This document shows positions 1-64,000 of a stretch of DNA of 64,000 nucleotides, piece after piece. The DNA is from Asaia lannensis NBRC 102526 (GTDB taxonomy: Bacteria; Pseudomonadota; Alphaproteobacteria; Acetobacterales; Acetobacteraceae). Below the pieces are notes generated by a model. That model searched no databases, was not told where the DNA came from, and saw only the letters and a list, made by a program, of their open reading frames with translations. Position 1 is the first letter of the stretch. The number at the start of each line of letters is the position of its first letter. Location: positions 124,001 through 188,000 of the forward strand of contig NZ_JAMXQU010000005.1 in assembly GCF_024054035.1 (NCBI RefSeq), written 5' to 3'. Both the position numbers and the translations under genes were made by a program.

Positions 1-1049
1 TGCCTGCCCCCAAAACGCAGCTTCCATTCCCGTTCTCGTTCCGGCCTTTCCTGAGTGTCTGGAAAATCGCGGCAAGCGTGCAGGGCAAGCCATACGTCTT
101 CGATCACTCCGAGAGCGATGACTGGAACCGTGGCAAATATCTTGTGGATGAGCTGGCCCATTGCGGGACATGCCATACGCCGCGCAATATGCTGCTGGTG
201 CCCAAACGGTCCGGATATCTGTCCGGTGCCCAGCTCGGTGCCTGGTACGCCCCCAATATCACCGACGATCCAGTCAGTGGCATCGGTACGTGGAAAGATG
301 CCGATCTGTTTGCCTATCTGACGACCGGGCGCAGTCCGCATGCCCGCGCCAACGGGCCGATGGCAGAGGCTGTCGAGCACAGCCTTCAGTACCTTCCCGA
401 TGCGGATATCAACGCAATCATCATCTATCTGCGCTCGGTGCCTCCCATTGCCCAGCCCGGCAATACCGTTCCGGCATTCGCGCATCCCGCCTTGCCGAGC
501 GGGTACAGGATAGATCAGGCATTCGACCGGCGTTCTTCGGATAACCTTGCTCATATGAAAGACGGCGCCGCGCTTTATGAGGCCGCCTGTGCAAGCTGCC
601 ATCAGTCCGACGGCAAAGGAACGGCAGACGGGTATTATCCCTCGCTCGCCTGGAATACGACCACGGGTCAGCAGAATACGTCCAACCTCGTTTCGAGCAT
701 CGTCTATGGGGTCGACAGAGTATCGGACAGGCATGAAATCGTCATGCCGGCCTTCGGCAAGTCGCCCCTGGTTCAGCCGCTCGACAATCAGCAGATTGCC
801 AGCATCGCCGATTATGTTCTGAGTCATTTCGGCAATGCCGAGGCCTCGGTTTCCGTCTCGGATGTCGCGGCTTCCAGAGCGGGTGGCAAACCGGTTCTGA
901 TCGCGCTGCTCATCAATCCGGTCGTGGGTCTCTCGCTTATTGCAGGCGGTCTGGCGGCACTTGTCCTTTCTATTGTCATTATCCTCAGGGCGGCCAGGCG
1001 GCGGCATGCTGCGCGCCGGTCCGGGGTCACAAGGCAGAACAATGTCTGA
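1..1049 (+). CDS. Multiheme cytochrome c subunit of a membrane-bound dehydrogenase (5' truncated)
   Basis: The reading frame is open from base 3, so the start and the first heme lie before the window. Two c-type heme motifs are visible: CGTCH followed by TPRN (about bases 162-182) and CASCH (about 586-600). The C terminus has one hydrophobic helix (about bases 895-1005) followed by arginines, which fits an inner-membrane anchor with a periplasmic heme domain. This is the layout of the triheme subunits of acetic-acid-bacterial alcohol, gluconate, sorbitol and fructose dehydrogenases, which pass electrons from the flavoprotein to ubiquinone. Its stop overlaps the GMC gene start by 8 bases, so the two are probably translated together and form one complex. 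The substrate cannot be read from this subunit. Confidence 0.9.
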   Translation, partial: PAPKTQLPFPFSFRPFLSVWKIAASVQGKPYVFDHSESDDWNRGKYLVDELAHCGTCHTPRNMLLVPKRSGYLSGAQLGAWYAPNITDDPVSGIGTWKDADLFAYLTTGRSPHARANGPMAEAVEHSLQYLPDADINAIIIYLRSVPPIAQPGNTVPAFAHPALPSGYRIDQAFDRRSSDNLAHMKDGAALYEAACASCHQSDGKGTADGYYPSLAWNTTTGQQNTSNLVSSIVYGVDRVSDRHEIVMPAFGKSPLVQPLDNQQIASIADYVLSHFGNAEASVSVSDVAASRAGGKPVLIALLINPVVGLSLIAGGLAALVLSIVIILRAARRRHAARRSGVTRQNNV

Positions 1050-2685
1050 GAATTCTTCTTCCGCCGATGTGGTCATTATCGGCGCCGGTATCTGCGGCTC
1101 CATGCTTGCCCATAAGCTTGTCCGTCAGGGGCTGAGTGTCATTCTTCTCGATGCCGGGCCGCATCGCGACCGTGCGCAGATTGTCGAGAACTGGCGCACA
1201 ATGCCGCCTGCCAACAAATCCGGCTACGATTATGCAACGCCCTATCCTAGCGTGCCCTGGGCGCCACATACGAATTTCTTTCCGGATAATGGCTATCTGA
1301 TCGTCAACGGGCCCGATCGCACGGCATATCGTCAGGGCATCATCAAGGGGGTTGGCGGCACGACCTGGCACTGGGCCGCGTCGAGCTGGCGCTATCTTCC
1401 CAATGACTTCCGGCTGCATAGCCGGTACGGCGTCGGGCGGGATTACGCGCTGAGCTATGACGATCTGGAGCCTTATTATTACGAGGCCGAATGCGAAATG
1501 GGCGTTATGGGGCCGAACGGTCAGACGATCGTTCCCTCAGCGCCAAGAAGCAAACCATGGCCGATGACGTCCATGCCTTATGGACCGGGCGACAGAACGT
1601 TCACCGATGCGGTCAAGCCGCTCGGATTCGACAATACCCCGGTACCTCAGGCCAGAAACAGCCGTCCCTATGACGGGCGTCCGCAATGCTGCGGCAACAA
1701 CAACTGCATGCCCATTTGCCCGATCGGCGCGATGTATAACGGCGTCTATTCGGCCTATAAGGCGGAGCGTCTTGGCGCATGTATCATTGCCAATGCCGTT
1801 GTCTATGCCATGGAGAACGATGCGCAGAACCGCATTACGGCAATCCGTTATTACGACCCGGATAAAGGCAGTCATCGCCTGACGGCAAAAACCTTCGTCG
1901 TGGCCGCGAACGGGCTCGAGACACCCAAGCTCCTGTTGCTTGCCGCCAATACGCGCAACCCACAGGGCATTGCCAACTCCTCCGGTCAGGTGGGGCGTAA
2001 CATGATGGATCATCCCGGTATCGGGATGAGCTTTCAGGCAAAGGAACCGGTCTGGGCAGGAGGTGGCTCTGTCCAGATGAGTTCGATCACGAATTTCCGC
2101 GATGGCGATTTCCGCTCGGAATATGCGGCAACGCAGATCGGCTATAACAATACGGCGCAGAACTCCCGCGCAGGTCTCAAGGCCCTGTCGCTTGGGCTGG
2201 TGGGCCGGAAGCTGGATGAGGAAATCCGTCGCCGAACGGCGCATGGCGTCGATATCTACGCCAATCACGAGATTCTGCCCAATCCGGAAAACCGCCTCGT
2301 TCTCTCGCGCGATCATCGGGATGCGCTGGGCATTCCCCATCCCGAAGTCACCTACGATGTCGGTGAGTATGTCCGGAAATCGGCCGTCCTCTCCAGAAAG
2401 CGCCTGAACGATATCGCCGCCGCAATGGGCGGGACCGAAATCGAGATGACACCCTATTTCACGCCGAATAACCACATCACGGGCGGGACAATCATGGGGA
2501 CCAATCCGGCCGATTCCGTCGTGGATTCCTGGCTACGCACCTATGACCACGCCAATCTGTTCCTTGCGACAGGCGGTGCCATGGCAGCATCGGGCACAGT
2601 GAATTCCACCCTGACGATGGCTGCGCTCACACTGCGCGCAGCTGACGCCATTCTGCGCGACCACAAATCGGGAAGCCCCTCATGA
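1042..2685 (+). CDS. GMC-family FAD dehydrogenase large subunit with Fe-S-type cysteine cluster
   Basis: 547 aa. An N-terminal Rossmann FAD motif (GAGICG, residues 14-19), a GGTTWHW segment (105-111), and a C-terminal GMC domain with NNHITGG and VNSTLTMAA identify a flavin-dependent sugar or polyol dehydrogenase. Cysteines 216, 217, 222 and 226 (CCGNNNCMPIC) match the CC-x4-C-x3-C pattern that holds a [3Fe-4S] cluster in FAD-glucose and fructose dehydrogenases, so electrons probably go FAD to Fe-S to the cytochrome c next door. The ATG at 1042 was chosen because it overlaps the cytochrome stop and places the FAD motif at the usual distance. There is no signal peptide. Such subunits are normally co-exported with a Tat-bearing small subunit, which is not in the window and may lie upstream. 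Gluconate, 2-ketogluconate, sorbitol or fructose are all possible substrates. Confidence 0.88.
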   Translation: MSENSSSADVVIIGAGICGSMLAHKLVRQGLSVILLDAGPHRDRAQIVENWRTMPPANKSGYDYATPYPSVPWAPHTNFFPDNGYLIVNGPDRTAYRQGIIKGVGGTTWHWAASSWRYLPNDFRLHSRYGVGRDYALSYDDLEPYYYEAECEMGVMGPNGQTIVPSAPRSKPWPMTSMPYGPGDRTFTDAVKPLGFDNTPVPQARNSRPYDGRPQCCGNNNCMPICPIGAMYNGVYSAYKAERLGACIIANAVVYAMENDAQNRITAIRYYDPDKGSHRLTAKTFVVAANGLETPKLLLLAANTRNPQGIANSSGQVGRNMMDHPGIGMSFQAKEPVWAGGGSVQMSSITNFRDGDFRSEYAATQIGYNNTAQNSRAGLKALSLGLVGRKLDEEIRRRTAHGVDIYANHEILPNPENRLVLSRDHRDALGIPHPEVTYDVGEYVRKSAVLSRKRLNDIAAAMGGTEIEMTPYFTPNNHITGGTIMGTNPADSVVDSWLRTYDHANLFLATGGAMAASGTVNSTLTMAALTLRAADAILRDHKSGSPS

Positions 2686-3194
2686 AAACCCTTTTCCGTC
2701 TTCTGAAGATTTCCAGTGTTTTTATCGGTGCAGCACTGCCCGTCATGGCATCAGCCACGCCTGCGCCTGAAAAGGCGTTCACGCTCGATCTCGATACGTC
2801 CCTGAAATTCATCGATGCGGCTCGTGCCCTCGCGACAAGCCGGGGTGCGCATGTTGCGATTGCCATCGTGGATCAGGGCGGCCGTCTGGTGGCGTTCGAG
2901 AAAATGGATGGCACCCAGCTGGGCAGTGTCGAACTGGCCATGAAGAAAGCCGAGAGCGCCGTCAATTTTGCACGCCCCACCGCCGATATGGAACACGCCC
3001 TGGACAAGGGAAACTTCATGATTGCGACACTGCCCAATGCGCTACCGGCCGGGGGCGGTTATCCGATCATGGTCGATCACAGGCTTGTGGGTGCCCTCGG
3101 TCTGAGTGGCGGTGAGGGGGAAACCGACGCCCATCTGGCGCAGGACAGCGTATCGGCCAGTCTGACGAAGATCGGTGCAAAGACTTCTGAATGA
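2682..3194 (+). CDS. Secreted GlcG/HbpS-family protein
   Basis: 170 aa with an N-terminal signal peptide (cleavage probably after ASA, about residue 25) followed by a full GlcG/HbpS (DUF336) domain. Typical features are AIVDQGGRLVAFEKMDG, the AMKKAESAVNF helix and the glycine-rich AGGGYPI segment. Members bind heme or small cofactors, and the fold is common beside glycolate and alcohol dehydrogenases. The ATG overlaps the GMC stop by 4 bases (ATGA), so the gene belongs to the dehydrogenase operon. A periplasmic role in cofactor or heme handling for the cytochrome/flavoprotein complex is inferred from context only. Confidence 0.82.
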   Translation: MKTLFRLLKISSVFIGAALPVMASATPAPEKAFTLDLDTSLKFIDAARALATSRGAHVAIAIVDQGGRLVAFEKMDGTQLGSVELAMKKAESAVNFARPTADMEHALDKGNFMIATLPNALPAGGGYPIMVDHRLVGALGLSGGEGETDAHLAQDSVSASLTKIGAKTSE

Positions 3195-4663
3195 CCGCAG
3201 CGTTTCCCCGCTTCGGGAGACATGCGGTACGCCTTGTTGCCGACCTCGCCCGCTCGTCTCTGGTTCTTTCGTTTTGTGCCCTGTCCGGTACCGCCTGGGC
3301 ACAAAGCGAAACCACCCATTCGCTACTTGAGACCAATAGCTATCAGTCACGCGCCTTTCCCATGGAGGGGATCGGGAATTTTGCGGTAGGGCCGATTATC
3401 CCGACGCTCTATGGAAATCCGCATCTTTTCGGTGACTGGGCTGGCGCGCAGACATGGCTCGTCAAGCACGGAATGTATCTGAATTTCGCGTTCAACGACG
3501 AGTATATGGGGAACGTGACCGGAGGAAAGACACGCGACAATGTCAATTCCGGGCAGGTCGCAGGCGAGCTCGATATCGACTGGCAGCAGCTCGCGGGAGT
3601 GAAGGGGCTGTGGACCCATATGCTGGTGGTCAACGGGTTCGGGCGTTCGTTCAGCAATACGCTGGGCGATTCCGTCACCAATCCCGAACAGATCTACGGC
3701 GCGCGTGGCAATGTGGTAGCGCATCTTGTCTCGCTCTATGCAGACAAGTCTTTTCTGAACGACCGTATCATTCTCTCTCTGGGCGATATTCCGACAGGGA
3801 GCTTTTTCGCCTTCGATTATACGGCCTGTTCCTTCATGAATGTTTCGGTGTGCAGCAATTTCGCACCGGGTAAATACGTGCCTGGCGGGCGCGACTGGCC
3901 GTCTGGCAATCTCGGTGGCGTGCTGCGTGTCAGACCGACGGAACACACCTATATCATGGCTGGCCTGTTTGCCGTGTCTCCCCATAACTACAACGGCGGC
4001 ATTTCCGGCTGGTCGATGGCACAGAGCGGTCTGGGCAAGGTTTCCTCGCAGTTCGAGATCGGCTGGATGCCCGAATTCGGAAAGCAGAAGCTGCGCGGCA
4101 ATTACAAGATCGGCATGTGGTACGATAATTCCCGCTATCCTCATCTCTATGAGGATATCCATGGCGGTTCCTTCCAGGAAACCGGCCTACCCAGACGCTA
4201 TGTTGCAGGCATGTCGACTGCATGGTTCATGTTCGACCAGATGCTGGTGCGAAACGGGCCCGGTCTGATGAACGGACTGATCGCCATAGGCGGTGCAGGC
4301 TATTCGCAAGGCAACGTCGTTGCGATGCGCGATCATGAATGGATCGGTCTGGCGGAAAGCGGCACGCCGTGGCACCGCTCGTCGGATCAGGCGGGTATCA
4401 TGTTCCAGCATATGAACATGAGTCGAACCGTCAGCCGGCAGCAGGAATCCTCACTCGCACTGGGGCTGCCTTTTCTTCCCAATCAATGGGGCGCTGTCTA
4501 TGGCGTGCAGGACTGGGAGAATGTCTATGAGGCATTTTACAGTTTTCATCTGATGCGCGCCACCATGCTCCAGTTCGACTTCCAGTATCTGCAACGGCCC
4601 GGTGCAACGACGACATTTCACGACGCGGCAATACTTGGCGGGCAGTTCACCACGAATTTCTAG
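3191..4663 (+). CDS. OprB-type carbohydrate-selective porin
   Basis: 490 aa. A signal peptide ends near residue 38 (GTAWA before QSE). The rest is a beta-rich, aromatic-rich OprB-like barrel with LFGDWAGAQTWL near the start, repeated GG/aromatic strands and the terminal phenylalanine (TTNF) typical of outer-membrane proteins. OprB porins let sugars and polyols cross the outer membrane. The ATG overlaps the preceding stop (ATGA), making this the last gene of the dehydrogenase operon. The likely logic is that the porin admits the substrate and the periplasmic dehydrogenase oxidizes it. Which sugar is unknown. Confidence 0.88.
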   Translation: MTAAFPRFGRHAVRLVADLARSSLVLSFCALSGTAWAQSETTHSLLETNSYQSRAFPMEGIGNFAVGPIIPTLYGNPHLFGDWAGAQTWLVKHGMYLNFAFNDEYMGNVTGGKTRDNVNSGQVAGELDIDWQQLAGVKGLWTHMLVVNGFGRSFSNTLGDSVTNPEQIYGARGNVVAHLVSLYADKSFLNDRIILSLGDIPTGSFFAFDYTACSFMNVSVCSNFAPGKYVPGGRDWPSGNLGGVLRVRPTEHTYIMAGLFAVSPHNYNGGISGWSMAQSGLGKVSSQFEIGWMPEFGKQKLRGNYKIGMWYDNSRYPHLYEDIHGGSFQETGLPRRYVAGMSTAWFMFDQMLVRNGPGLMNGLIAIGGAGYSQGNVVAMRDHEWIGLAESGTPWHRSSDQAGIMFQHMNMSRTVSRQQESSLALGLPFLPNQWGAVYGVQDWENVYEAFYSFHLMRATMLQFDFQYLQRPGATTTFHDAAILGGQFTTNF

Positions 4664-4686
4664 GTGCGTTCTGCGTATACGACCTG

Positions 4687-4719
4687 TCCCTGACCTCGTG
4701 CTTCTGTGACTGTCAGGGA
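4687..4719. terminator. Hairpin between convergent porin and cbiD genes
   Basis: TCCCTGAC (4687-4694) and GTCAGGGA (4712-4719) form a perfect 8-bp stem with a 17-base loop, 23 bases after the porin stop and before the convergent cbiD 3' end. There is no T-run, so its role as an intrinsic terminator is inferred from position. Confidence 0.4.
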
Positions 4720-4793
4720 GAGAGGGTGTCAGACCGGGCGGCGCAATGTCCTGCAGGGTACGAGGCTGTATGCACGCGCACGCTTGTTCGCCA

Positions 4794-5861
4794 TCAGGGC
4801 GTGCTTATGCCCACGATAACACCCTGTCGGTCCACGACAACGACGTTGGTCTGGCAAGTCGGGCAATCCAGTATCCGGCGCGCCGATATCGCCGCAGCCT
4901 CGGCGATCAGCGTGCCAAGGCGAGGATCGTCAATGGCCGCATAGCCCTGCGCAATGGTTGCGGCTTCGGCAAGACGCGTCTTTTGTGCATCTGTAAGCCC
5001 AAGCGGGGCGGCAAGAGGGAGCAGGGCCGCCGGGTCTGCAAGGCTGCGGCTGGAATGCAGGTCGAGATGGCCCTGTGCCAGCTTGGTCATTTTGGCAATA
5101 CCCCCTGCAATCGTCAGGCGCGATACAGGGTGGCGATGAAGATATTTGAGCGTCCCCCCAGCAAAATCACCCATATCGATCAGGGCCGCATCGGGCAGGT
5201 CGTAGAGTGCCTTGACCGCTTTTTCGGATGTTGCGCCGGTGCTGGCGGCGATATGCGGCATGTTCAGCGCACGTGCCACATCGATTCCGCGATGAATGGA
5301 ATGGATCCAGGCCGAGCAGGAATAGGGCACAACGATCCCTGTCGTCCCGAGTATCGAGAGTCCACCAATAATGCCAAGACGGGCATTGAGCGTATGTTCT
5401 GCAAGTTTCGCCCCATTGGCGACCGAAACCGTGACGATGGCATCGACGCCCTGTGGAGTAATCTGATGCAGGGCCGTGCGTATCATGTCTCTGGGCACGG
5501 GATTGATGGCCGGCTCCCCTGGCGGGAGTGGCAGGCCCGGCTGCGTGACCGTGCCGACACCTTCTCCCGCACGGAACACGGTTCCGGTGCCGGGGGGAGC
5601 GATCGCGATATCGACCCGTATCAGGGCGCCATTGGTGACGTCGGGATCGTCTCCCGCATCCTTGATGACGCTGGCCCATGCGCTCATGCTGTTGCGGCCT
5701 GCGCCGTTGAGCGCAAAACCGGCCTCCTTGCCGCCCGGCAGGGAAATGACCACCGGGTCCGGACATTCACCCTGTATCAATAACGACCAGGCAGCCTTTG
5801 CGGCGGCCGTGGCGCAGCTGCCCGTGGTCCATCCCCGACGCAAAGCCGTGGCAGGTGACAT
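4794..5861 (-). CDS. cbiD: Cobalt-precorrin-5B C(1)-methyltransferase
   Basis: 355 aa, normal length for CbiD. The N-terminal signature GWTTGSCATAAAKAA (residues 10-24) is diagnostic, and the fold continues with GGIAKMTKLAQGHLDLHSSRS-type segments near residue 260. CbiD methylates C1 of cobalt-precorrin-5B with S-adenosylmethionine to give cobalt-precorrin-6A in anaerobic-type cobalamin synthesis. The ATG at 5861 places the signature at its usual distance from the N terminus, although its ribosome site is weak. The gene stands alone: neighbours are a porin and a divergent stomatin-like gene, with no other cob/cbi gene in the window. I found no convincing B12 box upstream. Confidence 0.93.
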   Translation of the reverse strand: MSPATALRRGWTTGSCATAAAKAAWSLLIQGECPDPVVISLPGGKEAGFALNGAGRNSMSAWASVIKDAGDDPDVTNGALIRVDIAIAPPGTGTVFRAGEGVGTVTQPGLPLPPGEPAINPVPRDMIRTALHQITPQGVDAIVTVSVANGAKLAEHTLNARLGIIGGLSILGTTGIVVPYSCSAWIHSIHRGIDVARALNMPHIAASTGATSEKAVKALYDLPDAALIDMGDFAGGTLKYLHRHPVSRLTIAGGIAKMTKLAQGHLDLHSSRSLADPAALLPLAAPLGLTDAQKTRLAEAATIAQGYAAIDDPRLGTLIAEAAAISARRILDCPTCQTNVVVVDRQGVIVGISTP

Positions 5862-6054
5862 GTCGGCGGCAGCTCCTCGGCAAAAGGGTCGGATGCCCCG
5901 TTCATCGCATAGCCGACGCTACGCCGCCAGTGCGTTCGCCATTGCTCCGAATGGATTGGCAGCGATGTGGGTATGACTGATAACCAGAGGATCATATTGA
6001 TCGGCCCACGCCATTTTGTTGTGCATGGAACGATCAAACCGGTTTACACGGGAA

Positions 6055-7044
6055 ATGCGGTTCGTCTCTATTACACGTTCTGCATCGCATCCTGAAAACA
6101 GGGACAGACCCCAAGAGAAGGAAACCCCGGTAATTCCTCCCATCGTGCTTCTGACCGGCTTTGCGGTGCTCGGGCTCTTTCTGGCGATATGCCTCCTGTT
6201 CGGCGGTATCATGATCGTACCGGGGCGTATGGTCTATGTGACCGAATTTCTTGGCAAGCCTCAGCGCAGGCTACTGGAAAGCGGGCTGCATTTCCGTATT
6301 CCGATCCTGACGCGTGTTTCGTACAGGGTGTCTCTCCAGCAGATGCAGGTCGAGACCTCATCGGAGGTCAAGACACGCGATGACGTGTTTATCGAGATAC
6401 GCTGGGTGCTGCTCTACAGCGTGCGTGATGATAACGAGGCCGTATTCAATTACGCCTATAAGGTCTCGCAGCCCGTCAAGCGTCTCGTATTCCGTGTCGA
6501 GAACGAGATACGACAGATTGCCTCGACCATGACACTGGCCGAGCTTTATTCGCAGCGTAACGAGATTGCGCGCCGTGTGATTGCCGATCAGGCCGCCGAT
6601 GCGCTCGATTCAGGCCTCGATATTCATGGTGTGACCATCGAGCAGCCCATGCCACCGCGCGAAATTCAGGAGGCCATGAACAACAAGCTGGCAGCCATCG
6701 CACGCAAGGATGCTGCACAGGCCGAAGCGGAGGCCGAGATGGTGCGTCGTGTCGGCATTGCCCGTGCCGAGGCCGAGAGCAAGAAACTGCAGGGCGAGGG
6801 TATTGCCAATGAGCGCAAGGCGATTGCCGCAGGCTTTGCCGAGGCAGCCGAACTGTTCCGCCTCAGTGTGCCCGGTGTCAGCGAAGAGGCGATCCTGACC
6901 CTCATGCAGAATGTCAATCAGGCCGATATGGTGGTAACGGCCAGTCGTTCAGGCAAGGCGACAGTCATTTTCGTTCCGACGGACATGAATACCGGGCAGA
7001 TCGCCGCCGCCTCAGCAGGACAGTTTATCCCTGCGGTGCAATAG
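6055..7044 (+). CDS. SPFH/stomatin-like membrane protein
   Basis: About 329 aa from the nearest upstream ATG. A single transmembrane helix (LLTGFAVLGLFLAICLLFGG) is followed by an SPFH (band 7) domain: LGKPQRRLLESGLHF, VETSSEVKTRDDVFIEIRW, then the conserved TLAELYSQRNEI. An Ala/Glu-rich coiled coil (AAQAEAEAEMVRRVGIARAEAE) completes the pattern. These proteins form ring-like membrane scaffolds linked to proteases and lipid microdomains. No clpP-like or NfeD partner is adjacent. The start is unsettled. The best ribosome site, AGAAGGA at 6116-6122, precedes GTA-ATT (6130-6135) with no ATG, while ATG 6055, ATG 6025 and GTG 6145 lack good sites. Confidence 0.8.
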   Translation: MRFVSITRSASHPENRDRPQEKETPVIPPIVLLTGFAVLGLFLAICLLFGGIMIVPGRMVYVTEFLGKPQRRLLESGLHFRIPILTRVSYRVSLQQMQVETSSEVKTRDDVFIEIRWVLLYSVRDDNEAVFNYAYKVSQPVKRLVFRVENEIRQIASTMTLAELYSQRNEIARRVIADQAADALDSGLDIHGVTIEQPMPPREIQEAMNNKLAAIARKDAAQAEAEAEMVRRVGIARAEAESKKLQGEGIANERKAIAAGFAEAAELFRLSVPGVSEEAILTLMQNVNQADMVVTASRSGKATVIFVPTDMNTGQIAAASAGQFIPAVQ

Positions 7045-7068
7045 GTCGCTTCGGCTGCGTTCCCGTAT

Positions 7069-8457
7069 TCAGGGGCGGTCGGTCAAAGTCTGAAGAAACG
7101 AGACGATCCTGTCACGTTCCTGCGGCGTCAGGGCCGGGGTTCTGCGCGGGCCGAAAGGGGCATCGGTCTTATCGATATTGGGCCAATACTGCCGAGGCAG
7201 ATCGTCGTAGAGCATAAGTGTGCCGTCAGTCCTGCGTGAGTAAAAGCGCGCCGGGTCGATATCGCGCAGAACATAGAAATCCATGACCTGACGCAGGGAT
7301 GTGAAAGCACCGTTATGGAAAAAGACATGACGTGTTGCGCTGTTGCGTAGCGAGGGCGTGCGAAAGAAACCGCAATAGGCGGATACTGCCCCGATATCCC
7401 GTCGTCCCGCTGCACATAATCCAAGATCGAAGCGGCCCGGCATAGCGCGCGGCTGTCGCGGGGCGGCAAGCGCCTCGTATTGATGATCGGTGAAAAGCGG
7501 TGGATGACCCTCTGCGTCCACAGTGCTCAAATGGCAGGCCGCGCAATTGCCTTTTGCCGGATCGTTGAACAATGCAAGTCCTTCGGCTTCGTTACGGCTA
7601 AGACGTGTCTTTCCCTCAAGCCAGTCGTCGAAACAGCTGGAATAGGGGTGAAATTCCGGGGCTTCGAGCTGATAGCGCGCCAGAGCGAACATCGCCTCTG
7701 CGATGAGCATTGTATCCGACGCGCCGGGGCCAATCAGGCGTCGCAGATCGGCGCTGTAAGACGCAGTGCGCAGGCGTGTGACAACTTCCTTTCGCGTTGA
7801 AGCCATTTCGTTCGGGTCGAAAAGCGGGCCTTCTGCCTGTGTCTGCAGCGTGTCGGCGCGACCGTCCCAGAACAGACCGCCCTGAGGCACCATGGCCTGC
7901 GCTGAAGCGCCGGTATTACCGGCAGATTTTGCGCCTTTTTGTGCAGGCAAAAGATCTGATGGGGGTGGCGGAACCGGGGCGGCCTCACTTGTGGCGTTGT
8001 CCGGACCGACACTGAAAGGAGACTGGCGCTCGCGATAGGTCAGCGAGGGCACGGCCCGTGCGCCATAACGATCCATGTTGCGTCCGCCTTGGGCGAAAGC
8101 CAGCGCTGTATCGGGAGCAAAATGCGCGCTCGGGACATGACACGAGGCACACGAAAGGCGGCCCGACCCTGACAGGCCGGGATCGAAGAACAGGGCCTTG
8201 CCCAGACGCGCCATGGCGGAGAGCGGGGCGATCTCCGGCTTTCGCAATATGACCGGGCAAGGATTGCTGCCGTCCTGTGCAGGTGCGCAGGCGTTGTTCT
8301 GCGCGAAAGCCGGTATGGCGTACAGAACGGACGCGGCATACAGGGCGAGACGTATGCGCCCTGTGTGCCACCGGAGAAACCGTGTCGTTCCAGACAGAAT
8401 GGTCAGCGTTGTCCTCGCGTGTCTGGCAGGCTTCGTATCAGAACACTTTGGGTTCAT
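7069..8457 (-). CDS. Diheme cytochrome c peroxidase / MauG-family protein
   Basis: 462 aa. A hydrophobic segment near residues 36-52 ending AIPAFAQ serves as an export signal after a long basic leader. Two c-heme sites follow: CASCH (103-107) and CAACH (305-309), as in bacterial diheme peroxidases. Other family features are LGKALFFDPGLSGSG before the first heme and RTPSLRNSATRHVFFHNGAF near the C terminus. It should act in the periplasm, reducing peroxide or oxidizing another substrate. A Pro/Ala/Lys-rich insert (about 158-190) separates the domains. The ATG at 8457 overlaps the upstream phosphoesterase stop by 20 bases, so the pair is probably co-translated. Confidence 0.85.
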   Translation of the reverse strand: MNPKCSDTKPARHARTTLTILSGTTRFLRWHTGRIRLALYAASVLYAIPAFAQNNACAPAQDGSNPCPVILRKPEIAPLSAMARLGKALFFDPGLSGSGRLSCASCHVPSAHFAPDTALAFAQGGRNMDRYGARAVPSLTYRERQSPFSVGPDNATSEAAPVPPPPSDLLPAQKGAKSAGNTGASAQAMVPQGGLFWDGRADTLQTQAEGPLFDPNEMASTRKEVVTRLRTASYSADLRRLIGPGASDTMLIAEAMFALARYQLEAPEFHPYSSCFDDWLEGKTRLSRNEAEGLALFNDPAKGNCAACHLSTVDAEGHPPLFTDHQYEALAAPRQPRAMPGRFDLGLCAAGRRDIGAVSAYCGFFRTPSLRNSATRHVFFHNGAFTSLRQVMDFYVLRDIDPARFYSRRTDGTLMLYDDLPRQYWPNIDKTDAPFGPRRTPALTPQERDRIVSFLQTLTDRP

Positions 8458-10117
8458 CGCGCAGGATCGAACCGTCTTTGGGGGCCAGGTAGAGCGGGGT
8501 CGCGTCGGGTTTGTGTGTGAAGTCGAACAGCCCGTCCAGATCCTGCGCATCCTGATCGAAAGATCCGCCGCCGATACGGGCGCCGTCGAGCCAGTTGTTT
8601 TCGATAAAGCGCAGCACCGAGCTCTGGGTCAGAAGCGTATGGTCGATGGCATTACGCTTTGCCCAGGGAGAGAGCACAAGAAGCGGCGTACGTGTGCCCG
8701 GGCCGCAACGCCCGTTCACAGGCTTGCCTTTGAGGCCAATGGGGGCCGGATCGGTCCCGCACTGGCCGGAAGCATCGAGCTGATCGGCCGAGGTATCGTG
8801 GGAGCTGTGCTGCGGCTTGACGAAAGCATGATCGTACCAGCCGTCGGAATCGTCATAGGCGATGATGATCGCCGTATCTTTCCACTCCGGTCGGGACTGA
8901 ATGAAATTGACCAGACGCACGATACCTTCCTGCTCGTCCAGCGGGTCGGAATAGCCTGCATGGGCATCCTGAAAGGCCGGGAGTTTCAGGAATGACACTG
9001 CGGGCATATGGCCTGCGCGCGTTGCGACTATGAAATCCTCCAGATCGTATTGATGATTGGCAGGATCTTTTGTTTTGCCGTCCGCGCCTGTGGTCTGCCC
9101 GATCGCCGCAATATCCGACGGGCGCAGATGTTTGGGGTTCGACGTGCTGGGGTAATACTGGAACCAGTTATGATGCGGGATGTAGTCCACAATGGTCTGG
9201 GCAACGACGCTCGAATAGGTGGCACGCTGGCAGCCGGTGGTGCCGTTGCGGTTCTGCTGCGAGAGATCGAATCCCGCCATGAAACCGCCCCAGCTCACGC
9301 CCTTCTCGTTGAGCAGATCGCCGATATTGCGCCCTTCCATCCAGACCTGCTCGCCGGGGAGGGAGCAGACATCGCCGGCCGGGTCGATATCGTTGATCAT
9401 CGTCATGCCCCCCTGACCGTCGGGAATGAAGGGCGTGGGGTGCTCGCGTGTACTGCGCGGTTGAGCGGAGCGGGTGATATGAAGACCGTTAGTCTGACCC
9501 GACACGATTTCGAGCGCGCCGGGCGTCGAGGGGCCGTAAGTATCGGTATAAGCATTATCGCTCATGGCAAAACGCTGGGCGTAGCGCCACAGGGCCGTGA
9601 CGGTATTGCCATCAAAATAGCCCATAACCTGCCCGCGCGTTGCGAAGGCGCCCACGCCACCGGGCGATCCCTTGCCGGTATAAAGCGGAAACAGATCGGC
9701 CTTGCCGCCGTGATAGGCCATCTGCTCGGCGGTGTAGCCATGATTCTGGTCAGCCGTGCTGGCCTGGCTGCGGTCGAGCCTGAAGGGCAGGGCTGCATCG
9801 GGACCATTGGCCGGGTTGGTGTTGGGATTCGTTACCAGCAGGCTGGCGCGCAGCAGCGTATTGGCCGGCGGCGTGCCGAGTTTGGGCAGAAAGACGGGCT
9901 CGCCTTCGGGGTTGGCAGCCTGGGGATAGGTGGCAAAGTAGTGATCGAACGAGACGTTCTCATCGAAAATCACCACAACGTGCTTGATGGGTGTTTTCGT
10001 CTGGAGCGATGCCTGCATGCCGGCTGGAGGCAGTACCTCAGCGCGGGTGGGCAAAGACGGGCTCAGGCAGGTCAAAGCCAGCAGGGCGGAGGCGAAAGAA
10101 CGAAACGAACGTGTCAT
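8438..10117 (-). CDS. Secreted phosphoesterase of the phospholipase C / acid phosphatase superfamily
   Basis: 559 aa with a signal peptide (ASALLALTCLSPSLPTRA) and a PF04185-type phosphoesterase domain. The metal-site start IKHVVVIFDENVSFDHYFATYP, then SGQTNGLHITRS, IAYDDSDGWYDH and RTPLLVLSPWAKRN are the recurring family blocks. Members hydrolyze phospholipids or phosphomonoesters in the periplasm or outside the cell. The protein lies between a small DUF1127-like gene and the diheme peroxidase gene, which it overlaps, all on the minus strand. Whether it acts as phospholipase C or acid phosphatase cannot be told from sequence. The ATG at 10117 gives a clean signal peptide but has no strong ribosome site. 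Confidence 0.87.
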   Translation of the reverse strand: MTRSFRSFASALLALTCLSPSLPTRAEVLPPAGMQASLQTKTPIKHVVVIFDENVSFDHYFATYPQAANPEGEPVFLPKLGTPPANTLLRASLLVTNPNTNPANGPDAALPFRLDRSQASTADQNHGYTAEQMAYHGGKADLFPLYTGKGSPGGVGAFATRGQVMGYFDGNTVTALWRYAQRFAMSDNAYTDTYGPSTPGALEIVSGQTNGLHITRSAQPRSTREHPTPFIPDGQGGMTMINDIDPAGDVCSLPGEQVWMEGRNIGDLLNEKGVSWGGFMAGFDLSQQNRNGTTGCQRATYSSVVAQTIVDYIPHHNWFQYYPSTSNPKHLRPSDIAAIGQTTGADGKTKDPANHQYDLEDFIVATRAGHMPAVSFLKLPAFQDAHAGYSDPLDEQEGIVRLVNFIQSRPEWKDTAIIIAYDDSDGWYDHAFVKPQHSSHDTSADQLDASGQCGTDPAPIGLKGKPVNGRCGPGTRTPLLVLSPWAKRNAIDHTLLTQSSVLRFIENNWLDGARIGGGSFDQDAQDLDGLFDFTHKPDATPLYLAPKDGSILRDEPKVF

Positions 10118-10204
10118 GGAGAATGCAGAATCACCTGTGGTGTATGAAAGAGCGACCGGTTGCGCGCCTCTTTTGGCAAAGGCAGGCGACCGGCTCCTCC
10201 GGGG

Positions 10205-10375
10205 TCAGGTCTGATCATCGTCGCGCAATGTCTCGTCGTCCAGAGACATCAGCGCGCCATGACGCGATTGCAGAGAAATCGTGGCCAGACGATGCTCGCG
10301 CCATGCGGCGACAAGCGTCTGACGCCAGCGATCGGAAGGGGCTGCTTGCATGTCGTGCTGAAGCTGAAGTTCCAT
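10205..10375 (-). CDS. Small DUF1127-like protein
   Basis: 56 aa. The start is fixed by a strong ribosome site, AAGGAG, 8 bases upstream of ATG 10375. The sequence has an arginine-rich WRQTLVAAWREHRLAT helix and ends LMSLDDETLRDDDQT, recalling the LDDRTLRDIGL block of DUF1127 proteins. Those small basic alphaproteobacterial proteins have been linked to phosphate and stress metabolism and RNA turnover. It lacks the usual final IGL segment, so membership is tentative. It sits between the TonB receptor and the phosphoesterase on the same strand. Confidence 0.6.
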   Translation of the reverse strand: MELQLQHDMQAAPSDRWRQTLVAAWREHRLATISLQSRHGALMSLDDETLRDDDQT

Positions 10376-10556
10376 TGACCTGCTCCTTTTCCAGAAGAGT
10401 GCCGGGTTACGGCGCCTCGATAGAGGATTCGCTGGCGATGGTGTGTGACCGTTCCATGAATTCGCCCGGCAAGAATGCATGGGCCGGTGCGCCGTTCCCG
10501 CAAACTTCTGCTCTCGCTGAATAAGGTCCATGTAGCCAGCGCATCGTGTGGGTGCG

Positions 10557-10577
10557 GCAGGCTCTCGTTCAGCCTGC
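10557..10577 (-). terminator. Hairpin after the TonB-dependent receptor gene
   Basis: GCAGGCT (10557-10563) and AGCCTGC (10571-10577) form a perfect 7-bp stem with a 7-base loop, 36 bases past the receptor stop. No T-run follows, so this is a possible terminator or attenuator. The rest of 10376-10613 shows no gene. Confidence 0.45.
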
Positions 10578-10613
10578 TACAGATGGCACATGTTCATCCT
10601 GTCGGGAGAGCGT

Positions 10614-12869
10614 TCAGTTAAACCCTGCCGAGACACCGGCGAAGACGCCGAATCCGTCGCCGGGCTGGAACACCGAGAGCTGTTTGCCTGCCGAAATATA
10701 GCCCGGTACGACAATGGAGGCATAATGGGTGTTGGCAAGATTGTTGAACGACAGGAAGACCTGACGGTGCTTGTGTGGCCAGTCATAGCCAATGGTCGTG
10801 TTGAAGATGTGATAGGACGGCGCGAAATACGTATCGTCGTAAGAGCCTGAGACCTTTGACGAGACCTGTGTGTTGAAATTGGCATACAGCCCGTTTTTCA
10901 GATCGAGGCGTATCTCGCCCTGATAGAAATGGGCGGGAATACCGGGCAAGGCGTTATGGCCGAACACGGCATCGTGCCTGAAATGGAAGTCCTGCCAGGT
11001 ATAGGACTGGCGCAAACCGAGCTTGCCACCCGACCATTTGACCAGATCAGTTTCCAGCGAGGCCTCGACTCCCTGATGTGTCGTCGGACTGGCATTGGAA
11101 TAGGTCGCAGCTCCATAGAGCTGTGACAGCGGTGTCATGACAGAAAGCAGCTCGTTGCGTACATTCGAATAATAGTAGGACACGCTCCAGCGATTGTTTT
11201 TCCAGTCGCCGCGTGTGCCGACTTCATAGGTCGTAGCAGTCTGGTTATCGAGTTTTACACCAGAGGAATTGAGCCCTTGGGCTGGGCCTGAGGTATAAAG
11301 GGCACCGGAAAGCAGCTGCCAGTCATTGGGTGGCTGAAAGCTGCGACTGACATTGCCGTAAATCGAGGCATGAGGCGAAATGACGTAGCGAAATCCGCCG
11401 CGCGGTGTAAAGCCGAGCCCCGATGTGCCAACCGAGCTCTGCGTGGGATAGGTCACTTCGGTCGAGCGTTGCACAAAATCGAGCGCGCCTGCTGCAGTCA
11501 GCCAGAAATTATGAAAAAGCTCGAAATTGTTCCGGATATGAAAGTAGTTATCCGTACCGCCGTAATTCGAGTGGCGCAGCACCGTACCGAAGGGAATTTT
11601 CGCGTAAATGCCGGTATTGGTGCGCGTGCGATTGGTCTGCCAGGCTTCCAGATCGGTGTAGGTATCGATACCGAACAGCGTTTCGCTTTTATGGTTCCAT
11701 AGAGTGTCGTTGCGGCTGTAGCGCAGCACGCCGGCAACGGTTTTATAGCCCCAGCGCTGGGCAGTGGCGGTGTTCTGGATATCGATCGGCGCGTCCTGAT
11801 AATCGAAGCCGAGTTCGAGTTTGGAGCGGTCGTCAAGGCGGATCGTCGTCATATCGCCATAGAACTTGCTGCCCGGCTGGATACGATGTCCGTGCAGCGT
11901 GGCGTAAAGTGCCTGCGCCTGTTTGGGGTTGGTTTCGATCTGGTCGCGCGTCAGATAGCCCGGATAGCCATTCTGGGTCTGACGATAGCGGAAAAAAAGA
12001 CGTGTCGAGACATTGTCGTTGAAGCGATAGCCATAATTCGCATTGACGCCGAAACTGCTGGCCGCCGTCTGCGCCTGATAGCCGCCACGATAGGACTTGG
12101 TGAGGCTGATATAATAATCGGACTTGCCAATGACGGCCCCGGAGCTGATCTGCTCCTTGTTGTAATTGAAACTACCCGCCTCGACGCGTGCCTGATAACG
12201 ATCGGCTGTATAGCCGGTGGGGGCGACGTAGTTGATCGCTCCGCCAAGCTGCAATCCGCCATAATCGAAGGCATTCGCGCCGCGCAGGACTTCGGTATAC
12301 TGAATGCCCAGCGTCTCGAAAAGCTCGTAGGGGGTGCCCGCTGGTGTGGTAACCGGCAGCCCATCGAACATCATCAGAATGCCCGAGCGAAAATAATTGG
12401 TTCCGGTCTGGATACCTGAACCACGAATGGACAGGCGCAATCCATCGCCACCGCCCGAGCTTTGCGCGAACACACCGGGCTGGAACGCCAGCAGATCGGC
12501 ATTTGTCAGGTTACGGCTGCGCAGGACTTCTTTCGAGCTGATCACCGAGACACCGCCGGGCACGGTGTCGAGCTGTCGCGCGGCCGCAGCAGCAGGAGAA
12601 AGGCGATGCTGGGTGACCGTGATCGACTCAGCCTTGCCCTTTGCGGGAAGAGCAGACCTGCCAGGCTGGACGGGTTTTGCAGTGTTAGCCCCGGTCGGTG
12701 TCGCTACGGAATGAGGTTTGCTGGCAAGGCGTGTCCTGTCTGGGACGGGGGTGGCAGACCATGCCGGTGAGACAGGTAGCACACTCACACCCGCCAGGAG
12801 GGCGAGTGAGTTGGCACCCAGCCTGCTGCGTCTTGTGGACAGGAAATCAGATCGGTGGCGGTGTTTCAT
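10614..12869 (-). CDS. TonB-dependent outer-membrane receptor
   Basis: 751 aa from ATG 12869, chosen because it gives a basic n-region and hydrophobic core (LGANSLALLAGVSVLPVSPAWSA). A linker rich in Pro/Lys leads to the TonB-box-like AESITVTQ and the plug domain (TVPGGVSVISSKEVLRSR, IRGSGIQTGTN, VLRGANAFDYGGLQLGGAINYV). A beta barrel ends in the classic terminal aromatic pattern (FGVFAGVSAGFN). Such receptors use TonB energy to import scarce ligands such as metal chelates, cofactors, carbohydrates or sulfate esters. The ligand is not evident. It follows the sulfur monooxygenase operon by 214 bases on the same strand and precedes the phosphoesterase group. Confidence 0.88.
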   Translation of the reverse strand: MKHRHRSDFLSTRRSRLGANSLALLAGVSVLPVSPAWSATPVPDRTRLASKPHSVATPTGANTAKPVQPGRSALPAKGKAESITVTQHRLSPAAAAARQLDTVPGGVSVISSKEVLRSRNLTNADLLAFQPGVFAQSSGGGDGLRLSIRGSGIQTGTNYFRSGILMMFDGLPVTTPAGTPYELFETLGIQYTEVLRGANAFDYGGLQLGGAINYVAPTGYTADRYQARVEAGSFNYNKEQISSGAVIGKSDYYISLTKSYRGGYQAQTAASSFGVNANYGYRFNDNVSTRLFFRYRQTQNGYPGYLTRDQIETNPKQAQALYATLHGHRIQPGSKFYGDMTTIRLDDRSKLELGFDYQDAPIDIQNTATAQRWGYKTVAGVLRYSRNDTLWNHKSETLFGIDTYTDLEAWQTNRTRTNTGIYAKIPFGTVLRHSNYGGTDNYFHIRNNFELFHNFWLTAAGALDFVQRSTEVTYPTQSSVGTSGLGFTPRGGFRYVISPHASIYGNVSRSFQPPNDWQLLSGALYTSGPAQGLNSSGVKLDNQTATTYEVGTRGDWKNNRWSVSYYYSNVRNELLSVMTPLSQLYGAATYSNASPTTHQGVEASLETDLVKWSGGKLGLRQSYTWQDFHFRHDAVFGHNALPGIPAHFYQGEIRLDLKNGLYANFNTQVSSKVSGSYDDTYFAPSYHIFNTTIGYDWPHKHRQVFLSFNNLANTHYASIVVPGYISAGKQLSVFQPGDGFGVFAGVSAGFN

Positions 12870-12955
12870 AGGGGCGATATCCGGGCAAAGAGAGTGTGAG
12901 AAGAGGGCGCGCAGGAGAGGCCGGACATCGTGTGGTTGGGGCATAAAACGTTGAT

Positions 12956-12992
12956 TTGTCGTTCTTCATGATTTCAATCATTTCTTGTCGTT
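12956..12992. promoter_or_regulatory. Composite palindrome flanked by direct repeats upstream of the TonB receptor
   Basis: ATGATT-tc-AATCAT (12968-12981) is a perfect 6+6 palindrome. It is flanked on both sides by the octamer TTGTCGTT (12956-12963 and 12985-12992). The site is about 90 bases upstream of the receptor ATG, in an A/T-rich stretch that probably holds its promoter. The palindrome resembles half of a Fur-like box, but no regulator can be assigned. Confidence 0.5.
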
Positions 12993-13042
12993 GAATTCGG
13001 TCGCAAGTAGAGCTGAAGCCCCGCCTATGGACGCGTGCCATA

Positions 13043-13076
13043 CCCCCGGATCGTCCTTCCGGATCGTCTCCGGGGG
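13043..13076 (-). terminator. GC-rich hairpin after the sulfur/MFS operon
   Basis: CCCCCGGA (13043-13050) pairs perfectly with TCCGGGGG (13069-13076), 8 bases past the MFS stop at 13084. The loop contains a second CCGGATCGTC-like copy. The stem is very stable but has no T-run, so it is a likely terminator or attenuator between the MFS gene and the TonB receptor gene. Confidence 0.5.
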
Positions 13077-13083
13077 GATTGCC

Positions 13084-14571
13084 TCAGGGCGACGGGTTGG
13101 AAGGACACAGGGACGGACTATGCGTCTGTGAGAGGGACGGTTGCAGAGCGCGACGCAAGGCCGGATCGGCGTCGGCGTCATAGCCGAATACTTCCCAGCG
13201 CAGGGCCATATGCAGAGCGATTCCGAACAGGGGAGCGATCAGAATGACCCAGAAAATCTGCATTCCGAGCGCGGTATAAAGCGTAGGCAGCGCCCACATG
13301 CTCAGCGTTCCGCTGAAGCCCGCGACGAAATTGGTGAAGCCGATGCCTGTCCCGCGCAGTTCGGTAGGAAAGCTCAGGGTCGGATAGACCATCTGCTGGC
13401 AACCTAAGCCGAAGCCCTGTGCAAAGAGGAACAGCGCGAAACCAGTGATGACAAGCACGATGCCGGTCATGTTATGCGGCATGCCGGTCAGGGCCAGAAG
13501 CAGGATTCCTGCCACCTGCATGGCATAGCCCGCCAGCGTAATCGGGCGTGAGCCAAAGCTGCGCGTCAGGCGAACGCCCAGTAATCCACCCGTGAATGCG
13601 AATACGAGGTTGAGCACGATCGACACGCCCAGAACCTCTGTGCGTCCCAGATGAAGCATGGTCGATAAAAGCCCCGGCAGGCCGAAGGCGATGGCCGCAT
13701 AGGACGTGGCGCTGACAATTTTCATACCGATGACAAGCACGGTGCGCTTGAGCAGCGGTTTGCGCAGCAGGGCGAATGCGCTGGGCGGCGCGGGGCGGGT
13801 TGGCGCAACACTGATATGCAGCACGGGATCGATGCCATGTGTGGCACGCAGGATCGCTGCGGCTTTTTCCAGATCGCCATGACGGGCAATCCAGAGCGGT
13901 GACTCACTCATATAGCGGCTGCGCACAAGAATAATGACCAGCGCAGGCACAGCACCAAAGCCGAGCGACGCGCGCCACAGCCAGTCTGGATGGCTGGCGG
14001 GAATAACCGCATTGAGCGCAAATACCAGAATGAAGCAGGCGGAAGACGCCGCGTACCAGGTGGGGCACCATGCGGCTGCGCGACCGGCCTTGCTGCCTTT
14101 TCCCGACATTTTGGAAAATTCCGAGAGAAAGGCCATGGCAACGGGCAGATCCATGCCCACACCGAACCCCATGGCAAAACGCGCCAGAATAAGAATGCTT
14201 GCCGTCGGGGCCGACGCAGCCACAAGGGCTGCAATTACAAAGCAGGCCATATCGGCCATGAAAACGGCATAGCGACCGATGCGATCGGTCAGCCAGCCAC
14301 CCATGAGGCTACCGATGATCGTCCCGGCGCTCATGGCAGCAGCCACCATACCGGTTTGAGAGCCGGTCAGTCCGAAATGCTTCTGCACATCGCCTATACC
14401 GTAGGACAACGTAGTCAGATCGTAGGCATCCAGAAACACGCCGCCCAGAGCGAGCAGAACGATGATATTGGCATGCCCCGTGCCTGTCGGCCCACGGTTG
14501 ATGAGGGCAGCAATATCATCGGCGGAACGTATGACCGGGCGGTCTGCGGAAGAGGGGGGCGCGGCACTCAT
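13084..14571 (-). CDS. MFS transporter (sugar/organic acid carrier type)
   Basis: 495 aa, twelve predicted membrane segments in two halves. The signature GGWLTDRIGRYAVF lies between helices 2 and 3, and FSKMSGKGSKAGRA lies in the region before the central loop. The N terminus (about 35 aa) and the C-terminal tail rich in Ser/Pro are soluble. The closest subfamily by layout is metabolite:H+ symport of organic acids, sugars or aromatics. The ATG overlaps the upstream FAD/NAD(P)-protein stop by 4 bases (ATGA), so this is the last gene of a five-gene operon whose other members oxidize organosulfur-type compounds. Import of that substrate is inferred from context. Confidence 0.85.
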   Translation of the reverse strand: MSAAPPSSADRPVIRSADDIAALINRGPTGTGHANIIVLLALGGVFLDAYDLTTLSYGIGDVQKHFGLTGSQTGMVAAAMSAGTIIGSLMGGWLTDRIGRYAVFMADMACFVIAALVAASAPTASILILARFAMGFGVGMDLPVAMAFLSEFSKMSGKGSKAGRAAAWCPTWYAASSACFILVFALNAVIPASHPDWLWRASLGFGAVPALVIILVRSRYMSESPLWIARHGDLEKAAAILRATHGIDPVLHISVAPTRPAPPSAFALLRKPLLKRTVLVIGMKIVSATSYAAIAFGLPGLLSTMLHLGRTEVLGVSIVLNLVFAFTGGLLGVRLTRSFGSRPITLAGYAMQVAGILLLALTGMPHNMTGIVLVITGFALFLFAQGFGLGCQQMVYPTLSFPTELRGTGIGFTNFVAGFSGTLSMWALPTLYTALGMQIFWVILIAPLFGIALHMALRWEVFGYDADADPALRRALQPSLSQTHSPSLCPSNPSP

Positions 14572-15986
14572 GATCGGACCTCTTCGTGAAGGCGGTTGAG
14601 TACGGGAGACAGCAGGTCGGCCAGATGACGTGCGACGGATTGCGCATTCTCTGTCACTTCGGGCAGGCCCATCAGCTCACCGAATGTGCCGCGTGAAAGC
14701 GGCCCCGCCACAAGGATGGAGGGCACGCTATCTTCACCGGCAAGGGCATGATGATCGGGGCCGGTATGCAACCCCAGCCCCGAAGGATCGGGCTGGAGGA
14801 CACCTTGCGAAACGAGATCGCGCAGGAAGGGCGTATGGGACACAATGCCAGCATGATCTGGCCCGGTCGTGTTGATGACATGATCGACAGGGTTTCGTGT
14901 CGGCTGGCCGCGTCGTGGTGCGATATGCAGGACAAGACCATCTTCTTCGGCTTCGACCCGGACGAGACGCGCTGCCTGAAGAGAAAGCGTGCCATCCGCA
15001 AGGCGCTGTTCGATCAATGCATCGATCTGGGGGGCGATACGAAAGCGATGCACGTCCCAGAAGGGGCGCAGGTGCCGTATCAGTCTGCGTCGTTCTACAA
15101 GATTAAGGGCAGACCAGAGCACACGTCCCTGTTTGCGCGTTGCATCGATAATTTCATGCCAGGACAGATCGGCGTGATCGTGCAGGGCCTGACGCACATG
15201 CCGCAGCAGGCCGCGTGCCGTCAGTGCGGGTGCAATGGGCAGAACCTCGGAAAGCGCCGAGGCCTCGGCGGCATGCGCACGCGGGCGCAATCCGCGCCGT
15301 GAGAAAGCCAGAACCGGACCGGTATGACCGCGTGCTGTCAGACTGGCGATGACATCGGCCATGGTGAGGCCTGTGCCGATAATCGCCACGCGATCCTGCG
15401 TCCCGATACGTGACAGCGCATCATCACGCCATGGATTGGCGATGACCCGCCTGTCCTGCGCCAGCGCCTGAAGCGGCCCCGGGAGGGCCGGTGCCGGATG
15501 GGTGAGGGCGATAACGAGACGCTCGGCCTGTATCGTCTCGCCATCGCTCAGCATCACGCGCCATCGTCTGTCGCGCGTGACCCCTGTTGCCTGATCGCGG
15601 ATATGTTGCAGACGACCGGTCTCAAGTGCCGGGGCAATACGCGCCGCAAGATAGCGACCGAACTGCGCTCTGGACGGGTAAAGATCGCCAGAGGGCAGAA
15701 AGGCGTCAGGATCGGTGGCGGAGAGCGCGTCAAGATCGAGCCATGCGCGGAAATCCCCCGGCACGCCGGTATCGAGGCTCATGCGCGCGGCCGGAACGTT
15801 GATCCTGTGCTGCGGGTCCTGTGTGCCATAGGCAAGACCTGCACCCAGCTGGGCACGCGGCTCGATGATCGCCACCTGGCCCGGCCCCAGGTCGGGGCGC
15901 AGTTTCAGCAGATGATAGGCCACCATGGTGCCGGTTGCCCCACCACCGATAATCACCACGGCAAAGGGAGGTGTCGTCTCGCCCAT
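14568..15986 (-). CDS. FAD/NAD(P)-binding protein (HcpA/YdhS-like)
   Basis: 472 aa. The N terminus holds the dinucleotide motif VVIIGGGATGTMVAYHLL (about 9-26), followed by AQLGAGLAYGT, typical of the FAD-NAD(P)-binding family seen near sulfur-scavenging genes. A second Rossmann motif, VAIIGTGLTMADVIASL, lies near residue 200. No disulfide-type redox cysteine pair is visible. It starts one base inside the ssuD-like stop (TAATG), so the genes are coupled. In this setting it may supply reduced flavin or oxidize the substrate; no NADH:FMN reductase of SsuE type is present in the operon. Function is therefore inferred. Confidence 0.78.
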   Translation of the reverse strand: MGETTPPFAVVIIGGGATGTMVAYHLLKLRPDLGPGQVAIIEPRAQLGAGLAYGTQDPQHRINVPAARMSLDTGVPGDFRAWLDLDALSATDPDAFLPSGDLYPSRAQFGRYLAARIAPALETGRLQHIRDQATGVTRDRRWRVMLSDGETIQAERLVIALTHPAPALPGPLQALAQDRRVIANPWRDDALSRIGTQDRVAIIGTGLTMADVIASLTARGHTGPVLAFSRRGLRPRAHAAEASALSEVLPIAPALTARGLLRHVRQALHDHADLSWHEIIDATRKQGRVLWSALNLVERRRLIRHLRPFWDVHRFRIAPQIDALIEQRLADGTLSLQAARLVRVEAEEDGLVLHIAPRRGQPTRNPVDHVINTTGPDHAGIVSHTPFLRDLVSQGVLQPDPSGLGLHTGPDHHALAGEDSVPSILVAGPLSRGTFGELMGLPEVTENAQSVARHLADLLSPVLNRLHEEVRS

Positions 15987-17188
15987 TATGACGCCGCGAC
16001 CCGTCCGGGCCTGTGGCTTCCGGCAATGGTTTCACCGAAAGGCCCCATATTGCTGCTGGCCTGCTGCGTCCGCACGGGATGGGCTGTGGGCAGCAGAGGT
16101 AAAACCAGTTCGCCGAAGCGATAGGCCTCCTCAAGATGCGGATAACCCGAGAGAATGAAGCTGTCGCATCCTGCACGACGGTATTCGTCCATGCGCTCGG
16201 CAATGGTTGCCGGGTCGCCAACCAGCGCCGTCCCCGCGCCGCCGCGCACCAGCCCGACACCGGCCCAGAGATTGGGGCTGATTTCGAGCTTGTCGCGCCG
16301 ACCGCCATGAAGTGCGCTCATGCGCGACTGTCCCACGGAATCCAGACGCGCGAAAACCGATTGGGCCTCGGCGATGGTGCTGTCGTCGAGTTTGGAAATC
16401 AGCCGGTCGGCTTCGGCCCAGGCTTCTGCGGTCGTCTCGCGTGCGATCACATGAAAGCGTATGCCGAAACTCACCTCGCGACCGGCCCTGGCTGCGGCCT
16501 CACGCACGCGACTGATTTTCTCGCGCACGAGTGCTGGAGGTTCGCCCCAGGTCAGATATTTCTGTACACGTCTTGCGGCGATATCGATCCCGACATCGGA
16601 GGAGCCACCGAAATAGAGCGGCGGCCCGTTTTTCTGGTGAGGTGGAAAAAGCAGACGGCCGTCTTCGATGCGAAAATGCGGTCCCTCATGGGCGATTGTT
16701 TCGCCACGCAACAGGCGGGAATAGATATCGAGAAATTCGTCCGTAATGGCGTAGCGCGTGGCATGATCGTGAAACAGCCCGTCACCGCCGTTTTCACGCG
16801 GGTCACCGCCTGTCACGACATTGATCAGCAGACGCCCCCCCGAAAGACGGTCAAGCGTGGATGTCATGCGTGCGGCAAGGGTGGGGGATTGCAGACCGGG
16901 GCGCACAGCCACGAGAAATTTCAGCCGCTCCGTTGAGGTCACGAGGGCCGATGCGACCACCCATGAATCCTCGCAGCTACGCCCGGTGGGCAAAAGCACG
17001 CCATAATAACCAAGGGAATCGGCCGCACGTGCGATCTGTTGCAGATAGGGCAGATCGACCGATCTTCCCCCCTCGCTTGTTCCCAGATAGCGGCTGTCGC
17101 CATGGGTCGGCAGAAACCACAGGACATTGATCTTATCGGGGGTGCCATCCGGTTTCTCATTCGGGGCGATATGGGTGTTCACGGTCAT
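15986..17188 (-). CDS. ssuD: FMNH2-dependent alkanesulfonate monooxygenase (SsuD type)
   Basis: 400 aa. The luciferase-like fold begins [17 protein letters not shown], and the family blocks [31 protein letters not shown] and YFGGSSD are all present. SsuD cleaves alkanesulfonates with FMNH2 and O2 to release sulfite and an aldehyde, acting in the cytoplasm during sulfur limitation. Usual length is about 380 aa; the extra residues lie at the C terminus (VRTQQASSN onward). It overlaps the upstream monooxygenase stop (ATGA) and the downstream FAD gene by one base. The ssuABC importer genes usually found beside it are missing here. Confidence 0.9.
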
Positions 17189-18696
17189 GGCAGTGCGGCC
17201 TCTTTGCTCAGGGTCTTGTCTTGTGTCGGCGCGGCTGGCGTCGGCGAGGTTGAGGTGCTCGGGTCGCTACGCACGCCGGAATGGGCCTTATGTCGCGCGG
17301 GCAAGGTCCCGGCCGAACGATAGGCGGCGGCGGGATGGGTGTCTGGCAGACGATCGCGCCCGGTCAGCCGATGGCGTAGCGTCTCTCCCGGTTTGGCTGC
17401 CGGAGGCAGCCTGCCGCGTCTGCGCAGCTCCGGGGCGATCAGGCTGGCATAATCGTCGAGCGTTTCGAAGCTGTGATACTGGCGCAGATTGATGCCATCG
17501 ATCCCGTCTTCGTCGAGCCAGGTCTCTATGGCATCTGCAATCTGCCCGGGTGTGCCGGCGATGAAGAAACGCCCCTCATCGAAGCTCGCGATCTGGGTCA
17601 GCGCTGCGCCGATCGTCTGCTCGGTGCCGAAGCGTCGCCCCATATTGCCGAGTTCGCGCCCGCTCTGTGCCAGTGCTTCGCCAATGGTCAGTGAGGGGTC
17701 GAACTGCCGCAGGTCGATTTCGGCCTGCGCATGCACCAGAGCGCCTTCCACACTGTAAAGCCTGCGATAGCGCGCGAGTTTTTCCTTGGCTTCCGCTTCT
17801 GTCTGCCCGGCAATCAATCCTGCCATCACATAGAATTTCAGCTCGGACGGGTCGCGTCCTTCTGCTGCTGCGGCAGCGCGTGTGCGGGCTATATGGGCGC
17901 GGACTTCGTCCTGTGTGCGTCCGCCGATAAAAACGGCCTCGGCATGACGCGATGCGGTTTTCAGCCCACGCGGTGAGCCCGTGGCCTGAAACAGCACTGG
18001 CGTACGCTGCGGTGTGGGCTGGACCAGATGGGGTCCCTCAACGCGAAAATGCGTCCCTTCATGGTCGATATGGCGTACACGTTCGGGGTCGGCGAAGCGA
18101 TCGCCGTCACGGTCCTGGAGAATGGCGTCGTCCTGCCAGCTGCCCTCCCAGAGTTTGTACAGCACATCGAGATACTCATCGGCACGGTCGTAGCGGCTGT
18201 CATGCTCCAGCTCGCCATCGAGGCCGAAATTGCGTGCGGCATTGGGGAGGTAGGAGGTCACGACATTCCACCCCACGCGCCCGTCAGTGAGCAGGTCGAG
18301 CGTGCTCATACGGCGGGCAAACGCGAAGGGGGGCTCGTACGTCGTGGAGAACGTGGCCGCGAAACCCAGTGTGGTGGTGACGGCGGCCATGGCAGGAATG
18401 AGCGATAGCGGGTCGAGATTGGGAATCTGGAGTCCGAGACGTAATGAGGCATCGAGCCCGCCGAACCTGTCGTAGATACCGATGACATCAGCCAGGAAAA
18501 TCGCATCCATCCCGGCAGCTTCCGCTTTTCTGGCCGTCTCCAGCCAGAATGCCATTTCACCGAAACGGTGACGCTGATTGCCTTCCTCACGCCACAGGCC
18601 GTGCACGATATGGCTGACGCAGGCCATTTCGAACAGATTGACGTGAAGTGTCTTCGGGCCTGAGGTCGCTGGCGTTGGTGTGGACTGGCCGGTCAT
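17185..18696 (-). CDS. NtaA/SnaA/DszA-family flavin-dependent monooxygenase
   Basis: 503 aa. This bacterial-luciferase-fold protein belongs to the nitrilotriacetate/pristinamycin/dibenzothiophene-sulfone group: [20 protein letters not shown] at the start, [36 protein letters not shown], and [20 protein letters not shown]. It needs reduced FMN from a partner. Substrates in the family include organosulfur compounds and amino-acid chelators. The ATG at 18696 overlaps the upstream stop by 4 bases; earlier in-frame starts would run far into that gene. The last 70 aa, rich in Pro/Ser/Thr, look disordered and lie beyond the usual domain end. Confidence 0.86.
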
Positions 18697-19880
18697 GCGG
18701 CATCTCCCACGTGCTGTGCCTGACGACGAAGCCCGTCGCGATAGGGCGTCCACAGCCTCGTTCCGTTCAGTGCCACATCGCCCAGTTCGCGCTGTCGCTG
18801 GGCCGCTGGATTATGCGAGGCAAGGGTGCGCGCATTACGCCAGTGCCTGTCCAGACGGCGTGTTTCAGAGGTTGCCGAGGCGCCCCCGACTTCGAAAAGC
18901 GTCGTGGCGGCTTCGAGTGTCTGTTCCGCAATGATCTGCTGCGCCTTGAAGATCTCCTCCTGCGCTTTTTCAATGGCGTCGTCATCGTGCCGACCGGCAA
19001 GATAGAGTGGCTCGATTTCCTGCAGCGCCTGCGCGCCACGGTCGGCCAGCACAGCAGTGGAATAGGCAAGAGAGGACAGGCGACCGACGACGCTCTGCAC
19101 GATCGGGTCGTTTTTCTGCACCACCTTGCCCGGCACACCGAACACGCGCTCGCGCGGGCGGACAAAATCCAGCGCGTCGCGCAAGACGGCCTGCGCGATG
19201 CCGGCCAGTGTGGTGTTGTGAAACTGCTGGTAATACGCTCCCAGAAAAGGCTGGCTCGGCGGGGTATCTGCTGGCGCGCGTTCGACGATCTGCTCGGGTG
19301 AAATGGATACCTGCTCGAACAGGGTGGTGCCACTTCCGGTCAGGCGCTGTCCGAAACCGTCCCAGTCATCGAGGCGTGTGACGCCCGGCGCATTGGCAGG
19401 CACAAGCACGCGCACCCTGTCACCGGCAAAGACCGCCCAGACGATGATCCAGTCGGCGTAGAGCGTTCCGGTGGAATAGTATTTTCGTCCGTTCAGCGTT
19501 AATCCGGACGGGGTTTGCGTTACCTCTGTTGTTACGCCGGTCTCGTTTGCGCGCTCCGCCATGGCGGCACCGAAAATCCGGTTTTCCGTAATAAGTCCTC
19601 GCCATTTTTCAGCCTGAGGCAGACCGGCGCGCAGAGTCTCCACAAAGGCGAAATGAGCACGGAAGATCTGAGGAATATTGGAATCGGCGCTGGCCAGATC
19701 ACGGAGGAGGCGGAAGCTTTCCGAGAGCGTCAGCCCTGACCCGCCGAACGCAGGATCGAGGCGCAGGCGTCCGAAACCTGCGCGGGCAAGTGACGAGACG
19801 GCCTCGAAGGCTGGCTGTCTTTCACAGTCGCGTTGCGCTGCATCTCGAGCAATAACGCTAAAAATATCTGTGAAACTCAT
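18693..19880 (-). CDS. Acyl-CoA dehydrogenase-fold flavin monooxygenase (SfnC/DszC-like)
   Basis: 395 aa. It has the acyl-CoA dehydrogenase fold (LRLDPAFGGSGLTLSESFRLLRDLASADSN, then GRKYYSTGTLYADWIIVWAV and a helical C-terminal domain ending VGGASATSETRRLDRHWRNARTL). It lacks the usual catalytic glutamate context of fatty-acid enzymes, and the operon points to the flavin-monooxygenase branch that includes SfnC and DszC. ATG 19880 was chosen over an upstream start because it has an AAGAG ribosome site and gives the standard N terminus. It is the first gene of the operon and is divergent from the MocR regulator. Confidence 0.83.
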   Translation of the reverse strand: MSFTDIFSVIARDAAQRDCERQPAFEAVSSLARAGFGRLRLDPAFGGSGLTLSESFRLLRDLASADSNIPQIFRAHFAFVETLRAGLPQAEKWRGLITENRIFGAAMAERANETGVTTEVTQTPSGLTLNGRKYYSTGTLYADWIIVWAVFAGDRVRVLVPANAPGVTRLDDWDGFGQRLTGSGTTLFEQVSISPEQIVERAPADTPPSQPFLGAYYQQFHNTTLAGIAQAVLRDALDFVRPRERVFGVPGKVVQKNDPIVQSVVGRLSSLAYSTAVLADRGAQALQEIEPLYLAGRHDDDAIEKAQEEIFKAQQIIAEQTLEAATTLFEVGGASATSETRRLDRHWRNARTLASHNPAAQRQRELGDVALNGTRLWTPYRDGLRRQAQHVGDAA

Positions 19881-19915
19881 CTCGCTCTTCCCGCGTAAAT
19901 GCTGGATTTTCAAAA

Positions 19916-20021
19916 AACAACTTACAAATTTCGTTGTTATTTCGGTATAACAGAATGGATTCCGTCGTGATGTCAACGAGGATTCTCGTTAAATTCGTTA
20001 ATCACATCGCCCAATCGTTAA
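19916..20021. promoter_or_regulatory. Divergent promoter region with three TCGTTAA repeats and an inverted repeat
   Basis: Between the sulfur operon and the MocR gene, TCGTTAA occurs three times in the same orientation: 19986-19992, 19995-20001 and 20015-20021. Starts are 9 and 20 bases apart. An inverted repeat AACAAC / GTTGTT lies at 19916-19938 in an A/T-rich tract nearer the operon. MocR-type regulators usually bind spaced direct repeats in such divergent regions, so these are candidate operators. The rest of 19881-20163 shows no gene. Confidence 0.5.
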
Positions 20022-20163
20022 TTGTCGGGATGGGAGAGACCTTGCAAAGGCGGCTTTCGAGCCGCTTGTCCGGACTGTCTGTGGGGTGCTTTCGGGCGGG
20101 AGGCCTGCACGCTAGAACGGAGCGTGGGCAGGATGTCCGGGCCCGAAATGTCGAGGAGTATTC

Positions 20164-21567
20164 ATGACGGGCGAGGCCTATCTGGAGGAGTGGAAAGCCA
20201 CACTCTCACGGGCGACCGGGGCGCTATATCTCGCCATGGTCGAGGCCATTGCGCATTCGATACGCAAGGGGACCTTGCAGGAGGGCGAGAAACTCCCGCC
20301 ACAGCGGGTCATGGCGGCGCGGCTCGGCACCAATCTCAGTACGGTGACGCGGGCCATAGGTGAGGCCCAGAAGCGTGGCCTGCTCGATGCCACGGTCGGA
20401 CGCGGTACATTCGTCAGGATCAATGCGGGCGATGGATCGTGGCGCCAGGCTGGGGGCAGCGTGGTCGATCTGACGATGAATTCTCCTCCCCTGCCGCACA
20501 ATCCATCGCTGCAGTCCATGATCCAGGGCGAAATGGCTTCGATTTTCCGTCATCAGGATGTGCAATCGCTCATGTCCTACAGGGTAACGGGCGGTACGCT
20601 GCAGGATCGCCAGCTGGGGACGACATGGCTTGCCCCGTTGCTGGGGCGGCGACGGGCCGATGAGGTGCTGATCGTGCCCGGCGCGCAGGTGGCGCTTTCT
20701 GCAATCATGAGCTCGCTTGTCAGACCGGGCGAAGCAATCGTGACCGATTATCTGACCTATCCGGGCATGCGATCGATCGCGGCGCAGTTCGGTTATGTGC
20801 TGATCGGTGTGGAGCATGACGACGAGGGCATGAACCCCGAGGCCCTCGATGTGCTTTGTGCCCAACACCGCCCACGAGTGCTTTATTGCACACCCACGCT
20901 GCAGAACCCGACCACGGCGACATGGTCGACGTCACGGCGCGAAACCATACTGGCTATTGCCAGACGTCATCAGGTTCAGATTGTCGAAGACGATCCCTAC
21001 AGCCTGCTTCTGAAGGCGCCACCACCGCCACTGGCGGCACTCGATCCTTCGCGCGTGATTTATGTGTCGACCCTTTCCAAGGTTCTGAGCCCCGGTCTGC
21101 GCACGGCTTATATCGTACTGCCCGGTGCAGAGATGACGCGCCGTATCGGCTCCGGTATCAGGGCGATCTGTCAGGCCAAGGCAGGTCTGCTCGATGCGCT
21201 CGTCTCGCGCTGGATCGAAACGGGTCTGGCCCAGCGTTGCCTCAAGAGCATACGCGATGAACTGACCCAGAGGCATCATGTTCTCAAACAGGTCATGGGC
21301 CCCCATATCCGGGATCGCTCGCCCAGCCCGCATGTCTGGCTGCCTTTGCCGGAGTGGTGGAGCAGTGCGGATTTTGTGGCGTTCGCCAGAAGACAGGGGC
21401 TGGCTCTGGTGCCGAGTTCGGTTTTTGCCGTAACCGGTCAGTCACCCGCTGCGGTCAGGATTGCTCTGGGCAGCGTTGCCGATCTTGAAAGCCTCAGGGA
21501 CTCGCTGATCAATCTGCGATCGGTGCTCGATTATCGTCCGGCAGTTGGATTTTCGGATATCGTCTGA
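20164..21567 (+). CDS. MocR-family (GntR/aminotransferase) transcriptional regulator
   Basis: 467 aa. An N-terminal GntR winged helix (about residues 15-82: SIRKGTLQEGEKLPPQRVMA, STVTRAIGEAQKRGLL, GRGTFV) is fused to a class-I aminotransferase fold. The PLP lysine lies in STLSKVLSPGLR, and the conserved IVEDDPYSLL supplies the cofactor aspartate. These regulators sense amines, amino acids or PLP; relatives include TauR, which controls taurine use. It is transcribed away from the sulfur monooxygenase operon across 283 bases, so it is the natural candidate for controlling that operon. The effector is unknown. Confidence 0.9.
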   Translation: MTGEAYLEEWKATLSRATGALYLAMVEAIAHSIRKGTLQEGEKLPPQRVMAARLGTNLSTVTRAIGEAQKRGLLDATVGRGTFVRINAGDGSWRQAGGSVVDLTMNSPPLPHNPSLQSMIQGEMASIFRHQDVQSLMSYRVTGGTLQDRQLGTTWLAPLLGRRRADEVLIVPGAQVALSAIMSSLVRPGEAIVTDYLTYPGMRSIAAQFGYVLIGVEHDDEGMNPEALDVLCAQHRPRVLYCTPTLQNPTTATWSTSRRETILAIARRHQVQIVEDDPYSLLLKAPPPPLAALDPSRVIYVSTLSKVLSPGLRTAYIVLPGAEMTRRIGSGIRAICQAKAGLLDALVSRWIETGLAQRCLKSIRDELTQRHHVLKQVMGPHIRDRSPSPHVWLPLPEWWSSADFVAFARRQGLALVPSSVFAVTGQSPAAVRIALGSVADLESLRDSLINLRSVLDYRPAVGFSDIV

Positions 21568-21662
21568 CCGGGACGATAGGAATAACGATCACGAAAACGA
21601 GAGCAAAAAGGTGACTGCGGACAGTGTGTTAGGACTAGTCTCTCACATTGTCCTGAGATTCC

Positions 21663-21746
21663 ATCCATATTGTATGGATATATATCCTACTATCGGCGTA
21701 AAGATTCATGAATGAACCGATTGTATGGATGAGTGTTCCATACAAT
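21663..21746. promoter_or_regulatory. Cluster of TCCATACAAT repeats and palindromes
   Basis: The decamer ATTGTATGGA occurs at 21669-21678 and 21720-21729, with its exact inverse TCCATACAAT at 21737-21746. The last two form an inverted repeat with a 7-base spacer. The first copy sits within the palindrome ATCCATA-ttg-TATGGAT (21663-21679). A further palindrome, ATTCATGAAT, is at 21704-21713. The cluster lies in the 322-base gap between the MocR gene and the small membrane protein gene and is probably the operator region of the latter. Confidence 0.55.
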
Positions 21747-21889
21747 ATTTTGCATTCCAGGCCGGTTTCATTCAGATTGGCCTCATCGAATAAGGCCCAG
21801 TCAGTTTGTGGCGGGCTGTAAACAGAGACAGGCAGGACATGGAACGGCCCGTATCAGTGGCCGTATTCATTCCAGCGTGGAGAATGACA

Positions 21890-22126
21890 ATGAGTGTACA
21901 ACTCGCCGATCAGACACTGGAAGTTCAGGAAGCTGCCGCGCAACGTCGTTTGCGCTATCGTATGGTTGCCATGCTCATTGGTGTCCTGATGTTCCACGTC
22001 TGTCTGGCATGGGCCATCGCCGGAACATCGGTCGATATGCAGGATCACTTCCACACCAATTACTGGGCGCTTGGTGGCGCATTGTTGTCGGCACTTTACG
22101 CCGTTTACAACATGAGCGTTTCATAA
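21890..22126 (+). CDS. Small membrane protein of unknown function
   Basis: 78 aa. The start is supported by a GGAG ribosome site 7 bases upstream of ATG 21890; an in-frame ATG at 21884 is possible but too close to it. A charged, amphipathic N terminus (LEVQEAAAQRRLRYR) precedes two hydrophobic helices: MVAMLIGVLMFHVCLAWAIA and a weaker YWALGGALLSALYAVYNM. I do not recognise a family. Its 3' end overlaps the convergent glycosyltransferase gene by 22 bases. A cluster of inverted repeats upstream suggests it is regulated. Confidence 0.65.
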   Translation: MSVQLADQTLEVQEAAAQRRLRYRMVAMLIGVLMFHVCLAWAIAGTSVDMQDHFHTNYWALGGALLSALYAVYNMSVS

Positions 22127-23220
22127 GGCACTCTCGCAGACGCGTCATGGGCAGCAGCCATGACGCGCCCGTACAGCTGTTCATAGCTGTTAATCATCCT
22201 GTCATGGGTGAATGCCTTCATGACACGCCCTCGTGGCACAGCGCGGTCTATCGTCATCGCCGCAGCAATGGCATCTGACAGCGCGTCGATACAGCCCGGT
22301 GGGGCATAGCGACCGGCTGCCTCGCCAATAATTTCCCGTACCGCTCCCTGTTCGAACGCTGCTACGGGCAGGCCGCTTGCCATGGCCTCGACGGCGACGA
22401 GCCCGAAGGGCTCATCCCAGCACGGGGTGAAGATCAGGACCGACGCCATGCGCATTTCAGTGGCAAGCGCATCCCCCGACAGCACACCGCCATAACGCAG
22501 GTTCTGGTCGAGATAAGGGGCGATTTCCTGATCGAAATAGGGCCGATCTTCCAGATAGCCGAAAAGCCGGAGTGGCACACCAGTGCGTCGGGCCGCCTGT
22601 ACGGCGAAATGCGGTCCCTTGTTGCGGGAAATGCGTCCGCACCACAGGGCATGACCTTTTCCTTGCGCGCTCCATGGCCATAGAGACGGATCGATTCCGT
22701 TATGTACCACAAGGCTCTCAGGAAGAGGGGTGTTTCCCCACCATGAGATATTCTGCCGTGCCGATGTCACGGTCGCGAGATGCGTGGCGCACAGACTGTC
22801 ACGCACGACACCATGAATGGCGTCATAGGGCGGAACATGCAGCGATGTTACGCAGGGCTGACCTGTATGCTTCGCTTCCTGCAGAATGAAACGATGCAGC
22901 GAGTTGTTATGTACCACATCATAGTGTCCCGAGAAAATGCGATGCCGCACTGCGCCGAACTGTGTGTCCAGTATCGTGTAGAGCTGCGGGTGAGGGCGGG
23001 TATTTTCCCAGGGATAATCGCGGTCGTAATGCACGGCCATGATCGGATCGACCGTAAAACGTGGATCGCTGTCGCCTGAGGCGAAAAGCGTAACCTCATG
23101 CCCTCGTGCCATGAGGCCCTGAGCGAGATGAAAGCTATGGGCTTCCATCCCTCCCTTGAAAGGCTCGGCGATAGGGTGTCTCGGATGCGCGACGAGCGCG
23201 ATACGCAGGGGACGCGTCAT
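22105..23220 (-). CDS. Glycosyltransferase family 4 protein
   Basis: 371 aa, GT-B fold. N-terminal acceptor domain with FKGGMEAHSFHLAQGLMARGHEVTLFASGDS; nucleotide-sugar domain with LWCGRISRNKGPHFAVQAA and the family motif DEPFGLVAVEAMASGLPVAA. These retaining enzymes transfer a sugar from an activated donor in the cytoplasm. Its ATG overlaps the upstream GT2 stop by 4 bases, and it is the last of four glycosyltransferase genes. No acceptor or product can be assigned; the group may build a cell-surface glycan or a glycoside. Confidence 0.85.
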   Translation of the reverse strand: MTRPLRIALVAHPRHPIAEPFKGGMEAHSFHLAQGLMARGHEVTLFASGDSDPRFTVDPIMAVHYDRDYPWENTRPHPQLYTILDTQFGAVRHRIFSGHYDVVHNNSLHRFILQEAKHTGQPCVTSLHVPPYDAIHGVVRDSLCATHLATVTSARQNISWWGNTPLPESLVVHNGIDPSLWPWSAQGKGHALWCGRISRNKGPHFAVQAARRTGVPLRLFGYLEDRPYFDQEIAPYLDQNLRYGGVLSGDALATEMRMASVLIFTPCWDEPFGLVAVEAMASGLPVAAFEQGAVREIIGEAAGRYAPPGCIDALSDAIAAAMTIDRAVPRGRVMKAFTHDRMINSYEQLYGRVMAAAHDASARVPYETLML

Positions 23221-24203
23221 TCAGCGGCAATGGCATGAGGGGATGCGTTTGGGAGGTCGACGGGCAGGATTTCCGGAGGCACGGTTTCGGACGCTTGGGT
23301 TTTCCGGCGTTGTTCGAGCAGGCGGATGACGGAAGCCGTATTGGCATAGGGCTGATGGCTCTGCTGGCCGGTCAGGGCCAGATCGGCGGCATCGGGCATG
23401 CGCAGGATACGTATTGCCTGCCCTGGTGTGTCGTCGATCAACCCCATGAGTCTGAAAGCATGCAGCCAGTGCCCCATGGTGCGATAGCCCCATTTCTGTT
23501 CGAAAATCTCGGCGTTGCGTATCACCGATTCAAGGTGATGGACGGGCGGCATATGGTGGGCATGATGCTGATGATAGACGCGTGCGCCATTGACCCAGGC
23601 CAGCACGCCGCCGGACAGGGTGAAGCCCTTGGCATAATCCGTATCTTCTCCGCCATAGCCGATATAGCGCTCGTCAAAACCGCCCGTCCTGAGAAAGCGT
23701 GCGCGCGTCACGGCAAAATTGAGCGACCAGAAACAGCGATAGTCGCTGCAGGGTTCAACCCCGTAAGCCGGTGGACCGCGTCTGTCGGAATGCCGCTCGC
23801 ATACGGTCTCGAACCCTTCATAGGTCCATCCGGAATCTGCTGCGCCTGCCGGAAGATACATGACCTCTCCCATCAGAAGCCCATCGCAGGTTTCCAGCGC
23901 ATCGCGATAGTCGCGCAGACAATGCGGAGCCGGAATACAGTCGATGTCGAGAAACACCAGAACCTCGCCCTTTGCTTCCTCCGCAGCACGGTTTCGCGCC
24001 GTGGCAAGGGTGAGGGCCTGCGGGTCGAGCAGGATCTGACGCACAGGAAAGGGTACTGACGGAAGGCCCTCATAGGGTGTGTCCTGCATGACGGCGATAA
24101 TGAACTCATCGGGCAGAACGGTCTGTTTTGCGAGGCCGAGCATCATGTTGACGAGATGGGCAGGGCGGCCCTTGGCAAGGGTGAGCACGGAAAGCGTGTT
24201 CAT
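23217..24203 (-). CDS. Glycosyltransferase family 2 protein with galactosyltransferase-type C-terminal domain
   Basis: 328 aa, GT-A fold. It begins LSVLTLAKGRPAHLVNMMLGL and has the donor/metal motif VFLDIDCIPAP. The later GGFDERYIGYGGEDTDYAKG block is the C-terminal signature of the galactosyltransferase-like group. ATG 24203 was chosen because it lies one base after the upstream stop, while an earlier start would run into that gene. Product unknown. It is the third gene in the four-gene group, coupled to the last. Confidence 0.85.
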   Translation of the reverse strand: MNTLSVLTLAKGRPAHLVNMMLGLAKQTVLPDEFIIAVMQDTPYEGLPSVPFPVRQILLDPQALTLATARNRAAEEAKGEVLVFLDIDCIPAPHCLRDYRDALETCDGLLMGEVMYLPAGAADSGWTYEGFETVCERHSDRRGPPAYGVEPCSDYRCFWSLNFAVTRARFLRTGGFDERYIGYGGEDTDYAKGFTLSGGVLAWVNGARVYHQHHAHHMPPVHHLESVIRNAEIFEQKWGYRTMGHWLHAFRLMGLIDDTPGQAIRILRMPDAADLALTGQQSHQPYANTASVIRLLEQRRKTQASETVPPEILPVDLPNASPHAIAAE

Positions 24204-24204
24204 A

Positions 24205-25347
24205 TCAGGGGGTATTCCTTTGCAGGGTAGCGGGAGGGCAAACGGGTGATCCATCCCATAGCCGGGCGATCAGGCCCTCGATCCACTGGGCCGTGCGTGC
24301 AGCAGGCATTTCGTCGATTGCTGCCCTCTGAAGATCCGGATCGTGTCGCCGATACGTCTCTTCGAGCGCTTTCGCCCATGCAGGACCGGAGCCGGGCAGG
24401 CGGGGGAGCGTGACAGCCATTCCGGCGCTTTGCAGACATTCGGCCTTGCGATGCTGTTCGTCGAAGTAGCGCCATTCCGGTATGGCGAGCCAGGGTTTGC
24501 GTGCCGAAAGGATCTGCTGGCAGGTCGTATTACCGGTGCTCGACACAATGCAGTCTGCCGCGGCGATATAGTCGAGGGCATTCGCGACCCATCCCCGATG
24601 GACGATATTGCCCGGTTCTGTGGCGTGCCACTCGCGCTCCATGGCACCGATCGTGACCCAGAGCGCTTCCGGGCGGTAACGTGCCCCGACAGAGAGCGGC
24701 GCGAGTGTGAAACCCGAACCGCCGCCGCCGGACATGACAAGGATCATTTCCTGGTCGGGTGCGACACCGATGCGCGCGCGCGCCACCTCTTTTTCCGGCA
24801 GGGGGTCGGACAGGCCGAGCCCGCCCGCAAAAAAGATCTGCCTGCGACGTTGCTGTGTCCACTCGGGCTGGGCCAGGCGTTCCGAAAAAGGCGCGAGCAG
24901 GCCTACCGCGCCGTCATACGCTGCCTGATGGCCCTCATCATCACGATCGCCATGCTGGAGGATCTTGATATGCGGCACGCTGCAAATGCGGCTGAGCTGG
25001 GCAATCTCTGCCGAAACATCGCAGATCATCAGGGCGGGATCGGCTTTCGCAAACCAGTTTGCAATGTGCCCCATGGCTTCTCTGATGCCTGGCCAGCCCA
25101 GAGGGGCGCAATGGAGCGTGCGCGGCGTGGGCTGATCGGCCATGGCGGTGTTTTCGGCACCGCTTGCTTCGAAGAGCGATGGAATGACGCTGAGCGTCAC
25201 ATGTTCGGGCAGATCGGGAAACAGATCTGCGCGTGCGCAGAACAGACGAACAGGACGTGTCGAAGGCAGGGCGCTGATAATGGCAAGACAGCGTTCGGCG
25301 TGACCACGGCCCTGATGATGCACGAAATATCCAATCGGTCGGGTCAT
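24205..25347 (-). CDS. MurG/GT28-like glycosyltransferase
   Basis: 380 aa. The start GYFVHHQGRGHAERCLAII resembles GT-B enzymes of the MurG/UGT type, and the C-terminal half has the donor-site features MSGGGGSGF, VHRGWVANALDYIAAADCIVSS and GNTTCQQILSARKPWLAIP. It is probably an inverting transferase acting on a lipid or small acceptor. The ATG overlaps the upstream GT4 stop (ATGA) and the gene ends one base before the GT2 start, consistent with one transcript. Substrate unknown. Confidence 0.8.
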   Translation of the reverse strand: MTRPIGYFVHHQGRGHAERCLAIISALPSTRPVRLFCARADLFPDLPEHVTLSVIPSLFEASGAENTAMADQPTPRTLHCAPLGWPGIREAMGHIANWFAKADPALMICDVSAEIAQLSRICSVPHIKILQHGDRDDEGHQAAYDGAVGLLAPFSERLAQPEWTQQRRRQIFFAGGLGLSDPLPEKEVARARIGVAPDQEMILVMSGGGGSGFTLAPLSVGARYRPEALWVTIGAMEREWHATEPGNIVHRGWVANALDYIAAADCIVSSTGNTTCQQILSARKPWLAIPEWRYFDEQHRKAECLQSAGMAVTLPRLPGSGPAWAKALEETYRRHDPDLQRAAIDEMPAARTAQWIEGLIARLWDGSPVCPPATLQRNTP

Positions 25348-26777
25348 GCGGGTAGCCCCCCGAGAGTGATGGGGTGTCTGTCTTCCGTTATGCCGCGCAG
25401 ACCTGTTATCGGCAGAGTTTCGGGCAGAAAACTGGAGAGGCCAGGTAAAAGCTCCGCAACGGTTCGGCGGAGGGGAGCAATCTGGCTGATGCGTGCCCGT
25501 ATCAGATCGCGATAGAAAAGCGTCGATTCATGGGCGTAACCTTCCCAGCCAAGCGCAGGCGCAGCACGTTGTGCAGCTCGGGCAAAGCCTTGCCAGAGCG
25601 TGGGTGTGTCGAGCATGCGCAAAAGGGCATCGCAAAGAGCCGTAGCAGAATTCGGAGAGACCAAGAGGCCATGGCCCAGCATGCGTATGATATCGACCGG
25701 ACCGCCGCGATCGGTTGCAATGACCGGGAGGCCGACGCTGGCGGCTTCGAGCAGGGTCAGACCGAAAGGTTCATGACGTGCAGGATTGACGAAAACGCCA
25801 TGATTTTCGGCGGCAAGACGGTACAGCCCCGCAACATCGTGCGCGGTGTGAGAGGGTGGGAGGGCAAAGACGGTCTGTAAACCGTATGAAGAGCGTATCT
25901 GCTCAAGTCGGCCAATGACACGGGCATCTTCGCTTGCAGGATGCAGAGCTTGATGCTGACCGCAAAGGATGACCAGATTGGCGCGTTCCTGCAGGTGCTC
26001 GCTACGGGCATAGGTTTCGGCAAGAAAAGCGAGGTTCTTCTTTTCGACCGGGCGCGCAATGGCCAGAATGAGCGGACGATCGGGCTGGTTGAGATAAGGC
26101 GTAAGAAAGTTGCGCCCATGACTGGTTGAGGCTGGGGGCAGTGTTGGCACGCCGGGAGCGATCATGCGCAGGCTCCTGGACGACAGCGAAACACCGTAAC
26201 GCGGCACCTGATGCGCGGCTTCGTCACGCGTCGAGACGATAACGCCATCCGCGTGATCGAGCGCCTCGCGTTCACGATCGATGCGGGTACGCAAGGCAGG
26301 GCAATCCGTTCCGCCTGCCATGAGTTTGTCGATACCCAGAGCGTGGGGCGTATAAATAACCGGTGCGCCGCTCATTCTGGAAAGGGCCTGCCCGACGAAA
26401 ACACCGTCGGAAAAATGGCAGTGAATGGCGTCGAAATGCAGGTCGGCCTGCTTTGCGAAATGGCACAATGCGTCGGCAATTTCCGGCAGACTGGCCAGAG
26501 CTTCATCTTTTTCACGATAAAGTGCGCCGGGCGGCCCCAGGCGCAGAATTGTCACCTTTTCCGAAATCTGTTCGATTGCCTGATCGTGTATGAGGCCAAG
26601 CGCCTCATTTCGGAATCGTCTTGTTGCGATGGTCACATGGTCGACATGATTGCATGCCGCCTGAGCCTGCGCGGCTTCGAGCACATAGGCGATATGACCG
26701 CCTGTGTCGGGGGTGATTCCGTAGAGTACCGGGGGAGCACGCAGGCATCCGCCCAGCGCAATGTGGAGGATATGCAC
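25344..26777 (-). CDS. Sucrose-phosphate-synthase-like GT4 glycosyltransferase
   Basis: 477 aa. The N terminus (ITPDTGGHIAYVLEAAQAQA) and the C-terminal HEPFGLTLLEAASVGLPVIATDRGGPVDII block place it with sucrose-phosphate or mannosylfructose-phosphate synthase-like GT4 enzymes. An SPS-type phosphatase domain is absent; the last 60 aa are unassigned. It is the first gene of the four-gene glycosyltransferase group, with about 740 non-coding bases upstream likely to hold the promoter. It could make sucrose-like osmolytes or act in glycan synthesis; the other three transferases favour the second. Confidence 0.82.
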   Translation of the reverse strand: MHILHIALGGCLRAPPVLYGITPDTGGHIAYVLEAAQAQAACNHVDHVTIATRRFRNEALGLIHDQAIEQISEKVTILRLGPPGALYREKDEALASLPEIADALCHFAKQADLHFDAIHCHFSDGVFVGQALSRMSGAPVIYTPHALGIDKLMAGGTDCPALRTRIDREREALDHADGVIVSTRDEAAHQVPRYGVSLSSRSLRMIAPGVPTLPPASTSHGRNFLTPYLNQPDRPLILAIARPVEKKNLAFLAETYARSEHLQERANLVILCGQHQALHPASEDARVIGRLEQIRSSYGLQTVFALPPSHTAHDVAGLYRLAAENHGVFVNPARHEPFGLTLLEAASVGLPVIATDRGGPVDIIRMLGHGLLVSPNSATALCDALLRMLDTPTLWQGFARAAQRAAPALGWEGYAHESTLFYRDLIRARISQIAPLRRTVAELLPGLSSFLPETLPITGLRGITEDRHPITLGGLPA

Positions 26778-27516
26778 GTGTCACCTCGCCTGTGGAGCGG
26801 TGTAACGTCTACAGGAGAGATCGGGTTTCTGGCCGCTGCGCAGGAAGCATGGACGGGCAGGGCCATGTGGCAATCACGCGACAGGGGTTAAGAAGCACTG
26901 GATCGGGTGGTGGGTTGGAGTATTGCTCGCCGTTGGCTGGGAAGACAGGAAACTGGAGACTTCACGTTTCATGTTGAGAATATTTGCTGACGGGAGACAC
27001 AGCCCCGGCTGCAGCGATCCGTGCGTGCGAATTCGCTTGGCTGATCGCAGACGTTTTCCTGTCAGTCGCGTCGCGCTTTCGAGCTGAGGGGGCAGTGTCG
27101 TGTGTAGCCCAATTACAAGAATACCGTCCCGCAATTATGTCAGTTTGAGCGCCCTGTTGGTTAAAACGCGATCTTTACTGTTTCAGCGACGAACGGACCG
27201 CGCGCAGGGGAGCAGGCACGAATCGCTTGGCATGCGTGATCGGACGGACAGGTTTCTGAGCAGGAGATATTTTCATTGGGGATGTTGGCGGCCCATTTGT
27301 TTTTAGTAAAACCGGATAGTTCCCTACCGAAAAGAATTTATCTGTGGAAATGTCAGGTGCCCGATGTGTCTATTATTACGCGTACATGTCTAAATCTATA
27401 GGATTGGCAGATATGTCATGAACCGGGTTGCCAATGCCTGATCGATGATTATGTGCATTAAGACGACAGACGCTTCGGCGTTCTAATTGCTTGTAAGGTG
27501 CAGTCACCCCTTGGTT
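26778..27516. other. Long gene-free region between glycosyltransferase and encapsulin loci
   Basis: About 740 bases with no open frame that resembles a gene. It should hold divergent promoters for the glycosyltransferase group and the DyP/encapsulin genes. Visible elements are two copies of TCGCTTGGC (27033-27041 and 27223-27231), the A/T-rich stretch 27295-27400, and an ACGC-ttcg-GCGT tetraloop hairpin (27470-27481) just before the peroxidase start. None can be assigned to a named regulator. Confidence 0.5.
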
Positions 27517-28545
27517 ATGCTTCAGTCTATCGATGCAAAATTGACAAGCGCCGCTATGTTTCTTGTTGTCCAGCTCGATCTGGAACAGAGAAACGCCGTG
27601 ACAACAGTCAGGAATTTGCTGGGTGACCTCTCTGCACTTGTACGCGGGGTTGGTTTTCGTATTCCCGACGGGCAGTTATCCTGCGTGACGGGTATAGGGT
27701 CGGATGCATGGTCCCGCCTGTTTCCCGGGCCGCGTCCAAAAGGGCTCCACCCCTTCCAGCCGATCGACGGTGTGTATCACGCGCCTTCAACACCGGGTGA
27801 CCTGCTATTCCATATCCGTGCGACGCGTATGGATTTGTGTTTCGAGCTTTCTGCAGCGATCGGGAGCCGTCTCGACGGGATCGGTCAGATCATCGATGAA
27901 GTTCACGGCTTCAAGTATTTCGACGAGCGCGATCTGCTCGGGTTTGTCGATGGCACCGAAAATCCTACCGGGAAGGTCGCTGAGGATTCGACGCTGATCG
28001 CGGCAGAAGACCCGGATTTCGCTGGCGGCAGCTATGTGATCATTCAGAAATATCTGCACGACCTGAAAAAATGGAATGCTATTCCTGTCGAAGTGCAGGA
28101 GCATATCATAGGGCGCAAGAAGCTTTCCGATATCGAACTGAGCGATGCGGAAAAGCCGAGCTACGCCCATAATGTTCTGACGACGATCGAAGAGAACGGC
28201 AAGCAGCTCCAGATCCTGCGTGACAACATGCCTTTCGGAAATGTCTCCAAAGGCGAATTCGGCACGTTTTTCATCGGTTATGCGTGCGATCCCGCACGGA
28301 TCGAGAAAATGCTGCAGAACATGTTCATCGGTAACCCTGTCGGCAATTATGACAGGATCCTCGATGTCAGTACCGCAGTGACGGGCGGGTTGTTCTTCAT
28401 CCCCACGTCCGGTTTTCTGGATGGCGCGCCGGATTTCGACACGGCTGCCGAGCCGACGACCGCCTCACCCTCATCATCCGGTTCCTCTTCCGCTTCGGCG
28501 GGATCGGGCTCTCTGGATATTGGCTCGCTCAAGGAAGATGCCTGA
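27517..28545 (+). CDS. DyP-type heme peroxidase, encapsulin cargo
   Basis: 342 aa. Dye-decolourizing peroxidase with the GFVDGTENP motif that carries the distal aspartate, a later histidine in KPSYAHNV as candidate proximal heme ligand, and the arginine in LQILRDNMPFG. After the domain comes a flexible Ser/Ala/Gly-rich tail (about 305-330) and the terminal GSLDIGSLKEDA, the standard targeting peptide that docks cargo inside encapsulin shells. The shell gene follows one base after the stop. ATG 27517 is the likely start, but TTG 27511, with AAGGTG upstream, is an alternative. The expected role is peroxide-dependent oxidation inside a protein nanocompartment under oxidative stress. Confidence 0.93.
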   Translation: MLQSIDAKLTSAAMFLVVQLDLEQRNAVTTVRNLLGDLSALVRGVGFRIPDGQLSCVTGIGSDAWSRLFPGPRPKGLHPFQPIDGVYHAPSTPGDLLFHIRATRMDLCFELSAAIGSRLDGIGQIIDEVHGFKYFDERDLLGFVDGTENPTGKVAEDSTLIAAEDPDFAGGSYVIIQKYLHDLKKWNAIPVEVQEHIIGRKKLSDIELSDAEKPSYAHNVLTTIEENGKQLQILRDNMPFGNVSKGEFGTFFIGYACDPARIEKMLQNMFIGNPVGNYDRILDVSTAVTGGLFFIPTSGFLDGAPDFDTAAEPTTASPSSSGSSSASAGSGSLDIGSLKEDA

Positions 28546-28546
28546 T

Positions 28547-29371
28547 ATGAATAATCTTCATCGCGAACTTGCCCCGATTTCCGACGCCGCCTGGGCGCAG
28601 ATCGAGGCGGAAGCAAAGCGCACAATTCGCCGGCATCTGGCGGGGCGTCGCATTGTTGACTGCAACGGCCCGCATGGCAACGATTTTGCGGCGGTCGACA
28701 CCGGGCGTCTCAACGGGTTGCAGAACCCGGCCGATGGCATCACGGCGGCATTACGCGACGTGCAGCCTCTTGTGCAGTTTCAGGTGCCGTTTACGCTCAA
28801 GCGTACCGAGATCGACGCGGTTGAGCGTGGCGCCCTGGATTCGGATTGGGAGCCGGTCAAGATTGCAGCGCGCAAGATTGCCTTTTGCGAGGATCGGGCG
28901 ATTTTCAGTGGCTATCGGGCTGCGGGTATCCGGGGGCTGCGCGAGTCTGCAAGCGCAGATGTCCTGACCCTTCCTGAAGATGCCCGCGACTATGCGCAGG
29001 TCATTTCCGAGGCGCTGAACACATTGCGTCTTTCCGGTGTCGGCGGTCCCTATTCGATCGTACTGGGGGCACAGGCCTATCTCGCTGTCACGAGCGGTGA
29101 CGATGAGGGCTATCCTGTGCAGAAGCATCTGGAAAGTCTGATCGATGGCAAGATCATCTGGGCTCCCGCAATCGAAGGGGCGTTCGTCCTGAGCGGGCGC
29201 GGCGGCGATTATGCCATCGAGATCGGAGAGGATTTTTCGATCGGATATCTCGACCACACGGCCGACGCCGTGCGTCTTTATCTGCAGGAAAGCTTTACGT
29301 TCCGCGTGCTGACGACTGAAGCCGTTATTGCTCTCGACATGGCGCGCGGAAATAAACAGATAACCAACTAG
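28547..29371 (+). CDS. Family 1 encapsulin nanocompartment shell protein
   Basis: 274 aa. An HK97-like encapsulin with the typical N terminus (MNNLHRELAPISDAAWAQI, then EAKRTIRRHLAGRRIVD), the central VQFQVPFTLKRTEID, and the late block YLDHTADAVRLYLQESFTFRVLT. These proteins self-assemble into icosahedral shells that load proteins bearing a C-terminal targeting peptide. The ATG is one base after the DyP stop, with AAGGA 11 bases upstream, so shell and cargo are made together. The protein is slightly longer than common family members. Confidence 0.94.
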   Translation: MNNLHRELAPISDAAWAQIEAEAKRTIRRHLAGRRIVDCNGPHGNDFAAVDTGRLNGLQNPADGITAALRDVQPLVQFQVPFTLKRTEIDAVERGALDSDWEPVKIAARKIAFCEDRAIFSGYRAAGIRGLRESASADVLTLPEDARDYAQVISEALNTLRLSGVGGPYSIVLGAQAYLAVTSGDDEGYPVQKHLESLIDGKIIWAPAIEGAFVLSGRGGDYAIEIGEDFSIGYLDHTADAVRLYLQESFTFRVLTTEAVIALDMARGNKQITN

Positions 29372-29465
29372 TCTGGTTGTAAATATAACATGGAGCATAG
29401 GCGCAGCATCACTGACGTCATTCTTCCCTGTTACATGAAATCTATAATCGAATGGAGATAACATC

Positions 29466-29708
29466 ATGTCCAATCACGCTATGCCCCACGCTGCAAGCTC
29501 CCTCCGCGATCTGGCTCGCAAGGCAATCGACTACCCGAAGCTCCTGACAAAGGAAGAGCTTATCCGGCTGGCAGAGCATGTGCTGAAGAGCGGTGAGCAT
29601 GCCACGCCCGAGGAGCATGAAATTGCAAAGAAGACGCTGCATAATCCCGAAGGCATGGAAGGCGCAGAGATCTCGAAGATGGGCGTCGTAAGCCTCAAGG
29701 ACAAGTAA
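29466..29708 (+). CDS. Small soluble protein downstream of encapsulin
   Basis: 80 aa. The start is supported by GGAG 8 bases upstream of ATG 29466. It is highly charged and probably helical (SLRDLARKAIDYPKLLTKEELIRLAEHVLKSG), with two HATPEEHE-type histidine/glutamate stretches. I do not recognise a family. The C-terminal MGVVSLKDK partly resembles the end of the neighbouring peroxidase (IGSLKEDA), so a role as secondary encapsulin cargo is possible but unproven. It lies 94 bases after the shell gene on the same strand and is followed by strong hairpins. Confidence 0.7.
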   Translation: MSNHAMPHAASSLRDLARKAIDYPKLLTKEELIRLAEHVLKSGEHATPEEHEIAKKTLHNPEGMEGAEISKMGVVSLKDK

Positions 29709-29715
29709 TACCTCT

Positions 29716-29784
29716 CACCGGTCCCGCTGGGCCGGTGGAGTAATTCCCGCTCTGATTGGCACACTTGGTGTCCAATGGAGCGGG
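29716..29784. terminator. Two hairpins between convergent encapsulin and treY loci
   Basis: The first hairpin pairs CACCGG (29716-29721) with CCGGTG (29732-29737), with CCC/GGG pairing inside. The second pairs CCCGCTC (29746-29752) with GAGCGGG (29778-29784), with ATTGG/CCAAT inside. Both lack T-runs but are very stable. They lie where the small gene and treY converge, so bidirectional termination is the likely role. Confidence 0.55.
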
Positions 29785-29827
29785 GGTGTCATGGGCAGGT
29801 TAGGCTCGTTGAGCCAATCTTCGCGTC

Positions 29828-32512
29828 TTATTGCTTACTGCGTAATAGAATATCGATCGGGGCACGCCCTTTCAGATAGCCAAGACCGGTGTCTCCGGGT
29901 GGGAGGGTGACATTGTCGTGCAGAAGGCTGTGCCAGGTGCCCTGAAGTGATAGTCTGGTATCCGTCAGCCCCTGATGCGCTACACGCAAGGCATCGTCCG
30001 GTGAAAGAGCCAGGGTAAGGCGAGGGGCGATGACGAGGCAGGCATTGCCGGCCTCCTCGCGCATGAAAATAGTAAAATGCTCGGATAATGGCCCCGTCGG
30101 TGTGAGTGACAGGTAGCGCCCGGCACCGAACAGACCGGGCAGGTCCAGACGCAATGCCAGAACCGTCTCGATAAGGGATTGCTTGACGCGCCCCGTCTGC
30201 CACTCTTCACAGCTGCTATCGAACGAGACACCGTCATCCAGAAGTCGCTCATGCAGTGCATAATCGACGGGCCGTCTGTTGTCGGGATCGACAAGACTAA
30301 AATCCCAGCATTCCCGACCCTGATAAAGATCCGGGACACCCGGACTGGTCATGCGCAGCAAAGTCTGAGTCAGGCTGTTCAGAGCGGCCGCATTACCGAT
30401 ACGCGCGACATAACTGGATAATTCCTCTCTGAATGGTGACGAGAGGCAGCCACGTGCGAAGTCCAGACAGGCTTTTTCATAGGCATCGTCAGGATTACTC
30501 CAGCCTGTTCTCGATCCTGCTTCACGAAGGGCTTTTGTCAGGTATGCATCGAGGCGTTCCGGCAAGTCTTTGAATTCATCTTGCTGAAGTGGCCAGGAAG
30601 AGATCAGGGTCTGGAAAATGAAATAGGCATCGGCAGGCACCGGGGAGGGACCGTGCGATGTCTTTTCGAGCAGACTGGACGTGCGGTCTAGCCAGCCTTG
30701 GGCGGTTTGCGGCCAGGCGGCTTCAGGCTCACTGAGAACCATCAGGCGCGCGCGTCCGTCTTCGCCCCGCTTGTGGTCATGGGTTGCGGTCGTCAGCAGG
30801 GCAAGAGGATGGTTGGCAAGACGTTCACGGTTCATGGCATGAAATGCGGCAATCGGCGCTGCAAAGCGATCGGGGCTACATCCGACATCGTTGCGCGATA
30901 ACAGGCGAGCATAGCGATAGAACGCGGTATCTTCTCCGGCTTTCGCTGTGAGCGGCGCTGTCAGATGCTCGAAGCGCTCCAGAATATCCTGACGCATCGT
31001 CGTGTCGATGCGAGCGTCGGCAAAATACTGGCAGAGCTGATCGAGGATGTTATGCTGATAGAACGGCAGGATCTGTTGTGCAGCAAGCCTGGCCTTGTCG
31101 ATGGCCCTGAAATCGGCCCCTGAATCGCCCCCATCTGCAAAATAGCTGCGATAAACCGGAAACACGATCAGCAACGCACGCAGAGCAGCGGCGAGGGCAT
31201 GGCGCGTCAGGTCGCGGTGAAGCGGGAATTCACCGGCAAGCAGCCCAACCAGCGTGTCGAAATCGCCAGCAAAGGATGTATCGAGCTTTTCCTGTCGCGC
31301 AACATGCTCAACATTCTCGAAATCGGCATCGCCCATTTCGGCCCAGAATGCGGTGATCGGCGCTTCCCCTTGCGGGTCATGCAAGAGCAGGTCGACCTGC
31401 TCGAGGTAATCATACCCCGTCGTTCCTGTTACCGGCCATTCAAGCGGCAGGATCTCGCCTTTTTGCAGGATTTTCTCGATGAAGAACGGTGCCTGCTGAC
31501 GCAATGCTTCGGGGCGCTGTCCACGCAATGTATCGAGCTTAGCCCGCAGGCGGGTACAGTATTCGGCAGGGCGTGCCAGCCCATCGACATGATCGACGCG
31601 AAGTCCGTCAATCAGTCCGTCACGATAAAGGTCGAAGACGAGTTTATGTGCGTCGTCAAAAACATCGCGACGGTCCATGCGCAACGCGACGAGCGATGTC
31701 ACATCGAAAAAGCGGCGCCAGTTGATCAGATCGCCCGCCACGCGCCACCAGGCGAGGCGATAATGCTGGGCATCGAGAAGCGCCTCGAAACGCTCGCGGC
31801 CGGGTTTGGTATGAGGGTCGAGCAGGCCGTGTATCCGCTCGATGAGCGCTGTTCCGTCGCTCGATAAGGCAAAGGCATTGTCTATGGTCTGTGGCGCGGG
31901 GCCGTCCGCATCCATCAGGAGCGCGGCCTCACTCTCGGGTGAAAGAGGGAAGCGCTGCTCACCATAGAAGAGCGCTATGGCTCCTTGACCTGTTCGGAAA
32001 GTCTGGCCGTTGGGAGTGGTCCCATCAAGGGGTGCCTTGTTGAAATCGACCTTCAGTTCACCTGCATCGAGCAGATCGACCAGGGGCGAGCCGAGAAACG
32101 GGAGGAGAACCTTGTGCCGGAGGCTGGGTTCGGCAGGTGACCAGTCGATATCGAAATGCTGGGCATAGGCGCTGGTTTCGCCATTGCGCAGCACATCCAT
32201 CCACCATCCGTTATCCGGGCCGACACCCATATGATTGGGTACGATATCCAGAATCAGCCCCATGCCTTTTGTGCGCAGCGCAGAGACGAGCCTGCAGAGC
32301 CCCTCCAGACCACCGCGGTCGGGATCGATCCTGTGGCAATCGATGGTGTCGTAACCGTGCATGGAGCTAGGCGTGGAGGCAAGAAGTGGAGAGGCATAGA
32401 GATGGCTGATGCCAAGGCCCCTGAAATAGGGGATCAGGGGAATTGCCTGATCGAAGGTGAAATCGCGATGAAACTGCACACGCAATGTGGCGGTCAGCGG
32501 AAGGTTTTTCAT
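29828..32512 (-). CDS. treY: Malto-oligosyltrehalose synthase
   Basis: 894 aa. A GH13-type enzyme that turns the reducing-end alpha-1,4 bond of maltodextrins into the alpha,alpha-1,1 bond of trehalose. It has the family start LRVQFHRDFTFDQAIPLIPYFRGLGISHLYASPLL, the nucleophile block DGLRVDHVDGLARP, an acid/base region at FFIEKIL, and TTATHDHKRGEDGRARL, diagnostic of TreY. The protein is cytoplasmic, with no signal peptide. Its ATG overlaps the treZ stop (ATGA), and TreZ then releases trehalose from its product. It is the last gene of the glgA-glgB-treZ-treY group. Confidence 0.95.
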   Translation of the reverse strand: MKNLPLTATLRVQFHRDFTFDQAIPLIPYFRGLGISHLYASPLLASTPSSMHGYDTIDCHRIDPDRGGLEGLCRLVSALRTKGMGLILDIVPNHMGVGPDNGWWMDVLRNGETSAYAQHFDIDWSPAEPSLRHKVLLPFLGSPLVDLLDAGELKVDFNKAPLDGTTPNGQTFRTGQGAIALFYGEQRFPLSPESEAALLMDADGPAPQTIDNAFALSSDGTALIERIHGLLDPHTKPGRERFEALLDAQHYRLAWWRVAGDLINWRRFFDVTSLVALRMDRRDVFDDAHKLVFDLYRDGLIDGLRVDHVDGLARPAEYCTRLRAKLDTLRGQRPEALRQQAPFFIEKILQKGEILPLEWPVTGTTGYDYLEQVDLLLHDPQGEAPITAFWAEMGDADFENVEHVARQEKLDTSFAGDFDTLVGLLAGEFPLHRDLTRHALAAALRALLIVFPVYRSYFADGGDSGADFRAIDKARLAAQQILPFYQHNILDQLCQYFADARIDTTMRQDILERFEHLTAPLTAKAGEDTAFYRYARLLSRNDVGCSPDRFAAPIAAFHAMNRERLANHPLALLTTATHDHKRGEDGRARLMVLSEPEAAWPQTAQGWLDRTSSLLEKTSHGPSPVPADAYFIFQTLISSWPLQQDEFKDLPERLDAYLTKALREAGSRTGWSNPDDAYEKACLDFARGCLSSPFREELSSYVARIGNAAALNSLTQTLLRMTSPGVPDLYQGRECWDFSLVDPDNRRPVDYALHERLLDDGVSFDSSCEEWQTGRVKQSLIETVLALRLDLPGLFGAGRYLSLTPTGPLSEHFTIFMREEAGNACLVIAPRLTLALSPDDALRVAHQGLTDTRLSLQGTWHSLLHDNVTLPPGDTGLGYLKGRAPIDILLRSKQ

Positions 32513-34272
32513 GCGCTTTTCTCCAGTCCGGCCACAAGACTGCCGGGTGGCAGCTCTTCTACTGTGCGTCTTGCTGCCGAGCTATAGAGCAATGTCTCAG
32601 GCTCATCGATTTTGCAGGTTTCATGCTCGGACAGATTGAGGGCGATGGAGAGGATCGTTCCATCATCGAGTGTCCAGCGCGCCAGCACCGATTTGTCGCC
32701 GATGACGGTGGCGCCGATGCTATGAACATCGTTCAGTCTGGGCACGAGCCAGCGCTTGCGCAGGGCAAGAAGCGTATGCGTGCGATCGAGCCAGATGCGG
32801 CCGTCAAGTGTTGCCCTCTCCTCACGATCCGGACGGGAATGGTCGAAAGTCGAAAGGGCATTCGGGTCAGGGATGGTCTTGCGCTTTTCCGGATCCTGGA
32901 ACGACGCGAATTTCGCAAATTCCTTGCGTCTGCCCTCTCTCACCGCATCGGCGAGTTCGTCGTGAAAATCGCAGAAGAACAGGAAAGGTGTCGTGCAACC
33001 CCACTCCTCGCCCATGAACAGCATGGGCACCATCGGGGAGAGAAGCAAAAGGGCATAGACGGCATGAAGGGCATCGGGTCTGGCGAGCGAAATCAGTCTT
33101 TCGCCCAGGGCGCGATTACCGGTCTGGTCGTGATTCTGCAGAAAAAGAATGAATTTCGTTGCGGGCAGATCGCCGCTTGGCATGCCGCGCTTTTTGCCTG
33201 AATATGGATTGACCTCACCCTGATAGGCAAAGCCCTCATGCAGGACACGTGCCAGGATTTCTGTCGGGTTATCGGCGAACATTTCATAATAACCCTCCTT
33301 CTCGCCAGTCAGCATGACATGCAGGACGTTATGACCGTCATCGTTCCACTGCGCAGTGTAGCCGTCGCGCAAAAGTCCTGCGTCGTTATTCTCGTTTTCA
33401 AGAATGAGATGGACGTAACGACCGGGTTCGACCGTCTCATTCACGCGCTGGCGCAGCTTGCCGAACCACGCATGGTCTGTAATGGCTGAGGCAGCGTCTA
33501 TGCGTACGCCGTCAAAGCGGAATTCCATGAGCCAGTAGAGCACATTGTCGATAAAGAAATCGGCGACCTGAGGTTTGGCGAAGGCAATGCCTGTGCCCCA
33601 GGTGGAATTGTTTTCCGTATCGAAAAAATCCTCCGCGTATTCGTGCAGAAAATTCCCGTCCGGTCCGAAATGGTTATAGACCACATCGAGAATGACCATC
33701 ATGCCTTTGGCGTGAGCCGTATCGACAAGACGCTTGAGAGAATCCGGGTCGCCATAGGCCTGAGTCGGTGCGTAAGGCAGCACGCCGTCATAGCCCCAGT
33801 TACGCGTACCGCCGAAGCTGTTGACCGGCATGATCTCGATAGCGGTGATCCCGAGCGCCTTGAGTTCGTCGATCCTGTTGCGTACCCCGTCAAAGCCGCC
33901 CATCAGACCGGCATGCAGCTCGTAGATCACGGCTTCCGTCCAGGGGCGACCGTTCCAGTCTGTGGTCTTCCATTGATAGCTTTGCGGATCCGTCACCACG
34001 CTCGGCCCATGCACGCCGTCCGGCTGGTCTTTGCTTGCCGGATCGGGAACGGCCAGATCTTTGCGCACACGATACATGTAGCGCGCATTGGAAGCGCATT
34101 GCGTGTTGAGCACGAAAGTACCGTCCGCTTCGCGCGTCATGGGCTGGGGTGCTTCGGACTCGATTTCGAGACTGACCGTTTCACAGGATGGCGCCCAGAG
34201 CGCGAAACGGGTGGTTCCGTCGCTCTGGGGGGTGGCACCGAAACGGGTCGGATAGAGATACGCTTTATGCAT
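32509..34272 (-). CDS. treZ: Malto-oligosyltrehalose trehalohydrolase
   Basis: 587 aa. An N-terminal beta-sandwich (RFALWAPSCETVSLEIE) precedes a GH13 barrel with VILDVVYNHFGPDGNFL, the nucleophile block FRFDGVRIDAASAI, the glutamate in HLILENENNDAG, and FLQNHDQTGNRALGER. It releases free trehalose from the terminus produced by TreY. It overlaps treY by 4 bases and follows glgB by 23 bases. Together the pair lets stored glucan be turned into trehalose, a common osmotic and desiccation protectant. Confidence 0.95.
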   Translation of the reverse strand: MHKAYLYPTRFGATPQSDGTTRFALWAPSCETVSLEIESEAPQPMTREADGTFVLNTQCASNARYMYRVRKDLAVPDPASKDQPDGVHGPSVVTDPQSYQWKTTDWNGRPWTEAVIYELHAGLMGGFDGVRNRIDELKALGITAIEIMPVNSFGGTRNWGYDGVLPYAPTQAYGDPDSLKRLVDTAHAKGMMVILDVVYNHFGPDGNFLHEYAEDFFDTENNSTWGTGIAFAKPQVADFFIDNVLYWLMEFRFDGVRIDAASAITDHAWFGKLRQRVNETVEPGRYVHLILENENNDAGLLRDGYTAQWNDDGHNVLHVMLTGEKEGYYEMFADNPTEILARVLHEGFAYQGEVNPYSGKKRGMPSGDLPATKFILFLQNHDQTGNRALGERLISLARPDALHAVYALLLLSPMVPMLFMGEEWGCTTPFLFFCDFHDELADAVREGRRKEFAKFASFQDPEKRKTIPDPNALSTFDHSRPDREERATLDGRIWLDRTHTLLALRKRWLVPRLNDVHSIGATVIGDKSVLARWTLDDGTILSIALNLSEHETCKIDEPETLLYSSAARRTVEELPPGSLVAGLEKSA

Positions 34273-34295
34273 CAGTGCCTCCTGTCGGGGGATGA

Positions 34296-36527
<2,232 letters not shown>

Positions 36528-36563
36528 TGAATGTTTAGTCTCGCCTCAGGAGAAGGAATATAA

Positions 36564-38207
36564 TCAGGCTGACGTGCCGAAACGTGGCAGATCGGTGCGT
36601 CCCAGCCCAGGGTTGCGCGGCCTGCTTTGCGGCATTCTTGCCGTTCTGGTGAAGGCAGTATTGGGGGCAAGAGGCATGCCCAGATCGCCCAGACGGGGAG
36701 CAATCTCACCGTCTCCTGCGTGACGGGTTGGGGCACGCCCCGCCATTTCAAGCAGGAGCCGCGCATAATGGGCGGCTTTGCCGTGCCAGGAAACGTCATG
36801 CAGTGAGCCATTTCTCTGCAGGCGCGCCCAAGTGGATTTCTGCCGGAACAGCTTCTGGGCATGTCTGATGGCCCGATACAGGGCATCGCCCTGCGTCGGG
36901 GAGAACAGAATGCCGTTGGCCACGCCCTCCTCGATCGCCGCCGCATTGGCATCGACGATGGTATCCGTCAGTCCGCCCACACGCGCTGCAATCGGCACGG
37001 AACCGTAACGCAGGGCATGAAGCTGGGTAAGGCCGCAGGGCTCGAAACGTGAGGGAATGAGGGAGGCGTCCACTGCGGAATGCAGCCTGTGCCCAAGCAC
37101 CTCGTCATAGCGGAGATGGCAGACGAGATTGCGCGGATAGGCAAGCTGCAGAGCGCGGAAAGACTGCATGATCTCGGCATCGCCCACACCCACCACAGCA
37201 AGCTGGATGTTTGCCTGGAAAAGACGAGGTGCGATCTCGGCGAGGATATCCACCCCTTTCTGGCGTGTCAGGCGGCTGACGATACCCAGAAGCAGGGCAT
37301 TGGGGTCCTGTGGCAGGCCGAATTCGGCCTGAAAGACGCGCTTGTTGGCACGACGCCCCGCAATATCGCCTATCGCATAGGGGAAGATTACGGACGGATC
37401 GGTCAGGGAATTCCAGTCATGCAGATCGATGCCATTGAGAATGCCGTGCAGATCTGCTGCGCGTGAGCTCAGCAGGCCCTCAAGGCCCATGCCGTTTTCT
37501 GCTGTCTGTATTTCTTCGGCATAGGTGGGAGAGACTGTGACGAGACGATCGGCAATCTGCAGCGCTGCCTTGAGGTAGCCCACCTTGCCGTAGAATTCGA
37601 CGCCATCGACGGCAAAAGCGCGGTCAGGCAGGCCGATACGCGCCAGAAGCTCGTGTGGGAAAAGGCCCTGAAACGCCATGTTGTGAATGACATGAGCGAC
37701 CGGAGGGGCGGGTAGTTGGTCATAACGCAGATAGGCAGCGACCAGTCCGGCCTGCCAGTCATGGGTCATGACGGCATCGGGGCGCCAGCTGGCAAGGCAG
37801 CCCTGCGCAATGCAGGCCGCCACGCGGGACAGCACGGCGAAACGAAGATCGTTATCGGGCCAGTCGCGCCCGTCAGGGCCAAGATAGGGTCCGCCCGCCC
37901 GGTCGTAGAGCTCGGGCACCTCGATGGCATAGAGATGATGGCCCTGCGCTTTTCCCTCCCAGAGGATGGCCCTGTAGCCGAGCATGTTTTCGAAAACATA
38001 GGCTTCGGTCTTATGGGTGAGTGCACCAAGGACCGATCTGTATCCCGGGAGGATGGAGCGCGTGCGCACGCCGTGATGACGCAGGGCATTGGGAAGCGAG
38101 GCAGCGACATCGCCCAGCCCGCCTGTCTTGACGAAAGGGAACATCTCCGCCGTGACAGAAAGCAGCTGCAGATCTGTCGGAAGCGCAACGATCTGGTCTG
38201 TAGGCAT
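36564..38207 (-). CDS. glgA: Glycogen synthase
   Basis: 547 aa. A GT5 enzyme that extends alpha-1,4 glucan from ADP-glucose. The N-terminal KTGGLGDVAASLPNAL motif binds the donor; later blocks are SRLTRQKGVDILAEI, FEPCGLTQLHALRYG and ARVGGLTDTI. Typical length is about 480 aa; this protein carries some 55 extra C-terminal residues rich in Arg/Pro/Gly that match no family feature I know. A GAGG site precedes ATG 38207. glgC, which makes ADP-glucose, is not in the window. The gene is divergent from glgX across about 200 bases and probably leads the glgA-glgB-treZ-treY transcript. Confidence 0.95.
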   Translation of the reverse strand: MPTDQIVALPTDLQLLSVTAEMFPFVKTGGLGDVAASLPNALRHHGVRTRSILPGYRSVLGALTHKTEAYVFENMLGYRAILWEGKAQGHHLYAIEVPELYDRAGGPYLGPDGRDWPDNDLRFAVLSRVAACIAQGCLASWRPDAVMTHDWQAGLVAAYLRYDQLPAPPVAHVIHNMAFQGLFPHELLARIGLPDRAFAVDGVEFYGKVGYLKAALQIADRLVTVSPTYAEEIQTAENGMGLEGLLSSRAADLHGILNGIDLHDWNSLTDPSVIFPYAIGDIAGRRANKRVFQAEFGLPQDPNALLLGIVSRLTRQKGVDILAEIAPRLFQANIQLAVVGVGDAEIMQSFRALQLAYPRNLVCHLRYDEVLGHRLHSAVDASLIPSRFEPCGLTQLHALRYGSVPIAARVGGLTDTIVDANAAAIEEGVANGILFSPTQGDALYRAIRHAQKLFRQKSTWARLQRNGSLHDVSWHGKAAHYARLLLEMAGRAPTRHAGDGEIAPRLGDLGMPLAPNTAFTRTARMPQSRPRNPGLGRTDLPRFGTSA

Positions 38208-38406
38208 GGCGAGCCTCGTATGAAATTTTGATGTGGAAATATCAGAGCATTGAGGATGCTAATACTTGTTAAACGCCGGGCGCCATAAATCGTTATCCGC
38301 TCGCGTTTATGTTATCAGCCATTTTCCTCATCGCAGCGTTAGGCCCCTCGAACCCGAGTGCAGACAGGGAAATGCCGGTGTGTCGGGTCAGGATGGAAAG
38401 AAACCT

Positions 38407-40539
38407 ATGAGCGATTCTTTTGCAAAACGCCTGAAAGAAGGAAGCCCCGCCGAACGCGGCGCCGTCTATGACGGGAAGGGCGTCAATTTTGCCGTTTTCT
38501 CGGCTAATGCCGAGGCGGTGGAAATCTGCCTTTTCGACCAGAATGGCGAAAAGGAAACCGACCGTATCCGACTGCCGGAATATACCGATCAGATCTTTCA
38601 TGGCTGGGTGCCCGATCTGCGTCCCGGCCAGCTCTATGGCTATCGCGTGCATGGACCTTACGAGCCCGATCAGGGGCATCGTTTCAACCCGAACAAGCTC
38701 CTTCTCGACCCCTATGCGCGTGAACATTTCGGCCAGATCGAGTGGAATCCGGCCCTGTTCGGCTACGAGCTCGGTCATGCCGACAAGGATCTGAGTTTCG
38801 ATTCACGCGACAGCGCGGCTTTCATGCCCAAATGCGTGATTACCGACCCCAAGGCGCAGCATCTCGGCCCGCTCAAGACACCGTGGACCGATACGGTGAT
38901 TTACGAGACCCATGTCCGTGGCTACACGCTCAACCATCCTCGTGTGCCGAGACGTCTGCGTGGAACCTATGCCGGGCTCGCCAATCGCCACGTGATCGAT
39001 CATCTCAAATCGATCGGTATCACAACGATCGAGCTGCTGCCGATCCAGAGCTTCGTCGCGGATGAATATCTGGTCGACAAGGGTCTGACGAATTACTGGG
39101 GCTATAACACGATCGGCTTTTTCGCTCCCGATACGCGTTATGCCGCCGATCAGGACGATGCATTGACCGAAGTGCGGCGCATGGTCGCTGCCTATCACGA
39201 GGCCGGGATCGAAGTGATTATGGACGTGGTCTATAATCATACCGCAGAAGGCAATGAGCTTGGTCCGACCCTGTCGTTCAAGGGGCTCGATAACGCGTCC
39301 TATTACAGACTCATGCCCGATAACAAACGTTTCTATATTAATGACACGGGCACTGGTAATACGTTCAACCTTACAAAAACAGCGTCGCTGCAATTTGTTG
39401 TCGATAGTTTGCGTTACTGGGCAAACGAGATCGGAGTCGATGGATTCCGGTTCGATCTCGGTACCATTCTGGCCCGCGAGCTGGACGGTTTCGACAGTGA
39501 GTCCGGCTTTCTCAGGATATGCCAGCAGGACCCGACACTGACCCATCTGAAACTGATTGCCGAACCTTGGGACGTTGGCCCCGGCGGGTATCAGGTCGGT
39601 CATTTCCCGCCGGGCTGGGCCGAGTGGAACGACAAGTATCGTGATACGACGCGCGATTACTGGCGTGGTGAGGCCAAGGCAAACGAGCTTGCCCCCCGTC
39701 TGCTCGGCAGCCCCGACATGTTCAACCATTCCGGTCGTCAGGCCTGGGCCAGCGTCAACTTCCTTACCGCGCATGACGGTTTCACGCTGTGGGATTGCGT
39801 CTCCTATAACGAGAAGCACAATGAAGCCAATGGTGAGGACAACAAGGACGGCACCAGCGATAACCGCTCCTGCAATTACGGGGTGGAGGGGCCGACCGAT
39901 GACGAGGCGATCAACACCATACGCTGGCGTCAGTGTCGCAATATGCTGGCAACGCTGATCTTCTCGCAGGGCACGCCCATGATTGTCGCGGGGGACGAGT
40001 TCGGCCGCACACAGGGGGGCAACAACAACGCCTATTGCCAGAACAATGAAATCTCGTGGGTCGACTGGCGCCTCAGCGATGAGGGGACGCGCCTGTCCAA
40101 ATTCACGACACGCCTGCTTGCCCTGCGCCGCCGTTTCCCGATCCTGCGTCGTGCACGTTTTCTGACCGAGGCCTATAATCCCGAGCTCGACGTCAAGGAG
40201 CTGACCTGGGTCAGTGCCTCGGGCGGCGAGATGCAGCAGGAGGAATGGACGCAGGCCCAGTGCTTCGGCGTGATGCTCGACGGGCGCGCCCAGCCCAGCG
40301 GTATCATGCGTCGCGGTGCAGATGCGACATTGCTGCTGATTCTCAACAGCTGGCACGATGTCGTCGAATTCGCCCTGCCCAAGGCCGAAGGCGAGGAATG
40401 GAAACTGCTGCTCGACACCAACCGGCCCGACGATGGTGAGGCTCTTGAGCAGGAGCTTTTCGCCCAGGAGCAGATCTATACGGTCACCGGTCGTTCGGTT
40501 CTTCTGTTCGAGCTGATCACCAAACCGGTCTCAGCCTGA
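38407..40539 (+). CDS. glgX: Glycogen debranching enzyme
   Basis: 710 aa from ATG 38407, chosen for its GGAAAG ribosome site and the usual N terminus (KEGSPAERGAVYDGKGVNFAVFSANAEAV). The CBM48 module leads into a GH13 isoamylase-type barrel: MDVVYNHTAEGNELGPTLSF, VDGFRFDLGTILARE, LIAEPWDVGPGGYQ and FLTAHDGFTLWDCVSYN. GlgX cuts alpha-1,6 branches left after phosphorylase action, giving linear maltodextrins that TreY/TreZ can use. It is followed by a strong intrinsic terminator. No glgP is present in the window. Confidence 0.96.
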   Translation: MSDSFAKRLKEGSPAERGAVYDGKGVNFAVFSANAEAVEICLFDQNGEKETDRIRLPEYTDQIFHGWVPDLRPGQLYGYRVHGPYEPDQGHRFNPNKLLLDPYAREHFGQIEWNPALFGYELGHADKDLSFDSRDSAAFMPKCVITDPKAQHLGPLKTPWTDTVIYETHVRGYTLNHPRVPRRLRGTYAGLANRHVIDHLKSIGITTIELLPIQSFVADEYLVDKGLTNYWGYNTIGFFAPDTRYAADQDDALTEVRRMVAAYHEAGIEVIMDVVYNHTAEGNELGPTLSFKGLDNASYYRLMPDNKRFYINDTGTGNTFNLTKTASLQFVVDSLRYWANEIGVDGFRFDLGTILARELDGFDSESGFLRICQQDPTLTHLKLIAEPWDVGPGGYQVGHFPPGWAEWNDKYRDTTRDYWRGEAKANELAPRLLGSPDMFNHSGRQAWASVNFLTAHDGFTLWDCVSYNEKHNEANGEDNKDGTSDNRSCNYGVEGPTDDEAINTIRWRQCRNMLATLIFSQGTPMIVAGDEFGRTQGGNNNAYCQNNEISWVDWRLSDEGTRLSKFTTRLLALRRRFPILRRARFLTEAYNPELDVKELTWVSASGGEMQQEEWTQAQCFGVMLDGRAQPSGIMRRGADATLLLILNSWHDVVEFALPKAEGEEWKLLLDTNRPDDGEALEQELFAQEQIYTVTGRSVLLFELITKPVSA

Positions 40540-40547
40540 CGCAGAAC

Positions 40548-40576
40548 GGGGGAGGGGACAGTCTCTCCCCCTTTTT
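40548..40576 (+). terminator. Rho-independent terminator of glgX
   Basis: GGGGGAG (40548-40554) pairs with CTCCCCC (40565-40571), followed directly by TTTTT (40572-40576). It begins 8 bases after the glgX stop. This is the clearest intrinsic terminator in the window. Confidence 0.85.
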
Positions 40577-40586
40577 GATGGTAGAC

Positions 40587-41036
40587 TCAGACAGGCATGT
40601 CGCGGTTGTCGGCAATGGCCTCCATCGAAAGATAGGAGGTCACCGTATCCAGCTCGACCTTGCTGATCAGGGTCTGATAAATGCCATCGAAAGCGTTCAT
40701 GTCCCTGGCGACGATCTTGAGCATGTAGTCGTAATCCCCTGCCAGACGATGGAAATCGACGATGTGAGGGATGGACAGAACAGCCTCGCGGAATTGCTTC
40801 AGCCAGTCTTTCGAGTGGTAGCGTGTGCGCACCATCACGAACACCGTAACGCCCAGCCCGACGGCTTCCTTCGACAGGCGTACCGTTTCTCCCTGTATCA
40901 CATTGCTGGTACGCAGGGCGTTCAGCCGGCGCCAGCACGCATTTTGCGAAAGGCCTACCCGTTCGGCCAGATCGCGCTGCGAAAGGGAGGAATCGGCCTG
41001 GAGGGCACGAAGAATGGCGCGGTCTATATGATCCAT
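40587..41036 (-). CDS. Lrp/AsnC-family transcriptional regulator
   Basis: 149 aa. The AsnC-type helix-turn-helix (ILRALQADSSLSQRDLAERVGLSQNACWRRLNAL) is followed by a ligand-binding RAM domain (LVQ-type beta strands; DFHRLAGDYDYMLKIVARDMNAFDGIY). Lrp-type proteins sense amino acids. It is divergent from a class-V PLP enzyme across 118 bases that carry two palindromes, so it probably controls that gene and itself. Confidence 0.92.
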   Translation of the reverse strand: MDHIDRAILRALQADSSLSQRDLAERVGLSQNACWRRLNALRTSNVIQGETVRLSKEAVGLGVTVFVMVRTRYHSKDWLKQFREAVLSIPHIVDFHRLAGDYDYMLKIVARDMNAFDGIYQTLISKVELDTVTSYLSMEAIADNRDMPV

Positions 41037-41053
41037 GAAAAGACTAAAAACAG

Positions 41054-41095
41054 ATCATATGATAGAAAGATAGCCTGTTTCATGATGAAAACAGG
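41054..41095. promoter_or_regulatory. Two palindromes between Lrp and PLP-enzyme genes
   Basis: ATCATATGAT (41054-41063) is a perfect 10-bp palindrome. CCTGTTT (41074-41080) and AAACAGG (41089-41095) form an inverted repeat around TTTCATGATGAAA, itself a palindrome about a central G. They are about 60-100 bases before the PLP-enzyme ATG. Lrp-family dimers bind such sites, so they are candidate operators. Confidence 0.55.
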
Positions 41096-41154
41096 TAGGG
41101 ATTCCGCGGACTGATCGCTCTATCTTCGGACGGGCCATTCAAGGAGCCTGCCCG

Positions 41155-42612
41155 ATGATCGATCCCGATACCTGTCTTGCCGCTTTTGCACAGTCGCTCA
41201 GAAACGATGGGGGCAGGGAGGCGCTTGGCGCCGGGATTATCGGCGAGGGTGTTGCGGTGCCTGGGCCGTTCGGGGACCATCCGCTTCTCTATGCCGACTA
41301 TGTGGCCTCGGGGCGTGCGCTCCAGCAGGTCGAAGCCTTCATGCTCACGCAGATCCTGCCTTATTATGCCAACAGCCATACGCAGGCCTCGTATTGCGGG
41401 CGGGTCATGACGCGTCTTCGCGCATCGGCACGCAGCCATATCGCCAGACTTTGCGGCGCCACCGATGCGTATAGTGTGGTCTTTACGGGCTCGGGGGCAA
41501 CGGCAGGGATCAATCGTCTCGTCAGTCTCACCGGGGTGACTCAGGCTGTGGCAGAGGGGAAAAATCCGCTGGTCCTAATCGGCCCCTATGAGCACCATTC
41601 CAATATTCTCCCCTGGCGCGAAAGCGGTGCCGAGCTGATCGAAATTGCAGAGGCCGAGGCAGGAGGTCCCGACCTGACTGCGCTCGAACAGGTGCTTTCT
41701 ACTCAGAAGGCCGGGCGTCTGGTCGTCGGTGCGTTCTCGGCTGCATCGAATGTGACAGGTATCCTGACGGATGTGGATGCCGTCACGCGTCTGCTCAACC
41801 GTTACGGTGCGCGCTCGGTATGGGATTATGCAGGCGGCGGTCCTTATCTCGCCATCGACATGGCATGCGGAACGCCTGAGCAGAAAGATGCCGTGGTGAT
41901 CTCGCCGCATAAATTCCTTGGTGGGCCGGGGGCTTCGGGTGTGATGATCCTGCGCAATGAGGCCGTGGCCATTTCGAAGCCCAGCCTGCCGGGCGGCGGG
42001 ACCGTGCGCTTTGTCTCACCCTGGGGTCATGATTATTCCAGCCGCGTATGCGATCGCGAAGAAGCCGGTACGCCCAATGTGGTAGGCGATATACGCGCGG
42101 CACTCTGCTTTCTGGTCAAGGATGCGATAGGCCAGGCGTACATGGATCGTCGCCACGCCGAACTGCGACAGCGTGCACTGGCTGCCTGGGAAAACGTGCC
42201 TGAAATCGAGCTGATCGGGGCCTCGGGCGACAAACCGGCTCTGCCGATTTTCTCGATGCGTATTCGCGATGTGCAGCGTGGCGGCTATATCCATCAGCAG
42301 CTTTTCACCAGACTTCTGTCCGACTGCTATGGCGTTCAGGCACGCGGGGGCTGTGCCTGTGCAGGGCCCTATGCCCATCGCCTGCTTTCGATCGATGCGC
42401 AGGCATCGGATATCCTGCGCCGTGCCATTCTCTCAGGGCAGGAGATCGAAAAGCCAGGCTGGACGCGTCTCAACTTCAGCGCCCTGATGAGCGATGACAA
42501 GGCTGATCGTGTCATTCGCGCTGTTACTACTCTGGCAAAACAGCCTTATCCGATGGCCGACTTCTATCGCTGCGATGAGCAGACAGCCCGTTTCGAGGCC
42601 CTTTCCGCCTGA
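41155..42612 (+). CDS. Class-V aminotransferase-fold PLP enzyme (cysteine desulfurase/epimerase-like)
   Basis: 485 aa. Family features are the active-site preamble NSHTQASYCGRVMTRLRASA, GPYEHHSNILPWRESGAELIEI, the PLP lysine in VVISPHKFLGGPGASGVMIL, and a conserved cysteine block ARGGCACAGPYAHRLL in the small domain. The cysteine placement recalls selenocysteine lyase/cysteine desulfurase relatives, but the protein is longer than SufS or IscS and no Fe-S genes adjoin. The divergent Lrp regulator suggests an amino-acid substrate. The precise reaction is unknown. Confidence 0.82.
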   Translation: MIDPDTCLAAFAQSLRNDGGREALGAGIIGEGVAVPGPFGDHPLLYADYVASGRALQQVEAFMLTQILPYYANSHTQASYCGRVMTRLRASARSHIARLCGATDAYSVVFTGSGATAGINRLVSLTGVTQAVAEGKNPLVLIGPYEHHSNILPWRESGAELIEIAEAEAGGPDLTALEQVLSTQKAGRLVVGAFSAASNVTGILTDVDAVTRLLNRYGARSVWDYAGGGPYLAIDMACGTPEQKDAVVISPHKFLGGPGASGVMILRNEAVAISKPSLPGGGTVRFVSPWGHDYSSRVCDREEAGTPNVVGDIRAALCFLVKDAIGQAYMDRRHAELRQRALAAWENVPEIELIGASGDKPALPIFSMRIRDVQRGGYIHQQLFTRLLSDCYGVQARGGCACAGPYAHRLLSIDAQASDILRRAILSGQEIEKPGWTRLNFSALMSDDKADRVIRAVTTLAKQPYPMADFYRCDEQTARFEALSA

Positions 42613-42649
42613 GCGACTACACTCGACGGATATCCGCTTGCACGAAGGC

Positions 42650-43084
42650 TCAGGCGTCTTCCTCGGTTTCGTTCTGCGCAATCTGGAAGGCGCCCGTATT
42701 GAGTTTCGAGGCTGCGAGATGGCCGAGCGATACGGCCCCGAGGCAAAGCACGGCCGAGAGAACGATATTGGCCAGCGCACGCCCCCAGGCATCGGCGCGT
42801 AGCAGGTCGAGCGTTTGCAGGCTGAACGACGAGAATGTCGTGTAGCCACCGCAGATGCCGACCATCACGAACAGGCGCATGTTTTCCGAAACGGGAAAAC
42901 GACCATGTGCCAGAGTGAGCGTGCCGAAAAATCCGATGACGAACGAGCCCACTGTGTTGATGGCCAGGATCGTTCCCCATGGCATGGCACGGCTATAGGG
43001 AGCCGTCGCAACCGAGACGAGGTAGCGGCCGAGCGTACCGATTGCGCCGCCGAGCATGACAACAAGACAGGTCATAAAAGACAT
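42650..43084 (-). CDS. crcB: Fluoride-specific ion channel CrcB/FluC
   Basis: 144 aa with four membrane helices. The motifs [25 protein letters not shown] and [16 protein letters not shown] match the dual-topology Fluc channel family, including the phenylalanine/threonine residues that line the pore. It exports fluoride. The C-terminal AQNETEEDA tail is acidic. I searched the 136 bases upstream for a fluoride riboswitch and did not find its conserved loops. A second in-frame start at 43075 is possible. Confidence 0.92.
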
Positions 43085-43220
43085 AGAAACAGAAAACTCC
43101 GGTCAGGGGGTATTTGTGCCGTCTTATCACAGGTGGTCCCGCGGGGTCAGTCGCGAAGACGGGCCGGACAATCCCCGGGCAGGTCGATTTCGGACAGCCC
43201 GCGCTTATAGGGTGCGCATG

Positions 43221-44924
43221 TTACAGGGCCGATTGACGCGCCATCGTTTTGCGGAGCCGGTAAAGCTCCAGCGTGTCGATACTTGCCCCCGCGCCTGTGG
43301 CTTCCAGTTTCAGGTAGGTCAGCGGGTTGGCGGGAAACAGCAGCGCGGTACCGACCGACAGGCCGCCATTGGCAAAGACCTCAAGCGTGCAGGCATCGAG
43401 CACGAGCCTGACATCGAAATGCCGATCATCCGGGTTGAGCGTCGTCGAGAATTGCCCGGTGAAGAAAGGCTGTTTGAAACCGTTCAGATCGGCCCGGTCG
43501 ATCCAGAGCTGACCGCTGAAGGCATCGAAACCGATGGTCAGGCTTTCGCCCGTATCATTGCCGAAAACAATGACAAAGCGCCCGGTGCGACCCTTGTCTC
43601 CCAGCGGGAGATTGGGGTTCATCTGATCGACCGTCGCACTCAACACCAGTTCAAGCGCCGCGCCGAGCGGAAGCTGCACGGAGGCACTCGCCCCCGCGGC
43701 AAGTCTCTTGCAGGCAAATGGCACGGTGGCCTCTCGCAGGGTGTCGAGGTCCCGGGGCGACTGGGCCAGACGTAGCCACCCTGCAGAATCATGGCGTAAA
43801 ATCATCAGGCGCGGCAGGGTCATGCAGCCACGCCAGCTCTGTGTGGGCAACTCCTGACAATACTGCCAGTTACCCAGCCATGCGATCGATACAGCCTCAT
43901 GTCCAGGCATGTTTTCATAGACCTGAAGCGCATAGGCATCCTTGGCAAAATCGGTCAGGCCGATCACCGTGTCATCGGGGATGAAGTGACTGCCATCGAA
44001 GCTGCCGACAAAATACTGGGTGATGCTTCCGCCTGTCGGGCTACCCGGATTGACCGAAATGAACAGCACCCAGCGCGACCCACCGCCCTCGATAGGGATC
44101 TCGATCAGGTTCGGGCATTCGTAATCGACGCCGAAAAGACCCGACGGGCCGAAATTGCTCAGATGCACCCAATGCTGCAGGTCGATGGAGGCGTAGAATG
44201 CAATCTGATGAAGGCGTGCCTTGGCCACGACCATGACCCATTGTCCGGTCGGAATGTGAAAAAATACCTTGGGATCGCGAAAGGAATTGCTGCCGATATC
44301 GAGCACGGGATTATGGGGAATATCCCTGAAGCTCTTGCCGTCATCCTCGCTGATGGCAAGGAACTGCGACTGTTTTTTCGGTGTTGCACGCGTGTAGAGC
44401 GCAATCAGGCCGCCTTTGCCCCCGGCGAACAGGCCGGAACTGTTATGCGTGTCGAGAACGGCACAGCCGGTAAATGCTTCGCCGTCCGGTGTTTCATTCA
44501 GCGCAATCGGCTGATCTTCCCAGGCCAGCATGTCGCTGCTGATGGCGTGGCCCCAGTGTACATGACCTGCATAGGGGGCAAACGGGTCGAACTGGTAATA
44601 GAGATGGAACACACCGTTATTGTAGATCAGCCCGTTCGGATCGTTCATGAACCCGCTTTCGGGTGAGAAGTGGATCGTCGGGCGATAGAATGCATCGCTT
44701 TGCGTGCGAATGACCGGATGTGCCGTGGCGCCGGGCTGATCGGCGGGTGAGGGGTGAGAGGCGTTCGGCTCGGCTTTTCTTTCTCCATCCGGCGCCTTGG
44801 GAGGGGATTGTGGACCGGGCGCGGCCTGCGCCAGAGCCGCCCCCATCAGGCCTCCACCTGTAACTGTAAGAGAAGCAAGCGCCCGACGACGGCTTAATCC
44901 GGAGAGGGCAGGGCGCTCGGTCAT
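43221..44924 (-). CDS. Tat-exported GH32 fructan/sucrose hydrolase
   Basis: 567 aa. ATG 44924 has a GGAAG ribosome site and yields a twin-arginine signal (SRRRALASL, then TVTGGGLMGAALAQA). After a Pro/Ala-rich linker comes the GH32 five-blade propeller with all three catalytic blocks: FMNDPNGL (nucleophile D95), RDPKV, and YECPNL (acid/base). A beta-sandwich ends the protein (LEVFANGGLSVGTAL). It likely hydrolyzes levan, inulin or sucrose outside the cytoplasm. It is divergent from the polyol dehydrogenase gene. I cannot decide between exo-levanase/inulinase and invertase from sequence alone. Confidence 0.9.
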   Translation of the reverse strand: MTERPALSGLSRRRALASLTVTGGGLMGAALAQAAPGPQSPPKAPDGERKAEPNASHPSPADQPGATAHPVIRTQSDAFYRPTIHFSPESGFMNDPNGLIYNNGVFHLYYQFDPFAPYAGHVHWGHAISSDMLAWEDQPIALNETPDGEAFTGCAVLDTHNSSGLFAGGKGGLIALYTRATPKKQSQFLAISEDDGKSFRDIPHNPVLDIGSNSFRDPKVFFHIPTGQWVMVVAKARLHQIAFYASIDLQHWVHLSNFGPSGLFGVDYECPNLIEIPIEGGGSRWVLFISVNPGSPTGGSITQYFVGSFDGSHFIPDDTVIGLTDFAKDAYALQVYENMPGHEAVSIAWLGNWQYCQELPTQSWRGCMTLPRLMILRHDSAGWLRLAQSPRDLDTLREATVPFACKRLAAGASASVQLPLGAALELVLSATVDQMNPNLPLGDKGRTGRFVIVFGNDTGESLTIGFDAFSGQLWIDRADLNGFKQPFFTGQFSTTLNPDDRHFDVRLVLDACTLEVFANGGLSVGTALLFPANPLTYLKLEATGAGASIDTLELYRLRKTMARQSAL

Positions 44925-45019
44925 GATGGTCTTCCTCGGGAACTGCGACAGGAGGTCGTGTAGAAGGGCTCGACCATAGGCCATGCATCCTGTCGCGACA
45001 AACGGGCACGGTGAAGGGA

Positions 45020-45061
45020 TCTAGGCGCTGTCGCCATTCTCCTCGATGCGCATCGCCTAGA
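45020..45061. promoter_or_regulatory. Nested inverted repeat in the GH32/dehydrogenase divergent region
   Basis: TCTAGGCG (45020-45027) and CGCCTAGA (45054-45061) are perfect 8-base inverted arms, and a 12-base palindrome CGATGCGCATCG (45044-45055) lies inside the right half. The site is about 95 bases before the GH32 ATG and about 155 before the dehydrogenase ATG. It could be an operator or a transcribed hairpin. Confidence 0.5.
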
Positions 45062-45145
45062 ATGTCGGATCACGGAGTGGTGTTCATATCAGGCAAGAAA
45101 TCATCGGTTTTTGTTAAGAACCGATCTGTTTGATGAGATGGTGTC

Positions 45146-45162
45146 GTTATATCTAACATAAC
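45146..45162. promoter_or_regulatory. Degenerate Zur-like site upstream of the MDR dehydrogenase
   Basis: GTTATATCTAACATAAC keeps the right half TAACATAAC of the perfect Zur palindrome at 49379-49396 but only part of the left. It lies 53 bases before the start of a zinc-type dehydrogenase gene. Function is uncertain. Confidence 0.3.
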
Positions 45163-45214
45163 TGTCATGTTCCCCAATGTCGGGATCGAGGCAGAATGCA
45201 GGAAGGACGACGAG

Positions 45215-46252
45215 ATGGCGCAGGCACTGGTTCTGGAAGAGCGTGGAAAACTGTCCCTGCGGGAGATCGCGCTGGATGACACACTTGGCCCCGATGATGT
45301 GCGTATCGCTATCCATACGGTCGGCATCTGCGGTAGCGACGTGCATTATTACACACATGGGGCAATCGGACCTTTTGTGGTGCGTGAGCCCATGGTGCTG
45401 GGGCATGAAGCGTCAGGTGTTGTCACGGCGGTTGGCGAGCGGGTGAAGACGCTTCGGATCGGCGATCGCGTCTGCATGGAGCCCGGCATTCCTGATCCGC
45501 TATCCCGCGCCGCACGTCTGGGACAATATAATATCGATCCGGCTGTACGTTTCTGGGCGACGCCGCCTGTGCATGGGTGCCTGACACCTACCGTGGTGCA
45601 TCCTGCTGCCTACACCTTCAAACTGCCCGATCATGTGAGCTTCGCCGAGGGTGCGATGGTCGAGCCGCTGACGGTGGGCGTTCATGCCTGCGTCAAGGCG
45701 AAGATCCAGCCAGGAGATGTCTGTCTCGTTACCGGTGCCGGGCCCATCGGCATCATGACAGCGCTGTCTGCACTTGCCTCAGGCGCGAGCCAGGTTTTCA
45801 TCAGCGATTTTTCTGCGCCCAAACTCGCTATAGCCGGGCGCTATGCCAATATCGTGCCCATCAATCTGGCCGCGGCGAAACCGGCCGAGCGTATCGCCGC
45901 CCAGTGCGGTGAAGGCTGGGGTGTGGATGTGACATTCGAGGCCAGCGGTTTCGAGAGCGCCTATCAGGATGCGCTGGATTGCACCCGCCCCGGTGGGCGT
46001 CTGGTTCTGGTCGGTATGCCACCTGAAAAGATCGCCTTCGATATCGTTGCAGCACAGTCGAAAGAGCTGAGCATCGAGACAATCTTTCGCTATGCCCATG
46101 TCTATGATCGCGCCATTGCACTCATTGCCTCGGGGAGCATCGACCTAAAGCCGCTGATCTCGGGCAGCTTTCCATTGAGCGAGGGCATTGCGGCCTTCGG
46201 GCGCGCGGCGGAAGGGCGGCCGGAAGACGTCAAACTCCAGATAACGCTCTGA
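45215..46252 (+). CDS. Xylitol/polyol dehydrogenase, zinc-type MDR family
   Basis: 345 aa. The medium-chain fold shows catalytic zinc ligands C39 ([13 protein letters not shown]), H64 and E65 (LGHEASG), and the NAD motif [13 protein letters not shown]. The structural-zinc cysteine loop is replaced by [19 protein letters not shown], as in bacterial xylitol dehydrogenase/D-xylulose reductase. It should oxidize xylitol or a related polyol to the ketose with NAD+ in the cytoplasm. The ATG at 45215 has GAAGGA upstream. An AraC regulator and an SDR follow, forming a polyol-use cluster. Confidence 0.87.
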
Positions 46253-46278
46253 CTTTCCACGCGCACGAGGCACGTCTC

Positions 46279-47280
46279 ATGTCGTTTCTCAATGGCATTT
46301 CCACGGGTCACACCCCTTTGGGTCAGAATGGACGAGGGGGGCGGAACTCCGCCATTCTGGAACTGATACCGGAGCATAAGACCGGCAGTTTCCGCTGGCA
46401 CCGGCACGATTACCCGGCAGCCATCGCCTGCTGGAACTACCACCCGGAATATGAGCTGCACCTGATCACCCAGGGCGCTGGCCGTGCCATGATCGGTGAT
46501 CATATCGGCTCTTTCTCGACGGGGCAGCTTGTTCTCATCGGGCCTGATCTGCCTCATGCGTGGTTCAGCCCTCTCTCCGAGGGCGAGGTGCTTCAGGGGC
46601 GCGACGTGGTGCTTCAATTCAGCCAGAACTGGATTGAGGGGCTGATCGCGCTTTGTCCGGAGCTGTCGGGCCTGACCCGCATGCTTGCTGAATCGGTTCA
46701 CGGGCTTGAATTCACCGGGGTGCAGGCACTGGCCCATGCCGAGGCGCTTGTCGCCCTGGGTAGTACGCAGGGTCCGGGCCAGAAACTTGCCTCCTGCGTG
46801 TCCCTTCTCTCCGGGTTGTCGCAATCGCCATGGCGGCGTCTTTCTACCGGGCGCGATCGCACTGTGGCGGGTGGTGACGGGATTTCGGGCGCAGCGCGCA
46901 TCAACCGTCTGGTGCGCCAGCTCCTGACGACCGATCCCGCTACCATCCGGCATGAGACCATCGCTTCTACCATCGGCATGACGCCATCGGGATTCTCGCG
47001 CCAGTTTCGTGCGGTGACGGGTGAGACGTTCATGAGCTTCATGCAGAAGCTGCGTATCGGCCATGCCTGTCATCTGCTCGCGACGACCCCCAAGGCGGTG
47101 ACCGATATCTGTCGGGAAGCAGGGTTCAGCAATCTCTCAAACTTCAATCGCGTATTTCTGGGCTTGCGCGGCTGCACTCCGCGCCAGTTCCGCCAGCAAT
47201 CGCGACAGATCGCCGCACCCGACCTCAGGGTGCATACCCGTTCCCTTGGCGCCCCGAAGCGCCAACTGCAGGAGGCCTGA
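46279..47280 (+). CDS. AraC-family transcriptional regulator
   Basis: 333 aa. An N-terminal cupin-like domain (RWHRHDYPAAIACWNYHPEYELHLITQGAGRAMIGD) binds the ligand, and the C-terminal pair of helix-turn-helices (about 225-330: HETIASTIGMTPSGFSRQFRAVTG, VTDICREAGFSNLSNFNRVF) binds DNA. GAGG lies 8 bases before ATG 46279. It is 26 bases after the polyol dehydrogenase and 7 bases before the SDR gene, all on the plus strand, so it probably controls this polyol operon in response to its substrate. Confidence 0.9.
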   Translation: MSFLNGISTGHTPLGQNGRGGRNSAILELIPEHKTGSFRWHRHDYPAAIACWNYHPEYELHLITQGAGRAMIGDHIGSFSTGQLVLIGPDLPHAWFSPLSEGEVLQGRDVVLQFSQNWIEGLIALCPELSGLTRMLAESVHGLEFTGVQALAHAEALVALGSTQGPGQKLASCVSLLSGLSQSPWRRLSTGRDRTVAGGDGISGAARINRLVRQLLTTDPATIRHETIASTIGMTPSGFSRQFRAVTGETFMSFMQKLRIGHACHLLATTPKAVTDICREAGFSNLSNFNRVFLGLRGCTPRQFRQQSRQIAAPDLRVHTRSLGAPKRQLQEA

Positions 47281-47287
47281 GCCTGTC

Positions 47288-48058
47288 ATGACCGATCTCT
47301 CCACCCGTTTCTCGCTTCAGGGCAGGATTGCCGTCGTCACCGGGGCCTCACGGGGCTTGGGTGTCTCCATCTGCGAAACGCTGAGCGCCGCAGGGGCCGA
47401 TATCGTGGCTATCGCACGCGATGAGGCGCTGCTGGACGAGACGCGCGCGCTGGTCACTGCGCAGGGCCGGACCTGTCTCGCCATTGCCGCCGATCTGCTC
47501 GATGCCCGGGCTGCGGAGCAGGTTGCTACGCGCATACGCGGCGAGCTCGGCGCACCGACGATCCTTGTCAATAATGCCGGGATGAGCATTCCGAAATCGC
47601 TCATCGAGCAAAGCGTTGAGGAATGGGATTCCATTCTCAATCTCAACCTGCGGGCGCCCTGGCTTATGGCGCGGGCGCTGGCGCCGGGCATGATCGAGGC
47701 CGGGGGCGGGAAGATCATCAATATCAGCTCCATGGCCAGCAGCGTGGCGCTGACCGATCATGGCCCCTATGTGGCCTCCAAGGCCGGGCTCAACGGTCTG
47801 ACCAAGGTGATGACAGCCGAATGGGCACCCCATAATATCCAGTGCAATGCTGTCTGCCCTACCGTGGTCTGGACGCCCATGGGCGAGCGTGTCTGGGGCG
47901 TAGGTGACAAGCTCCAGCGCTTTCTCGAGAAAATTCCCGCAGGCCGCGTCGCGACACCGCAGGAAGTGGCCGATCTTGTGCTCTATCTCGCTACCCCTGC
48001 CTCGGGGATGATCAACGGGCAGGAGATCTTCGTCGATGGCGGTTATACCGCCATATAA
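47288..48058 (+). CDS. Short-chain dehydrogenase/reductase (gluconate-5-dehydrogenase-like)
   Basis: 256 aa. The cofactor motif VTGASRGLGVSIC, structural NNAGMSIPKS, catalytic serine in NISSMAS and YxxxK in YVASKAG define a classical SDR. The C terminus ASGMINGQEIFVDGGYTAI is standard. The ATG at 47288 was chosen because GGAGG precedes it and it follows the AraC stop by 7 bases. Relatives oxidize polyols or keto-gluconates. With the neighbouring dehydrogenase and regulator it likely belongs to one polyol pathway; the substrate is not evident. Confidence 0.88.
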   Translation: MTDLSTRFSLQGRIAVVTGASRGLGVSICETLSAAGADIVAIARDEALLDETRALVTAQGRTCLAIAADLLDARAAEQVATRIRGELGAPTILVNNAGMSIPKSLIEQSVEEWDSILNLNLRAPWLMARALAPGMIEAGGGKIINISSMASSVALTDHGPYVASKAGLNGLTKVMTAEWAPHNIQCNAVCPTVVWTPMGERVWGVGDKLQRFLEKIPAGRVATPQEVADLVLYLATPASGMINGQEIFVDGGYTAI

Positions 48059-48073
48059 AGCACCGGATGTTCC

Positions 48074-49336
48074 CTATTCCCAATGCGGGAACGGATCGGC
48101 AAGGTGTGCATGGGCGGTCGGATCGAAGGCACCCAGACTGTCCGGCATGACGAGACAGCTGTCGAGACGCAGGCGCAAGGCGATTTCATTCAATCCGGCT
48201 CCGATGAAAACGATCTCCTGTCTGCGGTCGCCATAAGTCTCGTCCCAATATCCCAGCAGGGTTTCGTGCCATGCCGGGTCTTGCGGCCAGTGTTCGTGTG
48301 GGATGCTGGCCCACCAGCGTCCGGCAGCCTGATTGCGCGCCAGTGAGCCCGCAATGCTCAGTTCTCCAACCCAGTCCGGGCGTGTGGCCAGCCAGAAATA
48401 CCCCTTGGCACGGACCAGGCCGGGCCAGGACTCCTCGATAAACCGTGCAAAGGCAACGGGGTCGAAAGGGCGTCTTGCGCGATAGACGAAGCTCGACACG
48501 CCATATTCCCCGGTTTCCGGAGCATGTGTTTCGGGGTGATAGAGTTCCTGATACCAGCGTGCATGACGTTGGGCACGTTCGAAATCGAACAGACCGGTAT
48601 CGAGAACCTGAGCCGGATCGATGCGGCTTTCTGTCGTCTCGATCAGCCTCGCCTCACTGTTGAGGGCGCGTATGATGCGTCGTACTGTCTGACGCTGCGA
48701 TTCCGTTGCGGCATCGATCTTGTTGAGCAGAACGACATCGGCAAACTCGATCTGGTCCACCAGCAGATCGACAAGGGCGCGGCCATCGTCATCTCCCGCG
48801 ACTTCACCCCGGTCGCGCAGGAAATCCGTCGAGGAGAAATCGGCCAGAAGATTGGCCGCGTCGACCAGTGTCACCATCGTATCCAGACGCGCGATATCGC
48901 TGAGGCTGCGTCCGTTTTCATCCCGGAATTCGAAGGTTGCGGCGATGGGCAGGGGTTCGGCAATGCCCGTTGATTCGATCAGAAGATAGTCGAAACGCGC
49001 CATGGCAGCGATACGGCCCACTTCTGTAAGAAGGTCGTCACGCAGTGTGCAGCAGATGCAGCCATTGGTCATCTCGACCAGGCTTTCCTCGGTACGGCTC
49101 AACTCTCCGGCGCCGGATCGTATCAGTGCGGCATCGATATTCACTTCGCTCATGTCATTGACGATGACGGCAATACGCAGCCCTGCGCTGTTGTTGAGCA
49201 GATGATTCATCAATGTGGTTTTGCCCGCACCGAGAAACCCCGACAGAATCGTGACGGGCAGACGTGTGTCGTTCCGGGCAGGCGTGTCGGAACTAGGAGC
49301 GGCTTTTGACGATGCAGGGGAGCTGTTTTGGGTCAT
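48074..49336 (-). CDS. COG0523/CobW-family GTPase, probable zinc metallochaperone
   Basis: 420 aa. Walker A GFLGAGKTT (33-41), the metal-binding NGCICCTLRDDL (cysteines 93, 95 and 96), the Walker B/ESTG block (LLIESTGIAEP) and NKID place it in COG0523. A CobW C-terminal domain runs from about residue 270. Members under Zur control deliver zinc during starvation, and the perfect Zur palindrome just upstream (49379-49396) supports that rather than a cobalamin role. ATG 49336 was chosen; GTG 49357 is possible. It is divergent from the DUF1826 gene. Confidence 0.9.
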   Translation of the reverse strand: MTQNSSPASSKAAPSSDTPARNDTRLPVTILSGFLGAGKTTLMNHLLNNSAGLRIAVIVNDMSEVNIDAALIRSGAGELSRTEESLVEMTNGCICCTLRDDLLTEVGRIAAMARFDYLLIESTGIAEPLPIAATFEFRDENGRSLSDIARLDTMVTLVDAANLLADFSSTDFLRDRGEVAGDDDGRALVDLLVDQIEFADVVLLNKIDAATESQRQTVRRIIRALNSEARLIETTESRIDPAQVLDTGLFDFERAQRHARWYQELYHPETHAPETGEYGVSSFVYRARRPFDPVAFARFIEESWPGLVRAKGYFWLATRPDWVGELSIAGSLARNQAAGRWWASIPHEHWPQDPAWHETLLGYWDETYGDRRQEIVFIGAGLNEIALRLRLDSCLVMPDSLGAFDPTAHAHLADPFPHWE

Positions 49337-49378
49337 GGCAGTCTTTCGAGGCGACACATTGATTTTCGAGGTAGATCT

Positions 49379-49396
49379 GTTATGTTATAACATAAC
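49379..49396. promoter_or_regulatory. Zur box between divergent CobW-like and DUF1826 genes
   Basis: GTTATGTTATAACATAAC is a perfect 18-base palindrome that matches the Zur operator of alphaproteobacteria (core TGTTATANTATAACA). It lies in the 78-base gap between the two divergent starts, so one Zur dimer pair could repress both when zinc is ample. Confidence 0.88.
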
Positions 49397-49414
49397 CTAA
49401 TCGAGAGATGCGCC

Positions 49415-50305
49415 ATGTTCAACCCATGTCCCACACGTCGTGTTCTCGCCTATCGCAAAGAGCCTCTGGCAATCACGCTCCCGGCAGGCGATCTGACCAT
49501 TCTGCCTTTCGGGTTGCTGGACCGGGTGCGTGACGAGGCCTTTCGTTATCTCGGGTCGAAGCCGCGACCGGTGATCCTGCGTGGCACGATCGAGGCGCTG
49601 TCAGCGCAGCTCGACACGTTGCTGCAGGGACAATCCCCGGCACTCAAAGAGGATATTCTGTCTCTGGCCCGGCTTTACGCAGATATTTCAGGACAGGACT
49701 TCGTTCGTATCAGGCTGGAGCGCGTTCTGACCGATAGCTGCCGGAAATTCCATGTGGATCATCTCAGCTTGCGCCTGCTGCGCAGCTATGTCGGGCCTGG
49801 CGTACAATGGACGCGTGACGAAGGGGTTACGATTCACGATACACCGCCCGGCTCGGTCGTATTGCTCGCCGGTACGGCGCACCCCGGCTGGTCGGAAAGC
49901 TGCACGGCCAGACACCGTTCTCCACCCATGACCGACGCCCAGTTGAGTCTGGGTGGCCGATTGCTTCTGACGATAGACGAAACATCTCTCGGAACGGACC
50001 GATCCATTGATGCCATGCTGGCGCAAACCGATGAGCCGCATGGGGATTGGTCGGGCCGTTGTGCCGATCCGGCTTGCGCTGCGATTCATGATGCAGCTCA
50101 GCTCGAGGGAGAATCTGGTCAGACCGCGTCGCACCAGAACGCAGAGCAGGTAGCCGCAACGACTGAAGCCGCGCAGAAACATATGCACGCGCAAAGCCCG
50201 GAAGATCCGTCTTTCCAGCATTCCGCCCTGTCGTCCGAACAGCTGGCGCGGCGTGAAAGCACCTGGAACATGGCTCAGGGAACGGGTCCGCATGTTCTCC
50301 ATTGA
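49415..50305 (+). CDS. DUF1826 protein, zinc-responsive
   Basis: 296 aa. The DUF1826 core is clear: SCRKFHVDHLSLRLLRSYVGPGVQW (residues 108-132, given in part), SVVLLAGTAHPGW, and RHRSPP (166-171). C109, H113, H116 and H167 look like a metal site. The C-terminal 90 residues are extra and rich in His, Gln and Glu (HDAAQ, SHQNAEQ, KHMHAQ), perhaps a metal-storing tail. DUF1826 genes often sit beside COG0523 GTPases under Zur, as here. The function is unknown; a zinc-sparing or scavenging role is inferred. It overlaps the next gene by 14 bases. Confidence 0.85.
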   Translation: MFNPCPTRRVLAYRKEPLAITLPAGDLTILPFGLLDRVRDEAFRYLGSKPRPVILRGTIEALSAQLDTLLQGQSPALKEDILSLARLYADISGQDFVRIRLERVLTDSCRKFHVDHLSLRLLRSYVGPGVQWTRDEGVTIHDTPPGSVVLLAGTAHPGWSESCTARHRSPPMTDAQLSLGGRLLLTIDETSLGTDRSIDAMLAQTDEPHGDWSGRCADPACAAIHDAAQLEGESGQTASHQNAEQVAATTEAAQKHMHAQSPEDPSFQHSALSSEQLARRESTWNMAQGTGPHVLH

Positions 50306-50900
50306 GAGTTGGCCCGATGTCTCCCCCCTTTCTGGCGCAACCGACGATGCGCCACGCGTCCGGGCGGGAGGACTTGAGGATGCGCTCTCCCATCTGACGC
50401 GGGAGGATCTCGATATGGTGGTGTGGGCGCGCAGGCCCCCGGAAGGCTGGGTGCAGGCGATGAGAGCGCATTTGCCTGACCTCACGCCGTTCGACCTTAC
50501 CGGTACCGTCGAGCAGATCACGCAGGCTGTGAAAGACCGGCAGCCAGAACCCGTCGTGGGCGCAGGTGAGCATGGACACGCCTCTTACCCGGCGTTTCTG
50601 ATCGAGGATATTATCCACTGCGCTTCGCTCGCAGCTGCCCTGTCCGGGTCGAACAGGCTTCATTTGACGCTCAGCACAGGGACTGGAGGCATGCCTCAGC
50701 CGGGTGGGAGATTGACCCTGTTCTGTGCCTATGGGCATGACGATGTGTGCTGGTATTCCGGAGGGGGATTCGGTGGGGCTGCCATGACACGCTTTGCTCC
50801 GTTCAGTCTTGCCTTAATGCCAGCACGGCGTGAAACACGCTTGCGTCTGGTGCCCGACCCTGCCTCTCTGGGTGTCGTTCTCCTTATCCGGGCCCTGTAA
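50292..50900 (+). CDS. Divergent DUF1826-like paralog lacking metal ligands
   Basis: 202 aa. The start overlaps the DUF1826 gene by 14 bases. Its N-terminal LDMVVWARRPPEGWVQAM resembles the opening of many DUF1826 proteins. Residues 103-155 (LIEDIIHCASLAAALSG, LTLFCAYGHDDVCWY) align by eye with residues 78-132 of the upstream protein. The C, H, H and H ligand candidates are missing. It may be a degraded paralog or a non-metal partner subunit. No membrane helix or signal peptide is seen. The homology is my reading and needs a profile search. Confidence 0.7.
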   Translation: MFSIESWPDVSPLSGATDDAPRVRAGGLEDALSHLTREDLDMVVWARRPPEGWVQAMRAHLPDLTPFDLTGTVEQITQAVKDRQPEPVVGAGEHGHASYPAFLIEDIIHCASLAAALSGSNRLHLTLSTGTGGMPQPGGRLTLFCAYGHDDVCWYSGGGFGGAAMTRFAPFSLALMPARRETRLRLVPDPASLGVVLLIRAL

Positions 50901-50901
50901 C

Positions 50902-50922
50902 ACCGGGGGGATCGCCCCCGGT
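50902..50922 (+). terminator. Hairpin after the DUF1826-like pair
   Basis: ACCGGGGG (50902-50909) and CCCCCGGT (50915-50922) form a perfect 8-bp stem with a GATCG loop, starting right after the stop at 50900. No T-run follows. It lies between convergent genes and may stop both. Confidence 0.6.
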
Positions 50923-50990
50923 CAGGAGCGGTGGATCTATCCGCGCTTGTGCGGGCCAAATGGCGTACCCGGATCGGTTTTCTGCTTCGT

Positions 50991-52640
50991 TCAGAGCGTG
51001 ATTTTGCCTTGACGGTGCAGTGTCTGAATGCGGTCTGCCGTGCGGAGCGCGATCGCTGTTATGGTCAGTGAGGGATTGACCCCGCCGACCGTCGGAAAGA
51101 CCGAGCCATCGCAGATCCACAGATTGGGCACATCCCAGCTTCTGCAATCGGCATCGACAACCGAGTTTTCAGCGGAAAATCCCATTCGTGCCGTACCTGC
51201 CAGATGGTTCGTATCATTCTCCTGACGCCAGATATCCTGTGCCCCGATGAGTTCGAGAGAGCGCTGCATTTCCCCCAGGGCATGCTGGATCATGACCTTG
51301 TCATTGTCCTGCCATCCATAGGTGATGCGCGTGATCGGCAGACCGTACTGGTCTTTTTCATCGGCCAGCGTCACGCGGTTCTCCATGCTTGGCAGCATTT
51401 CGCCCACCATCTTGAGACCGACCTGATGATTGTAGTCCATCATTTTCTGGCGCAGCGCCTCGCCCCACATCCCGCGCGAGGAAGAAACGGCAGAGGACCA
51501 TTCGAGCGGAAGAGGTCCCTGGGCCATCCAGCAATAACCGCCGAAAAAGTCCTTTTTATCTTCGTAATTCCAGTGTTCGGTGATGGTGAGCGAAGGCGGT
51601 CCCTTGTTCCATCGCACCATTTCCTTCATGCGGCCATAGACGGCCTGATTGGACTGCACCATCAGATTGCGCCCGACATAGCCGGAGCGGTTGGCTAACC
51701 CGTCAGGGAAACGGTCTGTGGCAGAATTCAGAAGCAGGCGCGGTGTTTCGATGGCATAGCCCGCAACGATAACCTGCTTCGCACGCTGGAAATGCCATTT
51801 GCCCTCACGATGATAATGCACACCGGTGGCGAGCCCTCGTGAGTCGGTTTCAATGCGGCTCACCATGGCCAGATCGCGTATTTCCGCTCCGGCTTTCAAC
51901 GCGCGCGGGATATAGGTGACCAGCTGGCTCTGTTTGGCGTTGGTGGAACAGCCCACGCGGCAAAAGCCACGATAGACGCAAGACGGTGAGTCGCCTCTCG
52001 GGGCCGACACCGTGGCGAGCGGTGTCTCCGACCAGCGATACCCCATGGCTTCGGCACCGCGTGCCAGCCACTCACCCGCACTGCCGATTTCATGTGCACG
52101 ATAGGGATAGCGCGGGCGTCTGGGCCCCCAGGGATACGAGACCGGCCCCGCAATGGCGAGGTCACGCTCTGCCTTGTCGTAATAGGACCACATCTCACGC
52201 CAGTCGAGCGGCCAGTCCACGGCATAGCCGAGTTTCGTGCGTGCCTGAAACCACTCGGGTCGAAAACGCAACGAAACCATAGCAAAATGAACCGTCGATC
52301 CACCGACGGCCTTGCCACTGTTGTTGCTTCCCATCTTGATGGGATTGGCGCCGTCCACAAGGCGTTCGTCGGTCCAGTAGAGCTGGCTCTGGCTTGTTTC
52401 ATCCGAGGCGAAATCCTCGAGCGGTCGGAAATACGCACCGGCATCGAAGCCGATGACCGAATAGCCCATTTCAGCCAGCCGCGCGATAAGAGGGCCACCC
52501 CCGGCACCGGTTCCGATTACGACGAAGTCCACAGCCTCGTTCTGCGCATATTCGCGCATGGGAACCCATGCGCCTTTGCGGAAAACGTCGGGCGCACGGC
52601 CGTTCGTGGCCCGCGGCGTGTACAGGGGATTATCGGACAT
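50991..52640 (-). CDS. GMC-family flavoprotein, gluconate-2-dehydrogenase-large-subunit-like
   Basis: 549 aa. FAD motif DFVVIGTGAGGGPLIARLAEMG, then GGSTVHFAMVSLRF. A three-cysteine block CVYRGFCRVGCSTNAKQS is typical of the gluconate-2-dehydrogenase alpha group. C-terminal HLAGTARMGF and GGVNPSLTITAIALRTAD hold the GMC active-site His/Asn. No signal peptide is seen. ATG 52640 overlaps the upstream subunit-3-like gene by 11 bases. It is the last gene of an operon with a TPP enzyme and a duplicated membrane protein. Unlike the dehydrogenase at the start of the window, no cytochrome c gene accompanies it. Substrate unknown. Confidence 0.87.
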   Translation of the reverse strand: MSDNPLYTPRATNGRAPDVFRKGAWVPMREYAQNEAVDFVVIGTGAGGGPLIARLAEMGYSVIGFDAGAYFRPLEDFASDETSQSQLYWTDERLVDGANPIKMGSNNSGKAVGGSTVHFAMVSLRFRPEWFQARTKLGYAVDWPLDWREMWSYYDKAERDLAIAGPVSYPWGPRRPRYPYRAHEIGSAGEWLARGAEAMGYRWSETPLATVSAPRGDSPSCVYRGFCRVGCSTNAKQSQLVTYIPRALKAGAEIRDLAMVSRIETDSRGLATGVHYHREGKWHFQRAKQVIVAGYAIETPRLLLNSATDRFPDGLANRSGYVGRNLMVQSNQAVYGRMKEMVRWNKGPPSLTITEHWNYEDKKDFFGGYCWMAQGPLPLEWSSAVSSSRGMWGEALRQKMMDYNHQVGLKMVGEMLPSMENRVTLADEKDQYGLPITRITYGWQDNDKVMIQHALGEMQRSLELIGAQDIWRQENDTNHLAGTARMGFSAENSVVDADCRSWDVPNLWICDGSVFPTVGGVNPSLTITAIALRTADRIQTLHRQGKITL

Positions 52641-53295
52641 GACGGTTTTCCTTGCGCGTCTTCTCGACTGTCCCGGGAGTTGCTTCGATCGCTTCCCATG
52701 GGTCACGCCGGTCGTTCTGCAGGCGCACGTAGCCACGCGGGCTGGCGGGGCCGCCAAACCCGATTTCGCTCCAGGCGGTGGGATGGGCGTAATAGGCGGA
52801 GAGAATATCGGTCAGTACATGGCCGTTGAAAAAGAGCTGCATCTGTTCGGCGCTCCAGCCTGCGTGCCCCAGATTTCCATCGGCCGCCTCCTGCATCAGG
52901 GATTCCTGTAGTTCCGGCGGTAGCGCATGGAAACTTCTGTCATGGCGTGCAAGCGCCTCCGCTTCGAATACGGCCAGACCGTTTTTCCAGGTGTCGCATT
53001 GAGGTGGCAGCGCCGCGTCGCGAAAACCGGGGCGTGTGTCGTGAAGGAGTTTCTGATCCACATAGGCGGCCAGTGGCACGGGCGAACGGTCGCGCGGCTG
53101 CGGCATGATCCGGTCGCATAATGCGCTCAGTGTGCGCCATTCCAGTGCATTCAGATAGCGGGCCTCTCGCGGAACGGCGAGACGCGCATCGATCACGCGC
53201 CGTGTCGCCTCGTTCCATGAAGGGGAAAGACGCTTGTTGAGAACGTCATAGCCGGGATAACGCTCTGTCGCCGCGTTCGTGGTCACGTCAGACAT
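52630..53295 (-). CDS. Gluconate 2-dehydrogenase subunit 3-like protein
   Basis: 221 aa. It matches the subunit-3 (gamma) family: LNALEWRTLSALCDRIMPQP, then VAAYVDQKL-type VPLAAYVDQKLLHD and the C-terminal GHVLTDILSAYYAHPTAWSEIGFGGPASPRGYV. In known gluconate dehydrogenases this subunit supports folding and export of the flavoprotein and carries a Tat signal. Here the N terminus (SDVTTNAATERYPGYDVL) has none. ATG 53295 was chosen because GGAGG lies 9 bases before it. It overlaps both neighbours by 8-11 bases, so it forms a translational chain. Confidence 0.85.
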   Translation of the reverse strand: MSDVTTNAATERYPGYDVLNKRLSPSWNEATRRVIDARLAVPREARYLNALEWRTLSALCDRIMPQPRDRSPVPLAAYVDQKLLHDTRPGFRDAALPPQCDTWKNGLAVFEAEALARHDRSFHALPPELQESLMQEAADGNLGHAGWSAEQMQLFFNGHVLTDILSAYYAHPTAWSEIGFGGPASPRGYVRLQNDRRDPWEAIEATPGTVEKTRKENRHVR

Positions 53296-54265
53296 CGCTG
53301 TCATCCTCCATCAGATCGAGGGCAGCGAGCCCGGCCAGTGCCAGGCCGGTAAAGGCGGGTGGCGCGGGAATGGGCGGGCCATTGAGCAGGTTCTGCTGGA
53401 TATTGCGCCATCCATCCATATCGCGACCGACGCCAATGGCATGAAAAACAGTGCCTGAAACACCCATGATGGCTGTTGCGCGCAACCACCAGCGCGTCAG
53501 ACGCCGGTCGGTGCGTGTATCGCCCAGTGATGCGTTGGTCAGCGCAGCCGCCGCTGCTGGCGGCATGGTGACGGGCAGCATCATGAAAGGATCATGAAAG
53601 CTGCCTCTGAAATGCAGCAATCCGGCTTCTGCTGTCGTGCCGATCATACCTGCGCCGGAAACGGCACCGATCACGCGTCCGGCAGGCAGACCGAACAGGC
53701 GCGGTGTTTCACCTGCAGGCGTGTCGCGCACGCGCTCGGAGAAAAAGCCGAGCAATCCCGAAAGGCCGATAGCCATCGGTGCGCCGAGCGGTGCACCGTA
53801 AAACAGGTTCTGCCAGATGAACCGACCCGGTTTCTGGATGACGTTCCAGAAATGGAAGCCTGTTCCCGCCAGTCCTACAAGGCCGGTCAGCGCATAGATA
53901 CTATCGCGCGCCCAATGCGACTTTGCGCGTTTGTCGGCCGTTCCATGCGCGGAAACCGCCAGCGCCAATGCCGATGTCACCAGGGGCGTGTACATTGCCT
54001 TGTTTTCGAAGCTGCCGCGATAATGTTCCACGGCACTGTCGAAAAGCACGGAGGCAGCCAATGTGCCTGCTGAGCGATTGAGTCGCCGCGCCGCCAGATT
54101 GGCCCGGTCTGGCGATGGAGCGCGCTCTGTTGAAAGGGCGGGGGGCAGAGCTTTCCTGCTCATGCGCCCACCGCGTGCTGCCGCGGCAAAGGCAGCCGCC
54201 GTCAGGGCGCCGGTCAGGCCGAGAGCCCAGCCGACGGCCCCGCGTGGGCCGTTATAACGCGCCAC
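53288..54265 (-). CDS. Internally duplicated membrane protein with paired histidines
   Basis: 325 aa, about eight hydrophobic segments. Two halves repeat: SAVEHYRGSF (78-86) matches AGLLHFRGSF (214-223), GLAGTGFHFW (131-140) matches GVSGTVFHAI (268-277), and WQNLFYGAPLGAP (151-163) matches IQQNLLNGPPIPAP (289-302). Histidines H81/H218 and H138/H275 occupy equivalent places, so they could bind heme or a quinone. I do not recognise a named family. It starts with GTG directly after the TPP-enzyme stop (TGAGTG) and overlaps the subunit-3-like gene by 8 bases. A membrane anchor or electron acceptor for the GMC/TPP enzymes is inferred. Confidence 0.75.
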   Translation of the reverse strand: MARYNGPRGAVGWALGLTGALTAAAFAAAARGGRMSRKALPPALSTERAPSPDRANLAARRLNRSAGTLAASVLFDSAVEHYRGSFENKAMYTPLVTSALALAVSAHGTADKRAKSHWARDSIYALTGLVGLAGTGFHFWNVIQKPGRFIWQNLFYGAPLGAPMAIGLSGLLGFFSERVRDTPAGETPRLFGLPAGRVIGAVSGAGMIGTTAEAGLLHFRGSFHDPFMMLPVTMPPAAAAALTNASLGDTRTDRRLTRWWLRATAIMGVSGTVFHAIGVGRDMDGWRNIQQNLLNGPPIPAPPAFTGLALAGLAALDLMEDDSDV

Positions 54266-56059
54266 TCAGGACTTCTTCGCAGGAAGGAAGGTCGCAAGCA
54301 TCTCCTTGGCCGATCCACGAATGACATCGAGCAGTTCAGGCTCGGTCGGCAGGGACGACAGGAACGCTTTCGCCTGTTGCAGGGTGATATGAGGCGGTAG
54401 CGGGGGCACGTCGGGATCGGTTCTGGCTTCGAGAATGACAGGACGATCTGCGCTCAGAGCCTCTTCCCACGCGCCGGCGATCTGATCCGGGTGATCGACC
54501 AGAATGCCCTTGAGGTCGAGGAGTTCGGCATATTTGTGATAGGGGAAATCGGGGATGGACTGTGTGGCAGTCGTCTTGCCCTCGCCGAGCTGGACGCGCT
54601 CTTCCCATGTCACCTGATTGAGATCCTGGTTATTGAGAACCAGAACGATCAGTTTCGGATTTTCCCACTGCTTCCAGTATTTGGAAATCGTGATCATGAC
54701 ATTCAGTCCGTTCATCTGCATCGCGCCATCGCCCATGCAGGCAATGACGGTGCGTTCGGGGAACGCCATTTTGGCAGCGACCGCATAGGGCGTGCCAGCC
54801 CCCAGAGAGGCGAGGCCGCCTGAGAGGGATGCTTTCATTCCACGGCGTATTTTGATGTCACGCGCAAACCAGTTGGCGACCGAGCCTGAATCGGCGGTGA
54901 TAATGGCGTTTTCCGGCAGGAGAGGGGACAATTCCCAGAACACGCGTTGCGGATTGACCGGATTGGCATCTGTCATGGCGCGTGCTTCGAGCACCTTCCA
55001 CCATGTCTCGACCTCTTTTTCGATTTTCTCGCGCCAGCTGCGATCGCTCTTGCGCTGTAAAAGCGGGATAAGGGCGCGAAGGGTGGCCGTGCTGTCTCCC
55101 TGCAGGCAGACTTCCATGGGGTAGCGAAGAGACAGATTGGACCCGTTGATGTCGATCTGCACCCCACGTGCCTGACCCGGATCGGGCAGAAACTCGCTAT
55201 AGGGATATGCGGAGCCGACCATCAGGAACGTATCGCATTCCTTCATCAGGTCCCAGGACGGTTTGGTGCCGAGCAGACCGAGCGATCCGGTTACATAGGG
55301 CAGTTCGTCCGGCACGGCTGCCTTGCCAAGAAGAGCCTTGGCGATGCCTGCGCCGAGCAGATCGGCAATGGCGATCAGTTCGTCCGTCGCATCGAGCGCG
55401 CCCGCGCCGGCCAGTATGGCGACTTTCTTGCCCGAATTCAGGATTTCGGCTGCGGCCTGCAATCCGTGCATTTCGGGCACGGGGCTGATAACGGTCTCGC
55501 CAATGCCGGTATGGGTAAAGCCATGCGCCACAGGCGCGTCCTTGTAGGGCAGTTCCTGCAGGTCATTGGGAACGATCACGATCGTTGGGGCGCGCTTGTC
55601 GCGGGCAATGCGAACGGCACGGTCGATGGCATGGCGCATCTGCGTAGGCTCGGTAACCGTGACGATATATTCGGACCCGACATCCTTGCAGAGCGATTGC
55701 AGATCGACTTCCTGCTGGTAGTTCGAACCCATACAGGTGCGGGCCTGCTGCCCCATGATGGCAACGACACCGACATGGTCGAGCTTGGCGTCATACAACC
55801 CGTTGAGCAGATGGATGGCCCCCGGCCCGGATGTTGCAAAACACAGACCGACCTGACCCGTGAATTTTGCATGAGCCGATGCCATGAAGGCGGCCATTTC
55901 CTCATGGCGAACCTGCACATATTCGATGCGCCCTGCATCGATCTCATGCTGCAGTGCTACATCGATGCCGCCTGCACCATCGCCGGGATAACCATAGGCT
56001 CTTTTGAGTCCCCATTCCTGGAGGCGTTTCCACATGAACTCGCTGACATTCATGGACAT
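54266..56059 (-). CDS. TPP-dependent pyruvate-oxidase-like enzyme
   Basis: 597 aa. The three ThDP domains are visible: the activating glutamate in VRHEEMAAFMASAHAKFTG (about residue 53), a central FAD/nucleotide-like domain, and the cofactor motif MGDGAMQMNGLNVMITISKYW ending VLVLNNQDLN. The family is pyruvate oxidase/acetolactate synthase, closest in layout to PoxB-type enzymes that turn pyruvate into acetate and CO2 and pass electrons to quinone. No signal peptide. GGAG lies 11 bases before ATG 56059. It heads the four-gene operon and is divergent from a lactate-dehydrogenase-like gene, which fits lactate to pyruvate to acetate. Confidence 0.85.
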   Translation of the reverse strand: MSMNVSEFMWKRLQEWGLKRAYGYPGDGAGGIDVALQHEIDAGRIEYVQVRHEEMAAFMASAHAKFTGQVGLCFATSGPGAIHLLNGLYDAKLDHVGVVAIMGQQARTCMGSNYQQEVDLQSLCKDVGSEYIVTVTEPTQMRHAIDRAVRIARDKRAPTIVIVPNDLQELPYKDAPVAHGFTHTGIGETVISPVPEMHGLQAAAEILNSGKKVAILAGAGALDATDELIAIADLLGAGIAKALLGKAAVPDELPYVTGSLGLLGTKPSWDLMKECDTFLMVGSAYPYSEFLPDPGQARGVQIDINGSNLSLRYPMEVCLQGDSTATLRALIPLLQRKSDRSWREKIEKEVETWWKVLEARAMTDANPVNPQRVFWELSPLLPENAIITADSGSVANWFARDIKIRRGMKASLSGGLASLGAGTPYAVAAKMAFPERTVIACMGDGAMQMNGLNVMITISKYWKQWENPKLIVLVLNNQDLNQVTWEERVQLGEGKTTATQSIPDFPYHKYAELLDLKGILVDHPDQIAGAWEEALSADRPVILEARTDPDVPPLPPHITLQQAKAFLSSLPTEPELLDVIRGSAKEMLATFLPAKKS

Positions 56060-56329
56060 GGCTGTGATGCTCCGGCGATTGGCTGTGTGGCACAGGAACG
56101 TCGCGTCAAGCCGGAATGTTCATTCACATACTTTGTAAAATTATTTTATATTCATGAACTCGGATGAGCCCGCCCCGCTTTGTTGAGCGTTATCAACGGT
56201 GGGAAATGAAATGCGACGGTGCCGCCTTGCCTCACATTAACGTGACGGCAACGGAGTAGTGTCCCGGGCTCCGCCCATCGTTGTGATTTCATTGGCGTTT
56301 GCCCAGCACGATCTATCCGGAGGTTCTCC

Positions 56330-57532
56330 ATGTCCATGACGGCCAAGCGGCGTTTGCACGATATCTATCGGCTTACTGATTTCGAAAAGGCGGTGAAGCG
56401 CTATCTGCCAAAAGCGGTTTATGAGTACGTGCGCAACGGTGCCGGGTCGGAAATCAGCCTGCGTCGCAACAGGGCGGTTTTTCAACGCTATCTATGGCGT
56501 CCCTATCGTTTGCGTGACGTCTCGTCTCTGGATACGAAAATCACGCTGTTTGGAGAGACCTACGATCAGCCCTTCGGTTTTGCGCCCACGGGTGGAGCCG
56601 CCATGACCCGCTATGACGCCGACCGTATCGAGGCTGCCGCAGCGCGACGTCATAATCTGTTCTATGCCCTGTCGGCCAATTCGCTGACACCGCTTGAAGA
56701 AATCATACGCATCAATCCGCGCAGCTGGTTTGCGGCGTACCTGCCCAGCGATATGGCGGTGATCGACGGTATGATCGATCGTGTGCAGAAGGCGGGTTAT
56801 CCTGTTCTTCTCATAACCTGCGACGTGCCTGTCCCAGCACAGCGCATTGCGGAAACGAAGGCCGGATATTCTATGCCTATCCGGCCTAATCTACGTTCCA
56901 CTCTGGGGGGGATTGTCCATCCGGGCTGGACGTTCGGTACGCTTGGGCGCACGATCCTGCGGGACAGGAACCCCAGGATCGTGAATATACGCCCCAAGGG
57001 CGGACCGGGACTTTTTTCCAGTGAAATCGCAGCGGTCGGTGGATCTCCCCATTTTACCTGGGATCATATCCGCCATATCCGTGCACGCTGGAAAGGCAAA
57101 CTGGTGCTCAAGGGTCTTTTGCGCCCCGAGGATGCGGCCGAGGCTGCCAGTATCGGGGTGGATGGTATCGGCATATCGGATCATGGCGCGCGCCTGCTGG
57201 ATTCGACGATAGCGCCACTCGAAGTACTGGGAGAGATGAAAAAAGCGGCCGGTTCCATGGCGGTTCTTGCCGATAGCGGTTTTCGCTGCGGCGGGGATGT
57301 TCTCAAGGCCATGGCACTGGGGGCCGATGCCGTCATGCTCGGCCGTCCATTCCTCCAGGCCTGCGCTCTTGCGGGTGGGGCAGGGCTCGACAAAGCCGTA
57401 TCAATCCTGAAAACCGAAATCAGTCGTGATCTCGCTCTTCTTGGGGTCACATCGATCGAGGCGCTGGATCGTGACCTGCTCAAGGATCTCGGTGAAATGC
57501 ATTCTGCAGAACGCGCACCGGATTACGTCTGA
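56330..57532 (+). CDS. FMN-dependent alpha-hydroxy-acid dehydrogenase (L-lactate dehydrogenase-like)
   Basis: 400 aa. TIM-barrel flavoenzyme: LTDFEKAVKRYLPKAVYEYV, FGFAPTGGAAMTRYDADR, the active-site SDHGARLLDSTIAP (catalytic His; more usual is NHGGRQLD), and DSGFRCGGDVLKAMALGADAVMLGRPF. It oxidizes L-lactate or another 2-hydroxy acid and reduces the quinone pool. GGAGG lies 6 bases before ATG 56330. The divergent pyruvate-oxidase-like gene and a downstream catalase support lactate oxidation; if the enzyme used O2 it would make peroxide. Mandelate or glycolate are alternative substrates. Confidence 0.88.
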   Translation: MSMTAKRRLHDIYRLTDFEKAVKRYLPKAVYEYVRNGAGSEISLRRNRAVFQRYLWRPYRLRDVSSLDTKITLFGETYDQPFGFAPTGGAAMTRYDADRIEAAAARRHNLFYALSANSLTPLEEIIRINPRSWFAAYLPSDMAVIDGMIDRVQKAGYPVLLITCDVPVPAQRIAETKAGYSMPIRPNLRSTLGGIVHPGWTFGTLGRTILRDRNPRIVNIRPKGGPGLFSSEIAAVGGSPHFTWDHIRHIRARWKGKLVLKGLLRPEDAAEAASIGVDGIGISDHGARLLDSTIAPLEVLGEMKKAAGSMAVLADSGFRCGGDVLKAMALGADAVMLGRPFLQACALAGGAGLDKAVSILKTEISRDLALLGVTSIEALDRDLLKDLGEMHSAERAPDYV

Positions 57533-57559
57533 GCGTTTCCAGATAACGGGCAAGGGGAG

Positions 57560-57578
57560 GGGGAGCGATAATCTCCCC
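57560..57578 (+). terminator. Hairpin after the hydroxy-acid dehydrogenase gene
   Basis: GGGGAG (57560-57565) and CTCCCC (57573-57578) form a perfect 6-bp stem with a 7-base loop, 27 bases past the stop. There is only a weak T-rich stretch later. The remaining bases to 57886 contain no convincing gene or site. Confidence 0.5.
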
Positions 57579-57886
57579 ACTCCGCTTTCGTGCTGTTTTA
57601 AGGCAATACAGACATGGCCGTTACGCCCATAGCGGCGCATTGCCATCTTTGTTCATCATATCTTTGATCAGGGGGTCAGATCTCTCATTCGGCAGGTTTA
57701 TAGCTCGATGTCCTGCCGTGACACTGTCGGTCAGAAGCGCTCTCGCGTCACGAAGGATCGACATCGGATCGTCACCTCCGGGCTTTCTGCCGTTTCACGC
57801 AACCAGTCCGGGTGCGATGCGCTTTTGAGAGTGGTGAGGTCGCCGACCTCTATTCTTCGTTTTCACTCGATCTGTGGAACTGGCCG

Positions 57887-59005
57887 ATGCGTTCTCCTGT
57901 TGCTTATCGTTCCGATATTGAAACGCTAGAGGCCAGCGAGGAGCAGGTCAAAAGCAAGCTGCTCGCGACGTTTCGGAAAATCATAACGGCCACACGGCGC
58001 GATCTCGGTCATGCTTCGCGTGGCGTGCACGCGAAAAGTCATGCCCTGCTCGATGGCAGGATCCATATTCCTTCAGGTCTGCCGCCGGAGCTGGCCCAGG
58101 GATTGTTCGCCCATCCCGGGTCTTTTCGCGTAACCGCGCGTTTATCTGCCATACCGGGCGATCCATTGCGCGATGCTGTATCCGGGCCAAGAGGTTTCGC
58201 GCTGAAAATACACGATGTGCCCGGCGCGTTGCTCGACGATAATCGCGGCGTCGCCGTTCAGGACTTTCTTTTTGCAAATGGGACGGTTTTCGGTGCCCCG
58301 GATGCAAAAGGGTTTCTGCAGATGCTGCGTGTTCTCGCATTGACCACAGATCGTGCCGAGGGAGCCAAGGCTCTGCTCTCACGCAGCCTGCGTTTCTTAC
58401 AGCGTGTTCTGTCTCGTTTTGCGGCGCGTAGTTCAGCGCTCGATGCTCTTGGTGGTTTTGCCCCGACTCATCCGTTGGGTGACCGCTTTCATTCTCAGGT
58501 GCCTGTGCGTTTTGGAGCCTATATCGGCAAGCTCGATCTGGTCCCTGAATCGGAGAGCTTTCGACGGCTCACCGGTCGGATGATCGATATCGATCATGAT
58601 CCGATTGCAATCAGGCGAGCGATACAGCGTGTCATGGCACAGGAGGGCGGACGCATGAGCCTGCGTGTGCAGCTTTGTCGCGATCTGGAGAAGCAGCCTG
58701 TCGAGTCTGCAACTGTCGAGTGGAACGAAACGCTCAGCCCGTTCCAGACGATTGCGAGCATCGAATTTCCCCCTCAGGTCAGCTGGAGTGAGAGCAGATC
58801 AAGGGAAATCGACGATAGTCTTTCGTTCTCGCCCTGGCATGGGCTGGTTGCCCATCGACCTCTGGGCAATATCATGCGCGCAAGACGCGCCGCCTATCCG
58901 TTTTCCTCACAACTGCGTGGCAGGCTGAACGGCTGTCCCATGCGCCTTGCCATGTCTGCGACGGACGATCAGCGGACCGCGAGAGAGAACGGCGCATCAT
59001 TGTAA
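57887..59005 (+). CDS. Catalase-family heme protein
   Basis: 372 aa from ATG 57887, preceded by GTGGA; an in-frame GTG/ATG earlier (57812) is possible. The catalase fold is clear: RGVHAKSHALLDGRIHIPSG with the essential histidine, GLFAHPGSFRVTARLSAIPGD, SGPRGFALKIHDVPG and VQDFLFANGTVF. It lacks the long C-terminal domain of classic catalases and matches the SrpA-like small group. It should remove or use peroxide. It lies 354 bases after the hydroxy-acid dehydrogenase on the same strand and may detoxify its by-product, though it could have its own promoter. Confidence 0.85.
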   Translation: MRSPVAYRSDIETLEASEEQVKSKLLATFRKIITATRRDLGHASRGVHAKSHALLDGRIHIPSGLPPELAQGLFAHPGSFRVTARLSAIPGDPLRDAVSGPRGFALKIHDVPGALLDDNRGVAVQDFLFANGTVFGAPDAKGFLQMLRVLALTTDRAEGAKALLSRSLRFLQRVLSRFAARSSALDALGGFAPTHPLGDRFHSQVPVRFGAYIGKLDLVPESESFRRLTGRMIDIDHDPIAIRRAIQRVMAQEGGRMSLRVQLCRDLEKQPVESATVEWNETLSPFQTIASIEFPPQVSWSESRSREIDDSLSFSPWHGLVAHRPLGNIMRARRAAYPFSSQLRGRLNGCPMRLAMSATDDQRTARENGASL

Positions 59006-59366
59006 CTGTGATTGTGACGGAAATAGCCGTCGGTTCGATCGCATCCGGAAGACTTTTTCGCCGGTAGGTTGGCCGTGTGTCAGCGCCCGCATGCTCTCAT
59101 ACCCTTACGGGCATCGCAGGTGGTGGGGGGTGATGCGTAGCCCGCCCGGCAGTGATTGCTGGGCCCCTGTCCCGCCCTCCCGTTATATCGAGCCAACACG
59201 CGGTAGATAAAAGTGCAGTATGCGTCGTGCTGTTGTCACGATGCTGGGCGTGTATGTCGCTGGCGGAGTCGAACCGCACTGGCTGCCCCGTGGCCCACCA
59301 GAAAGGCCGGTATACCCTGCCGGCAGGGGTGTGTTCGCTCTCGATAAAACGGTACCAGCTACGCCT
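59006..59366. other. Gene-free convergent region
   Basis: The catalase and DIP1984-family genes converge here. No open frame looks real. A perfect 14-base palindrome CCCTGCCGGCAGGG lies at 59315-59328. No T-run or clear terminator is seen. Confidence 0.5.
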
Positions 59367-59822
59367 TCATTCCAGTTCGATGTTCCAGTTGTGTTTTTGT
59401 ATCTCCACCTCCAGCAGGCGCAGTTTCTTGGAGTAAGTGTCTACCCGCTTCTGAACCTCGGCTACCGACACTGTCGGGCAAAACCGGACCTCGGATTTGG
59501 TTATGCGAGACTGCGTGACGGTTGCTTCTTTGGCAAGGTCGCGAAAAGTCGCTACACGCAAACGAAGCATATCGCGCTCAGCGAGAGCCTGGGTCATCGT
59601 CATGCCGTTATCGAGAACGGTCGATGCATTGGTCGCATTGATACGTGCGATCAGCAATTGCAGTTCGGCAATATCGCGATCGTATTGCAGCAGCAGTTCG
59701 TTCGGGTCTTCGGCGGGGGTATCGCCTTCCTGAACCTTTGCATTGCGGAGCAGGCGTGCCTTTAGCTGTTCCAGCTTTTTGGCAAGATCAGATCGTATCG
59801 TAAGAGCTTCAGCGAGAAACAC
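59367..59822 (-). CDS. DIP1984-family protein
   Basis: 151 aa. It matches the DIP1984 family by LAEALTIRSDLAKKLEQLKARLLRNAKVQEGD, then PAEDPNELLLQYDRDIAELQLLIARINATN, a coiled-coil-rich, all-helical protein. The true start is GTG 59822, because AAGGAGG lies 9 bases upstream and the usual family N terminus follows at once; a longer upstream frame has no family match. Function is unknown (one member was called septicolysin-like). It is cytoplasmic with no signal. Gene neighbours give no clue. Confidence 0.82.
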   Translation of the reverse strand: MFLAEALTIRSDLAKKLEQLKARLLRNAKVQEGDTPAEDPNELLLQYDRDIAELQLLIARINATNASTVLDNGMTMTQALAERDMLRLRVATFRDLAKEATVTQSRITKSEVRFCPTVSVAEVQKRVDTYSKKLRLLEVEIQKHNWNIELE

Positions 59823-60154
59823 GTCGATCTCCCTCCTTATCCTGTTTTGTGTGAACAATATTGCAGAACAGGGAAAGCTGCCATGCTGTATTGGCGTGCA
59901 AATTCGGATTTCCGTACGGAATGCACCGCGAAGTGATCGATGGAACAATGCCAATGCGATCGGGTGGAGGGATGAAGCATTTACTCTTTTTTTGGGTGGG
60001 ATTTTCATCGGGAATCACGGGTGGAAAGTGACGGTACGATATTTGCGAGTGAGGTCGTTCCCCGGCCTATGAATTTCATGTATTTATTTCAAAACGATTC
60101 TGCTTGTCTTTCGACAGGATCGCTTTTGTTTTTTAATATTACAAAAAGCCCGTC
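59823..60154. other. Divergent upstream region without genes
   Basis: About 330 bases between the DIP1984-family gene and the porin's Pho-box-like site. It is A/T-rich from about 60085 to 60150 (ATTTATTTC, TTTTTTAATATTACAAAAA), which suits promoters. No open frame or repeat of note. Confidence 0.45.
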
Positions 60155-60172
60155 TTGTCATAAAACCGTCAC
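60155..60172 (+). promoter_or_regulatory. Pho-box-like PhoB site upstream of OprO/OprP-type porin
   Basis: TTGTCATAAAACCGTCAC matches 16 of 18 positions of the PhoB box CTGTCATAWAWCTGTCAY, with both direct GTCA repeats 11 bases apart. A TTATAG-like -10 lies about 10 bases downstream (60182-60187), as expected for a PhoB-activated promoter, and the porin ATG is at 60238. This indicates phosphate-starvation control. Confidence 0.8.
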
Positions 60173-60237
60173 GTAACTGACTTATAGGCTCGTTTATAGC
60201 TGCGAACACTTAGTTCAGCTTATGGTTTATCAAGTTC

Positions 60238-62142
60238 ATGCGTGTTCGCTCCTTTCCGACCCTGTTGCTTCTGTGCGGGGTCGTCATTCCGTCCTTCGCT
60301 CTGACGCCTGCTGTCGCAAGCGGGGCTGATCGCGACGACGATATTGCGGCCTTGCGCCGCGAGATGCGCGAGATGCGGGCCCAGATGCAGGGACAGATCT
60401 CGGATTTGAGGCATGAACTGCAAAAAGAGCGTAATCTGCGCCACCGGGCGGAACTGGCACAGGCGCGTCCTGTTCCGACAAAAACCATCAAGACAGGGGG
60501 GACGTCCCACCACGATGTCTCTGCCGAACCGACACGGCTTGCCTCTGCTCATTCTGCTACCGCAGCGGCGACCGGACAACCAGCCGGACGGCCCGTAGCC
60601 TCCTCTTCCGTCTCGGACACGGCGCGTGCCGATACAGTTCCTGCGTCATCCGGCGCGGTCCAGGTGCCCTCGGAAACGATGCCATCGAAGGGTGGCGCGG
60701 GGTCTCGTATCGCGGCGCCTCCCGCTGCTGTACAGCTTGCCTCTGCCGGTCGTGGCGAGGGTAAACCGTCAAACCCGCAGGTGGCCTACGACACCCATCT
60801 CATTCCACCGCCCGATCACGGTCTGAACATGTCTCTGGCGGATTTCCGGCGGGCAACACGAACGGCTGAAACGGTCGATATCGGTGGTATCAGGATCGGT
60901 TTCCCCGCAGGTCGTCCGACCATTGCCTCAAGCGATGGTCTGTATGCCTTCTCAGTGGGACTGGTCATGCATCTGGATATTGGCGGCTTTCCGTCCAGTG
61001 GCGGCTCCGCTCAGGGGCAGACTGGCCGCTTCCCCAAAATGAATGAAAATGCGCGACGTCTGCGCCTTCCTCTGACATGGCGCTATGGCAACCTTCTGGC
61101 CAATCTGACGCCGGAATGGGGGCGCACGGTGGATGGTACGGCGGGGCTATATGAAGCCAATATGGTTTATAGCGGGTTCCACAACTCGCAGCTGACCGTC
61201 GGTTATTATCAGCCGCGTGTGACCATGCAGGATTCGGAATCCTCGAACGGGTTCATTCTCATGGAACGAGCATCGGTTTCCGAAATCGTCCGCCTGATTG
61301 CCGCAGGCGATACGCGCATGAGTCTGGGTGGGCGTACGCATCAGAAACGCTGGTATCTCGGGGCTTATCTCACCGGTCAGACCTATGGCGATCGCACGAA
61401 CGATCCGACTGTTTCCGACAGCCAGATGGGTGGGCTGCTGCGTGTGGCAGGGCGCCCTGTCGCCGCGAAAAACGTCGATCTGCATCTCGGCATGTCCTCG
61501 ACGATGTCTTTCAAGCGCAACCAGACTGCCCAGGGGCGTGTGCTGTCGCTGAGCGACCGTCCTGAAACACGCCTGACGAATGAGCGATTGATTTCGAGCG
61601 GGACCATCGCCGATGTCGGTAGGGTCTGGGCGATCGGTCCGGAAATTGCCCTGCGCTACAAAAACGCCCTGATCCAGGCCGAATATTATCATATCGGTGT
61701 CGATCGCACCGACGAGGCCAGAAAGAAGGGGCCTGCGCCCAATCTAGGTTTCGACGGCTATTATGTATCGGGCAGTTATACGCTGTTCGGTCAGCCGCGC
61801 CGTTACAGCCCCAAGGACGCCGCGTTCTCTGCGCCGGCGCCGAAAGAGGATTTCGATCTCTGGAACAACCAGTGGGGTGCACTCGAACTCGTCGGGCGAT
61901 GGAGCGTGATGGATTTCAACAGCAACGTCGCCCGCGACAAACCGGCCTCAGTCACTGGCGGAGTACGCGGCGGTGTTCAGACGGTCTGGTCGGGTGGGTT
62001 GAACTGGTACCTCAACCGGCATTACCGCATTCAGCTTCAATACAGCCATATCGACGCCACGCGCTCGCAAACCGTCGGGACGGTCAATACCAAGGGGCGT
62101 TCGGTCAACATGATTGGCAGTCGTATCCAGGCAGCCTTCTAG
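60238..62142 (+). CDS. Phosphate-selective porin (OprO/OprP family) with coiled-coil N terminus
   Basis: 634 aa. Signal peptide to about residue 28 (TPAVASG). A coiled coil of about 45 aa (DIAALRREMREMRAQMQGQI onward) and roughly 100 residues rich in Ala, Pro, Ser and Thr precede the barrel, which begins near VDIGGIRIGFPAG (about 215). The rest is beta-strand-rich, with repeats of LNWYLNRHYRIQLQYSHID type and a terminal phenylalanine (IQAAF). OprO/OprP porins admit phosphate or polyphosphate; the upstream Pho-box-like site agrees. The long linker is larger than in standard members. Confidence 0.85.
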   Translation: MRVRSFPTLLLLCGVVIPSFALTPAVASGADRDDDIAALRREMREMRAQMQGQISDLRHELQKERNLRHRAELAQARPVPTKTIKTGGTSHHDVSAEPTRLASAHSATAAATGQPAGRPVASSSVSDTARADTVPASSGAVQVPSETMPSKGGAGSRIAAPPAAVQLASAGRGEGKPSNPQVAYDTHLIPPPDHGLNMSLADFRRATRTAETVDIGGIRIGFPAGRPTIASSDGLYAFSVGLVMHLDIGGFPSSGGSAQGQTGRFPKMNENARRLRLPLTWRYGNLLANLTPEWGRTVDGTAGLYEANMVYSGFHNSQLTVGYYQPRVTMQDSESSNGFILMERASVSEIVRLIAAGDTRMSLGGRTHQKRWYLGAYLTGQTYGDRTNDPTVSDSQMGGLLRVAGRPVAAKNVDLHLGMSSTMSFKRNQTAQGRVLSLSDRPETRLTNERLISSGTIADVGRVWAIGPEIALRYKNALIQAEYYHIGVDRTDEARKKGPAPNLGFDGYYVSGSYTLFGQPRRYSPKDAAFSAPAPKEDFDLWNNQWGALELVGRWSVMDFNSNVARDKPASVTGGVRGGVQTVWSGGLNWYLNRHYRIQLQYSHIDATRSQTVGTVNTKGRSVNMIGSRIQAAF

Positions 62143-62175
62143 GAAGTCTCCCGGAAAGGCGGTCGTATCGTTCGT

Positions 62176-62781
62176 TCAGGAAGGTTTCGTGGTCAGGCGC
62201 GCCTCGTTCATGGGCAGGCTGCTGGCGATGCTGTCGGCAAGCTGGGTGAACAGCTTTTGCAGCAATGCTGCCTTGGCAGCATCGTCCGCCACGCTCCCCG
62301 TCACGCTGAGGTTGGCCCGTCCGTTACGTATGGCGCGTGACTCGATTCCGGGCAGATCCGTCCAGGAGGCAACAAGCATCGCCTGTCCCTGTTGCGTGAT
62401 ATCCATACGCTCGATTGTAATGGCCAGTCTGGTGTCTGGCGTCTGCTGGGGCGAATAGGCTGTGACCATGCGCTGCGGCCAATCCTGTGCGAGGCGCGCT
62501 ACGATCAGATCCGTCGCGGATTGGGAAAGCCGGCTTGCCCAACGACCGTTGCTGCTGCGCAGAAGGCGGCTGCCATCACGCAGCAGAATATCCTGCGTAT
62601 CGAGATAATCCGGCATGGCGATGCGAGGCACGTAAACGACGGGGGCATCGGCTTGTGCCAGTCTGCTCCCGTCGATGGGCGGCGCAATGGTATAGAATTG
62701 CACGGGTGCCGATGCGCAGGCTGAGAGCAGTCCTGTCAAAAGACCCATAAGCGACAGAGAGGTGCGAAGGCGCAGGGTCAT
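62176..62781 (-). CDS. PqiC-like outer-membrane lipoprotein of an MCE transport system
   Basis: 201 aa. A lipobox LLSAC (lipidated C22) follows a short signal. The body matches the ABC-type transport auxiliary lipoprotein family (PqiC/YmbA): VQFYTIAPP, VVYVPRIAMPDYLDTQDILLR and the later TRLAITIERMDI. It is thought to help the MCE ring reach the outer membrane. The ATG overlaps the MCE stop by 4 bases (ATGA), so the genes are one operon with the ATPase. Confidence 0.86.
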   Translation of the reverse strand: MTLRLRTSLSLMGLLTGLLSACASAPVQFYTIAPPIDGSRLAQADAPVVYVPRIAMPDYLDTQDILLRDGSRLLRSSNGRWASRLSQSATDLIVARLAQDWPQRMVTAYSPQQTPDTRLAITIERMDITQQGQAMLVASWTDLPGIESRAIRNGRANLSVTGSVADDAAKAALLQKLFTQLADSIASSLPMNEARLTTKPS

Positions 62782-63740
62782 TGGCGACGTCCTGTCAGCA
62801 GAAGTTGAGGATTGCGCTCGACATCGTTGGCGAAGCCGCGCAGAGCCGCTGCAGCCGCAGCAATATCGCGCAGGCTGGAATCGAGATTGGCGCGATCGAT
62901 CGAACGGGGCGATGTCATGCCCTGAAGGTCGGTCAGGGCCTTGTTTGCCGTCATCATGGTCTCACGGCTGTTCTGGATCAGAAGATGAATGTCTTTCCCG
63001 CGAGAAGTCAGCTGTTCCGATCCGGTCGTCGCCAGACGGTCCACCGATTGGAGCGTGCGCATGACTTGCGGTTGCAGCGTTGCGATCATGGTACGCGCCG
63101 TATCCAGCGCTGCACGGCTGTGATCGGATGTCTGCTGCAGGCTGTCGGCCAGTGCAGGGAGGCGCTGGTCGAGTGTTTCTGCCAGATGACGGACGACGGC
63201 GAGGGTTGTCGCTGCATCTTCAGTCAGCTTGCGCAGGGGGAGATGGGTCAGGGTGCTGGTGATAGCCTGTATGGGCGATTGCCGTGTGGGAATTTCCGTC
63301 TCGTTCGTTAGCTCGGGATGCAGGGTGGCTGGCGTGCCGGGTGAAATATCGAGATCGATCTGCGATGTGCCTGTCACGAAACTCTTGAGGTTCATCTCGC
63401 CGCGCAATCCGTGCGCCACCAGGTCCTGAAGGCTCGGCAGATGACCGTGTTTCTGACCAGCGACCAGAATATCGTCCCGGCGCAGCGTGATATAGACGGG
63501 AATAAACGCCTCACGCGTTTTAGGGTCGTATTCGATAGCAATGCGATCGACTGCGCCCACTTGCACGCCGCGGAAATTGACTGGCGCTCCGACCGACAGA
63601 CCGTTGGTCGAGCCGCGGAAAATGAGAACGGCCCGATCCGTATGGGTAAAGGGATGGAAATTGCCGAAGAAGACGAAGGCGCAGATCATCAGCGCCATCC
63701 CCCCCAGAACGAACGCCCCGACGAGTGCTTGTCTGTTCAT
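62778..63740 (-). CDS. MCE-domain protein (MlaD/PqiB type) of a lipid transporter
   Basis: 320 aa. One N-terminal membrane helix (LVGAFVLGGMALMICAFVFFG), then one MCE domain (about 38-115: STNGLSVGAPVNFRGVQVGAVDRIAI). A long helical C terminus (about 160-310) may form the tunnel or coiled coil. Single-MCE proteins form hexameric rings that move phospholipids between inner and outer membranes. Its ATG shares one base with the upstream ATPase stop (TGATG). The permease gene is probably beyond the window edge. Confidence 0.9.
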   Translation of the reverse strand: MNRQALVGAFVLGGMALMICAFVFFGNFHPFTHTDRAVLIFRGSTNGLSVGAPVNFRGVQVGAVDRIAIEYDPKTREAFIPVYITLRRDDILVAGQKHGHLPSLQDLVAHGLRGEMNLKSFVTGTSQIDLDISPGTPATLHPELTNETEIPTRQSPIQAITSTLTHLPLRKLTEDAATTLAVVRHLAETLDQRLPALADSLQQTSDHSRAALDTARTMIATLQPQVMRTLQSVDRLATTGSEQLTSRGKDIHLLIQNSRETMMTANKALTDLQGMTSPRSIDRANLDSSLRDIAAAAAALRGFANDVERNPQLLLTGRRQ

Positions 63741-64000
63741 CAGGCGTTTCCTTCTTCGTTGCGTTGCCTGTTCATGAAGGCATGAACCTGCGGGTCATCG
63801 CAGTTGTCGCGCAGGTCGCGCGGAGATCCATGGGCAATGGGGCGTTTGGTGATGGCATCGAGAAAGATACCGTCATCGGCGATGGTAAACAGGCTGGGCA
63901 GTTCGTGACTGACGATCACAATGGTCGCATCGAGCCCATCGCGCAGATTGAGGATCAGATCGTCCAGACGTGCCGAGGTAATGGGGTCGAGCCCTGCCGA
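63740..64000 (-). CDS. ABC transporter ATP-binding protein of the MCE system (N terminus beyond window)
   Basis: Only the last 87 codons are inside the window. They include the D-loop (SAGLDPITSARLDDLILNLRD), the switch histidine (IVSHELPSLFTIAD) and a typical C-terminal tail. The family is MlaF/MkL-like ATPases that drive MCE lipid transport. The Walker A and signature motifs lie past the window end. Confidence 0.85.
   Translation of the reverse strand, partial: SAGLDPITSARLDDLILNLRDGLDATIVIVSHELPSLFTIADDGIFLDAITKRPIAHGSPRDLRDNCDDPQVHAFMNRQRNEEGNA

What the first reader, a model, noticed from the sequence alone, without database searches (positions are those of the whole stretch)
53288..54265. 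Clear internal duplication in the orphan membrane protein
HYRGSF/HFRGSF, GTGFHFW/GTVFHAI and QNLFYGAPLGAP/QNLLNGPPIPAP recur 137-139 residues apart. The protein may have arisen by fusion of two copies, giving a pseudo-twofold membrane fold with paired histidines. This is visible directly in the translation.
Basis: seen in the sequence. Interest (0 to 1): 0.6.

Follow-up and report, generated by a model that had tools for sequence, protein, structure and literature searches.

The report
Duplicated membrane partner of sugar-type dehydrogenase
This unnamed bacterial membrane protein really is two fused copies of one four-helix unit, half-size relatives of it still exist, and it always travels with a flavin dehydrogenase whose membrane link to respiration it probably provides.

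Summary
The two halves of the 325-aa protein align with a score no shuffle reaches (0 of 15,000), at an offset of 137-139 residues. The decisive test, single-repeat relatives, succeeds. Two Deinococcus plasmids and a Frondihabitans plasmid carry a 155-157 aa protein in the same operon position. A profile built from those three alone matches all 52 complete double proteins in exactly two places. Two histidines per repeat (H81/H138, H218/H275) are invariant in 41 two-repeat relatives and kept in all 91 repeats extracted. "Orphan" is wrong. The family is absent from Pfam and NCBIfam but lies in a conserved operon (PoxB-like TPP enzyme, often an enolase-type enzyme, this protein, gluconate-2-dehydrogenase subunit 3, GMC oxidoreductase). 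In 200 Acetobacteraceae genomes, the 28 with an intact copy are exactly the 28 with the operon-type subunit 3. The operon was described in Asaia bogorensis in 2015 (PMC4596401); the passages I read there do not mention the duplication. Best reading: a membrane subunit passing electrons from a cytoplasmic GMC dehydrogenase to the respiratory chain, in place of the usual triheme cytochrome c. The partnership is shown genomically; its redox role is inferred. AlphaFold models were too poor to test the fold.

The parts
53288..54265 (-). two-repeat integral membrane protein, 325 aa (P0001), GTG start directly after the TPP-enzyme stop
   Evidence: no Pfam, NCBIfam or PDB relative
53747..54094 (-). 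repeat N (residues 58-173), four predicted membrane segments
   Evidence: self-alignment; single-copy profile; hydropathy
53330..53683 (-). repeat C (residues 195-312), four predicted membrane segments
   Evidence: self-alignment; single-copy profile; hydropathy
54008..54025 (-). HYRGSF, residues 81-86 (invariant H81, R83)
53846..53866 (-). GTGFHFW, residues 134-140 (invariant H138)
53777..53812 (-). QNLFYGAPLGAP, residues 152-163
53597..53614 (-). HFRGSF, residues 218-223 (invariant H218, R220)
53435..53455 (-). GTVFHAI, residues 271-277 (invariant H275)
53360..53395 (-). QNLLNGPPIPAP, residues 291-302
54266..56059 (-). TPP-dependent enzyme, PRK08273 equivalog, pyruvate oxidase/PoxB-like; first gene of the operon
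   Evidence: NCBIfam NF006129 E 1e-296; PoxB 3ey9 E 7e-79
52630..53304 (-). gluconate-2-dehydrogenase subunit 3 family protein, no signal peptide; overlaps the membrane gene
   Evidence: PF13618 E 1.6e-21; N-termini
50991..52640 (-). GMC oxidoreductase, likely start ATG 52640, overlapping the previous gene; C-x5-C-x3-C motif, no signal peptide
   Evidence: PF05199 and PF00732; nearest solved 6a2u and 7w2j; overlap and motif

Best explanation
The protein is a fused tandem duplicate of a four-helix membrane unit. The single unit still exists and presumably works as a homodimer; in Pseudomonadota the two copies are one polypeptide, a pseudo-dimer with both halves in the same orientation. It acts as the membrane-embedded subunit of a cytoplasmic flavin dehydrogenase made of the neighbouring gluconate-2-dehydrogenase-subunit-3 protein and GMC oxidoreductase. 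It replaces the triheme cytochrome c subunit of classical acetic-acid-bacterial dehydrogenases and hands electrons to the quinone pool through a site built on the two invariant histidines of each repeat (bis-histidine heme b or a quinone site). Shown: duplication, single-copy relatives, invariant histidines, strict genomic partnership, no heme-c subunit and no export signal. Inferred: complex formation, electron transfer, cofactor.
For: Duplication. Single-copy relatives in the same slot. Invariant H81, H138, H218, H275 in 41 of 41; both kept in single-copy proteins. Partnership: the 28 of 200 Acetobacteraceae genomes with an intact membrane gene are exactly the 28 with operon-type subunit 3 (E<=1e-75, next best E 1.6e-32), with matched copy number in three two-copy genomes (set comparison). 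Subunit 3 usually lies directly downstream. Minimal core membrane + subunit 3 + GMC without TPP or enolase genes in Frondihabitans. GMC closest to the catalytic subunits of FAD-glucose and fructose dehydrogenase; the former's partner is a triheme cytochrome c (PMC5979317). The same Asaia genome has that classical three-gene set with three CxxCH, whereas the operon-type subunit 3 and GMC proteins show none and the window protein has no cysteine. Operon co-expressed with the cyo-2 quinol oxidase in Asaia bogorensis (PMC4596401).
Against: Charge distribution puts the histidine-bearing loops outside (mean basic residues: L0, L2, L4, L2' together about 17.7; His-bearing loops about 7.6), while the dehydrogenase lacks signal peptides and should be inside; a route across the membrane would be needed. 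No similarity to any known cytochrome b or quinone-binding family. No usable structure model. Operon partnership does not prove a complex: a substrate transporter would show the same pattern.
Confidence: 0.55

Rival explanations
1. It is a transporter (for example of a sugar acid) that feeds the pathway encoded by the operon; the duplication parallels SemiSWEET to SWEET.
For: Parallel duplicated membrane unit with single-copy homologues, as in SemiSWEET/SWEET (PMC7162841); pathway enzymes and sugar-active genes (enolase-type enzyme, SDR, GH15) lie nearby.
Against: No similarity to any transporter family; strict pairing with subunit 3 and GMC even where the TPP and enolase genes are absent; invariant histidines with adjacent arginine look more like cofactor ligands than a transport path.
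Confidence: 0.22
2. It is a structural anchor that holds the dehydrogenase, and perhaps the PoxB-like enzyme, at the membrane without cofactor of its own.
For: Same genomic pairing; PoxB-type enzymes are peripheral membrane quinone reductases (established knowledge).
Against: An anchor would not need two invariant histidines and GAP/GPP loops per repeat, placed on the side predicted to face away from the enzyme.
Confidence: 0.18
3. The similarity of the halves is a composition artefact of a hydrophobic, Gly/Ala/Pro-rich protein.
For: None found.
Against: 0 of 15,000 shuffles, local shuffles included; single-copy profile hits two places in 52 of 52 complete proteins.
Confidence: 0.01

Closest known systems
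Asaia bogorensis 'pyruvate oxidase operon' Asbog_02184-02187 (PMC4596401)
   Same: Same four genes in the same order; [quoted passage not shown]
   Different: The passages read do not report the internal duplication, the single-repeat relatives or the invariant histidines. That paper calls the operon unique to A. bogorensis and leans to a periplasmic location; here it is found in several phyla and the partner enzymes lack signal peptides.
Three-subunit FAD dehydrogenases of acetic acid bacteria and Burkholderia (gluconate, sorbitol, fructose, FAD-glucose dehydrogenase)
   Same: GMC catalytic subunit and subunit-3 partner.
   Different: No triheme cytochrome c and no Tat signal; an eight-to-nine-helix duplicated membrane protein instead; iron-sulfur cysteines altered to C-x5-C-x3-C.
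SemiSWEET / SWEET
   Same: Single-unit protein in some bacteria, fused double unit elsewhere, parallel orientation.
   Different: Four-helix unit, unrelated sequence, dehydrogenase operon.

Membership tests
Three-subunit GMC-type membrane dehydrogenases (GADH/FADGDH/FDH type) | GMC catalytic subunit | tested here: met
   E 1e-51 to 6a2u, 3e-44 to 7w2j; Pfam GMC_oxred N and C
Three-subunit GMC-type membrane dehydrogenases (GADH/FADGDH/FDH type) | small subunit of the gluconate-2-dehydrogenase subunit 3 type | tested here: met
   PF13618 E 1.6e-21
Three-subunit GMC-type membrane dehydrogenases (GADH/FADGDH/FDH type) | triheme cytochrome c subunit | tested here: not met
   no CxxCH in the subunit 3/GMC proteins checked; the window membrane protein has no cysteine; no such gene annotated next to subunit 3/GMC in the operons fetched
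Three-subunit GMC-type membrane dehydrogenases (GADH/FADGDH/FDH type) | Tat signal on the small subunit, periplasmic enzyme | tested here: not met
   N-termini of subunit 3 and GMC in 13 loci; L019 GMC and L021 subunit 3 were read as fragments or with a frameshift there
Three-subunit GMC-type membrane dehydrogenases (GADH/FADGDH/FDH type) | 3Fe-4S cysteines in the large subunit | tested here: inconclusive
   C-x5-C-x3-C in 13 of 13, but the CC pair of 6a2u is CV/CI
Bis-histidine cytochrome b membrane anchors | paired conserved histidines in or at the ends of membrane helices | tested here: met
   two per repeat, 41 of 41
Bis-histidine cytochrome b membrane anchors | sequence or fold similarity to a known cytochrome b family | tested here: not met
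   no sequence match; the fold could not be tested
Bis-histidine cytochrome b membrane anchors | bound heme | not testable with these tools
   needs spectroscopy
SWEET/SemiSWEET | MtN3/saliva domain, three-helix unit | tested here: not met
   no Pfam match; four membrane segments per repeat

The most novel reading that the evidence does not exclude
A previously undescribed family of integral membrane redox subunits, one or two copies of a four-helix unit with a bis-histidine cofactor site, that couples cytoplasmic GMC flavin dehydrogenases to the quinone pool in place of cytochrome c.
Probability: 0.35. Interest if true: 0.65.

Novelty: new variant of a known kind. Interest (0 to 1): 0.42.

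Why it matters
It gives a clean case of membrane-protein evolution, with single-unit and fused forms in the same operon slot, and a testable candidate for how a whole subfamily of flavin dehydrogenases without cytochrome c reaches the respiratory chain. The family has no Pfam or NCBIfam model although it occurs in Pseudomonadota, Deinococcota, Acidobacteriota and Actinomycetota.

Tried and rejected
Pfam, NCBIfam and PDB sequence searches of the protein and of its alignments: nothing significant. Viral contigs: no relative. AlphaFold of the full protein (pLDDT 41.9) and of one repeat with both halves stacked (53.3): too poor to use. Independent duplication in Granulicella: its halves group with single-copy proteins, but AU tests reject neither a common nor an independent origin (p 0.33-0.41). 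Single-repeat forms inside Pseudomonadota: none among complete genes in 398 phylum-wide and 200 family genomes. Apparent single or odd matches that proved to be decayed or cut genes: G451, G477, Embleya; G483 carries an internal stop; G375 is a truncated match.

Full report
Observation. The frame lies on the minus strand of window 53288-54265 and encodes 325 residues. Aligning the first 180 residues with the rest gives a BLOSUM62 local score of 104; none of 15,000 shuffled pairs, including shuffles within 10- and 20-residue windows that keep local composition, exceeds 76. The two best self-diagonals are offsets 137 and 139. Identity is 18 of 81 on the first diagonal and 12 of 26 on the second, and the DNA of the 81 codons is only 38% identical, so the event is old.

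Family and surroundings. The nearest relatives are in Asaia (87-88% identity) and the window genome groups with them. No Pfam, NCBIfam or PDB entry matches. tblastn against plasmids finds relatives in Komagataeibacter, Bradyrhizobium, Nitrobacter, Rhizobium, Burkholderia, Caballeronia, Paraburkholderia, Methylocystis, Croceicoccus, Deinococcus, Granulicella and Frondihabitans, annotated as hypothetical or putative membrane protein where annotated. Nearly all annotated neighbourhoods have the order TPP-requiring enzyme, usually an enolase-superfamily enzyme, this protein, gluconate-2-dehydrogenase subunit 3, GMC oxidoreductase. In Asaia the four genes abut or overlap and the enolase-type gene is absent. 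So the protein is not an orphan.

Single-repeat relatives. In two Deinococcus plasmids and one Frondihabitans plasmid the slot before subunit 3 holds a protein of only 155-157 residues. A profile made from those three proteins alone matches 56 proteins in the collected set: 52 in exactly two stretches, the three single-copy proteins in one, and one truncated gene (L052) in one. In a tree of 49 repeats all N-repeats form one clade (100/99), all C-repeats another (99/98) and the single-copy proteins a third (99/88), so all two-repeat proteins other than Granulicella's are consistent with one fusion. The Granulicella double protein lies with the single-copy group; whether it duplicated independently cannot be decided (AU p 0.33-0.41). 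Only doubles were found among complete genes in Pseudomonadota.

Anatomy. Averaged hydropathy over 41 sequences shows four membrane segments per repeat plus an extra N-terminal one in Asaia, and the profiles of the two halves correlate best at offsets 137-141 (r 0.62-0.67). Four segments separate equivalent points, so the halves have the same orientation. H81, H138, H218 and H275 are invariant in 41 of 41, as are R83, R220 and GAP/GPP loop residues. Both histidines are kept in all 91 repeats, single-copy ones included. Basic residues are concentrated in loops L0, L2, L4 and L2', which places the histidine-bearing loops outside. AlphaFold could be run only on four close sequences and gave unusable models; their low-confidence helix order is the same in both halves.

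Partnership. In the same sample of 200 Acetobacteraceae genomes the membrane protein was found in 32, intact in 28. A profile of the operon-type subunit 3 shows a sharp gap between E<=1e-75 and E>=1e-32; the 28 genomes above the gap are exactly the 28 with an intact membrane gene, with two copies of both in three genomes. None of the four genomes with a broken or partial membrane gene has an operon-type subunit 3 above that gap. Where gene order changed (G384, G408, G511), the TPP gene lies between the membrane gene and subunit 3, still in one cluster; in G368 the two genes are on different contigs.

Mechanism. The GMC protein is closest to the catalytic subunits of FAD-glucose and fructose dehydrogenase. 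The former enzyme has three subunits, the third a triheme cytochrome c, with a 3Fe-4S cluster as first acceptor of FAD electrons (PMC5979317). The same Asaia genome also has a classical set of subunit 3, GMC and a cytochrome with three CxxCH. The operon-type subunit 3 and GMC have no CxxCH, the window membrane protein has no cysteine, and neither subunit 3 nor GMC has a recognisable signal peptide in the loci checked, so the enzyme is probably cytoplasmic. All 13 operon GMC proteins keep C-x5-C-x3-C at the cluster position. The membrane protein therefore occupies the place of the electron-accepting subunit. In Asaia bogorensis the operon was described as a pyruvate oxidase operon and is co-expressed with the cyo-2 quinol oxidase genes (PMC4596401). 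From this I infer a membrane redox subunit using the histidine pairs. The weak point is the predicted outside position of the histidines. A transporter and a passive anchor are the main rivals.

Verdict. Duplication and fusion: essentially certain. Partnership with the GMC dehydrogenase: strongly supported by genomics. Redox function and cofactor: inferred.

Noticed in passing
window 56330-57532; L013:11017-12291; L017:3565-4668: An alpha-hydroxy-acid oxidase (FMN_dh) gene lies next to the operon in Asaia, Methylocystis and Croceicoccus, a possible hint to the substrate class.
   Followed up: partly
L018:6535-6933 and L021:6532-6921: In both Deinococcus single-repeat operons a VKOR-like gene (Pfam VKOR E 4e-5, below cut-off; tested on the L018 copy) with a CxxC motif sits directly before the single-repeat gene; VKOR enzymes are quinone-linked.
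   Followed up: partly
L012:4121-4498, L017:4676-5053, L018:10040-10426, L021:10079-10465: A gene annotated as sensory rhodopsin transducer recurs beside the operon in Nitrobacter, Croceicoccus and two Deinococcus plasmids.
   Followed up: no
L055, L058, L051, L059: Decayed copies of the operon: remnant fused to the TPP gene (G477), frameshifted (G451), internal stop (G483), and a fragment on an Embleya linear plasmid.
   Followed up: partly
window 57812-59005: A 397-aa frame with no Pfam match next to the operon; not identified.
   Followed up: no
L120:2256-4456 (G000:C11): A second subunit-3 and GMC-like pair in the Asaia genome, E about 1e-27 to the operon-type subunit 3, with no relative of the membrane protein beside it.
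   Followed up: partly
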